NCBI GenBank assembly: GCA_016178075.1
Contig: JACOUA010000392.1
Location: 1-35,740 of the forward strand
From: Acidobacteriota bacterium
GTDB taxonomy: Bacteria; Acidobacteriota; Vicinamibacteria; Vicinamibacterales; JACQTH01
Direction of reading: 5' to 3'
DNA: 35,740 nt
The translations under genes were made by a program, and so were the position numbers. Under the pieces are notes generated by a model. It was not told the origin of the DNA. It ran no database searches and saw only the letters and a list, made by a program, of their open reading frames with translations. Positions 1 to 35,740 of the stretch are shown piece by piece (the stretch's first letter is position 1; each line of letters starts with the position of its first letter).

Positions 1-107
1 GGCGCGACGACCAAGCATATCGGGAATATGTGAGGGAGGAGCAACGCAGCCAGACGGGATGCAGCGCCCGCCGAATGCAGCGGGACTTTCACCACGGGCT
101 GCTAGGG
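1..107. repeat. Structured intergenic repeat, copy 1 (degenerate, left-truncated by window)
   Basis: This stretch aligns without gaps to 35639-35722 at the other end of the window; a hand count gives 60 of 84 columns identical. It can fold into a hairpin from base 4 to 42: CATAT (16-20) pairs with ATATG (26-30) around CGGGA, with shorter stems and tandem G.A mismatches at 6-7/39-40 and 9-10/36-37. A second hairpin pairs 67-71 with 80-84. The blocks GAGCAACGC, CGGGATGCA and GCCGAATGC are common to both copies. GCAGCC (46-51) can also pair with GGCTGC (97-102) in this copy only. The left end may be cut by the window edge. No ORF is evident. Confidence 0.75.
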
Positions 108-112
108 TTCGA

Positions 113-137
113 TGTGGGCTCCGTGGTCTCTGTGGTA
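113..137. repeat. Decayed nonamer repeat (CACRGAGNC family)
   Basis: On the minus strand the sequence reads as CACAGAGAC, CACGGAGCC, CACA, a roughly 9-base period. Similar units occur at 26779-26806 and, decayed, at 26946-26971. It lies directly before the dppB start and leaves no clear Shine-Dalgarno sequence there. Confidence 0.45.
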
Positions 138-153
138 ATTCGTGACTGACGTT

Positions 154-1074
154 ATGGCCCGCTACCTGGTTCGGCGTCTGCTGCTGACCGTTCCGGTCCT
201 CGTCGGGGTGGCGACCCTTGTCTTCTCGCTGATTCACCTCGTCCCGGGCGATCCCGCGCAGGCGATGTTGGGCGAGGGAGCGTCGCCGCAGGACATTGCC
301 GCCCTGCGGACGCGTCTGGGACTCGATCGACCGCTCGTGGTGCAGTACGGGGGTTTCATAGCGGGGCTGGCGCGGGGCGATCTCGGGGTGTCGCTGCGCA
401 CGAATGAACCGGTGACGAGCGCCATTGCCGAGCGGATGCCGGCCACCTTCGAGCTGGCCTTTGCCGCGATGGTCCTCGCGGTGGCGTTCGCGATTCCTCT
501 CGGCATCGTCTCGGCTGTTCGGCACCGCACGCGCGTCGATCACGCGGCGATGACACTGGCGCTCGTCGGGATTTCAATCCCGAATTTTTGGCTGGGGCCG
601 CTTTTGGCGATCGTCTTCGCGGTCGAGCTCGGATGGCTGCCGGTCTCGGGACGCGGCACGCTCGCGCACCTGATGCTGCCGGCCGTCACGCTGGCCGCCG
701 CGCTCGCGGCGATTCTGGCGCGGATGACCCGCGCCAGTCTCCTCGAGGAATTGAGCGAGCTGTATGTGCTGGCGGCGCGCGCGCGCGGAACATCGCGGCA
801 GCGCGCCGTGCTTCGACATGCCTTTCGCAACAGCCTCATTCCGGTCGTGACCATCATCGGCTTGCAGTTCGGGGCGGTCCTGACCGGCGCGATCATCACC
901 GAGACGATCTTCGCCTGGCCCGGTGTCGGACGGCTCCTGATTCAATCCATCAGCTTTCGCGACTATCCGCTGGTTCAGGGCTGCATCCTCCTGATCGCCG
1001 CCACCTATGTTGCGATGAACCTGTTGACCGACTTGCTCTACGGCGTGCTGGATCCGAGGATTCGATACGAATGA
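154..1074 (+). CDS. dppB: Oligopeptide/dipeptide ABC transporter permease, DppB/OppB family
   Basis: This is an inner-membrane permease subunit of a peptide-type (PepT) ABC importer. The N-terminus has the family pattern of an Arg-rich start, a first membrane helix and then the HLVPGDP motif. Several further hydrophobic segments follow. The cytoplasmic coupling (EAA-like) loop is seen around ARARGTSRQRAVLRHAF, followed by NSLIPVV, and the C-terminus ends DPRIRYE as in DppB relatives. I chose ATG 154 because it gives the usual MARYLVRRLL start; an in-frame GTG at 142 is possible, and neither has a strong ribosome site. It overlaps dppC by ATGA. The binding protein and ATPases are not in the window, so the substrate (peptide, nickel or other) cannot be decided. 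Confidence 0.9.
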   Translation: MARYLVRRLLLTVPVLVGVATLVFSLIHLVPGDPAQAMLGEGASPQDIAALRTRLGLDRPLVVQYGGFIAGLARGDLGVSLRTNEPVTSAIAERMPATFELAFAAMVLAVAFAIPLGIVSAVRHRTRVDHAAMTLALVGISIPNFWLGPLLAIVFAVELGWLPVSGRGTLAHLMLPAVTLAAALAAILARMTRASLLEELSELYVLAARARGTSRQRAVLRHAFRNSLIPVVTIIGLQFGAVLTGAIITETIFAWPGVGRLLIQSISFRDYPLVQGCILLIAATYVAMNLLTDLLYGVLDPRIRYE

Positions 1075-1868
1075 TCCGGTTGGGGGCGGCCATCGTCTCG
1101 GTGACGCTGCTGCTCGCGGCCTTCGGGCCGTGGGTGACGCCGTACGATCCTTCGCGGCAGGAGCTGGCGCTACGCCTCGCGCGACCCTCGCTGGCCCACC
1201 CGTTCGGGATCGACGAGCTGGGCCGTGACATCCTCTCGCGCGTGCTCGCGGGCGCGCGCATCTCGCTGCTGGTTGGCCTGACGGTCGTGTCGGTGTCGGC
1301 GGCGGTCGGATTGGCGCTGGGACTCGTGGGCGGGTATTTCGGTGGCCTGCTCGACGAGGTCATCGGGCGGGTCGTCGACGTGCTGCTCGCGTTTCCTGGA
1401 ATCCTGCTCGCCATCGCGCTCGTCGCCGTGCTCGGGCCAAGCCTCGTCAACGTCGTCCTCGCCCTCTCGGTCATCGGCTGGGTCGGCTACGCGCGGCTCG
1501 TACGCGGACAGGTCCTGCGCATTCGTGAGTTGGAGCACGTTCAGGCGGCGCGGGCGCTTGGTGCGCGAGCGCCGCGGGTGCTGCTCCGGCACGTGCTGCC
1601 TGGAACGCTGCCCTCGGTCCTGGTCCAGGCGACGCTCGGCATGGCGAGTGCCGTCATCGCCGAAGCCGCCCTGAGCTTTCTGGGATTGGGCGTGCAGCCG
1701 CCGACACCGAGCTGGGGCACCATGCTGAACGGCGGACGGACGCATCTGCTGGATGCCCCTCATCTGACGGTGTTCCCGGGGCTGGCGATCGCGGTCCTCG
1801 TCCTGGCCCTCAACTTCCTCGGGGACGGTCTGCGGGACGCGATTGATCCGAGGCGGGAGCGGCGCTGA
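1071..1868 (+). CDS. dppC: Oligopeptide/dipeptide ABC transporter permease, DppC/OppC family
   Basis: This is the second inner-membrane permease (265 aa), partner of the preceding DppB-like subunit. The start ATG overlaps the dppB stop (ATGA), giving translational coupling. Family marks are HPFGIDELGRDILSRVLAGAR near residues 43-63, the coupling loop AARALGARAPRVLLRHVLP, the segment EAALSFLGLGVQPPTPSWG, and the C-terminal NFLGDGLRDAIDPR. The N-terminus is short and lacks the cytoplasmic extension of many DppC proteins. The 3' end overlaps the convergent TPR gene by 59 bp. An in-frame open reading frame runs far upstream inside dppB but has no family similarity there, so 1071 is preferred. Confidence 0.9.
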   Translation: MIRLGAAIVSVTLLLAAFGPWVTPYDPSRQELALRLARPSLAHPFGIDELGRDILSRVLAGARISLLVGLTVVSVSAAVGLALGLVGGYFGGLLDEVIGRVVDVLLAFPGILLAIALVAVLGPSLVNVVLALSVIGWVGYARLVRGQVLRIRELEHVQAARALGARAPRVLLRHVLPGTLPSVLVQATLGMASAVIAEAALSFLGLGVQPPTPSWGTMLNGGRTHLLDAPHLTVFPGLAIAVLVLALNFLGDGLRDAIDPRRERR

Positions 1869-3297
1869 GCCGCAGGCGGCGTGCGAGCGCGCGAAGACGC
1901 GCGTGAGCAGGATCGAGGGTGAGGCCTCGCTCGACGGTCAGACGCGCCGCTTGCTCGTCGCCCGCTCGGAGCTGGGCCTCGGCCAGGCGCGACAGGAGCA
2001 GCGGCGTTTCGACGTTCGATGCGCGCAGCGCGCGCTCGAACCAGATCGCCGCCGTCGCGGGGTCGTTCACCTGAAGCGACAGTTCGGCCAGACGGACGGC
2101 GTAGAGCGTGACGTCGGTGTTCTCCGGTGCCACCGCCAGGTAATTGAGGAGCGCGTCCCTGGCCACACCGAAGTGCCCCTGCGGCTCGGCCGCGTTCGCC
2201 AGGCGCTGGAACGTCTCGGGGTCCACCGGGGGCTTCGTGATCGCTTGCAAGAGCACCTGCTCCGCGCGCGGCAGGTTCCCTGAGAGGACGAGCGATTCGC
2301 CGTACAGTGAGAGCGCCTCGCTCGAGGCGCGGGCCAGCGTCGACGCGCGCTCGAGCGCTTCGATCGCCTTGTTGAGCGATACCCGATCGCCGCGGGCATC
2401 TGGCGGCGTCACGTTCAGCCAGACGCGTCCCAGCGCCGTATACACTTGCGGCTCGTCCGGGAATCGTTCGGCGGCTCTCCGCAGCGTCGATACCGCAAGG
2501 TCGGTCCGTCCCGTTTCCGCATGCGCCAGCCCCAGCGCGACGTGCCGCTCGGGCCGGTCTGGTTCGAGCTTGGCGAGCCGTTCGAGCTGCGTCAACAGGG
2601 CCCGCGGCTCTTTCCGCGCCCGGGCGAGGGCGACGAGCTCGTCCCATGCAGGAACGAACGCCGGCGCGACTTCCACGGCGCGCTCGAACGATTGCCGCGC
2701 CTCGACCAGCTGATCGCGATCGAGCAGCGTGAGGCCGAGCAAGTACTGCGCCTCGACGAACTTGTCGTCGAGCGTCACGGCCTGCCGGAGCGGTTGGAGC
2801 GCCAGGAGCGGCTTGCCGTCCTTGTAGCGCGCGAGCGCTAGCTTGTAGAGAACCCGCGGTGAGCGATCGTCGATCCGGATATAGGCCTCATATCGCTCCG
2901 CCGCCCGCGCAAAACGGTTCAGGCTGTAGTTCACGTCGCCCAGACGCTCGAGCGGGCCGAGCGCGGTCGGGTCGATTTCGGCGGCGGTTTTCAGGTCCCG
3001 CAACGCCTCCATGAGCTCACCGCGCCGGCGATAGGTCTCGCCGCGCTTGAGATAGCCGAGCATCGAGTCGGACTTGAGGGCGATGGCGCCGCTGTACGCC
3101 TCGATCGCAAGGAAGGTCTGGTCCTGGGCTAACGCCGCGTCGCCCTGCTCGATCAGGCGGCCATAGTCCCGATCCCGGGCGGCCCCGGTGTAGATCAGGA
3201 CGCCGGCAATGCCGGCCAGCAAGACGAACAGGGCAGTCGCGAGTCTTTTCACGCGGAACCGCAGAGATCGGCGGATCTTAGCAGGAAGCGGGAACAT
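1810..3297 (-). CDS. Membrane-anchored TPR-repeat protein
   Basis: A 495-residue protein with a basic N-terminus, one hydrophobic segment at about residues 18-37 and then a long helical repeat region. Successive units of about 34 residues show TPR spacing, for example ALAQDQTFLAIEAYSGAIAL, YRRRGELMEALRDLKTAAEI and LGLTLLDRDQLVEARQSFER. It is probably anchored in the inner membrane with the TPR superhelix in the periplasm, acting in protein-protein contacts; no catalytic domain is visible. It is transcribed divergently from the ECF sigma gene, and its first codons overlap the ECF promoter -35 element. Its stop lies inside dppC. The partner is unknown. Confidence 0.85.
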   Translation of the reverse strand: MFPLPAKIRRSLRFRVKRLATALFVLLAGIAGVLIYTGAARDRDYGRLIEQGDAALAQDQTFLAIEAYSGAIALKSDSMLGYLKRGETYRRRGELMEALRDLKTAAEIDPTALGPLERLGDVNYSLNRFARAAERYEAYIRIDDRSPRVLYKLALARYKDGKPLLALQPLRQAVTLDDKFVEAQYLLGLTLLDRDQLVEARQSFERAVEVAPAFVPAWDELVALARARKEPRALLTQLERLAKLEPDRPERHVALGLAHAETGRTDLAVSTLRRAAERFPDEPQVYTALGRVWLNVTPPDARGDRVSLNKAIEALERASTLARASSEALSLYGESLVLSGNLPRAEQVLLQAITKPPVDPETFQRLANAAEPQGHFGVARDALLNYLAVAPENTDVTLYAVRLAELSLQVNDPATAAIWFERALRASNVETPLLLSRLAEAQLRAGDEQAARLTVERGLTLDPAHARLRALARRLRLSAAPASDQSRPADRPRGS

Positions 3298-3318
3298 TTC
3301 AGCCGTTTTCGGGTCTAA
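3291..3318 (+). promoter_or_regulatory. Candidate ECF-sigma promoter upstream of the sigma factor gene
   Basis: GGAACAT (3291-3297), a 15-base spacer and GTCTAA (3313-3318) closely match the general ECF promoter pattern (GGAAC around -35, GTC/TCTAA around -10). It points at the sigma factor gene with a short leader. A TATAGT at 3323-3328 is also present but has no good -35 partner. The simplest reading is positive autoregulation by the encoded sigma factor. Confidence 0.55.
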
Positions 3319-3360
3319 CTGGTATAGTTCCCAGAGACCACGTTGTCAGGGGAATCCAGG

Positions 3361-3978
3361 TTGAAGCAGCCTCGGGTCATAGGCTGGTCTCCCGACGGCG
3401 TCCAGGAAGGGACGCTCATCCAGCGGTGTGCCGCTGGCGACGAGCAGGCCTGCGCCGCGCTCCTGTCCGAGCATCAGCGCATGGTGTTCCACCTCTCGCT
3501 GCACCTGCTCGGCGACTACGAGGAGGCGCTCGACCTCTCGCAGGAAGTCTTCCTGCGCGTCTTCAAGACGATCGATCGATTTCGGGGTCACTCGACCCTT
3601 CGCACCTGGATCTATCGAATCGTGATCAATCAGGCCCGAAACCGGCAGCGGTGGTGGAAGCGGCGGCGACGGGCCTCTCAAGTCTCGCTCGACGAGCATG
3701 TGCTGCGCCACGGGGACCTGACAGATCCAGTGGACCGGACAGCGCCCGATGGGGTGCTGCAGAAAAAAGAACTGGCATCGCGCGTCTGGTCCGCGCTGGA
3801 TCGGCTCCCGTTCGAGCAGCGGACGGCGATTATCCTGCGCGAGATCGACGGACTGAGCTACGAGGAGATTGCGTTCTCGCTGGGAATCAACATCGGCACG
3901 GTCAAATCGCGGCTGACCCGGGCGCGGGGCGCGCTCCGGACCGAGCTGGCGGATGCAAGAGAGTTGGGTGACATATGA
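3361..3978 (+). CDS. ECF-family RNA polymerase sigma factor (sigma-24/RpoE type)
   Basis: A 205-residue sigma-70-family factor with region 2 (about residues 35-100: DYEEALDLSQEVFLRVFK, FRGHSTLRTWIYRIVINQARN) and region 4 (LPFEQRTAIILREIDGLSYEEIA followed by NIGTVKSRLTRAR). Region 3 is absent, as expected for ECF factors. I chose TTG 3361 because AGGGGAA (3348-3354) lies 6 bases upstream; an earlier in-frame TTG at 3343 has no ribosome site. The gene overlaps the anti-sigma gene by ATGA, the usual arrangement for a sigma factor and its inhibitor. The inducing signal is not evident. Sigma identity is clear; the start is moderately certain. Confidence 0.92.
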   Translation: MKQPRVIGWSPDGVQEGTLIQRCAAGDEQACAALLSEHQRMVFHLSLHLLGDYEEALDLSQEVFLRVFKTIDRFRGHSTLRTWIYRIVINQARNRQRWWKRRRRASQVSLDEHVLRHGDLTDPVDRTAPDGVLQKKELASRVWSALDRLPFEQRTAIILREIDGLSYEEIAFSLGINIGTVKSRLTRARGALRTELADARELGDI

Positions 3979-4751
3979 AAGCGCTGGGATGCCGGGGCGT
4001 CCGGCGACGGCTGGCGGCGTTTCACGACGGTGAGCTCTCGATCGTCGATCGCGCGTCGGTGCAGCGTCACCTCAGCGCGTGCCGGCGCTGCAGCCTCGAG
4101 CTCCATCACATGGCGCTCATCGGCAGTGCCGTTCGAGCCGCGGCGGACCTCGGACAGCATGAGTCGGACGACTTGAGCGGACTTCGAGCCGGCATCGTCG
4201 GACGGATGGAGGCCGAGCGTCAGACGTCCTGGAGCTGCAGGCTTCGGGACCTGTTCGACGACCTGCACCTGGTCTGGGCCGGGTTGGGGGCCGCGGCCTT
4301 CACCACTGCCTGTGTCGGCGTGCTGATGGGTCTCTTTCACTTTGCCACCGCCGAGCGCCCGGATTCGATTGCCGCGATGATGGACGCGCTCGCCTCGCCT
4401 GGGTCGAACGTCAACCCGGTCAGCGTCGATGGGCGGACGATGCAGCTGCCGCGGGCTGACGCCGACAGGGCCGTCTGGGTGATCGGGCCGAACGACGATG
4501 CCGTGTTCGCGTTGTCGGCGGTGGTCACGCGCGAGGGGCTGCTGACGAATCTCGAGTTCCTGCAAGCGCAGGAGCGCACCGGGCAGGGACTGGAAGCCCG
4601 TGGCAGAGAATCGAGCGAAATGTTGGGCTTGCTCGACGCCGCTTCACGCGCGCGCTTCGCCCCGGCGCGCGGGCTCGGCGACTCCCCCATTGCCGTGAAT
4701 GTGGTATGGCTGCTCGCGCACACGACGGTCAGGGGCAAGCTGCACAGTTAG
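3975..4751 (+). CDS. Membrane-bound anti-sigma factor with ZAS-type zinc finger
   Basis: A 258-residue probable inhibitor of the upstream ECF factor. The N-terminal cytoplasmic domain carries HLSACRRC (His32, Cys36, Cys39), the HxxxCxxC zinc-binding signature of zinc-finger anti-sigma factors (zf-HC2/ZAS). One membrane helix follows at about residues 98-121, and the rest is a periplasmic domain of unknown fold. The start overlaps the sigma stop (ATGA), so the two proteins are probably made in coupled amounts. The stop codon lies at the edge of a heptad-repeat hairpin that separates it from the convergent propeller gene. The redox or envelope signal cannot be told from the sequence. Confidence 0.85.
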   Translation: MKALGCRGVRRRLAAFHDGELSIVDRASVQRHLSACRRCSLELHHMALIGSAVRAAADLGQHESDDLSGLRAGIVGRMEAERQTSWSCRLRDLFDDLHLVWAGLGAAAFTTACVGVLMGLFHFATAERPDSIAAMMDALASPGSNVNPVSVDGRTMQLPRADADRAVWVIGPNDDAVFALSAVVTREGLLTNLEFLQAQERTGQGLEARGRESSEMLGLLDAASRARFAPARGLGDSPIAVNVVWLLAHTTVRGKLHS

Positions 4752-4755
4752 TTAT

Positions 4756-4829
4756 CAGTTCTCAGTTCTCAGTGTTCAGTTTCAAAACGCGCATTCGAAC
4801 TGAGAACTGAAGACTGAAAACTGAGAACT
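4756..4829. repeat. Heptad inverted repeat, family A (CAGTTNT), copy 1; possible bidirectional terminator
   Basis: The left arm 4756-4782 is built of CAGTTNT heptads and the right arm 4797-4829 of the complementary AACTGAN units, with a 14-base loop. Mismatches fall mostly at the variable base of the heptad. It fills the gap between two convergent genes, and the stop codon of the minus-strand propeller gene (4828-4830) is the last triplet of the right arm. A long RNA hairpin would form in both directions, but no U-tract follows. Confidence 0.8.
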
Positions 4830-7068
4830 ATTTCTTCACCTCGCCCCGCGCCGTGGCGACGTTGTTCATCGCGTCCACAACTCGAATCACGACGCTCTTG
4901 GTGGCCGCCTCGGCATCGAGCACCAAGTCGAACAGCTCGACGCGCGAATCGGAGATGCCGTCGCGCGGATAGATCCGCTGCCAGCGGTCGGCGTCCAGCG
5001 AGTACTCCACACGCTGAACGGCCGACTGTTCGTCCCGAACTTCGAACGAGAGCACGTAGCGATCACCTTGCCGCCTGACGCCTTGCATGGTGACCGACGG
5101 CGGGGTGTTGTCGATGTCGAAGCTCGTGCTCTCGAGCTCGCCGACGAGCGACATGCCGGGAGGGTTCGACGGCGCGTCGGACGCCTGGATCTTGATGAAG
5201 TATGTCCCGTTCGGGACCGACGTCGTATCCCAGACGAAGATCGCATCCGAGAGGCCGCGCTTGAGCATCTTCCACGACGTTTCGCCCTCACGCCGATAGA
5301 GGACGTCGAAGACCAGCGTGTCCTCGTTTTCATCCTCTGACTTCCAGACGAACGTCTGCAGTCCCTTCTGGTAGATGCGGCGTCCAAGCGCGGGGCCCGT
5401 CGGAGGGACCGGCTGGCCTTGCTGGGAGGGCGGCGGCGTGGACGGCCGGGTCGTCGTCGCGTCTTCCGGGAGTCCGGCAATCTCGAGCTCGCCGGTTGAG
5501 AACGGCTTCTGGAACACGCTTCCGGGCGGGTGAACGGTGATCTCGTTGACCTTGGGGCGCAGATTCCGTGGCAGGAAGGCCGCCGTCACCGAGGTCAGGA
5601 CCGGACCCTCGCCCTTTCCCGCCAGAACCGCCTTCCACTGAAGGTAGCGGGCCTTTGGACTGCTGATCTGCTCGCCGACCGAGTTCTTGTATGGTCCGGC
5701 CCACTCGCTCCAGGTCGAGTCAGGCGTGGCGGTATTGCCCGATCGCGTGTAGAGCTCGATGCTGCTCGTTGCCGGTGTCGATCCTCGCCAACTCACTGTT
5801 CCCCACGCGGCGACCGTCTCGGCGTCACGAACTTTCGATTGATAGGTGCCGCGATCGCCCCGTGCCGACCCGAGCCGGAACAACTTGCCTGGATTCGCCG
5901 TGGCGTAGTAATTGCGCCCGCTGCTGTCGGCCATGAACATGGTCACCTGCTGGGCCGCCGCGCGCGTGAGCAGCGTGACCTGCGTGGGATCACCGGCGAC
6001 CCTGAAGATCTTGCCCTCACTGCCGGTCCCGATGATCACCCCGCCGTCTGCGTCGAAGGAGATGTCGTAGGGCGTGTCCTGGCGCGACTCCCAGATAGCG
6101 TCCCACACGCCGTCGGGCGTGATGCGATACACGGCGCCCCTGAGGCTGCGACGATCGTCGCGTCGCGCCGTCCGCTGCTCGGGTGCCGGTTGGACTGCGA
6201 CGCTCGCGATCGAAATGGAGGTGATTTCGGTCGACACCGATGGCGTCGGCGTCGTCCGAGGGGCTTCGGGAACTGCGCGATCGGCCGGCGTCTCCTGTGC
6301 GGCCGGCCGGCTGCTCACGGCCGCTGCGTAGAGGTTGCCTTTCTGGTCGAATCGCAGCGCATGGATCTCGCGAAACGCCGAGTCGAGCAGCACGAACGCC
6401 TTGCCCTGACTGTCGACCCGGAAAACCTTGCCCGGCGCCTCGGTGCCGACCACCAGGTTGCCCGAACGGTCCAGGGCGAGCGACACCGCGTGCGTCGTTT
6501 CGGTTCGATAAAAAGGGACGCCCTTGCCGTCCGGTCCGATCTTGTAGATGACGCCTTTCTCGCCCGTCCCGGCGTAGAGAGCGCCGGCGCGATCAAAGAC
6601 GAGCGACCAGATGTACTTGTCGTCCGGGTCGAAGAAGGCCGTCGCCGACCCCGAGGCGTCGACTTTGTAGACTTTGCCTTCGGGGGAGGTGCCGACGTAG
6701 ATCGAGCCGTCCGGACCCTGGGCGAGCGCGTGCACCTCGAGCTCGGGCGAGTCGTAGAAGACCGTCGCCTTGCCGCCGGACGGCACGCGGAAGACCTTCC
6801 CTTCGTTTCCGCTTCCGAGATACATCGCGCCGTCGCGCGTCTGCAGGATCGTCCAGAGAAACGGCGCGGTGGTTTCGTCGACGAGCTCGGTGGCGGGAGC
6901 CAGTAGTAGTCGGCCGGCGCTGTCAATCGAGAGGTTCTCGACCTCGCCCTCCAGGAGCTCGGCTTGGGTCGAGACCTGCCAGATGATGGGGGAGGCTGCC
7001 CAGACTCCGGCCACGAACGCGGTGAGGGCGAGGGATACAGCGAGAAAACAGCCGCGCGAGGCCTTCAA
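4828..7068 (-). CDS. Exported beta-propeller protein with C-terminal Ig/FnIII-like region
   Basis: A 746-residue secreted or periplasmic protein. A signal peptide is evident (KASRG, then CFLAVSLALTAFVAGVWA). Residues from about 40 to 400 carry repeated blade motifs such as DGAMYLGSGNEGKVFRV, DGSIYVGTSPEGKVYKVD and GALYAGTGEKGVIYKI, typical of NHL/SMP-30-like or regulator propellers. After a Thr/Pro-rich stretch comes a beta-rich part with PNGTYFIKIQASDAPSNPP and DNTPPSV, resembling fibronectin/Ig-like domains. The start is TTG 7068, overlapping the stop of the upstream S55 gene (TTGA); it places the signal peptide exactly at the N-terminus. No enzymatic motif was found. It may bind or sense a ligand together with the coupled S55 protein. 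Confidence 0.8.
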   Translation of the reverse strand: MKASRGCFLAVSLALTAFVAGVWAASPIIWQVSTQAELLEGEVENLSIDSAGRLLLAPATELVDETTAPFLWTILQTRDGAMYLGSGNEGKVFRVPSGGKATVFYDSPELEVHALAQGPDGSIYVGTSPEGKVYKVDASGSATAFFDPDDKYIWSLVFDRAGALYAGTGEKGVIYKIGPDGKGVPFYRTETTHAVSLALDRSGNLVVGTEAPGKVFRVDSQGKAFVLLDSAFREIHALRFDQKGNLYAAAVSSRPAAQETPADRAVPEAPRTTPTPSVSTEITSISIASVAVQPAPEQRTARRDDRRSLRGAVYRITPDGVWDAIWESRQDTPYDISFDADGGVIIGTGSEGKIFRVAGDPTQVTLLTRAAAQQVTMFMADSSGRNYYATANPGKLFRLGSARGDRGTYQSKVRDAETVAAWGTVSWRGSTPATSSIELYTRSGNTATPDSTWSEWAGPYKNSVGEQISSPKARYLQWKAVLAGKGEGPVLTSVTAAFLPRNLRPKVNEITVHPPGSVFQKPFSTGELEIAGLPEDATTTRPSTPPPSQQGQPVPPTGPALGRRIYQKGLQTFVWKSEDENEDTLVFDVLYRREGETSWKMLKRGLSDAIFVWDTTSVPNGTYFIKIQASDAPSNPPGMSLVGELESTSFDIDNTPPSVTMQGVRRQGDRYVLSFEVRDEQSAVQRVEYSLDADRWQRIYPRDGISDSRVELFDLVLDAEAATKSVVIRVVDAMNNVATARGEVKK

Positions 7069-8918
7069 TTGCTGGAATCCACGTTGACGGTCAGGAAGCG
7101 GACGCCGGAGACGGCATGATCGGTGGCGACTTCCCACTCGCCGAGCGTGGCGCTGCGAAGTGGCACGAAGTTGCCGCCGTTCCGATCGCCTTCCAGGACC
7201 GAGAGGACCGAGGGCGGCAGCGACGACAGCAGCTCGCCGTTGATCACGGCTCCGGCGTCAGAGCTGAGGAGCTTGATGTACAGGCGGTTGTTCTTCCGCG
7301 ACTTGTTGAGCGCGCGAATCATGTTCGCCACGCCGCTCGGCTTGAGCGACTGCCGCACTTCGCGCTGCTCCCACTGCGCCAGGCGCGATCCGTCCGAGAC
7401 CATGATCGAGAGCGTGCCCGACACGTTTGCCGGGATGTCAATCGGCACCGTGTAGGTCACCCCCTCGCCGCGGTACGTGCGCACGAGGAGCTTCAGCGTC
7501 GCGGACCGCCCGGCGCGGGGCTTGACCGTGTCGAGCCAGACGCGCTCGATCGTCGCCGTCTTCGGCTGCTCGCTGGTCGCAATCGACAGCTTCAGGCCTT
7601 CCAGCTCGACCCGCTCGAAGTCGTTCGTCAGCAGGAACGCAATCGGACCGACGATATAGGTCGCGGCGCCGATCGACGGTGAATCGCCGCTGAAGATGTC
7701 TTCGAAGGCGATGGTGTCGTGCTTCTTCACCATCGCCTGACCCTTGACGGTGAAGGTCGCGGCGCCGAACTCGCGCTCGTACGATGTCAGGCTGTTCAGG
7801 ATGGACACATAGGTCAGCAGCGGCGTAAAGAGTTGGTCCTCCACCACCTTCAGGCTGAGCTCTTTTTTGACGCCCCTGGCGGTCTCGAGCGCGATGTCGA
7901 TCGGAATCAGCTTGGGACCCCCGCCGAGCCTTCCCGCGATGGTCGTCGATCGATCCTGTTGGAAGGTGCCGATCGTGTCCCCGGTCTCGGCGATCTTGAT
8001 CGACGAGAAGAGGCTGGGCAAGACGGTATGAATGTGCGCCCGCGTCATCGGGAACTGTGTCGGGCCGATGTTGTAGAACGGGTGACCGAAGGCGTACACG
8101 CGGTCGCCGTCCACGTGCGTGACCGTGCCGACGCCTCCGAGTGACAAGTCGCCGGTGATCAGGTTGACGCCGACCGCGTCGCCCGGCCGAAGCGGCTGCG
8201 GCGTCTCAGTGCGTGCCGTCACCACGGCGGCGCCGCCGGTGCCGGCCGGTTCGAAGCCGTACTCACGAAACGCGCTCGTCACGAGCCCGCCAACCTCCGG
8301 ATGGAACCCGCTCATCACGAGCGGCGTGGCGATCGGCCGAAGCATCGGGGCGATGACGCTGACGTCCTGAACCCCCACGGCCTGGACGTCGGTCGAACGC
8401 TCGGCAAACGGCTGCAGCCAGGAAAAACTCTGACGAAGCGCGGCGGAGAGGCCTTCACGGGTCACCGGCAACTCGAGTCGCGCGGCCTTGACGGGTGGAC
8501 GCGGGGTGTCGAGCGCGGCCAGCTCGATCATCTCGGCAATCGGCGTGATCCCGGCGATCGGCTCCTTGGAGAACGAGCCCAGCGAGTACGACACCGCGCC
8601 GATGAGGCGCCCGTCGATGTAGACCGGGCTCCCGCTCATCCCCGCGATGACACCGGACTGCGCCAGCGGGCCTCCCGAGAGTCGCGCCAGAACCAGCCCA
8701 CGCTTCGGGCCGATCACATTTCGCAGCACCCCCAGGATTTCCACCTGGAACTCTTCAATCCGGCTGCCGGTGAAGACCGTGTGCCCGACGCCTTTCATGC
8801 CGGGGCGGATCTCGTCGAGGGGCATCATCGGCGTCGACGCCAATGGCAGCGCTGTCAGGACGAACGTCGACAGAAGTGCCAGGAAGAAACGACCCGTCAA
8901 GCGAGTGCGCATGGACAT
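7065..8918 (-). CDS. Exported protein with SpoIVB-type peptidase S55 domain
   Basis: A 617-residue protein with an N-terminal signal sequence (FFLALLSTFVLTALPLA). The domain starts at about residue 33 with the pattern DEIRPGMKGVGHTVFTG, then SGGPLAQSGVIAGMSGSPVYIDG. GMSGSPV (residues 93-99) is the serine motif of the SpoIVB/S55 family, and IAGITPIAEM follows. Two candidate histidines are seen, in GVGHTVF and in YAFGHPFYNIGP; I cannot decide which is the base. SpoIVB acts in Firmicutes sporulation signalling, but no sporulation gene is near, so a general envelope role or a non-catalytic use is possible. It is first in an operon with the propeller gene. A second in-frame ATG lies at 8912. Confidence 0.85.
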   Translation of the reverse strand: MSMRTRLTGRFFLALLSTFVLTALPLASTPMMPLDEIRPGMKGVGHTVFTGSRIEEFQVEILGVLRNVIGPKRGLVLARLSGGPLAQSGVIAGMSGSPVYIDGRLIGAVSYSLGSFSKEPIAGITPIAEMIELAALDTPRPPVKAARLELPVTREGLSAALRQSFSWLQPFAERSTDVQAVGVQDVSVIAPMLRPIATPLVMSGFHPEVGGLVTSAFREYGFEPAGTGGAAVVTARTETPQPLRPGDAVGVNLITGDLSLGGVGTVTHVDGDRVYAFGHPFYNIGPTQFPMTRAHIHTVLPSLFSSIKIAETGDTIGTFQQDRSTTIAGRLGGGPKLIPIDIALETARGVKKELSLKVVEDQLFTPLLTYVSILNSLTSYEREFGAATFTVKGQAMVKKHDTIAFEDIFSGDSPSIGAATYIVGPIAFLLTNDFERVELEGLKLSIATSEQPKTATIERVWLDTVKPRAGRSATLKLLVRTYRGEGVTYTVPIDIPANVSGTLSIMVSDGSRLAQWEQREVRQSLKPSGVANMIRALNKSRKNNRLYIKLLSSDAGAVINGELLSSLPPSVLSVLEGDRNGGNFVPLRSATLGEWEVATDHAVSGVRFLTVNVDSSN

Positions 8919-8962
8919 TGATCAGCCAGGAAAGCCGCGTGAATCGACGAGAGACTCTCCCG

Positions 8963-8992
8963 ATTATAGCGGACGAACTGCTTATGGCTCAA
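8963..8992 (-). promoter_or_regulatory. Sigma-70-type promoter for the S55/propeller operon
   Basis: Read on the minus strand: TTGAGC (8992-8987), an 18-base spacer, then a perfect TATAAT (8968-8963). The predicted start is near 8956, giving a leader of about 37 bases before the ATG at 8918. It is back-to-back with the trp promoter that begins at 9013. Confidence 0.6.
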
Positions 8993-9012
8993 GGAGAAAT
9001 GGGCGATCAAGC

Positions 9013-9042
9013 TTGACAGTTCCACGCGCGGTCTGCTATCGT
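9013..9042 (+). promoter_or_regulatory. Promoter of the aroDE-trp-aroF-tyrA operon
   Basis: A perfect TTGACA at 9013-9018 is followed, after 18 bases, by TATCGT (9037-9042) with an upstream TGC that makes an extended -10. The predicted start lies near 9049-9057, so the leader peptide ATG (9057) or GTG (9054) would be almost or fully leaderless. No palindrome resembling a TrpR operator was seen. Confidence 0.55.
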
Positions 9043-9056
9043 TCGACCGGCTCGTG

Positions 9057-9170
9057 ATGATCGCTGACACGTTGACACTCGATTCACGGTCGTTTCGCCT
9101 GGGCGCGAGCAGCCTGACGCTCTCCGCGTGGTGGTGGTATCGGTCACCGCTGGAGAGGGATCCGGCCTAA
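9057..9170 (+). CDS. trpL: trp operon leader peptide (37 aa) with Trp-Trp-Trp-Tyr control codons
   Basis: A small ORF, ATG 9057 to TAA 9168-9170, encodes 37 residues with three consecutive UGG codons and one UAU at 9129-9140 (residues 25-28, WWWY). It lies between the promoter and a Rho-independent terminator upstream of the Trp biosynthesis genes, the layout of ribosome-mediated attenuation. There is no Shine-Dalgarno sequence, and a GTG at 9054 is an alternative start. If the predicted promoter is right the message is near-leaderless. The identification rests on the Trp run, the position and the mutually exclusive hairpins; expression is not shown. Confidence 0.85.
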   Translation: MIADTLTLDSRSFRLGASSLTLSAWWWYRSPLERDPA

Positions 9171-9204
9171 CCGAGATCCAGAGGGACTCCCTTAAAGCCT
9201 CTTC
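9120..9204 (+). promoter_or_regulatory. trp attenuator: alternative 1:2 and 2:3 RNA pairings
   Basis: Strand 1, CTCTCC (9120-9125), lies just before the Trp codons and can pair with strand 2, GGAGAG (9152-9157). The loop then contains the three UGG codons. The same strand 2 (GGAGAGG, 9152-9158) can instead pair with CCTCTTC (9198-9204), which is in the 5' arm of the terminator. A ribosome stalled at UGG would mask strand 1, favour 2:3 and prevent termination; with Trp abundant, the terminator forms. This is the classical logic, read by hand and not from energy calculation. Confidence 0.7.
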
Positions 9205-9235
9205 AGCCCGAAACGGTTGAAGAGGCTTTTTGCTT
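9194..9235 (+). terminator. Rho-independent attenuator terminator overlapping the aroDE ribosome site
   Basis: AAAGCCTCTTCA (9194-9205) pairs perfectly with TGAAGAGGCTTT (9218-9229), with an inner CCG/CGG extension in the loop, followed by TTTTGCTTTT. The only Shine-Dalgarno-like sequence before aroDE (GAAGAGG, 9219-9225) is within the 3' arm, so the hairpin could both stop transcription and hide the ribosome site. Confidence 0.85.
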
Positions 9236-9237
9236 TT

Positions 9238-10719
9238 ATGCGCATCTGCGTGACGGTGACGGCGGACCGGATGAGCGACCTGCGGAGGCGGCGCGACGAG
9301 GCGGCTCGCGCCGGCGCCGATCTCGTCGAGCTTCGCCTCGACGGCGTCGGCGACCTCGACGTGCCCGGGGCGCTCGAGGGGCGCACGGGCCCCGTGATCG
9401 TGGCTTGTCACCCCGCCTGGGAGGGGGGACGGTTCGGGGGATCGGAAGAGGAGCGGGTCCGGATACTGACGCAAGCGCTGGCGCTGGGCGCGGATCTGGT
9501 CGACATCGAGTGGCAGGCGGACCTTGCAAAGGTGCTCGACGCGCGCATGCTCGGTCGCGTGGTGCTGTCGCATCACACCTTCGACGGGCTGCCCGCGGAC
9601 CTGCGCGAGCGGGCGCTGGCGATGCAGGCGATCGGCGCGCGTGTGGTGAAGGTCGCGGTCACGCCCAGGAGTCTTCGGGATCTGTTGCGGCTTCGCCAGA
9701 GCGGCTGCGTGCTCGAAGACGGACGAAAAGTGCTGCTGGCGATGGGCGTCGTGGGATGGTCGACGCGGCTCCTTCCGTGGCGCTTCGGATCGGCGTGGAC
9801 GTATGCGGGCGGCGTCTCGGCGGTGGGACAGCTGTCCCCGTCCGAGATGGTCGAGGAATTCAGGTGTCGTGAGGTGACGCGGGATGCGGAGCTGTACGGG
9901 GTCGTCGGGTCACCCATCGCGCATTCGATGTCTCCGGTGATGCACAACGCGGCTTTCCGCGCGTTGAACCGCGACGCGATCTACGTGCCGCTCGAGAGCG
10001 GCGATGCGGATGATCTGCTGGAGTTCGCCAAAGAAATGCGTTTTGCCGGGCTCAGCGTTACCGCGCCCCTGAAGGTTCCGCTCTTCGAGCGGGCGGACCA
10101 GGTTGACGAGCTCAGCGAGGGGGTTGGCGCGTGCAACACGCTCAGATTCCGCGAGGGGCGCGTGGAAGCCACGAACACCGACGTGGCGGGGTTTCTCGCC
10201 CCGCTCGAGCGCCGAGGGATCCGACTCGAGGGTCTGCGGGCCGCGCTCGTCGGCGCCGGCGGCGCGTCCCGCGGAGTTGCCTTCGCGCTCGGCTCGCGCG
10301 GCGCGCGCGTCACGATCCACGCGCGGCGCCCGGAACAGGCACGTCAGACGGCGACGGCGACGGGCGCCTCGTGCGGTCCGTGGCCTCCCCAGTCGGGCAG
10401 TTGGGATCTGCTCGTGAACGCGACGCCTGTCGGCACGCTCCCTCGTTCCGAAGAGACGCCGTTCCTGGGTCCTTTTGAGGGGGCAATCGTGTACGACTTG
10501 GTCTACAACCCGCCGCGATCACGGCTGCTTCGGGAAGCCGCGGGCGCGGGGTGCCAGACGATTGACGGCCTCGAGATGCTCGTCGCGCAGGCCTGTCTGC
10601 AGCTCGAATGGTGGACGGGCGCGCGCGCGCCTGAAGCGGCAATGCGCGCCGCGGTGGAGCGGAAGCTCGACCTGAGAGCTGATGGCGCTGGGAGCCAAAA
10701 GCTGAGAGCTGAGAGCTGA
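9238..10719 (+). CDS. aroDE: Bifunctional 3-dehydroquinate dehydratase (type I) / shikimate dehydrogenase
   Basis: A cytosolic 493-residue fusion for shikimate pathway steps 3 and 4. Residues 1 to about 210 are a type I dehydroquinase: ELRLDG (31-36), His113 in SHHTF and Schiff-base Lys138 in VVKVAVTP. Residues from about 218 are shikimate dehydrogenase: GSPIAHSMSPVMHN, catalytic Lys279 in SVTAPLKVP (most relatives have NVTIPHK), ACNTL, Asp315 in NTDVAGF, and the NADP-binding GAGGASRG. The order matches the plant DHQ-SDH fusion. The start is ATG 9238, right after the attenuator U-tract; a TTG at 9217 lies inside the terminator and was rejected. The C-terminal tail from about residue 480 is encoded by family B repeat DNA. 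Confidence 0.93.
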   Translation: MRICVTVTADRMSDLRRRRDEAARAGADLVELRLDGVGDLDVPGALEGRTGPVIVACHPAWEGGRFGGSEEERVRILTQALALGADLVDIEWQADLAKVLDARMLGRVVLSHHTFDGLPADLRERALAMQAIGARVVKVAVTPRSLRDLLRLRQSGCVLEDGRKVLLAMGVVGWSTRLLPWRFGSAWTYAGGVSAVGQLSPSEMVEEFRCREVTRDAELYGVVGSPIAHSMSPVMHNAAFRALNRDAIYVPLESGDADDLLEFAKEMRFAGLSVTAPLKVPLFERADQVDELSEGVGACNTLRFREGRVEATNTDVAGFLAPLERRGIRLEGLRAALVGAGGASRGVAFALGSRGARVTIHARRPEQARQTATATGASCGPWPPQSGSWDLLVNATPVGTLPRSEETPFLGPFEGAIVYDLVYNPPRSRLLREAAGAGCQTIDGLEMLVAQACLQLEWWTGARAPEAAMRAAVERKLDLRADGAGSQKLRAES

Positions 10720-10724
10720 TAGCT
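10673..10724. repeat. Heptad repeat, family B (AGCTGAN), inside the end of aroDE
   Basis: Direct heptads TGAGAGC/TGATGGC and then AGCTGAGAGCTGAGAGCTGA (10700-10719) run through the last codons of aroDE and its stop (TGA 10717-10719), ending 4 bases before the trpE ATG. The repeat supplies the last few residues of the protein. No matching inverted arm is present in this copy. Confidence 0.7.
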
Positions 10725-10728
10725 TGTT

Positions 10729-12207
10729 ATGAAACAAACGACCTACGAGGAATTCGTCGAGCTCGCCAAGCGCGGGACGTTCGTCCCCGTGTGCAAAGAG
10801 CTCATGGCCGACCTGCTGACGCCGGTGTCGGCGTTCTTGAAGATCGCCGAGCACTCGGACTACGCGTTCCTGCTCGAAAGCGTGGAGGGCGGGGAACAGG
10901 TCGCGCGGTATTCGTTCCTGGGGAAGGATCCGTTCCTGATCCTCAGGGCACGGGACGGGAAGACCATCATCGACCGCGCCGGCCAGACGACGGAAGCCGA
11001 CGAGCCCTTCATCGCCGCATTGCGCCGACTCATGGCCGATTTCCGGTCCCCGTTCGTGCCAGGCCTGCCGCGCTTCACCGGCGGGGCCGTCGGCTACGTC
11101 GGCTATGACGCGGTTCCCTGGTTCGAGTCCGTGACCCTCCAGACGCCAGGCCCGGAGACGTCGAGCCCGACCGAGGATCTGGCCGGCTTCATGCTGTTCG
11201 ACACTGTCCTGGCCTTCGACCACGTTCAACACCGCATCCTGATCATCGCCAACGCCCGCATCTCGGCCGACGACGACCTGCAGGCGCTCTACCAGTTTGC
11301 GTGCGCGAAGATCCAGTTCCTCGAGCGGGAGCTCGACCGGGCGCTCTCGCACGCCGATGCGCCTTCCGCGCCGCCGCTCGAGGTCCGCTCCAATACGACG
11401 CGCGAGGCGTTCGAGCAGAAGGTCAGAACGGCCAAGGAGTACATCGCCGCCGGCGACATCTATCAGGTCGTGCTCTCGCAGCGGTTCGAAGCTGAGGTCG
11501 TCACGGAGCCCTTCACCGTCTATCGTGCGCTGCGTCACGTGAACCCGTCGCCGTACATGTTCTTCATCCGCATGGGCGATCTCTCCATGATCGGCGCCTC
11601 ACCCGAGATGCTCGTGCGCGTGGAAGGTCGGCGCATGGAGACCCATCCGATCGCCGGGACCCGGCCGCGTGGACACACGGAAGACGAGGATCAGCGGTTG
11701 GCCGACGAGCTGAAGGCAAACGAGAAGGAACGGGCCGAGCACGTCATGCTGGTCGATTTGGGTCGAAACGATCTGGGACGGGTCGGAGAGTATGGTTCGG
11801 TGCGGGTGCCGCAGTTCATGGCGCTCGAAAAGTACTCGCACGTCATGCACCTCGTCTCGATCGTCGAAGGGCGGCTGGCGGAGGGTCACGATCGTCTGGA
11901 CGCGCTGGCGGCGTGCTTTCCGGCCGGGACCGTGTCGGGTGCCCCCAAGGTGCGAGCGATGGAAATCATCGCGGAGCTCGAGCCGGCGCGCCGCGGCATC
12001 TACGCCGGGGCCGTCGGCTACCTCGACTTCGCCGGCAATCTCGACTGCTGCATCACCATCCGAACGATCGTGATGGTCAACGGTCGTGCGTACGTCCAGG
12101 CGGGCGCCGGCATCGTCGCCGACTCGAACCCGGCGGCGGAATACGAGGAGACGCGCGACAAGGCGCGCGCGCTGGTCCGCGCGCTCGAGCTGGCGCAAGG
12201 GGTTTAA
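10729..12207 (+). CDS. trpE: Anthranilate synthase component I
   Basis: The 492-residue large subunit converts chorismate to anthranilate with ammonia supplied by TrpG, the first committed step to tryptophan. The N-terminal domain has LLESVEGGEQVARYSFLG, the region that in TrpE binds inhibitory tryptophan. The chorismate-binding domain has PIAGTRPRG, NEKERAEHVMLVDLGRND and CFPAGTVSGAPKVRAMEII. The length is usual. ATG 10729 follows the family B repeat by 4 bases and lacks a clear ribosome site. It is separated from trpG by a repeat hairpin. Feedback inhibition by Trp is expected from the family motif. Confidence 0.96.
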   Translation: MKQTTYEEFVELAKRGTFVPVCKELMADLLTPVSAFLKIAEHSDYAFLLESVEGGEQVARYSFLGKDPFLILRARDGKTIIDRAGQTTEADEPFIAALRRLMADFRSPFVPGLPRFTGGAVGYVGYDAVPWFESVTLQTPGPETSSPTEDLAGFMLFDTVLAFDHVQHRILIIANARISADDDLQALYQFACAKIQFLERELDRALSHADAPSAPPLEVRSNTTREAFEQKVRTAKEYIAAGDIYQVVLSQRFEAEVVTEPFTVYRALRHVNPSPYMFFIRMGDLSMIGASPEMLVRVEGRRMETHPIAGTRPRGHTEDEDQRLADELKANEKERAEHVMLVDLGRNDLGRVGEYGSVRVPQFMALEKYSHVMHLVSIVEGRLAEGHDRLDALAACFPAGTVSGAPKVRAMEIIAELEPARRGIYAGAVGYLDFAGNLDCCITIRTIVMVNGRAYVQAGAGIVADSNPAAEYEETRDKARALVRALELAQGV

Positions 12208-12220
12208 GGACGGAAGTGTT

Positions 12221-12300
12221 CAGTTTTCAGTTATCAGTTCTCAGTCGTTGGCCGAACACTGGGGGCGAACTGAAAACTGATAACTGAGAACTGACAACTG
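12221..12300. repeat. Heptad inverted repeat, family A, copy 2, between trpE and trpG
   Basis: The left arm 12221-12245 (CAGTTTT, CAGTTAT, CAGTTCT units) and right arm 12268-12300 (the complement) flank a 22-base loop. Mismatches fall mostly at the variable sixth base. The right arm ends two bases before the trpG ATG, so trpG has no ordinary Shine-Dalgarno region. No U-tract follows, so read-through into trpG is expected. Confidence 0.85.
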
Positions 12301-12301
12301 A

Positions 12302-12868
12302 ATGGTCTTCGTCCTCGACAACTACGACTCGTTCACCTTCAACCTCGTCCAGTATCTGGGCGAGCTGGGGGTGGAGGTCCTCGTGCGCCGGAACGATCAG
12401 CTCACCGTCGACGACATCGTCGGGCTCCGTCCGGCCCGGATCGTGATCTCGCCCGGCCCCGGACGGCCGGAAGAGGCTGGCATCACGGTGGATCTCATTC
12501 GGCGCTGCGGCAGCGAGGTCCCGATTCTCGGTGTCTGCCTCGGGCATCAGGCCATCGGCTACGCCTTCGGCGGAAAGATCGTCAGGGCGCCGCGGCCGAT
12601 GCACGGCAAGACGTCCTCGATCGAGCACGATCGCCGCGGTGTGTTCACCGGTTTGTCGACGCCGTTCGTGGCGTCGCGGTATCACTCTCTGGTCGTGGCC
12701 GAGGAGGGGCTGCCGGAGGAGCTCGAAGTGGCCGCGCGAACGCGTGAGGACGGGATCATCATGGCACTGCGGCACCGGACGCTGCCGGTTCATGGCGTCC
12801 AGTTCCACCCGGAGTCGATCCTCACGTCGAACGGCCGGCAGATGCTGCGCAACTTTCTGGAGAGCTGA
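12302..12868 (+). CDS. trpG: Anthranilate synthase component II (glutamine amidotransferase)
   Basis: This 188-residue class I glutamine amidotransferase feeds ammonia to TrpE; by family analogy it may also serve 4-aminobenzoate synthesis. It begins DNYDSFTFNLVQYL, has the oxyanion segment SPGPGRPEEAG, nucleophile Cys79 in GVCLGHQ, and His169/Glu171 in QFHPES. The ATG follows directly on the family A hairpin, and the stop lies in a family B repeat. The spacing to trpD is 21 bases. Confidence 0.95.
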   Translation: MVFVLDNYDSFTFNLVQYLGELGVEVLVRRNDQLTVDDIVGLRPARIVISPGPGRPEEAGITVDLIRRCGSEVPILGVCLGHQAIGYAFGGKIVRAPRPMHGKTSSIEHDRRGVFTGLSTPFVASRYHSLVVAEEGLPEELEVAARTREDGIIMALRHRTLPVHGVQFHPESILTSNGRQMLRNFLES

Positions 12869-12887
12869 GCTGAGAGCTGATAGCTGT
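12860..12887. repeat. Heptad repeat, family B, across the trpG stop
   Basis: GAGAGCTGAGCTGAGAGCTG and the following ATAGCTG span the last codons of trpG (stop 12866-12868) and end two bases before the trpD ATG at 12890. It has the same unit and the same position relative to a start codon as the copy before trpE. No inverted partner arm is present. Confidence 0.65.
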
Positions 12888-12889
12888 AT

Positions 12890-13933
12890 ATGTTCACCCC
12901 CCTGCTCGAGAAGCTGACCCGCAGCCGCGATCTCACGACCGAGGAAGCGGCGGCCGCGATGACGGAAATCATGGAGGGCCGCGTGACCGCGGCCCAGATC
13001 GCCGGGTTCCTCGTCGGGCTGGCGATGAAAGGCGAGCGGCCGGACGAGGTCGTTGGCCTTGCCCGGACGATGAGGGAGCATGCGGTGAAGCTGTCGCGGC
13101 CCTATCCGGAAGCGTTCGACATGTGCGGGACCGGAGGCGATCGATCGGGCACCTTCAACATCTCGTCGGTGGCCTCCGTCGTGGTGGCTGCGGCGGGCGT
13201 CATGGTCGCGAAGCACGGAAATCGATCGGTGTCGAGCCGCTGTGGCAGCGCGGACCTTTTCGAGTCGCTCGGCGTAAAGACGAGCGCGTCGCCCGCGATC
13301 GTGGAGCGATGTCTGCGAGAGGCGGGGCTGGCGTTCCTGTTCGCCCCGACGTTTCATCCGTCCATGCGCCACGCGGCGCCGGTCAGGCGCGAGCTGGGGG
13401 TGCGGAGCGCCTTCAATCTGCTGGGACCGCTGACCAACCCGGTCGGGCCGCGACGACAGATCGTCGGGGTCCCGCGGCCCGAGTTTACGGAGCTTCTGGC
13501 GCGGGCGTTGGCGCTTCTAGGGTCCGAGCGGGCCTGGGTCGTGCACGGAGCGGACGGCATCGACGAGGTCTCGACGACCGGCTACACGAAGATCTCCGAA
13601 TGCCATGCCGGGACGGTCAACACCTTCTACGTTCATCCCTCGGAGTTCGGCGTGGGAAAGGCCTCTTCGCCGGATCTCCTGGGCGGCGACGCAGCGGCCA
13701 ATGCCGCGATCGCGCGTGAGGTGTTGAGCGGGGCGCGGGGACCGCGCCGCGACGTCGTGCTGCTGAACGCGGGGGCCGCGTTGTTCGTGGCGGGCCACTC
13801 GGCAACTGTCCGGGCCGGCATTGCGGCCGCGGAGCAGAGCATCGATTCCGGCCGGGCCACGCAGGTCCTGGCGCGGCTCGTGGTGGTTTCGCAGGAGCCC
13901 GAAGTCTCAGGTGCACTCAGTGGATCGGTGTGA
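12890..13933 (+). CDS. trpD: Anthranilate phosphoribosyltransferase
   Basis: A 347-residue enzyme that joins anthranilate to PRPP, step 2 of the Trp branch. The N-terminal helical domain (SRDLTTEEAAAAMTEIMEG) is followed by the PRPP-binding CGTGGDRSGTFNISS, KHGNRSVSSRCGSADL and FLFAPTFHPSMRHAAPVRRELG, then NLLGPLTNP. The length is usual for the family. It is not fused to TrpG, unlike in enterobacteria. ATG 12890 is preceded by repeat DNA and not by a ribosome site. Confidence 0.96.
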   Translation: MFTPLLEKLTRSRDLTTEEAAAAMTEIMEGRVTAAQIAGFLVGLAMKGERPDEVVGLARTMREHAVKLSRPYPEAFDMCGTGGDRSGTFNISSVASVVVAAAGVMVAKHGNRSVSSRCGSADLFESLGVKTSASPAIVERCLREAGLAFLFAPTFHPSMRHAAPVRRELGVRSAFNLLGPLTNPVGPRRQIVGVPRPEFTELLARALALLGSERAWVVHGADGIDEVSTTGYTKISECHAGTVNTFYVHPSEFGVGKASSPDLLGGDAAANAAIAREVLSGARGPRRDVVLLNAGAALFVAGHSATVRAGIAAAEQSIDSGRATQVLARLVVVSQEPEVSGALSGSV

Positions 13934-13969
13934 CGAATCAGCGCCGCGAGCGTGAGCGAGCGGTGGCAG

Positions 13970-13993
13970 GCGGTGGGGGTGGGGCCCCACCGC
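13970..13993 (+). other. GC-rich hairpin between trpD and trpC
   Basis: GCGGTGGGG (13970-13978) pairs perfectly with CCCCACCGC (13985-13993) around GTGGGG. It fills the longest internal spacer of the operon apart from the repeat spacers. It is followed by an A-rich AAAGTAAAAGAAG with no U-tract, so it is unlikely to be an intrinsic terminator. It may be a processing or stability element. Confidence 0.6.
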
Positions 13994-14006
13994 AAAGTAA
14001 AAGAAG

Positions 14007-14807
14007 ATGGCAGACATCCTAGCGGCGATCGTGGCGGCGACGCGCAAGATCGTAGAGAACCGACGGGTGTCCGTCCCGCTTGCGACCCTGGAACGATCGA
14101 TCGAGCGAAGCCCGACGACTCGAGCGTTTGCTGACGCACTGGCTCGAGCGGATCGCATCAACGTGATCGCTGAATGCAAGCGGCGATCGCCGTCGCGTGG
14201 CGTCCTGCGGCGCCATTACAATGCGGCGGAGATCGCCCGGAGCTACCAGTCGGCGGGTGCTGCGGCGGTCTCCGTGCTGACCGAACCGACGTTCTTCGAT
14301 GGCTCGCCCGAGCATCTGGCTGCGGTGCGCGACGCCGTGAGTCTGCCGATTCTCCGCAAAGACTTCATCGTCGACGAGTATCAGCTCGTCGAGGCGCGGG
14401 CCTGGGGCGCCGACGCGGTGCTCCTGATTGTGGCCGCGCTCGAGGCCGAGCCGCTGAAGACGCTTCTGGCACGGGCGCGCGGAGTCGGCCTGGCCGCGCT
14501 GGTCGAGGTCCACGACCGCCCGGAGCTGGAGATCGCGCTCGGATCGGGCGGCGAGGTTGTGGGCGTGAACAATCGGAATCTGAAGACGCTGGAGGTTGAC
14601 CTCGAGGCGTCGGAGCGGCTGATCGAGGAGATCCCGGATCAGGTCGTGGCCGTGGCGGAGAGCGGGCTGCAGACGAGAGCCGATCTCCTGCGGCTGCGTG
14701 CGAGCGGGTACGACGCGTTCCTGATCGGCGAACACCTGATGACGTCGGCCGATCCGGGAGCCGGGCTGCGGGAGCTCCTGCGTGATGGGGTGGGGCAGCC
14801 GTCATGA
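14007..14807 (+). CDS. trpC: Indole-3-glycerol phosphate synthase
   Basis: A 266-residue TIM-barrel enzyme that decarboxylates and closes CdRP to indole-3-glycerol phosphate. Catalytic-site motifs are Glu56/Lys58 in AECKRRSPSRG, Lys118 in LRKDFI, VEVH, GVNNRNLKT and the phosphate site AESGL and LIGEHLM. It is a single-function protein, with TrpF encoded separately. The stop overlaps the trpF start (ATGA). Confidence 0.96.
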   Translation: MADILAAIVAATRKIVENRRVSVPLATLERSIERSPTTRAFADALARADRINVIAECKRRSPSRGVLRRHYNAAEIARSYQSAGAAAVSVLTEPTFFDGSPEHLAAVRDAVSLPILRKDFIVDEYQLVEARAWGADAVLLIVAALEAEPLKTLLARARGVGLAALVEVHDRPELEIALGSGGEVVGVNNRNLKTLEVDLEASERLIEEIPDQVVAVAESGLQTRADLLRLRASGYDAFLIGEHLMTSADPGAGLRELLRDGVGQPS

Positions 14808-15436
14808 GCCTCCGCGTCAAGATCTGCGGCGTCACCCGGCTCGAGGACGCCCTTCTGGCGGCCGATCTCGGGGCGTCGGCGATTGGCTTCGTCTTCTGGC
14901 CTGGCAGTCCCCGCTGCCTCGATCCGTACCGGGCGAGAGACATCGCGTTGGCGTTGCCGCCGTTTGTCACGCCGGTGGGGGTGTTCGTCGATCAACCGAT
15001 CGAATACGTCGAGGGGGTCGCCGCGCTCGCGCGGCTGGGGGCCGTACAGCTCCACGGGAGTGAATCGGCCGCGTATTGCCGCCAGATCAGGCGCCGGCTG
15101 ATTCGTGCCATCGCGGTGACGCCTGACTTCACGCCGACGTCGTTAGACGAGCTCGATCGGCACATGCTTCCGCTGCTCGACGTGCACGATCCCGTCCGAA
15201 GAGGCGGCACCGGTCAGGTAATCGACTGGACCAAGGCCGCCGAAGCCGCCGCGCTTCGCCCGAGCCTCCTGGCGGGCGGTTTACGGCTCGACAACGTGCA
15301 GGAGGCGCTTCGGCGCGTGCGCCCCTACGGAATCGACGTCGCGTCCGGCCTCGAGGCGCGGCCGGGAGTGAAGGACCCGACCCGAATGCGCGAGTTCATG
15401 CACCTGGTTCGGGAGTGGGATTCGAAGGAGTCGTGA
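14804..15436 (+). CDS. trpF: Phosphoribosylanthranilate isomerase
   Basis: A 210-residue TIM barrel that carries out the Amadori rearrangement of PRA to CdRP. The general base Cys8 is in VKICGVT and the general acid Asp126 in LLDVHDP. The phosphate-binding GGTGQVIDW and [10 protein letters not shown] are present, and the C-terminal [12 protein letters not shown] is typical. It overlaps trpC by ATGA and trpB by TGATG, so the three are translationally coupled. Confidence 0.95.
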
Positions 15437-16653
15437 TGGCCACCCGGCAGATCGCAAGATTCGGTCGCCGCGATCCGGACGCGAGGGGGTACTACGGTGA
15501 GTTCGGCGGGCGCTATGTGCCGGAGACGCTGGCCACGCCGATCGAGGAGCTGGCCGCCGCGTACTTCGAGGTCAGGCAGGACGCCCACTTCCAGCGCGAG
15601 CTCGACGATCTGCTGAAGCACTACGCCGGACGTCCGACGCCGATGTACGAGGCGCGGCGGCTGACCGAGGCGGCCGGTGGCGCGCGGCTCTTCCTGAAGC
15701 GCGAAGATCTGACCCACACCGGCGCCCACAAGATCAACAACGCGCTCGGGCAAGCGCTGCTGGCCGTCCGGATGGGCAAGCGCCGCATCATCGCGGAGAC
15801 CGGCGCGGGCCAGCACGGCGTGGCGAGCGCGACGGCCTGCGCGCTTTTCGGCCTGGCGTGCGATGTCTACATGGGCGCCGAGGATATGGAGCGCCAGGCG
15901 CTGAACGTCTTTCGCATGGAGCTGCTGGGCGCGACCGTCCGCCGTGTCGATGCCGGAAGCCGCACGCTCAAGGACGCCATCAACGAAGCGATGCGCGACT
16001 GGGTCGCCACCGTCCGCGACACGCACTACCTGCTCGGCTCCGTGCTCGGCCCGCATCCCTATCCATTAATGGTGCGCGAGTTCCAGTCCGTGATTGGACT
16101 GGAAGCCAGGAGCCAGATACTCGAGCAGGCCGGCCGGCTGCCCGACGCCGTCGTCGCGTGCGTGGGCGGCGGGAGCAACGCCATCGGCATCTTCGACGCC
16201 TTCCTGACCGATCGCGACGTGCGACTGATTGGTGTCGAGGCCGGAGGCGAGGCGATCGTCTCTGGGCGACATGCCGCGCGATTCGCCGGTGGATCGCCGG
16301 GCGTGCTCCAGGGCACGAGGACGTACGTCCTCCAGGACGCCGCGGGGAACATCGAAGGGACACATTCCATCTCCGCGGGCCTCGACTACGCCGCGGTGGG
16401 GCCGGAACACGCGTGGCTCAAAGAGACCGGCCGGGCAGACTACACGTGGGTGTCGGACGCGGACGCGCTCGAAGCGTTTCAGCGACTCGCGAAGCTCGAG
16501 GGCATCCTGCCGGCGCTGGAATCGGCGCACGCGATCGCCTATGCCGGCCGCCTCGCGCGCGAGCTGGGTGACGGCCAGATCATTCTCGTGAACTTATCGG
16601 GCCGCGGCGACAAGGACGTTCAGAGCGTCGCGAAAGCGATCAAGGGCGCGTAG
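15436..16653 (+). CDS. trpB: Tryptophan synthase beta chain
   Basis: A 405-residue PLP enzyme condensing indole with serine. PLP Lys99 is in [13 protein letters not shown], the phosphate-binding loop is [10 protein letters not shown], and the N-terminus [14 protein letters not shown] is characteristic of the main TrpB1 type. I chose ATG 15436 because AAGGAG (15425-15430) lies 5 bases upstream and the start overlaps the trpF stop; the earlier in-frame start at 15415 lies inside trpF and adds non-homologous residues. It forms the alpha2-beta2 complex with TrpA, encoded next. Confidence 0.97.
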
Positions 16654-16654
16654 G

Positions 16655-17443
16655 GTGTCGCTTCTCGAACGCACATTCGCCTCGCTGCGTGACGAGCATC
16701 GCGCTGGTCTCGTTACTTACCTGACGGCAGGCGATCCGTCGCTCGCAGCATCGGGTGACATCCTGAACGCGCTCGATCGTGCCGGCGCCGACGTCCTGGA
16801 GGTCGGCGTGCCATTCTCCGATCCGCTGGCGGACGGCCCCGTGATCCAGCGGGCATCCGAGCGCGCGCTCGCCTCCGGTACCACGCTGGCGGGTGTGCTG
16901 GATCTGGTGGCGCGCGAACGGCGGACCATCAAGGCCCCGATCGTGGCCTTCAGCTACGCGAATCCAATCCTGCGGATGGGGCTCGCGACCTTCACGCGTC
17001 AGGCCGCCGCGGCCGGCGTTGACGGCGTGCTGGTGCTCGACCTTCCGATCGACGAGGCCGGGCTCATGCAGGGCGAGCTCAGCCGCGCGGGCATCGACAT
17101 GGTGTTTCTCCTCAGCCCGACGAGCACGACAGATAGGATCAGGAAAGCCGCGGCGCTCGGGCGAGGGTTCTTGTACGCCATTTCGCGTCTGGGCGTGACC
17201 GGCGCCAGGGACTCGGTGGCTCGCGATGCCAAAGATTTGGTGTCGCGCATTCGGGCGGAAACCCGGTTGCCCGTGGCGCTCGGCTTTGGCGTGTCGCGGC
17301 CGGAGCACGTGAGCGAAATCGCTCAGTGGGCCGACGCGGCGGTCGTCGGCAGCGGGCTCGTCGACGTCATCGCCCGGCACGGTCGAAGCGCGGATCTGGT
17401 GGCTCGAGTCGAGGAATACGTTCGCTGGATGAAAGGGAGATAA
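16655..17443 (+). CDS. trpA: Tryptophan synthase alpha chain
   Basis: A 262-residue TIM barrel that cleaves indole-3-glycerol phosphate and passes indole to TrpB. The catalytic residues Glu49 and Asp60 lie in EVGVPFSDPLADGPVIQ. FSYANPI, VLDLPIDEA, FLLSPTST and the phosphate-binding GFGVSRPEH are all present. The start is GTG 16655, one base after the trpB stop. Confidence 0.96.
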   Translation: MSLLERTFASLRDEHRAGLVTYLTAGDPSLAASGDILNALDRAGADVLEVGVPFSDPLADGPVIQRASERALASGTTLAGVLDLVARERRTIKAPIVAFSYANPILRMGLATFTRQAAAAGVDGVLVLDLPIDEAGLMQGELSRAGIDMVFLLSPTSTTDRIRKAAALGRGFLYAISRLGVTGARDSVARDAKDLVSRIRAETRLPVALGFGVSRPEHVSEIAQWADAAVVGSGLVDVIARHGRSADLVARVEEYVRWMKGR

Positions 17444-17445
17444 CC

Positions 17446-18495
17446 GTGATCGTAGTCATGGAAGAGGGCGCGCCCGAATCTCAGATCGAGAAGGTCATGG
17501 CCCACCTGTTGGAGAAGGGCATCAAGGTTCATCGTTCGGACGGCACGACCCGGACGGTGCTTGGGGTCATCGGCGACGCCAGCTCGCTCGACAAGGGCCT
17601 GATCGAAACCTTCGACGGCGTGTTCGAAGTGGTCAAGGTCAGCGAGCCCTTCAAGCTCACGAACCGCAAGTACAAGCCGGAAGGCACGGTCGTCCAGATC
17701 GACGATGTGCGCATCGGGGGCGACGAGGTCGTCGTCATGGCTGGCCCCTGCTCGGCGGAGAACGAGCAGCAGGTGTACTCGTCGGCGGCGGCGGTGAAGC
17801 GCGCCGGCGCCAAGATCCTACGGGGCGGCGCCTTCAAGCCGCGCAGCTCGCCGTACAGCTTTCAGGGTCTCGGTGAAGCAGGTCTTCGTCTCCTGCGGAC
17901 GGCGGCCAACGAGCACAACCTGAAGCTCGTCTCGGAAGTCATGGACATCAGTCAGATCGAGCTGGTGGAGAAGTACGTCGACATCCTCCAGGTCGGGGCG
18001 CGCAACATGCAGAACTACACGCTGCTCCGCGAGCTCGGGCGCGCGCGAAAGCCCGTGCTCCTGAAGCGAGGCATCTCCGCCACGATCGAGGAATGGCTGC
18101 TGTCGGCGGAGTACGTGCTCGCCGGCGGGAACCGGAACGTGATCCTCTGCGAGCGCGGCATTCGGACCTTCGAAAGTTACCTGCGCAATACGCTCGACAT
18201 CTCCGCCATTCCGGTCGTCAAAAAGCTCAGTCACCTGCCGATCATCGCCGATCCGAGTCACGGGACCGGGCGCCGCGACAAAGTCGCGCCGATGGCTCGG
18301 GCCGCCGTGGCGGCGGGCGCCGACGGTCTGCTCATCGAAGTCCACTGCGATCCGGACAAAGCGCTGAGCGACGGCGCGCAAAGCCTCTTTCCCTCGCAGT
18401 TCGACCAGTTGATGGCCGAGCTTCGCACCATCGCGCCTGCGATCGGCCGGAGCATCTGCGTGGAACCCGTGGCGCGGCGGGGCTGGGCGCGGTGA
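17446..18495 (+). CDS. aroF: 3-deoxy-7-phosphoheptulonate (DAHP) synthase, type I-beta with N-terminal regulatory domain
   Basis: A 349-residue first enzyme of the shikimate pathway (PEP plus erythrose 4-phosphate). Residues 1 to about 70 form a ferredoxin-like/ACT-type domain (MEEGAPESQIEKVMAHLLEKG), seen in the Thermotoga-type I-beta enzymes where it mediates feedback inhibition. The catalytic barrel has VVMAGPCSAEN, GAKILRGGAFKPRSSPYSFQGLG, QVGARNMQNY, LLKRG, CERGIRTFE, DPSHGTGRR and IEVHCDP. GTG 17446 has AGGGAG 6 bases upstream. It lies 2 bases after trpA and overlaps tyrA by GTGA. Its place here ties pathway entry to the Trp attenuator. Confidence 0.94.
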   Translation: MIVVMEEGAPESQIEKVMAHLLEKGIKVHRSDGTTRTVLGVIGDASSLDKGLIETFDGVFEVVKVSEPFKLTNRKYKPEGTVVQIDDVRIGGDEVVVMAGPCSAENEQQVYSSAAAVKRAGAKILRGGAFKPRSSPYSFQGLGEAGLRLLRTAANEHNLKLVSEVMDISQIELVEKYVDILQVGARNMQNYTLLRELGRARKPVLLKRGISATIEEWLLSAEYVLAGGNRNVILCERGIRTFESYLRNTLDISAIPVVKKLSHLPIIADPSHGTGRRDKVAPMARAAVAAGADGLLIEVHCDPDKALSDGAQSLFPSQFDQLMAELRTIAPAIGRSICVEPVARRGWAR

Positions 18496-19385
18496 AGCTC
18501 CCCGTCATCCAGCCGGACTCGGTCAATCCCGCTGACACCGCGCCACCCGTCTTCTCCAAGGTCGGTATCGTCGGCCTCGGCCTGATTGGCGGTTCCATCG
18601 CGCTGGCGGCGCGGCGGGCCTGGCCCCGCGGGCTGGTCATTGGCGTCGACCACAACGACGTGCTGGAGAAGGCGATGGTGCTCCACGCCATCGACGTGGC
18701 TGCCGCCGACCTCGTCATCATGGCCGAGGCCGATCTGGTCATCCTGGCGGCGCCGGCCCGCCGCAACATCGAGCTGCTCAGCCAGATCGCGGATGCGATA
18801 CCGGAAGCCGCGGTCGTCACCGACACCAGTTCGACCAAGCGCGAGATCGTCGCCGCCGCTCGGGCGCTACCCTCGAGGCTGACCTTCATCGGCGGCCACC
18901 CGCTCGGCGGGGCGGCCCGGGGCGGCATCGATCACGCGACGGCCGATCTGTTCAAGGGCCGACCCTGGCTCTTTACTCCGGAGCCTGGCACCTCGCCTGC
19001 CGCCCTCGCATCGCTGCAGCGTTTCGTCAGCGCCCTCGGCGCGGGGCCAAAGACGATGGAGGCCGAGGCGCACGACCGTACGCTGGCGTTCTTGAGCCAC
19101 CTCCCACAGTTGACCGCCAGCGCACTGATGTCCGTCATCGGCGACGCTGTGGGCGCCGACGCCCTGGCGCTCGCGGGCCGGGGCTTGGCCGATACGACCA
19201 GGCTGGCGTCGAGCCCGGCCGGTCTCTGGCGCGACGTCTGCGCCACCAACGCCGATAACATCGCCGCGGCGCTCGACCTCCTCATCGAGCGGCTGCAAGA
19301 GCTGCGCGTGGATCTCGCCGACGGGGATCGACTCGCGGAAGTATTCGACGCGGCCAATGAATGGCGAGAGGAACTGAAGAAATAG
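18492..19385 (+). CDS. tyrA: Prephenate dehydrogenase
   Basis: A 297-residue NAD(P)-dependent enzyme converting prephenate to 4-hydroxyphenylpyruvate for tyrosine; an arogenate preference cannot be excluded. The N-terminal Rossmann motif is VGIVGLGLIGGSIALA, followed by DTSSTKREIV, FIGGHPLGG with the active-site region His, and the helical dimer domain (HDRTLAFLSHLPQLTASAL). No chorismate mutase or ACT domain is fused. GTG 18492 overlaps the aroF stop (GTGA). The gene is last before a family A hairpin, probably the operon end. Confidence 0.93.
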   Translation: MKLPVIQPDSVNPADTAPPVFSKVGIVGLGLIGGSIALAARRAWPRGLVIGVDHNDVLEKAMVLHAIDVAAADLVIMAEADLVILAAPARRNIELLSQIADAIPEAAVVTDTSSTKREIVAAARALPSRLTFIGGHPLGGAARGGIDHATADLFKGRPWLFTPEPGTSPAALASLQRFVSALGAGPKTMEAEAHDRTLAFLSHLPQLTASALMSVIGDAVGADALALAGRGLADTTRLASSPAGLWRDVCATNADNIAAALDLLIERLQELRVDLADGDRLAEVFDAANEWREELKK

Positions 19386-19438
19386 TTCACAGTTTTCAGT
19401 TCTCAGTTTTCAGTAAACTGTGAACTGAGAACTGTAAC
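19385..19438. repeat. Heptad inverted repeat, family A, copy 3, after tyrA; possible operon end
   Basis: The left arm 19385-19409 and right arm 19415-19438 are complementary CAGTTNT-type heptads with a loop of only 5 bases, giving a strong hairpin. It begins at the last base of the tyrA stop and ends 11 bases before the TTG start of the next gene. No U-run follows. Confidence 0.8.
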
Positions 19439-19449
19439 CTGTCACTCTC

Positions 19450-20145
19450 TTGAACAAGGTCCTGAGAAGCGCGGACGAGGCGGTCGCTCTCGTGCCCGAC
19501 GGCGCGACCGTCATGATGGGCGGCTTCGGGCTCTGCGGCATTCCCGAGAACCTGATCAAGGCCCTCCACGCACGCGGGACCCGCAACCTGACGATCATCA
19601 GCAACAACGCCGGCAGCGACGACTTCGCGATCGGCATCCTGCTCAGATCGCGTCAGGTCAGGAAAATGATCTCGACCTACGTCGGGGAGAACCACGAGTT
19701 CGAGCGTCAGTTCCTGAGCGGCGAGATCGAAGTCGAGCTGGTGCCGCAGGGAACCTTTGCCGAGCGGATCCGGGCGGCCGGCGCCGGCATCGGCGGCTTC
19801 TTCACGCCGACCGGCTACGGCACGGTGGTGGCCGAAGGCAAGGAGACGCGTGAGATGGGCGGCCGCCACTATGTGCTGGAGGCGCCGCTCCACAGTGATT
19901 TTGCGTTCGTCAAGGCGTACCGGGGCGACAGGCTCGGCAATCTCGTCTATCGACGCACGGCCCGCAACTTCAATCCCGTCATGGCCACGGCCGCCCGCGT
20001 CACGATCGCGGAAGTCGAAGAGCTCGTCGAGCCCGGCGCGCTCGATCCGGATGCCGTCGTGACGCCGGGCATCTTCGTGCGCCACATCCTGCAAGGCGCG
20101 GTCTACGAGAAACGGGTCGAGAAACGAACCGTGCGGAAAGGGTAG
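19450..20145 (+). CDS. scoA: 3-oxoacid CoA-transferase subunit A
   Basis: The 231-residue alpha subunit of a class I CoA-transferase, probably succinyl-CoA:3-ketoacid (acetoacetate) type. It begins NKVLRSADEAVALVPDGATV and has the CoA-binding MMGGFGLCGIPENLI, then SNNAGSDDF and FTPTGYGT. The start is TTG 19450, which matches the usual family N-terminus; no upstream ATG is available. Subunit B follows after 3 bases. It would activate acetoacetate or similar acids for catabolism. The exact substrate cannot be told from the sequence. Confidence 0.9.
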   Translation: MNKVLRSADEAVALVPDGATVMMGGFGLCGIPENLIKALHARGTRNLTIISNNAGSDDFAIGILLRSRQVRKMISTYVGENHEFERQFLSGEIEVELVPQGTFAERIRAAGAGIGGFFTPTGYGTVVAEGKETREMGGRHYVLEAPLHSDFAFVKAYRGDRLGNLVYRRTARNFNPVMATAARVTIAEVEELVEPGALDPDAVVTPGIFVRHILQGAVYEKRVEKRTVRKG

Positions 20146-20148
20146 CGA

Positions 20149-20796
20149 GTGGACAAACGCGAGCGCATCGTGCGGCGGGTGGCCGCGGAGTTGAGAGACG
20201 GCGACTACGTGAATCTCGGCATCGGCATGCCCACGCTCGTCGCCAACTACGTGCCAATCGGGATTCACATCACGCTGCATTCCGAGAACGGCATGCTGGG
20301 CGTCGGCCCGTTTCCGCTCGAGGCCGACATCGATCCCGATCTGATCAACGCGGGGAAGGAGACGGTCACCGAGACACCGGGCTGCTCGTACTTCAGCAGC
20401 GCCGACTCGTTTGCGATGGTACGCGGAGGGCACGTCGACCTCACGGTGCTCGGCGCCATGCAGGTCGATCGCCACGGCAACCTGGCCAACTGGATGATCC
20501 CCGGAAAGATGGTCAAGGGGATGGGTGGCGCCATGGATCTCGTCGCGGGGGCCAGACGGGTCATCGTCGCGATGGAGCACACGACGCGCGACGGGGAGCC
20601 CAAGATTCTCGATCGGTGCTCGCTCCCACTCACAGGGACGAAGGTCGTGAGCCTGATCGTGACGGAGATGGCCGTGGTCGAGGTCACGGCGCGAGGGCTG
20701 CTCCTGAAGGAGATCGCTTCGGACACGACGGTCGACCAGGTGCGGCGAGCCACCGAGGCCGAGCTTCTTCTCGACAAAGAACCCGGCAGATTCTGA
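20149..20796 (+). CDS. scoB: 3-oxoacid CoA-transferase subunit B
   Basis: The 215-residue beta subunit, pairing with the upstream alpha subunit. The catalytic glutamate that forms the glutamyl-CoA thioester lies in [47 protein letters not shown] and [18 protein letters not shown] are strongly conserved in the family. It starts with GTG 20149, preceded by a weak GCGAG. It is tightly linked to the downstream JAMM gene (no gap). Confidence 0.92.
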
Positions 20797-21228
20797 ATGG
20801 ACAAAGAGGAAGTGACGCCCATGGGTCGCGTGACTATCCGGAGCGCGGTTGTCGAACAGATCACGCGCCATGCGAACGCCGACCTTCCCTACGAGTGCTG
20901 CGGCCTGCTGCTGGGCACCTCGTCACACATCGATCGGGCGGTGCCGGCGCGGAACGCCGCCGCGAGCCGTACCCGTTTCCTGATCGATCCCGGGGATCAT
21001 TTCGCCGCCATTCGAGAGGCCCGGTCCTCGGCACAGGAGGTCGTGGGCGTCTACCACTCTCACCCCAGCTCGCCCGCCGTTCCGTCGGCCACAGATGTGG
21101 CCGAAGCGAACGATGCTCGGTTGATCCACCTCATCGTGTCGCTGGCGCCGGAGCCGCAACCCGTGATTCGGGCCTTCCGCTTCACCGGTGGGAACTTCCA
21201 GCCGCTCGAACTCGTCTCTGTCGGTTGA
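20797..21228 (+). CDS. JAMM/MPN+ metalloprotease family protein (peptidase M67)
   Basis: A 143-residue protein with the JAMM zinc site: Glu33 in PYECCGLLLG, then VYHSHPSSPAVPSATD with His87, His89 and Asp100. Bacterial stand-alone JAMM proteins usually trim ubiquitin-like sulfur carrier proteins (ThiS/MoaD type) or act with E1-like enzymes, but no such partner lies nearby. All metal ligands are intact, so activity is plausible. ATG 20797 directly follows the scoB stop; an internal ATG at 20821 with GAGGAAG upstream may be the true start (135 aa). Confidence 0.85.
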   Translation: MDKEEVTPMGRVTIRSAVVEQITRHANADLPYECCGLLLGTSSHIDRAVPARNAAASRTRFLIDPGDHFAAIREARSSAQEVVGVYHSHPSSPAVPSATDVAEANDARLIHLIVSLAPEPQPVIRAFRFTGGNFQPLELVSVG

Positions 21229-21250
21229 CCGGGAGTCCGGAGTCCCACGT

Positions 21251-22951
21251 ATGAGTCAGCTCACCAGGCTGACGGCTGCGGCCGTTCTGTCCATAGTGCT
21301 GAGTCCGCCCGCTCAGGCCCAGCCTGTTGCCCCCCAACCGCCTCTTCGAGAGGTCGAACTGCAGAGCGTTACGGTTTTCACCAGGGATGAGGTCGTCAGG
21401 TTTTTGAGACTCGAAATCGGCCAGCCGCTCCCGGTGTCCTTAATGGATCTGACCGAGGAGCTGCTGAAGCGCTATCGCGACGAGGGGTATACCTTCGCGC
21501 GAGCCGCCACCAAGTTCGACGACTCGACCGGCTTGCTGCAGATCACGATGGACGAAGGGCGCATCGACGCCATTGAATTCGAGGGTGTCTCCAAGGATCT
21601 CGCCGAGCGGATGACCGAAGGCTTCCTGGTCCGGCCGGGCGAGATTTTCAACCGGCGCACTGTCCGGCGGGCGATCACGCGCCTGCTCGAGCCGACGGGC
21701 GGCGCGATCATGCTCTCCCCGCGCGCGGAATCCGGCGCGGCCTTCACGAGCAGCCGGGATCTCGGACGGCGCCGTGAAAGCTTCGAGCTGGTCGATCGCA
21801 ACGGCCGTCGCGTGCTGGTCGTACACCTCAGGAAACGCGGCGGCGCCTTGACGGCGAGCTTTGGGACAGAGGGGCGGGAGGACTGGTACAGCCCAGTCGA
21901 CGGCTTCGCGCCCGCCATCGGCTTTGGCGCGATGGTCTTCGATCCGTCCCGCTTCAATCACACATACTTCGGTGGCTACGTGTCGTACAAGTTCGGGCCG
22001 GATCGGCCTGGATATTCCTTCGGCCTCGAACGGTCGTTGACGTCGCGGCCCCGCGTGACATTCGGGTTCGACCTGCACGATCTCACCGTCTCCGATGATT
22101 TCTGGCGGCTCACCCAGAACGAGCAGAGCCTGGTGGCGGTCGGCTACCAAAAAACGTTCCGCGATTACTACCGCCGCCGCGGTGTCCAAATCCACGGCAC
22201 GATCCGGCCCGTGGACGGCCACGAGGTGCTCGTGGCGTGGCGACGCGATCGTCACGAGCCGCTGCAGAACACGACCGAGTACAGCCTCTTTGGAAAGGAC
22301 CACCAGACGTTCCGTCCGAATCCGCTCTTCGGCGAGAGCAAGGTGGGAGCGCTGTTGCTGCGCTACACGTGGGACTCACGCGTCGCGCGCACCGAACGGC
22401 TGCAAGGCGCCCACACGCGACACCTCGTGGACGACCTGTACGGATCCTCGGCCGGACATGACCCGGGTTGGCGGATCGAATGGACCTCGGAGTTCGCATC
22501 CGAGAAGTTCGGCGGCGGGACCACGTTCCGCCGCCACATTCTGAACGCCCGGTCCTACGCCGCGCTGTCGCCGCTCCAGCGGCTGCACTCCCGCCTCATC
22601 CTCGGGCTGTCGGATGGCGCGCTCCTGCCGGAGCGCACCTTTGGGCTCGGCGGCATCGGAAGCGTTCGAGGCCACGAGTTCAAGGAAGTCACCGGCGACA
22701 AGATGGTGCTGATCAATCTCGAATACCTGATCGGTTTCAACCGACCCTTCGGCGTGTCGGCCTTCTTCGATGCGGGACGTGCGTACGACGGCCGGCCGTC
22801 GGCTCAGAGCAATCTCGCGGCCGAGCGATGGTTGAAGGGTGTCGGGCTGGGCCTTCTGTTCGGTGGCGGCGCGAGGCTCGACTTTGCCTGGAAGCTGGAC
22901 GACATTCCTGACTCGCTGCAAATTCTGCTGCGGCTCTCTCCAACGTTCTGA
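21251..22951 (+). CDS. Omp85/BamA-family outer membrane protein with POTRA region
   Basis: A 566-residue exported protein. A signal peptide ends near AQAQP. Residues about 35-130 resemble POTRA repeats (LMDLTEELLKRYRDEGYTFARA, GRIDAIEFEGVSKDLAERM). The C-terminal half is a beta-barrel surface-antigen domain with GLGGIGSVRGHEF, the VRG[FYH] mark of the Omp85 family, and alternating barrel strands ending in a terminal Phe (LRLSPTF). It is too short to be the main BamA (about 800 aa) and lacks five POTRAs; a TamA-, FhaC/ShlB- or patatin-associated-like role is possible. I chose ATG 21251 for the signal peptide. The stop overlaps the next start (TGATG). Confidence 0.85.
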   Translation: MSQLTRLTAAAVLSIVLSPPAQAQPVAPQPPLREVELQSVTVFTRDEVVRFLRLEIGQPLPVSLMDLTEELLKRYRDEGYTFARAATKFDDSTGLLQITMDEGRIDAIEFEGVSKDLAERMTEGFLVRPGEIFNRRTVRRAITRLLEPTGGAIMLSPRAESGAAFTSSRDLGRRRESFELVDRNGRRVLVVHLRKRGGALTASFGTEGREDWYSPVDGFAPAIGFGAMVFDPSRFNHTYFGGYVSYKFGPDRPGYSFGLERSLTSRPRVTFGFDLHDLTVSDDFWRLTQNEQSLVAVGYQKTFRDYYRRRGVQIHGTIRPVDGHEVLVAWRRDRHEPLQNTTEYSLFGKDHQTFRPNPLFGESKVGALLLRYTWDSRVARTERLQGAHTRHLVDDLYGSSAGHDPGWRIEWTSEFASEKFGGGTTFRRHILNARSYAALSPLQRLHSRLILGLSDGALLPERTFGLGGIGSVRGHEFKEVTGDKMVLINLEYLIGFNRPFGVSAFFDAGRAYDGRPSAQSNLAAERWLKGVGLGLLFGGGARLDFAWKLDDIPDSLQILLRLSPTF

Positions 22952-24084
22952 TGCTGACGCGCAAGAATCCGCCCGTGTCCCGGCTGCTCGTCGCGCTCGC
23001 GATTGTGGCGCAGAGCTTTAGCTCGGCGAGCCTCGTGTTTGGGTTTGGCCACGCGCAGAGCGTTTCGCCGAAACCGCCGGATCCGCAGGTCGAGTCGCCC
23101 GTCGACGTCGAAAGGCCGCGCCCGACCGACGAGGAACGCCCCCGTCACGTCCGTCGGTTCGGATCGAGGGTCCGAATCGGAGGAGACGTCCACGTCGCCT
23201 CGGACGAGCTCGTGAGGAATCCGGTCGTGGCCGTCTTCGGTTCCGTCACGGTCGACGGCAAGGTTCGCGATGATGTGGTGGCGGTGTTCGGGGACGTGAG
23301 ACTGGGCCCTTCCGGCGAGGTCACGGGCGACGTCAGCGCGGTTGGAGGAATCGTCGATCAGGACCCGGGCTCGACGGTCGGAGGCCGGATCAACGAAGTC
23401 ACCTTTGGCGTCCCGCGGCTGCGGCTGAGGCCGCCGATCTTCGGCCCGTGGTTCCTTCGTGACGCGTGGCTTGCGCCGCTCAAGTTCGCCGGCGAGCTGC
23501 TGCGGATGATGGTGCTCGGGTTCCTCGCGTGCCTCCTGATGCTCGTGGCGCAGGGGCGCGTCGAGCGCATCCAGCGTGAGGCGGCCCACGCGCCGTGGAC
23601 CGCGGGTCTGGTCGGGCTCCTCGCCGAGCTGATCTTCGTCCCGCTCCTGGTCACTACCACGATCGTGCTCGTGATCTCGATCATCGGCATTCCGCTTCTG
23701 GTGCTGATGCCCTTCCTCCCGCTGGCGCTCTTCATCGCGGCGCTCATCGGGTTCACGGCGACGGCGTACGGCCTCGGCCGCCTCGTGTGGGAGCGCCTGG
23801 GCAGGACGACGCCGGGGCCGTTCGCGGCGCTGGTGGTCGGCCTGGCGATCGTCTGGGCGCTGACGTTCGCCGGCCGAATCACCTGGTTCGGCGGGTGGCC
23901 GGTGCGGCCCATCGCGGCGATGGTCCTCTTCATGGGCGTTCTCGTCGAGTACGTGATCTGGACCATCGGCCTCGGGGCCACGCTCATCACTCGCTTCGGC
24001 ACGCGCCCGCTGTTTGGCGTCGGCGCAGCCGCCGGTCCGGATCCGCACGGGGGCCTGATCGATCCCGATCCCGCCGCTGTGTGA
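22951..24084 (+). CDS. Bactofilin-like / polymer-forming domain protein with C-terminal membrane helices
   Basis: A 377-residue protein. An N-terminal hydrophobic segment (LLVALAIVAQSFSSASLVF) suggests export. Residues about 65-145 show repeated short beta units (VRIGGDVHV, VVAVFGSVTVDGKVRDDVVAVFGDVRLGPSGEVTGDVSAVGG, broken here only by spacing), like bactofilin right-handed beta-helices. The C-terminal half has about five membrane helices (for example LVTTTIVLVISIIGIPLLVL). It is coupled to the Omp85 gene by TGATG. It may be an envelope scaffold; function is not established. A small exported protein gene follows after 2 bases. Confidence 0.72.
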   Translation: MLTRKNPPVSRLLVALAIVAQSFSSASLVFGFGHAQSVSPKPPDPQVESPVDVERPRPTDEERPRHVRRFGSRVRIGGDVHVASDELVRNPVVAVFGSVTVDGKVRDDVVAVFGDVRLGPSGEVTGDVSAVGGIVDQDPGSTVGGRINEVTFGVPRLRLRPPIFGPWFLRDAWLAPLKFAGELLRMMVLGFLACLLMLVAQGRVERIQREAAHAPWTAGLVGLLAELIFVPLLVTTTIVLVISIIGIPLLVLMPFLPLALFIAALIGFTATAYGLGRLVWERLGRTTPGPFAALVVGLAIVWALTFAGRITWFGGWPVRPIAAMVLFMGVLVEYVIWTIGLGATLITRFGTRPLFGVGAAAGPDPHGGLIDPDPAAV

Positions 24085-24086
24085 CG

Positions 24087-24725
24087 ATGCCGCGCTGGAC
24101 GTTGCGATCGGGGGCCGCGCTCCTCGTCTGCGTCTGGCTGGTGCTGCACCCCACATCCGCCGAGGCCCTGAGCTGTGCGATCGCTGAAACCCGAAACGCG
24201 GGCGGCACGCTCCGGGTCGTGCTCGCAGTCAGCGATCCCTTCGGGTCCGGTCGCTTCCGCGAAATGGTCGACCGCGGGGGCACGCTGTACCTTCGCCTGC
24301 AATCCGACCTCTGGGAAGATCGCCCTGTCTGGGACAAGCTCGTGCAACCCTCCATCGTCACGGTCTTCAGAATCCTTCGCGATCCTGCGAGCGGCGCGGT
24401 GACGCTTCAGGATTCATCCGGGACGACCTCGAGCTTCAAGGAGTTCCCGCGCCAGTTGCCGCTCACCTTCGACGCCGGACCGATCGCGGGCCTGGTGGAT
24501 CGGGCGCGCTACTACCTCCGCACCCAGTTCACCGTCGTGACGGTCGAGCCGCGGGATATCGAGGATGTCAGCGAAGCGGTCTTCGGGCGTGACGATCGAT
24601 CGACCGGCCTTGGTGCGCTCGGAAAGTTCGTCTTTCGGAAAATCCTGCAGGTCAGCGACTATCTGCAAAGCGAGAGCTGCGAGCTGTCGAGCCGCAAGTT
24701 CGCGAGCGCGGATCTGCGGCGATAG
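24087..24725 (+). CDS. Small exported protein of unknown function
   Basis: A 212-residue protein with an N-terminal signal sequence (SGAALLVCVWLVLHPTSAEA, cleavage likely after AEA). The mature part is beta-rich (GGTLYLRLQSDLWEDRPVWD, YYLRTQFTVVTVEPRDIEDV) with a charged C-terminus. Its general pattern recalls DUF4390-type proteins, but I could not confirm this. ATG 24087 lies 2 bases after the bactofilin-like gene stop, so it probably shares that operon with the Omp85 gene and has an envelope role. Confidence 0.65.
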   Translation: MPRWTLRSGAALLVCVWLVLHPTSAEALSCAIAETRNAGGTLRVVLAVSDPFGSGRFREMVDRGGTLYLRLQSDLWEDRPVWDKLVQPSIVTVFRILRDPASGAVTLQDSSGTTSSFKEFPRQLPLTFDAGPIAGLVDRARYYLRTQFTVVTVEPRDIEDVSEAVFGRDDRSTGLGALGKFVFRKILQVSDYLQSESCELSSRKFASADLRR

Positions 24726-24768
24726 CAGCCGACAATCGTGGCGCCCCGGCTTTACCGAGCCATCTCGT

Positions 24769-25212
24769 TCAGTTCCGACCCGGAATGCTCGCCTGGATCC
24801 GCAGCGTGGTCGTGGCGGCGACCAGAACTTTCTCTTTCCGTTTCAGTCGGATCTGAACGTTGAAAATCCCCGACAGACGGTACATGTGCTCGACGGCGAA
24901 GCGCCGTTTGATCTCGCTCTTGCCAGCCTCGTACGGCTCGCAGTCCGCCGTCGACTCGGATCGCGTGCCGTCGCCCCAATCCCATTCGACGGTCGGACAG
25001 TAGTACTCCTGGTAGTCGTTGGGGCCGCCCTTGAGCTCGGCGGAGAGAAAAATCCGCATCGGCGCGAACCCGACCGCCGGATTGGCTTTGAGGGTCAGTG
25101 CGGGCTTCTTGATGTCTTTGGCGTCGGGCCTCGCGCGAAGCGGGAGAGGCAGGACCACGAGCGCCAGCACGACGGCCGTGACGGTGCGGCGATTCGAGGA
25201 TATCGAGGACAT
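24769..25212 (-). CDS. Small exported PKD-like domain protein
   Basis: A 147-residue protein. The N-terminal hydrophobic segment TVTAVVLALVVLPLPLRARP looks like a signal peptide. The single domain has VEWDWGDGT, the hallmark of PKD/Ig-like folds, between beta strands (RIFLSAELKGG, FNVQIRLKRKEKVLVAATTTLRI), and two Cys (YYCP and DCEP) that could pair. ATG 25212 was chosen because AAAGG lies just upstream and the signal sequence then starts properly; a longer frame to 25269 overlaps pepA. It converges with the preceding gene across 43 bases with only a weak GGCT/AGCC stem. Confidence 0.72.
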   Translation of the reverse strand: MSSISSNRRTVTAVVLALVVLPLPLRARPDAKDIKKPALTLKANPAVGFAPMRIFLSAELKGGPNDYQEYYCPTVEWDWGDGTRSESTADCEPYEAGKSEIKRRFAVEHMYRLSGIFNVQIRLKRKEKVLVAATTTLRIQASIPGRN

Positions 25213-25227
25213 GACCAACCTTTGGGC

Positions 25228-25248
25228 TTGAAGGCCGATTCCCTTCAA
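25228..25248. promoter_or_regulatory. Palindrome in the divergent pepA / PKD-protein spacer
   Basis: TTGAAGG (25228-25234), 7 bases, CCTTCAA (25242-25248). It sits in the middle of the 51-base divergent spacer, and each arm could also serve as a -35-like TTGAAG. It may be an operator controlling both genes; no regulator family is suggested. Confidence 0.35.
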
Positions 25249-25263
25249 TTGTAGCGTTGGTCT

Positions 25264-26772
25264 ATGCATGATGCCACCGGGTTCCGTGTGACGGTCTCCA
25301 GCGCCGATCCATGGCAGGTCGAGACCGAACTGCTGGTCATTCCGTTGTTCGAACAGGAGCCGTTACCGTTTCGCGATCTGGAGGAGGCGACCGGCGGTGA
25401 GATCGCCCGCGCGCTCGCGTCTTCGGAGTTCAAGGCGAAGCTGTTCGAGCTGTTCGTCACGCCGGCACAGGGGCGGACGTGGCGCGCTCGTCGCATCGCT
25501 GTCGCAGGCGCCGGGGCGGAAAAGGATTTCACGACGGATCGCGCCCGCAAGCTCGCCACTGCCACCGCAATAGCGGCGCGCCAACGTCGTGTCGATCGAA
25601 TCGCGTACGTCCATCGCGGCCCAGGCGATCCGGTCGCTGTCGGGCAGGCGGTCGCCGAGGGGTTCGTGCTCGCGGCGTTCAATCCGGGCGAGTACAAGAC
25701 CGAGGATCGCGACTTCGCTCCGGCCCGGACGCTCGAATTCGTGGCCTCCGGCGCGGCGACTGCGGGCCTGGCGAAAGCGATCGAGCGTGGCCGCCTGCTG
25801 GCGGAGTGCAGCAATCTGTCACGCAGGCTGTGCAACGAACCGGGCAGCAGCCTGCCGCCTCGGCTGTTCGCCGAGCGCGCGGCCGAGATCGCCTCGGTCG
25901 GGGGGGTCACCGTGGAGATTCTCGACGAGCAGCGCATCGCCGAGCTCGGCATGGGGCTGCTGTTGGGCGTGGCCCGCGGCAGCCACGAAAAGCCGAGGGT
26001 CATCATCATGACGCACGAGCCGCCCGGTGCGCCGCCCTCACCGGTGCTGGGGCTCGTCGGCAAAGGGATTACGTTCGACACCGGAGGGATTTCCATCAAG
26101 CCGGCCGACGGCATGGAGCGGATGAAGGACGACATGTCGGGCGGCGCCGCGGTGGCGTGCGCGATGCGGGCGATTGGCCTGCTCGGCGCGCCGATTCGGG
26201 TCGTCGGCGTTGTCCCGAGCTCCGAGAACATGCCAGGTGGGGCGGCCATCAAGCCCGGAGACGTGCTGCGAGGCGCGAGCGGGAAGACGGTCGAGGTGCT
26301 GAACACGGATGCGGAGGGGCGGCTGATTCTCGGCGACGCGCTCTGGTACGCGCGTCAGCTCGGCGCCACGCATCTGGTCGACGTCGCCACGCTCACCGGC
26401 GCATGCGTCGTCGCGCTCGGTAAGATCACGACAGGCCTGTTTGGCACGCCGGACGCCTGGGTGCAGGTCGTCCGCGAGGTGGCCGACAAAGCGGGCGATC
26501 GCGCCTGGCCCATGCCGGTGTTCGAGGAATACAAGGAACAGTTGAAGAGCGACATCGCCGATCTGGCGAACGTTGGCGGTCGGCCCGCGGGCGCGATCAC
26601 GGCGGCCTTGTTCCTGAAAGAGTTCACCGGGGGGTTGCCATGGGTTCATCTCGACATCGCGGGAACCGCGTGGGCGGAAGAGGCCAAGCCATTCATGCCG
26701 AAAGGGCCGACGGGCGTCGCGGCGCGCACTCTGGCGGAGCTGGCGTTTACGAGTGATCGCTGGAGGTTCTGA
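25264..26772 (+). CDS. pepA: Leucyl aminopeptidase (M17)
   Basis: A 502-residue cytosolic metallo-aminopeptidase releasing N-terminal residues from peptides. The C-terminal catalytic domain holds the two-metal site: GKGITFDTGG, MKDDMSGGA and the signature NTDAEGRLILGDAL, with DVATLTGA following. The N-terminal macro-like domain is divergent, as usual. The length is typical. In E. coli the homologue is also a DNA-binding protein for Xer recombination, but that cannot be inferred here. It ends in a repeat-rich spacer. Confidence 0.95.
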   Translation: MHDATGFRVTVSSADPWQVETELLVIPLFEQEPLPFRDLEEATGGEIARALASSEFKAKLFELFVTPAQGRTWRARRIAVAGAGAEKDFTTDRARKLATATAIAARQRRVDRIAYVHRGPGDPVAVGQAVAEGFVLAAFNPGEYKTEDRDFAPARTLEFVASGAATAGLAKAIERGRLLAECSNLSRRLCNEPGSSLPPRLFAERAAEIASVGGVTVEILDEQRIAELGMGLLLGVARGSHEKPRVIIMTHEPPGAPPSPVLGLVGKGITFDTGGISIKPADGMERMKDDMSGGAAVACAMRAIGLLGAPIRVVGVVPSSENMPGGAAIKPGDVLRGASGKTVEVLNTDAEGRLILGDALWYARQLGATHLVDVATLTGACVVALGKITTGLFGTPDAWVQVVREVADKAGDRAWPMPVFEEYKEQLKSDIADLANVGGRPAGAITAALFLKEFTGGLPWVHLDIAGTAWAEEAKPFMPKGPTGVAARTLAELAFTSDRWRF

Positions 26773-26778
26773 AGAAGC

Positions 26779-26806
26779 TCACCACGGAGCACACAGAGAC
26801 CGCAGG
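26779..26806. repeat. Decayed nonamer repeat (CACRGAGNC family)
   Basis: CACGGAGCA, CACAGAGAC, CGCAGGG run just after the pepA stop. They match the units at 113-137 and 26946-26971. Confidence 0.45.
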
Positions 26807-26819
26807 GAAGAACCTACAC

Positions 26820-26901
26820 CAGTTTTCAGTTCTCAGTAGTCAGTTCTCAGTTCAGCAAGGACGGAAACAACTGAAAACTGAGAACTGATAACTGAAAACT
26901 G
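26820..26901. repeat. Heptad inverted repeat, family A, copy 4, between convergent genes
   Basis: The left arm 26820-26854 and right arm 26867-26901 are complementary CAGTTNT heptads around a 12-base loop. Five units per arm make it one of the longest copies. It separates pepA (+) from the small membrane protein gene (-), a position fitting a bidirectional transcription barrier. Confidence 0.85.
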
Positions 26902-26938
26902 CACCACACGGGAATGCAATACGGAATAAGGGCGAGTT

Positions 26939-27223
26939 CTAAGCCTTCTCGGTGCGCTCTGTGGTGAACGTGGCTGCTTGAGCGATGGAGGAGAGCCGGA
27001 ATCCGTAGTCGCTCGCGGCGGGCTTCCCTTCACGAGCGCCGGGCCGCTTGAACTTGAACCAGATCAGCGCTCCCCCCAGGAGCAGCCCGAAAAGCGCCGC
27101 CCCAAGAAGAAGCAGCCCGACGAGGCCGATGGCCTCGAGGAGGATGTCGGCCACGCCCACCTCCGGGGTAGGTTTGTTCACGATCTTGACGATGACGGGC
27201 ATGATCGGCTGCTGAAGCAGCAT
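26939..27223 (-). CDS. Small membrane protein of unknown function
   Basis: A 94-residue protein with a hydrophobic stretch at about residues 28-56 (ILLEAIGLVGLLLLGAALFG and LLLGGALIWF), one long or two short helices, then a basic cytoplasmic tail (KFKRPGAREGK). The last residues (TTERTEKA) are read from decayed nonamer-repeat DNA (26946-26971), so the C-terminus may have been extended by the repeat. It lies 12 bases downstream of the amidase gene and is probably cotranscribed with it. An internal ATG at 27202 is an alternative start. Function unknown. Confidence 0.6.
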   Translation of the reverse strand: MLLQQPIMPVIVKIVNKPTPEVGVADILLEAIGLVGLLLLGAALFGLLLGGALIWFKFKRPGAREGKPAASDYGFRLSSIAQAATFTTERTEKA

Positions 27224-27235
27224 GGATCCATTGTA

Positions 27236-29071
27236 CTACTGTAGTGCCGTGGTCTGGGTTCCTTTGAGCGAGCGCTGATACTTTCGGATTCCGTCCATGA
27301 GGGCCTCCGCGAGCCGCTGCCGGTAGGCCGTGGTCTTCAAGAGCTGGGACTCTTGCCTGTTCGTGATGAACGACACCTCGGCCAGAATGCTCGGCATCGA
27401 GGCGCCGACGAGCACGACGAAGGGCGCCTGCTTGACACCGAGGTCGCGGACGGTCTTGTTGCTGCTCTTCGCGCGCTTTACCATCGCGTCCTGCACCTGA
27501 GTCGCAAGATCGCGCGACTCGTCGAGCTTGTTGTTGAGCGCGATGGCCTTCACGATGTCGTTCAGGTTGTGCATCGATTGGCCCGAGACCGTGTTCTCGC
27601 GCGCTGCGACCGCGGCGGCCTCCGGGTTCGAGGCGAAGTTCAAGAAGAAGGTCTCGATCCCATGCGCGGTCGGATTCGAGTTGGCGTTCACGTGGATCGA
27701 CACGAACATGTCGGCGTTTTCCCGGTTCGCAATGGCCGTCCGCTGTTCGAGGGGGATGAACTCGTTCTTCTTTCGGGTCAGGACGACTTCGACGCCGGGT
27801 TCCTTGTCGAGGAGCTTCGACAACCGCAGGGCGATGTCGAGCGCGACATCCGCTTCCGTCAGCCCCCTGATCTTCGCGCCGGGATCGTGGCCGCCGTGAC
27901 CGGGGTCGATCACGATCCGCGACACCCCGAGCCCGAGCTGCCTCGCCAGTGAGTACCCGCCGCGCCGGTTGGCGGATGGAAGGGAGGGGGCCGAGACTGA
28001 CGGCGGCGCCGTCGCTCTTGCCTGAATCGGCGGGGGCGAGTCCAGCAGCATCTGGGTCGTGACCAGCTCGGGGGGCGCTGGAATCTGGATCGATCGCGGG
28101 AGCACGGTCGGAAGGCCGACGCGCGCGAGCACTTCCGCTCGCGGTATCGGTCGCGAGGGCACTGCGGCCGCCACGGGTTTGGGCACGTACGCGAGCGGCC
28201 GGGGAGGCGCGCCGACCGAGGGCTGCATCGTGCGCTCGCAGTCAATCACCAGGCGGAACGGTTGATACAGCGTGAAGAGGCTGTATTTGGCGATGCCTTC
28301 CGCATCCATCACGACCCGGGTCGTTCTGCCGGGATGGCGCCCGATCCGAATCTGCCTGACGAGATCGTCCGTGTAGGTGAACACGGCGTCCACCAGCTTC
28401 GGCCCGGGCGTGGTCCCTTTCAGATCGACGAACACGCGCGAAGGATGGTCGATCCGCGCCTGCTCGAAGAGGACCTCGCGATCGAGCTCGAGCGAAATCC
28501 GGATGGTTCCGGGTAGAACCGTCCGCGTCACGCTCCGAAGAACGACCGTGTCCGCTGGCGGCGCGGGCGGCCCCACGGTCGGTACCGCCGCACCGGGGCG
28601 CGGAGCGGGGGCTGGCGTGGCGCCGAGCGTGCTCGGCGAGCGCGGCATGGGTCCGGTCGATTGCGAGGCTGGGGCGAGCCCTTCGAGCTCGGTTCGGGCG
28701 CCAGCGACGAGCGAGCTCGTCGGGTACTGATCGACGAGCGTCCTCAAGAGCCTGACGGCGGTCCGCCTGTCGCGCGCGTCGCCGAAGCGCTCGTTCGCGA
28801 GCCGGGCCAGCGCCGCAGCTTTCAACAGCGCGTTGTCGCTGTACCCGCTTTTCGGATAGCGGCGCACGACCACCTCGTAGGCGCCGATGGTGTCGCGGAA
28901 CTCTTTCGCCGCCGGTGAACGATCGCCTGCCGCGACCGCCGTTCGAAGCGCCTCGTCTTTGCCGACCGCGCGCTGGTAGAGCTCGCGAGCCGGTTGGCCG
29001 CCGGCAGGCGCCGGCCTGGCGACGAGGACCGCACCAGCGACCATCGCGAAGAGTAGGTGCTTCATGGGCAT
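27236..29071 (-). CDS. amiC: N-acetylmuramoyl-L-alanine amidase with AMIN domain
   Basis: A 611-residue exported cell-wall hydrolase. There is an N-terminal signal sequence (HLLFAMVAGAVLVARPAPAGG), then a TPR-like helical segment (residues about 30-130), a Pro/Ala linker and an AMIN domain (about 175-280: GTIRISLELDREVLFEQ, PSRVFVDLKGT). The C-terminal zinc Amidase_3 domain has IDPGHGGHDPGA, the SIHVNAN histidine and the glutamates of LTEAD and AEVSFITN. It splits septal peptidoglycan during division. AGGAG lies 5 bases before ATG 29071, and ftsK ends 8 bases upstream, in keeping with a division operon. The symbol is by family only. Confidence 0.9.
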   Translation of the reverse strand: MPMKHLLFAMVAGAVLVARPAPAGGQPARELYQRAVGKDEALRTAVAAGDRSPAAKEFRDTIGAYEVVVRRYPKSGYSDNALLKAAALARLANERFGDARDRRTAVRLLRTLVDQYPTSSLVAGARTELEGLAPASQSTGPMPRSPSTLGATPAPAPRPGAAVPTVGPPAPPADTVVLRSVTRTVLPGTIRISLELDREVLFEQARIDHPSRVFVDLKGTTPGPKLVDAVFTYTDDLVRQIRIGRHPGRTTRVVMDAEGIAKYSLFTLYQPFRLVIDCERTMQPSVGAPPRPLAYVPKPVAAAVPSRPIPRAEVLARVGLPTVLPRSIQIPAPPELVTTQMLLDSPPPIQARATAPPSVSAPSLPSANRRGGYSLARQLGLGVSRIVIDPGHGGHDPGAKIRGLTEADVALDIALRLSKLLDKEPGVEVVLTRKKNEFIPLEQRTAIANRENADMFVSIHVNANSNPTAHGIETFFLNFASNPEAAAVAARENTVSGQSMHNLNDIVKAIALNNKLDESRDLATQVQDAMVKRAKSSNKTVRDLGVKQAPFVVLVGASMPSILAEVSFITNRQESQLLKTTAYRQRLAEALMDGIRKYQRSLKGTQTTALQ

Positions 29072-29079
29072 GGCGGCTC

Positions 29080-31452
29080 CTAGCGGAGCTGGGTGTCCAC
29101 CTCGTCGAAGTACTGACGATCGACCAGCACCTCGCGCGGCTTGCCGCCGGCGGCCGCCGACACGAGCCCTTCGGCTTCCATCATGTCGACCAGGCGGGCG
29201 GCCCGGCTGAATCCGATCCGAAGCCGCCGCTGCAGGTACGAGATCGACGCCTGGCCGCTCGACACGACGATGCGGGCGGCCTCGTCGTACAGGTCGTCTT
29301 TCTCGAATTGCAGCGTTTCCTCGGCTTTGTCGTCCGCCGTGATGGTCTCGTCGTAGCTCGGCTTCGCTTGTTTGCGGAGGAAGCTCGCCAGCCGGGCGCT
29401 CTCTTGCTCGGAGATGTACGGACCATGCAGCCTGATCAGGCGGGAGGACGCCGGCGGCAGGTACAGCATGTCGCCGCTGCCGAGCAGCTGTTCGGCGCCG
29501 CTCGTGTCGAGGATCGTTCGCGAGTCGACGCGCGACGAGACCCGGAACGAGATCCGCGCCGGCAGGTTCGCCTTGATGAGCCCCGTGATGACGTCGACCG
29601 ACGGCCGCTGGGTCGCGAGGATCAGGTGGATCCCGACCGCCCGCGCCATTTGCGCCAGGCGTGCGATCGATTCCTCGACTTCGTTGCTGGCCACCATCAT
29701 CAGATCCGCGAGCTCGTCGATCACGACCACCACGTACGGGAGCGGCTTCGGCGTCTCACCGTCCTTCTTGGCTTTCTCTTCGAGCAGGTATTGGATGTTC
29801 CGGTTGTACTGCTCGATGTTCCGCACACCTTCGGCGGCGAGCGTCTTGTAGCGCTCCTCCATTTCCCCCACGGCCCAGCGCAGCGCGTTGGCGGCCTGCT
29901 TGGGGTCGACGACGACCGGCGTCAGGAGGTGGGGCAGATCCTCGTACATCCCGAGCTCCAGGCGCTTCGGATCGATCAGAATCAGCCGCACCTCGTCCGG
30001 CGTCGCCCGATAGAGCATGCTCGTCAGCATGCTGTTGATGGCGACGGATTTGCCCGCGCCCGTGGAGCCCGCGATGAGCAAGTGCGGCATGGCCGCCAGA
30101 TCGCTCATGAACGGCTCGCCGTGAATCGTTTTCCCCAGCGCCATCGTGAGCTTCGACGTCGAGCGGCGATAGGCTTCCGATTCGAGCAGCTCCCTGAGGG
30201 AGATCTGCTCGCGGACCTGGTTCGGAATCTGAACCCCCACCGTCGACTTTCCGGGGATGCGATCGATCAGCACCGACTCGGCCTGCATCGCCAGCGACAG
30301 ATCGTCCGCGAGGCCGGTGATCTTGCTGTACTTGATGCCGGCGTCGGGCTTGAACTCGAACGTCGTCACGACCGGTCCTGGGTGAATCTGGACGACAGCG
30401 CCCTCGACCGCGAACTCGCGGCACTTCTCTTCGAGCAGCCGCGCGGCGTCCATCAGCTCCCGCTCGTCGATTTTGCGTTCGATCTTTGGCGAATCCAGGA
30501 GGGCGAGCGGCGGCAGGTTGAACCCGTCCTTCTTCCGTTCGGCCGGCGTCTTGGTGGCGGCGTCGGGGCCTGCGAGCGGAAGCGGCGGGGTCATCACCGC
30601 GACACGCTCCCGCCTGGCGGAAGCCGAAGGACGCTCCGCCGGCGACGGGAGGTCCGGTGGACCAGAGGCCTTTGACGCAGGCGCGGGCTTCGCGGTCCCC
30701 GAGACGACCGATGCGCGAGGTTGTCTGGCGTCGGCCTCCTTCAAGGCCACGACGGCGGCCATCTCCTTTTCAGGCTTCATCGTGCCATCGGCCGCCCGCT
30801 TCGTGTGTTTGGCGATGACCTCGCGCCGCTGTCGCTCGCGGCGCCGCTCGTCGCGCCACGTCCGGAAGCTGGCCCTGGCCCTGGAGAAGAGATCGGTCGT
30901 CGCCTCCATGCAAGACGCGAAGAGCCGCCCGAAGGAGAATTGGCTCACCAGGATCACGGAAAGGAACAGCAGCGTGAGAATGACGATGATCGAGCCGGTG
31001 CGATTGAGGTAACTCGAGAACTCCGCCGCGAGCCACTCGCCGATGTAGCCGCCCGATCGGAATTCCTTCCCGTTGACCTGGATGCCGCCGAACGCGAGGC
31101 TCAGAAGCGACGAGAGGCAGCTGAAGAGCAGCGCGACGCCGACCATCTTCGTGTACACGGCGTCGAACACCCGGCACCAGAAATACTGCCAGCCGACGAC
31201 GGCCAGGACCGCGGGGATCACGTACGACGCGTACCCGACGAGCTGGAATGACAGCTCCGCGAGGAACGCCCCCACGCGACCGATGAAGTTCGCGGGCACA
31301 CGTTCGGATGCGGCCTCGTACGTGTTGAAGAACCACGCCTGGTCGGACGGATCGTAGGTGGCAAGGGCGACCAGCCAGATAAGCGCCGCTCCGAAGAGCA
31401 CCACGCCCACGATCTCGCTCACACGCCGGGACAAAGTCGAAGAGCCCGCCAT
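29080..31452 (-). CDS. ftsK: DNA translocase FtsK/SpoIIIE
   Basis: A 790-residue septal DNA pump. About four to five N-terminal membrane helices (first IVGVVLFGAALIWLVALA) are followed by an Ala/Pro-rich linker (about 225-310), the alpha domain, and the RecA-like beta domain with Walker A AGSTGAGKS, LILIDPKRLELG, and Walker B VVVIDELADLMM. The C-terminal gamma winged helix (SISYLQRRLRIGFSRAARLVDMME) should read KOPS sites. It moves chromosome ends through the closing septum and activates dif recombination. It lies 12 bases after the RNase J gene and is followed by the amidase. Confidence 0.95.
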   Translation of the reverse strand: MAGSSTLSRRVSEIVGVVLFGAALIWLVALATYDPSDQAWFFNTYEAASERVPANFIGRVGAFLAELSFQLVGYASYVIPAVLAVVGWQYFWCRVFDAVYTKMVGVALLFSCLSSLLSLAFGGIQVNGKEFRSGGYIGEWLAAEFSSYLNRTGSIIVILTLLFLSVILVSQFSFGRLFASCMEATTDLFSRARASFRTWRDERRRERQRREVIAKHTKRAADGTMKPEKEMAAVVALKEADARQPRASVVSGTAKPAPASKASGPPDLPSPAERPSASARRERVAVMTPPLPLAGPDAATKTPAERKKDGFNLPPLALLDSPKIERKIDERELMDAARLLEEKCREFAVEGAVVQIHPGPVVTTFEFKPDAGIKYSKITGLADDLSLAMQAESVLIDRIPGKSTVGVQIPNQVREQISLRELLESEAYRRSTSKLTMALGKTIHGEPFMSDLAAMPHLLIAGSTGAGKSVAINSMLTSMLYRATPDEVRLILIDPKRLELGMYEDLPHLLTPVVVDPKQAANALRWAVGEMEERYKTLAAEGVRNIEQYNRNIQYLLEEKAKKDGETPKPLPYVVVVIDELADLMMVASNEVEESIARLAQMARAVGIHLILATQRPSVDVITGLIKANLPARISFRVSSRVDSRTILDTSGAEQLLGSGDMLYLPPASSRLIRLHGPYISEQESARLASFLRKQAKPSYDETITADDKAEETLQFEKDDLYDEAARIVVSSGQASISYLQRRLRIGFSRAARLVDMMEAEGLVSAAAGGKPREVLVDRQYFDEVDTQLR

Positions 31453-31464
31453 AACGTTCGCGAC

Positions 31465-33159
31465 TCAGATTTCCATGATGACCGGCAGCACCAGGGGCCG
31501 CCGGCCTGATCGTTTCCGGAAATACCGCCGCAGCTCGACCCGGATTTTCTCCTTGATGAGCCCGTAGTCGGTGCGTTCCTCGACGCTCGCCGTCTCGACG
31601 ACTTGGGTCACGATGCCCGGTGCCTGTCGCAGCAGCTCGTCCGTGTTCGGGTCGACGGCGAGCCCCCTGGGCACGATGTCGGGCGTCCCCTCGAGCGCGC
31701 CGGTCTGCTTGTTGATCGCCATCACGGCGACGACCAGGCCGTCCTCGGAGAGATGACGACGATCGCGCAGTACCTCGTCGGCGACCTCGCCCACGCGGGT
31801 GCCGTCGATGAAGACCCGCCCAGCCGGCACCTTGTCGGCGACGCGCGCGCCTTGTTCATCGAAGCGCAGAAGGTCGCCGTTGTCCGGCACGAGCACCTGC
31901 GTCCGCGTGGATCCGCCGGCCGAGCTCATGCGCTCGGCAATGCGGGCGTAGCGCGACCGCTGCCGGTACTCGCCGTGTATCGGCACGAAACACCGGGGTC
32001 GCACCAGCGACAGCATCAACTTGAGCTCCTCCTCACTGCCATGTCCCGACACGTGCACGTGCTTGATGCCCTCGTAAACGACGTCCGCGCCGCGGCGCGC
32101 TACGTGGTTGATCACCCGGTCGATCGCCTTCTCGTTGCCCGGGATCGCCCGCGCGGAAAAAACAACCGTGTCCTGTGGCGCGAGCGAGACGTGGCGGTGA
32201 TCGTCAATCGCCATTCGCGACAGCGCAGCCAGCGGTTCGCCCTGACTGCCGGTCGCAAGGCACAGGACCTTCTCCGGCGCAAGGGTCTTCACATCGCTGT
32301 CCCGCGTCAGCACGCCCGGCGGCACGCGCAGGTACCCGAGGTCCTGCGCCGTCTGTGAATTCTCGACCATCCCGCGTCCGACGAAGGCCACCCGACGATC
32401 GAACCGTTCGGCCAGGTTCACGAGAATCTGCATCCGGTAGATGCTCGTGGCGAAGGCCGTCACGATCAGCTTGCCCCGCGTGCTCGTGAAGATCTCCTCG
32501 AACGCGTCGACCACCTCCAGCTCGGACCCCGTGAAGCCGGTCCGCTCGATGTTCGTGCTGTCCGAGAAGAGCGCCAGCACGCCGCTCGAACCGAGCTCCG
32601 CGAGACGATGGACGTCGAAGTGATCGCCGTCGAGCGGCGTCTGATCAATCTTGAAGTCGCCCGTGTGAACCACCGTGCCGACCGGCGTCCGGATCGCCAG
32701 TGCCACCGCGTCCGGAATGCTGTGCGTGACGCGCAGGAACTCGATCTCAAATGGCCCGACGCGGGCGATGTCTCGCGGCCTGACGGTCCGCAGCCGCCCG
32801 CCCGGATCGATCCCGTGCTCGCGCAGCTTCGGCTCGACCAGCGCCAGCGTGAACGGCGTGCCATACACCGGCCCGTCGATGAGCGGCAGCAGATGCGCCA
32901 CGCCGCCAATGTGGTCCTCGTGACCATGCGTCAGGATGAGCGCGCCCGCACCGCCCCGCTGCCGGAGGTAGGTCAGGTCGGGAATGATGAGGTCGACGCC
33001 CAGCAGCTCCGGCTCGGGAAACATCACGCCGGCATCGACCACGATGACGGTCTCCCCCATGGCGAGCACCAGCAGGTTCATCCCGAATTCGTCGAGCCCC
33101 CCGAGCGCGACCACCTCCAGCATGGGGTTAGCGACACCACTCCCTGCGGTCAGCGCCAT
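31465..33159 (-). CDS. rnj: Ribonuclease J
   Basis: A 564-residue metallo-beta-lactamase/beta-CASP ribonuclease with 5'-3' exo- and endonuclease activity on RNA. The zinc motif THGHEDHIGG is at residues 77-86, then HTGDFKID, FSDSTN and the beta-CASP part (ATGSQGEPLAALSRM, HVHVSGHGS, FVPIHGEYRQ). The C-terminal domain is complete, and the length matches RNase J1/J2. ATG 33159 has no good ribosome site; an internal ATG at 33123 (MLEVVALGG) would also give a full catalytic domain. The upstream spacer carries two hairpins. The product would be a main RNA-decay enzyme. Confidence 0.93.
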   Translation of the reverse strand: MALTAGSGVANPMLEVVALGGLDEFGMNLLVLAMGETVIVVDAGVMFPEPELLGVDLIIPDLTYLRQRGGAGALILTHGHEDHIGGVAHLLPLIDGPVYGTPFTLALVEPKLREHGIDPGGRLRTVRPRDIARVGPFEIEFLRVTHSIPDAVALAIRTPVGTVVHTGDFKIDQTPLDGDHFDVHRLAELGSSGVLALFSDSTNIERTGFTGSELEVVDAFEEIFTSTRGKLIVTAFATSIYRMQILVNLAERFDRRVAFVGRGMVENSQTAQDLGYLRVPPGVLTRDSDVKTLAPEKVLCLATGSQGEPLAALSRMAIDDHRHVSLAPQDTVVFSARAIPGNEKAIDRVINHVARRGADVVYEGIKHVHVSGHGSEEELKLMLSLVRPRCFVPIHGEYRQRSRYARIAERMSSAGGSTRTQVLVPDNGDLLRFDEQGARVADKVPAGRVFIDGTRVGEVADEVLRDRRHLSEDGLVVAVMAINKQTGALEGTPDIVPRGLAVDPNTDELLRQAPGIVTQVVETASVEERTDYGLIKEKIRVELRRYFRKRSGRRPLVLPVIMEI

Positions 33160-33227
33160 CCGACGTACGGACAGATCACTGCCACGGATCGATGGAATCT
33201 CTGGCGCGGGCTGGGTACCGTGCGTGT

Positions 33228-33288
33228 CAGGCTGCTGGGGAGCCTGCCGAGACGGGGTGGGAGGCGTAAGCGACTGATTCCCGCTTAC
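33228..33288 (-). promoter_or_regulatory. Two hairpins in the RNase J upstream spacer
   Basis: CAGGCT (33228-33233)/AGCCTG (33241-33246) with a 7-base loop, and GTAAGCG (33266-33272)/CGCTTAC (33282-33288) with a 9-base loop. An extended -10 TGCTATAGT, read on the minus strand within the last codons of rsmA, could start an RNase J transcript with both hairpins near its 5' end. No U-tract follows, so they are not obvious terminators. Confidence 0.45.
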
Positions 33289-34161
33289 TTAGGGCGAAAC
33301 TATAGCACAGAGTCCCGCCGAAACGAAAACCTCTGCCAGGCGGGCCAGCTCCTCGATCGCCAGGGTTTCGGGCCGCCGGACCTGATCGAGCGCCGCCCGG
33401 GCCAGCGCGTCGGCCGACTCGAGGCCGGCCAGGTCGGCCAGCGGCTTGGTCGCGTTCAGGAGTGTTTTTCGGCGCCTTTGGAAGATGGTCTTGACGACCA
33501 GTCGGAAGACCCGGCCATCGACCGTGACGGCGGGGGGACGGAAGGTCAGCCGAACGGCGGTGGATCTCACCTTGGGGACCGGACGAAACGCACCAGCCGG
33601 AAGAGCCAGCACTGCCCGAACGTCGGCTCGAAGCTGGGTGAAGACCGAGAGGACGCCGTACTCACGGGAGCCGGGAGAGGCGATCAGTCGGTCCGCCACC
33701 TCGCTCTGAAGCAGCAGCGTCGCGTCCGACAAGACGCGGCCGTCGCCGGCGTCGGAGAGCAGTTTGGCCAGGATCGGGGATCCGACATTGTAGGGGAGGT
33801 TGCCCGCGACCCGCACGGGGCGATCGGAGGGCGGCAACCGGTTCGCGATGAGCGCGCCCAGATCGGCGTCGAGATAGTCCTCGGTGACGACCGACAGATT
33901 CGCGGGCGCGCGTGCGCGAAGCGATTCCGCGAGGTTGCGGTCGATTTCGATGGCCAGGAGCTGACGGACCCGGGCGGCCAGGGGCCGCGTCAAAGCGCCA
34001 CGGCCCGGCCCGATTTCGACGAAGAGGTCGGCGGGCTGCGGGGCGATGGCCCCGAGGAGCTTGTCGACCCAGGCGGGTTCAAGGAAATGCTGGCCGAAAC
34101 GCTTGCGCGCGCGCGGCCGCAAGCGCGTGGCGCGGTCGACGCGGTTACGGTTCGGGGTCAT
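33289..34161 (-). CDS. rsmA: 16S rRNA dimethyladenosine transferase (RsmA/KsgA)
   Basis: A 290-residue SAM-dependent enzyme that dimethylates the two adjacent adenines of 16S rRNA helix 45, a late step of small-subunit assembly. RFGQHFLEP, SAM motif I VEIGPGRGALT, LAIEID, EDYLDAD and the catalytic GNLPYN (residues 120-125) are present, then FRPVPKVRS. The ATG overlaps the stop of the upstream metalloprotease gene by 17 bases. A basic N-terminal extension of about 20 residues precedes the core. Confidence 0.95.
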   Translation of the reverse strand: MTPNRNRVDRATRLRPRARKRFGQHFLEPAWVDKLLGAIAPQPADLFVEIGPGRGALTRPLAARVRQLLAIEIDRNLAESLRARAPANLSVVTEDYLDADLGALIANRLPPSDRPVRVAGNLPYNVGSPILAKLLSDAGDGRVLSDATLLLQSEVADRLIASPGSREYGVLSVFTQLRADVRAVLALPAGAFRPVPKVRSTAVRLTFRPPAVTVDGRVFRLVVKTIFQRRRKTLLNATKPLADLAGLESADALARAALDQVRRPETLAIEELARLAEVFVSAGLCAIVSP

Positions 34162-34573
34162 CGTCGGGAGCGTCCTCCGGGAGATCCTCCCAAAACCTGG
34201 CCCAGTATCGCTCCTCGATCTCCTCGATCTGTTCCTCGCTCATGCCGAAATAGTGTCCGACCTCGTGAATGAGCGTCTCCCCGATTGTCGCGACAATCTC
34301 GTCGTCGGTCCGGCAGGCGTCTTCGATCGGACCCTGATAGATCGTGATCCGATCCGGCAGCGCGTTGCCGAAGTCCCAGGGCCGTGCGGTGACCGGTGTC
34401 CCCTGGTACAGCCCGAAGAGCGAATCGGGTGGTTCGATCTCCATCTCCCTCAGCAGCTCCGGTGAGGGCTCGTCTTCAACCACGACGGCGAGGTTCGTCA
34501 TGCGCTTTCGAAAACGAGCGGGGATGGAATCGATCGCGTCGCGAAGCAGCCGCTCGAATTGGGCGCGGGTCAT
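34145..34573 (-). CDS. Zincin-like metallopeptidase family protein (PF06262 type)
   Basis: A 142-residue protein with the zinc motif HEVGHYFGMSEEQIEE, the HExxHxFG pattern of small zincin-like (minimal MMP) proteins, preceded by ITIYQGPIEDACRTDDEI, also typical. An acidic C-terminus (EDAPDDDPEP) follows. ATG 34573 (MTRAQFERLLRDAI) is the normal family start; the open frame continues upstream through a palindromic repeat and into nth but without family similarity, so I did not use it. Physiological substrates are unknown. It overlaps rsmA by 17 bases. Confidence 0.85.
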   Translation of the reverse strand: MTRAQFERLLRDAIDSIPARFRKRMTNLAVVVEDEPSPELLREMEIEPPDSLFGLYQGTPVTARPWDFGNALPDRITIYQGPIEDACRTDDEIVATIGETLIHEVGHYFGMSEEQIEEIEERYWARFWEDLPEDAPDDDPEP

Positions 34574-34619
34574 CTTTTTCTGGACTTGCGCAGGGGCCCC
34601 TGTACCCCAGCGCTTGCCA

Positions 34620-34715
34620 TCCGCCTTCGCCAAGGCTACGGTGGGCAAGCGGCCTTGCCCGCCGACCAGCCTCCCCAAGGCTTCGGCGGTCCGCCGTAGC
34701 CTCAGCGAAGGCGGA
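34620..34715. repeat. Nested palindromic intergenic repeat
   Basis: A 22-base left arm (34620-34641, core CCGCCTTCGC...GGCTACGG) and right arm (34694-34715) are inverted with two mismatches. Inside lie GGGCAAG/CTTGCCC (34643-34649 and 34654-34660) and GGCT.CGGCGG/CCGCCG.AGCC. The element fills the nth-metalloprotease spacer and extends the open frame of the metalloprotease upstream. It looks like a miniature palindromic (REP- or MITE-like) unit; no other copy is in this window. Confidence 0.7.
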
Positions 34716-34740
34716 AGCTCGAAGAGCGGAGGCGGGTCGT

Positions 34741-35448
34741 TTACGCTCGCCGCGCCGGGTTGCGACGTCTGGCCGCGATGGGCCGTTTCGTTCCGCGTCT
34801 GTGGGCGGGCCGCGTGAGCCCCCCAGACTGGAAGAAATCGCACTCCTTCCGGACGACGCAGCGATCGCAGAGCGGCCGTGGTTTGCAGACGCGGCGGCCG
34901 TGGAGGATCAGCGTGTCGGACGTCAGCGTCCATCGCTCTGGTGGAAGGAGCTTGCCGAGCTGTTGCTCGACGACCTCGGGCGAATCGGACCTGGCGAGGC
35001 CGATGCGGTTGGCCACGCGGAGCACGTGGCGATCGACGGGCAGCCCCGGCACCTTGAAGGCGTGGCCGAGCACCACGTTCGCCGTTTTTCGGCCGACGCC
35101 CGGGAGCTCAACGAGCGCCTCCATGCTGGATGGCACGTGTCCGCCGTGGTGGTCGACGAGCGCCTGCGCCATGGCGAGAAGCGAGCGCGACTTGGCGCGG
35201 AAAAACCCGGTGGCTTTGACGAGGGTCTCCAGCTCGCTGGGCATTGCCTTCGCCATCGCGGGCGCATCTGGAAAACCGGCGAAGAGCGCGGGCGTCACGA
35301 GGTTGACCCGCTGGTCGGTTGTCTGGGCAGAGAGAATCGTAGCCACAAGGAGTTCGAACGGGTTCCGGTAGGCGAGCTCCGTATCGGCGTTCGGGTGCTG
35401 CGTCTCGAGCCTGCGCAGGATCGCGCGCGCCTCGCGCGGGTTCTTCAT
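34741..35448 (-). CDS. nth: Endonuclease III (DNA glycosylase/AP lyase)
   Basis: A 235-residue base-excision repair enzyme removing oxidised pyrimidines. The helix-hairpin-helix LPGVGRKTANVVL holds catalytic Lys121, and Asp139 is in PVDRHVLRV. The C-terminal iron-sulfur loop is Cys188-x5-Cys194-x2-Cys197-x5-Cys203, one residue shorter in the first gap than the E. coli x6 spacing. A basic tail of about 25 residues (RRGTKRPIAARRRNPARRA) follows. The ATG lies 3 bases from the edge of a family B repeat, with GAGAG 5 bases upstream as the only ribosome-site candidate. Confidence 0.94.
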   Translation of the reverse strand: MKNPREARAILRRLETQHPNADTELAYRNPFELLVATILSAQTTDQRVNLVTPALFAGFPDAPAMAKAMPSELETLVKATGFFRAKSRSLLAMAQALVDHHGGHVPSSMEALVELPGVGRKTANVVLGHAFKVPGLPVDRHVLRVANRIGLARSDSPEVVEQQLGKLLPPERWTLTSDTLILHGRRVCKPRPLCDRCVVRKECDFFQSGGLTRPAHRRGTKRPIAARRRNPARRA

Positions 35449-35451
35449 AGA

Positions 35452-35567
35452 AGCTCTCAGCGTTCAGCTGTCAGCTATCAGCTCGAGAGAAGGCTGCCCG
35501 GCGGCGCGGCCGGCACCCCGGGACCCACGAAAGCCGCTGAGAGCTGACAGCTGAGAGCTGATAGCTT
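35452..35567. repeat. Heptad inverted repeat, family B, with GC-rich loop
   Basis: The left arm 35452-35484 (CAGCTNT heptads) and right arm 35536-35567 (AGCTGAN heptads) are inverted around a 51-base GC-rich loop. This is the only family B copy in the window with both arms. It separates nth from the terminal element. Confidence 0.8.
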
Positions 35568-35580
35568 AGTGGGGCACTTA

Positions 35581-35740
35581 GTGGTCCGTCTCATAAATAC
35601 GGCGACGCACCGAGGGCGCCGAGGCGCCCGCCCCGCAAGGCGCGAGGAGGGACAATACCGGGCGTATTCGACCGACGAGCAACGCCGCGGGGCGGGATGC
35701 ATCGGCGGCCGAATGCCGCCGTATTTATGAGACGGGCCAC
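35581..35740. mobile_element. MITE-like 160-bp element with 24-bp terminal inverted repeats; structured repeat copy 2
   Basis: The ends 35581-35604 and 35717-35740 are inverted copies with a single mismatch; the shared core is GTCTCATAAATACGGCG. No ORF is present inside. The interior from 35639 onward is homologous to window positions 1-84 and carries the same hairpin: AATAC (35654-35658), CGGGC, GTATT (35664-35668), with tandem G.A mismatches at 35644-35645/35677-35678 and 35647-35648/35674-35675. A GGGCGCC/GGCGCCC palindrome lies at 35614-35629. The right end coincides with the window edge, so more may follow. Confidence 0.7.

Follow-up and report, generated by a model that had tools for sequence, protein, structure and literature searches.

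Miniature inverted-repeat transposable elements (MITEs) of bacteria, which are non-autonomous, are usually viewed as what is left of defunct insertion sequences, reduced to their ends, with the hairpin regarded as a by-product. The Correia/NEMIS, ERIC/IRU (RU-1), RUP, and QMITE2 families give hairpin transcripts, some bacterial MITEs affect mRNA via RNase III or RNase E, and QMITE2 copies lie chiefly in 3' untranslated regions (PMC10969869, PMC2229807). Here, we analyzed a diverged pair of repeats that lie at the two ends of a 35,740-nt stretch of Acidobacteriota DNA (the whole of which is referred to as the window). Like Correia/NEMIS, ERIC/IRU, RUP, and QMITE2, the element to which these repeats belong falls in the range of 100 to 200 nt, has inverted-repeat ends and a short target duplication, is intergenic, and occurs at high copy number; its transcript is likewise predicted to form one long stem-loop, and, judging by its sequence, its movement would also depend on an insertion sequence whose similar ends are served by a transposase acting in trans. 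Unlike those MITEs, it has a quantified covariation over very diverged copies, tandem G.A steps, and a strand asymmetry in its wobble pairs. Its core spans several end types and several phyla, and its target often holds a stop codon. The comparison with ERIC and NEMIS was made with their published descriptions. The word "compensatory" is absent from both MITE reviews (PMC10969869, PMC2229807), and in the open-access literature we found no description of this element family, nor of strand-asymmetric covariation in a MITE core.

REP/BIME and REPIN sequences with RAYT (PMC3733652, PMC3116915) resemble the element in being dispersed palindromic repeats that are intergenic and present in many copies per genome. 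The element is, however, larger (about 160 nt), duplicates its target, and shows no link to Y1 transposases. We conclude that the repeats are almost certainly copies of a MITE, and we assign a probability of roughly 80% to the whole explanation, namely, a MITE whose ends depend on transposases and whose conserved core folds, with one strand under selection.

Copies in the window and across genomes

The preliminary description had aligned positions 1-84 with 35639-35722 without gaps and counted 24 differing columns, and our recount gave exactly this number. Both stretches are parts of a larger element of about 160 nt (164 to 168 nt), the features of which are listed in Table 1. The hairpin of copy 2 reaches the contig end, past which its right-hand target copy lies, and its two terminal inverted repeats are 96% complementary over 24 nt (repeat search of the window). 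The contig begins within copy 1, which therefore lacks its left arm; further contigs of the same assembly also terminate at or within the element. The right end of copy 1 (83-104, minus strand) matches TAGCAGCCCGTGGTGAAAGTCC, which we refer to as end type T2. The structured core is common to elements with differing ends (alignments A1 and A4).

Table 1. Coordinates of the element copies and their parts in the window
Feature	Position	Strand	Evidence
Copy 2, whole element (left target copy and hairpin)	35577..35740	+	Covariance-model match, 181 bits, E 2.6e-34, model positions 1-168
CTTAG, left target copy of copy 2	35577..35581	+	CTNAG duplication statistics
Left terminal inverted repeat = outer stem, left arm (GTGGTCCGTCTCATAAATACGGCG)	35581..35604	+	24-nt inverted repeat
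Right terminal inverted repeat = outer stem, right arm	35717..35740	+	24-nt inverted repeat
Conserved structured core, about 110 nt	35607..35716	+	Alignments A1 and A4; 63 sequences with <86% identity
Basal tandem G.A step	35612-35613 with 35711-35712	+	GA/GA in 49 of 63 sequences
Apical arm with three tandem G.A steps	35644..35678	+	GA/GA in 57, 57, and 49 of 63 sequences
Apical G.A steps	35644-35645/35677-35678, 35647-35648/35674-35675, 35651-35652/35670-35671	+	
Copy 1, partial element (apical arm, right arm, and right inverted repeat)	1..101	+	Same core as copy 2
CTAG, right target copy of copy 1	102..105	+	Sequence; 4-bp duplication for T2 ends from empty site

A distinct repeat family is also found in the window. 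It consists of arrays of AACTGA/AGCTGA-type short units, mostly intergenic (4740-4844, 10693-10731, 12205-12300, 12867-12892, 19374-19442, 26811-26904, and 35451-35567). These are hairpin-like repeats that also have inverted arms (e.g., 26820-26852 with 26869-26901), and one of the arrays adjoins copy 2.

An exact three-block pattern matched 14 times in the element's own genome and in 105 stretches of the genome collection, which came mostly from Acidobacteria and also from Eisenbacteria, Rokubacteria, and Euphemobacter. A covariance model (R1) built from 37 diverse copies gave 131 matches at an E value of ≤0.01 in the own genome, a few of which represent the same copy on the opposite strand. 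It also matched 32 of 60 relatives and, in a sample of 396 genomes of the phylum, 42. Another Acidobacteria MAG carries 102 copies; two Eisenbacteria genomes carry 7 to 8 and Euphemobacter 7, spread over several contigs; and the single copy in a Rokubacteria genome may represent contamination. The element is numerous within genomes and patchy among relatives, and 202 unique copies were collected overall. The own genome also holds shortened elements of 125 to 140 nt (L285 to L290), which keep the core while most of the outer stem is gone.

Fold of the element and asymmetry between its strands

Covariation was scored without a structural prior in an alignment of 77 copies, and most of the top scores fell on canonical pairs that nest within one hairpin, with pairs 75:105 (CG 37, GC 35), 78:102, and 48:134 ranking first. 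Pair 75:105 corresponds to pair 8:38 of the preliminary description, which had read five compensatory pairs between copy 1 and copy 2 in one hairpin (8:38, 11:35, and 12:34, all CG/GC; 16:30, CG/AT; 20:26, TA/CG). All five are present as described, and 8:38 is the strongest unsupervised signal among the 77 copies. Two further pairs, 67:84 (CG/GT) and 69:82 (CG/GC), are also correct as column readings, but the second hairpin to which they had been assigned does not hold: the true partners lie in the left arm (pairs 48:134 and 46:136 and the outer stem), which is absent from copy 1. A folded element is supported, as proposed, but as one long nested hairpin rather than two hairpins joined by linkers. 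The linker blocks, which had been called fixed, are exact only in part; among 128 copies collected without requiring these blocks, GAGCAACGC was found in 99, CGGGATGCA in 72, and GCCGAATGC in 31. A by-eye reading of CGCCGAGGC with GCATCGGCG as a pseudoknot was rejected, as this pairing is nested and part of the one long hairpin.

Copies were then re-collected with the model, to avoid bias from the search pattern, and 62 representatives with <86% identity were combined with the window copy (alignment A4). Across 61 pairs, 92.1% of cells were paired, compared with 72.1% in shuffles, and this fell to 29 to 43% when partners were slid by 1 to 3 columns; none of 500 shuffles equaled any of the observed pairing values, although the sequences are related by descent and neither these tests nor the strand tests below are fully independent. 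Changes on both sides were found in 50 of the 61 pairs, including 26 of the 27 pairs of the outer stem. RNAalifold, unaided, returned essentially the same hairpin. The window copy folds with -108.2 kcal/mol (z = -10.6), and its complement is weaker (-101.0 kcal/mol; z = -8.0). At the gathering score, Rfam gave no match in the window, which agrees with the preliminary description, in which the element was not recognized as a named riboswitch or ribozyme; under permissive settings the best match had an E value of 0.32 and was on the opposite strand.

Both of the GA/GA steps that had been read as shared (6-7:39-40 and 9-10:36-37) are present in copy 1 and copy 2, and the third is found in copy 2 only, as described. 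Between the apical steps, the Watson-Crick pairs flip from CG to GC while the steps themselves stay. In some subfamilies the basal step is a Watson-Crick stem, and in one recent subfamily GA pairs with TC in the apical arm. A kink-turn was considered and rejected, since the AAC bulge is two G-C pairs away from the nearest G.A step and not adjacent to it, as such a motif requires.

For a double-stranded inverted repeat, G.T and A.C mispairs are expected to be equally frequent. On the strand that bears the G.A steps, however, G.U outnumbers A.C by 175 to 40 overall, with 74 to 19 in the outer stem (15:2 by columns, P = 0.002; 35:3 by sequences) and 101 to 21 in the core (19:6 by columns; 44:5 by sequences). 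Recent substitutions within tight clusters are strand symmetric (G>A, 88; C>T, 84; A>G, 78; T>C, 70), so mutation bias is no explanation for the G.U excess. Recent changes lean slightly to G.U over A.C (49:35 at one cluster threshold and 29:15 at another), and selection may act on each copy or solely on the lineages that spread, as these counts are compatible with both. Together, the G.U excess and the symmetry of recent mutations suggest that the G.A strand folds, as RNA or as single-stranded DNA (ssDNA), under selection, which we consider very probable from the alignments. The proposal that a folded single strand with tandem G.A pairs is under selection is thus strongly supported by covariation, retention of the G.A steps, and wobble asymmetry.

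Ends, target duplication, and a partner insertion sequence

The terminal inverted repeats are 20 to 24 nt long, and the end sequences are of several types. Where CTNAG is found at both ends, N is the same in 35 of 40 copies against 18 expected, and none of 20,000 shuffles was as high. In genome G040, one copy sits in another repeat, and the other copies of that repeat represent the empty site. There, C-CTGG-G has become C-CTGG-[CAG...CTG]-CTGG-G, a clean 4-bp duplication; among the sequences compared, this is the one inserted copy with a matching empty site. Terminal inverted repeats and target duplications thus mark the carrier of the folded core as a transposable element (a MITE), a point that the preliminary description had not seen.

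A search by end sequences revealed T2 ends paired about 1.46 kb apart in G040. These bound an insertion sequence of 1457 bp with an open frame of 476 codons (a 454-amino-acid protein from the first ATG), the product of which contains DUF772 and DDE_Tnp_1 domains. Its best NCBIfam model is IS1182 at 170.5 bits, below the cutoff of 270, and the next is IS5. The element resembles IS1182/IS5-like sequences in its T2 ends (CAGCCCGTGGTGAAAGTC) and CTAG-type flanks and differs in its core, which is absent from the 1457-bp insertion sequence. Remnants of this insertion sequence adjoin T2 ends in other carriers, and its protein is found in 12 of 60 relatives. Within copies of the T2-ended insertion sequence, the covariance model gave no significant match to the core; the MITE as an internal deletion of this insertion sequence was rejected on this basis. 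Genome G004 carries the insertion sequence seven times but lacks the core, which shows that the insertion sequence can do without it. The autonomous partner was found for one end type, T2; the own genome (87% complete) lacks this partner, as do most carriers.

At two loci (L248, G014:C39:47165-47214; L249, G017:C37:26184-26240), T2 inverted repeats stand nearly back to back. These 50- to 60-nt palindromes with CTAG flanks are apparently minimal MITEs without the core. The insertion sequence without the core and the coreless T2 palindromes indicate that the ends explain movement and that the core is an addition. As candidate partners, Y1, general DDE_Tnp_1, and DDE_Tnp_4 transposases showed no consistent link to the element by presence or adjacency; the T2 partner came to light only when end sequences were paired. 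A truncated end beside a foreign stretch (L120) was rejected as an autonomous element, since its short frame matches nothing.

Location, alternative explanations, and a possible role

With a rough codon-based gene finder, which gave a sensible gene map on the window, 4 copies fell inside gene calls versus 165 between genes (copies with two near gene neighbors), with 80.5% of the sequence called coding. In tandem gene pairs, 73 copies were sense and 43 antisense (P = 0.007), a modest bias given the rough gene finder. In 63 of 170 cases (36 of 100 sense and 27 of 70 antisense), a flanking gene ends at -5 or -4 from the first base of the element, which places its stop codon within the duplicated CTAG or CTNAG. 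An insertion at such a target does not disrupt the gene, and the 3' untranslated region then opens with the hairpin. A role as ssDNA may also be compatible with the sense bias, because orientation relative to genes correlates with replication direction.

The pairing could also arise in an ordinary MITE whose fold has no function, from the inverted repeats that a transposase needs together with template switching between the arms (quasipalindrome correction), which would copy one arm onto the other and generate compensatory changes without selection. The matching ends of the element fit this explanation, as do the double-sided changes in 26 of 27 outer pairs, which arm-to-arm copying predicts. 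However, such copying would erase G.A steps and bulges, yet GA/GA is kept in 49 to 57 of 63 sequences while neighboring pairs flip. It is also strand symmetric, whereas the excess of G.U over A.C extends to the outer stem, and an autonomous insertion sequence without the core indicates that the core is not needed for transposition by that enzyme. We therefore consider a fold without function unlikely. Systems such as REP/RAYT, IS200/IS605, and attC, in which a tyrosine enzyme recognizes a folded strand and moves ssDNA, are not known to make a target duplication. Movement of this kind would suit a long, imperfectly paired hairpin that conserves its mismatches on one strand, and Y1 genes are present in 6 of 10 carriers examined. 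It is nonetheless quite improbable here: the element does duplicate its target, its ends match a DDE transposon, no strong covariance-model match was found at loci around Y1 genes, and no Y1 transposase match was found in G014 (at least 16 copies), G018 (at least 46 copies), G040, or G049, all of which carry many copies. The REP-type tyrosine transposase that the preliminary description had suggested looking for is not supported, and the ends match a DDE (IS1182/IS5-like) insertion sequence instead. Movement as ssDNA is largely refuted by the empty site, while the core alone may have an ssDNA role.

Strong covariation, strand asymmetry, a gene-adjacent location, and the mild sense bias would also be expected of a repeated cis-regulatory RNA (a riboswitch, leader, or terminator), but this is very unlikely for copies that have inserted at unrelated loci and duplicated their targets there, in either orientation and often at gene ends. 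They are also many per genome and patchy between relatives, and they have no Rfam match at the gathering score.

For a MITE with transposase-dependent ends and a selected, folded core, DDE transposases would act in trans on the ends and move the element as double-stranded DNA, and the differing end types would mean that the same core is carried by, or has adapted to, several transposases. We lean toward the G.A strand working as RNA rather than as ssDNA. It might be transcribed by read-through from the gene whose stop codon adjoins it and could then fold into a hairpin with regular kinks to which a protein of the host or the element would bind, and the bound hairpin might make the insertion tolerable or aid persistence of the element. 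The alternative would be a role of ssDNA in replication or transposition. More speculatively, and in our view less likely than not, the unit under selection could be the core itself, as a functional structured RNA (or ssDNA) of a new class that has spread through several bacterial phyla by swapping ends and riding different DDE transposases, with its kinked G.A hairpin recognized by a specific protein that decides persistence. Hundreds of diverged copies make the fold statistically testable: the fold of one strand, non-canonical steps included, is kept through changes in sequence and even in the ends. In this natural system one can ask what a MITE core contributes to the element or its host, and the covariance model is ready for annotating it in Acidobacteriota genomes.

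Several loci in the collection have a composite structure. At L128/L151 (G000:C349:5192-5607) and L131 (G000:C452:2706-3096), two adjacent elements have one CTNAG in common, which indicates that the target from one insertion was reused by the next. A second GC-rich hairpin (of the GGGGTCCCCAGCGCGG...CCGCGCTGGGGACCCC type) is found within an arm of the element at L048, L105, L113, L128, L131, and L255, as if a smaller repeat had inserted into a larger one. At L046, the element is split by about 280 nt carrying TTTGGACAGCA motifs, a stretch that resembles the remnant of another insertion sequence.
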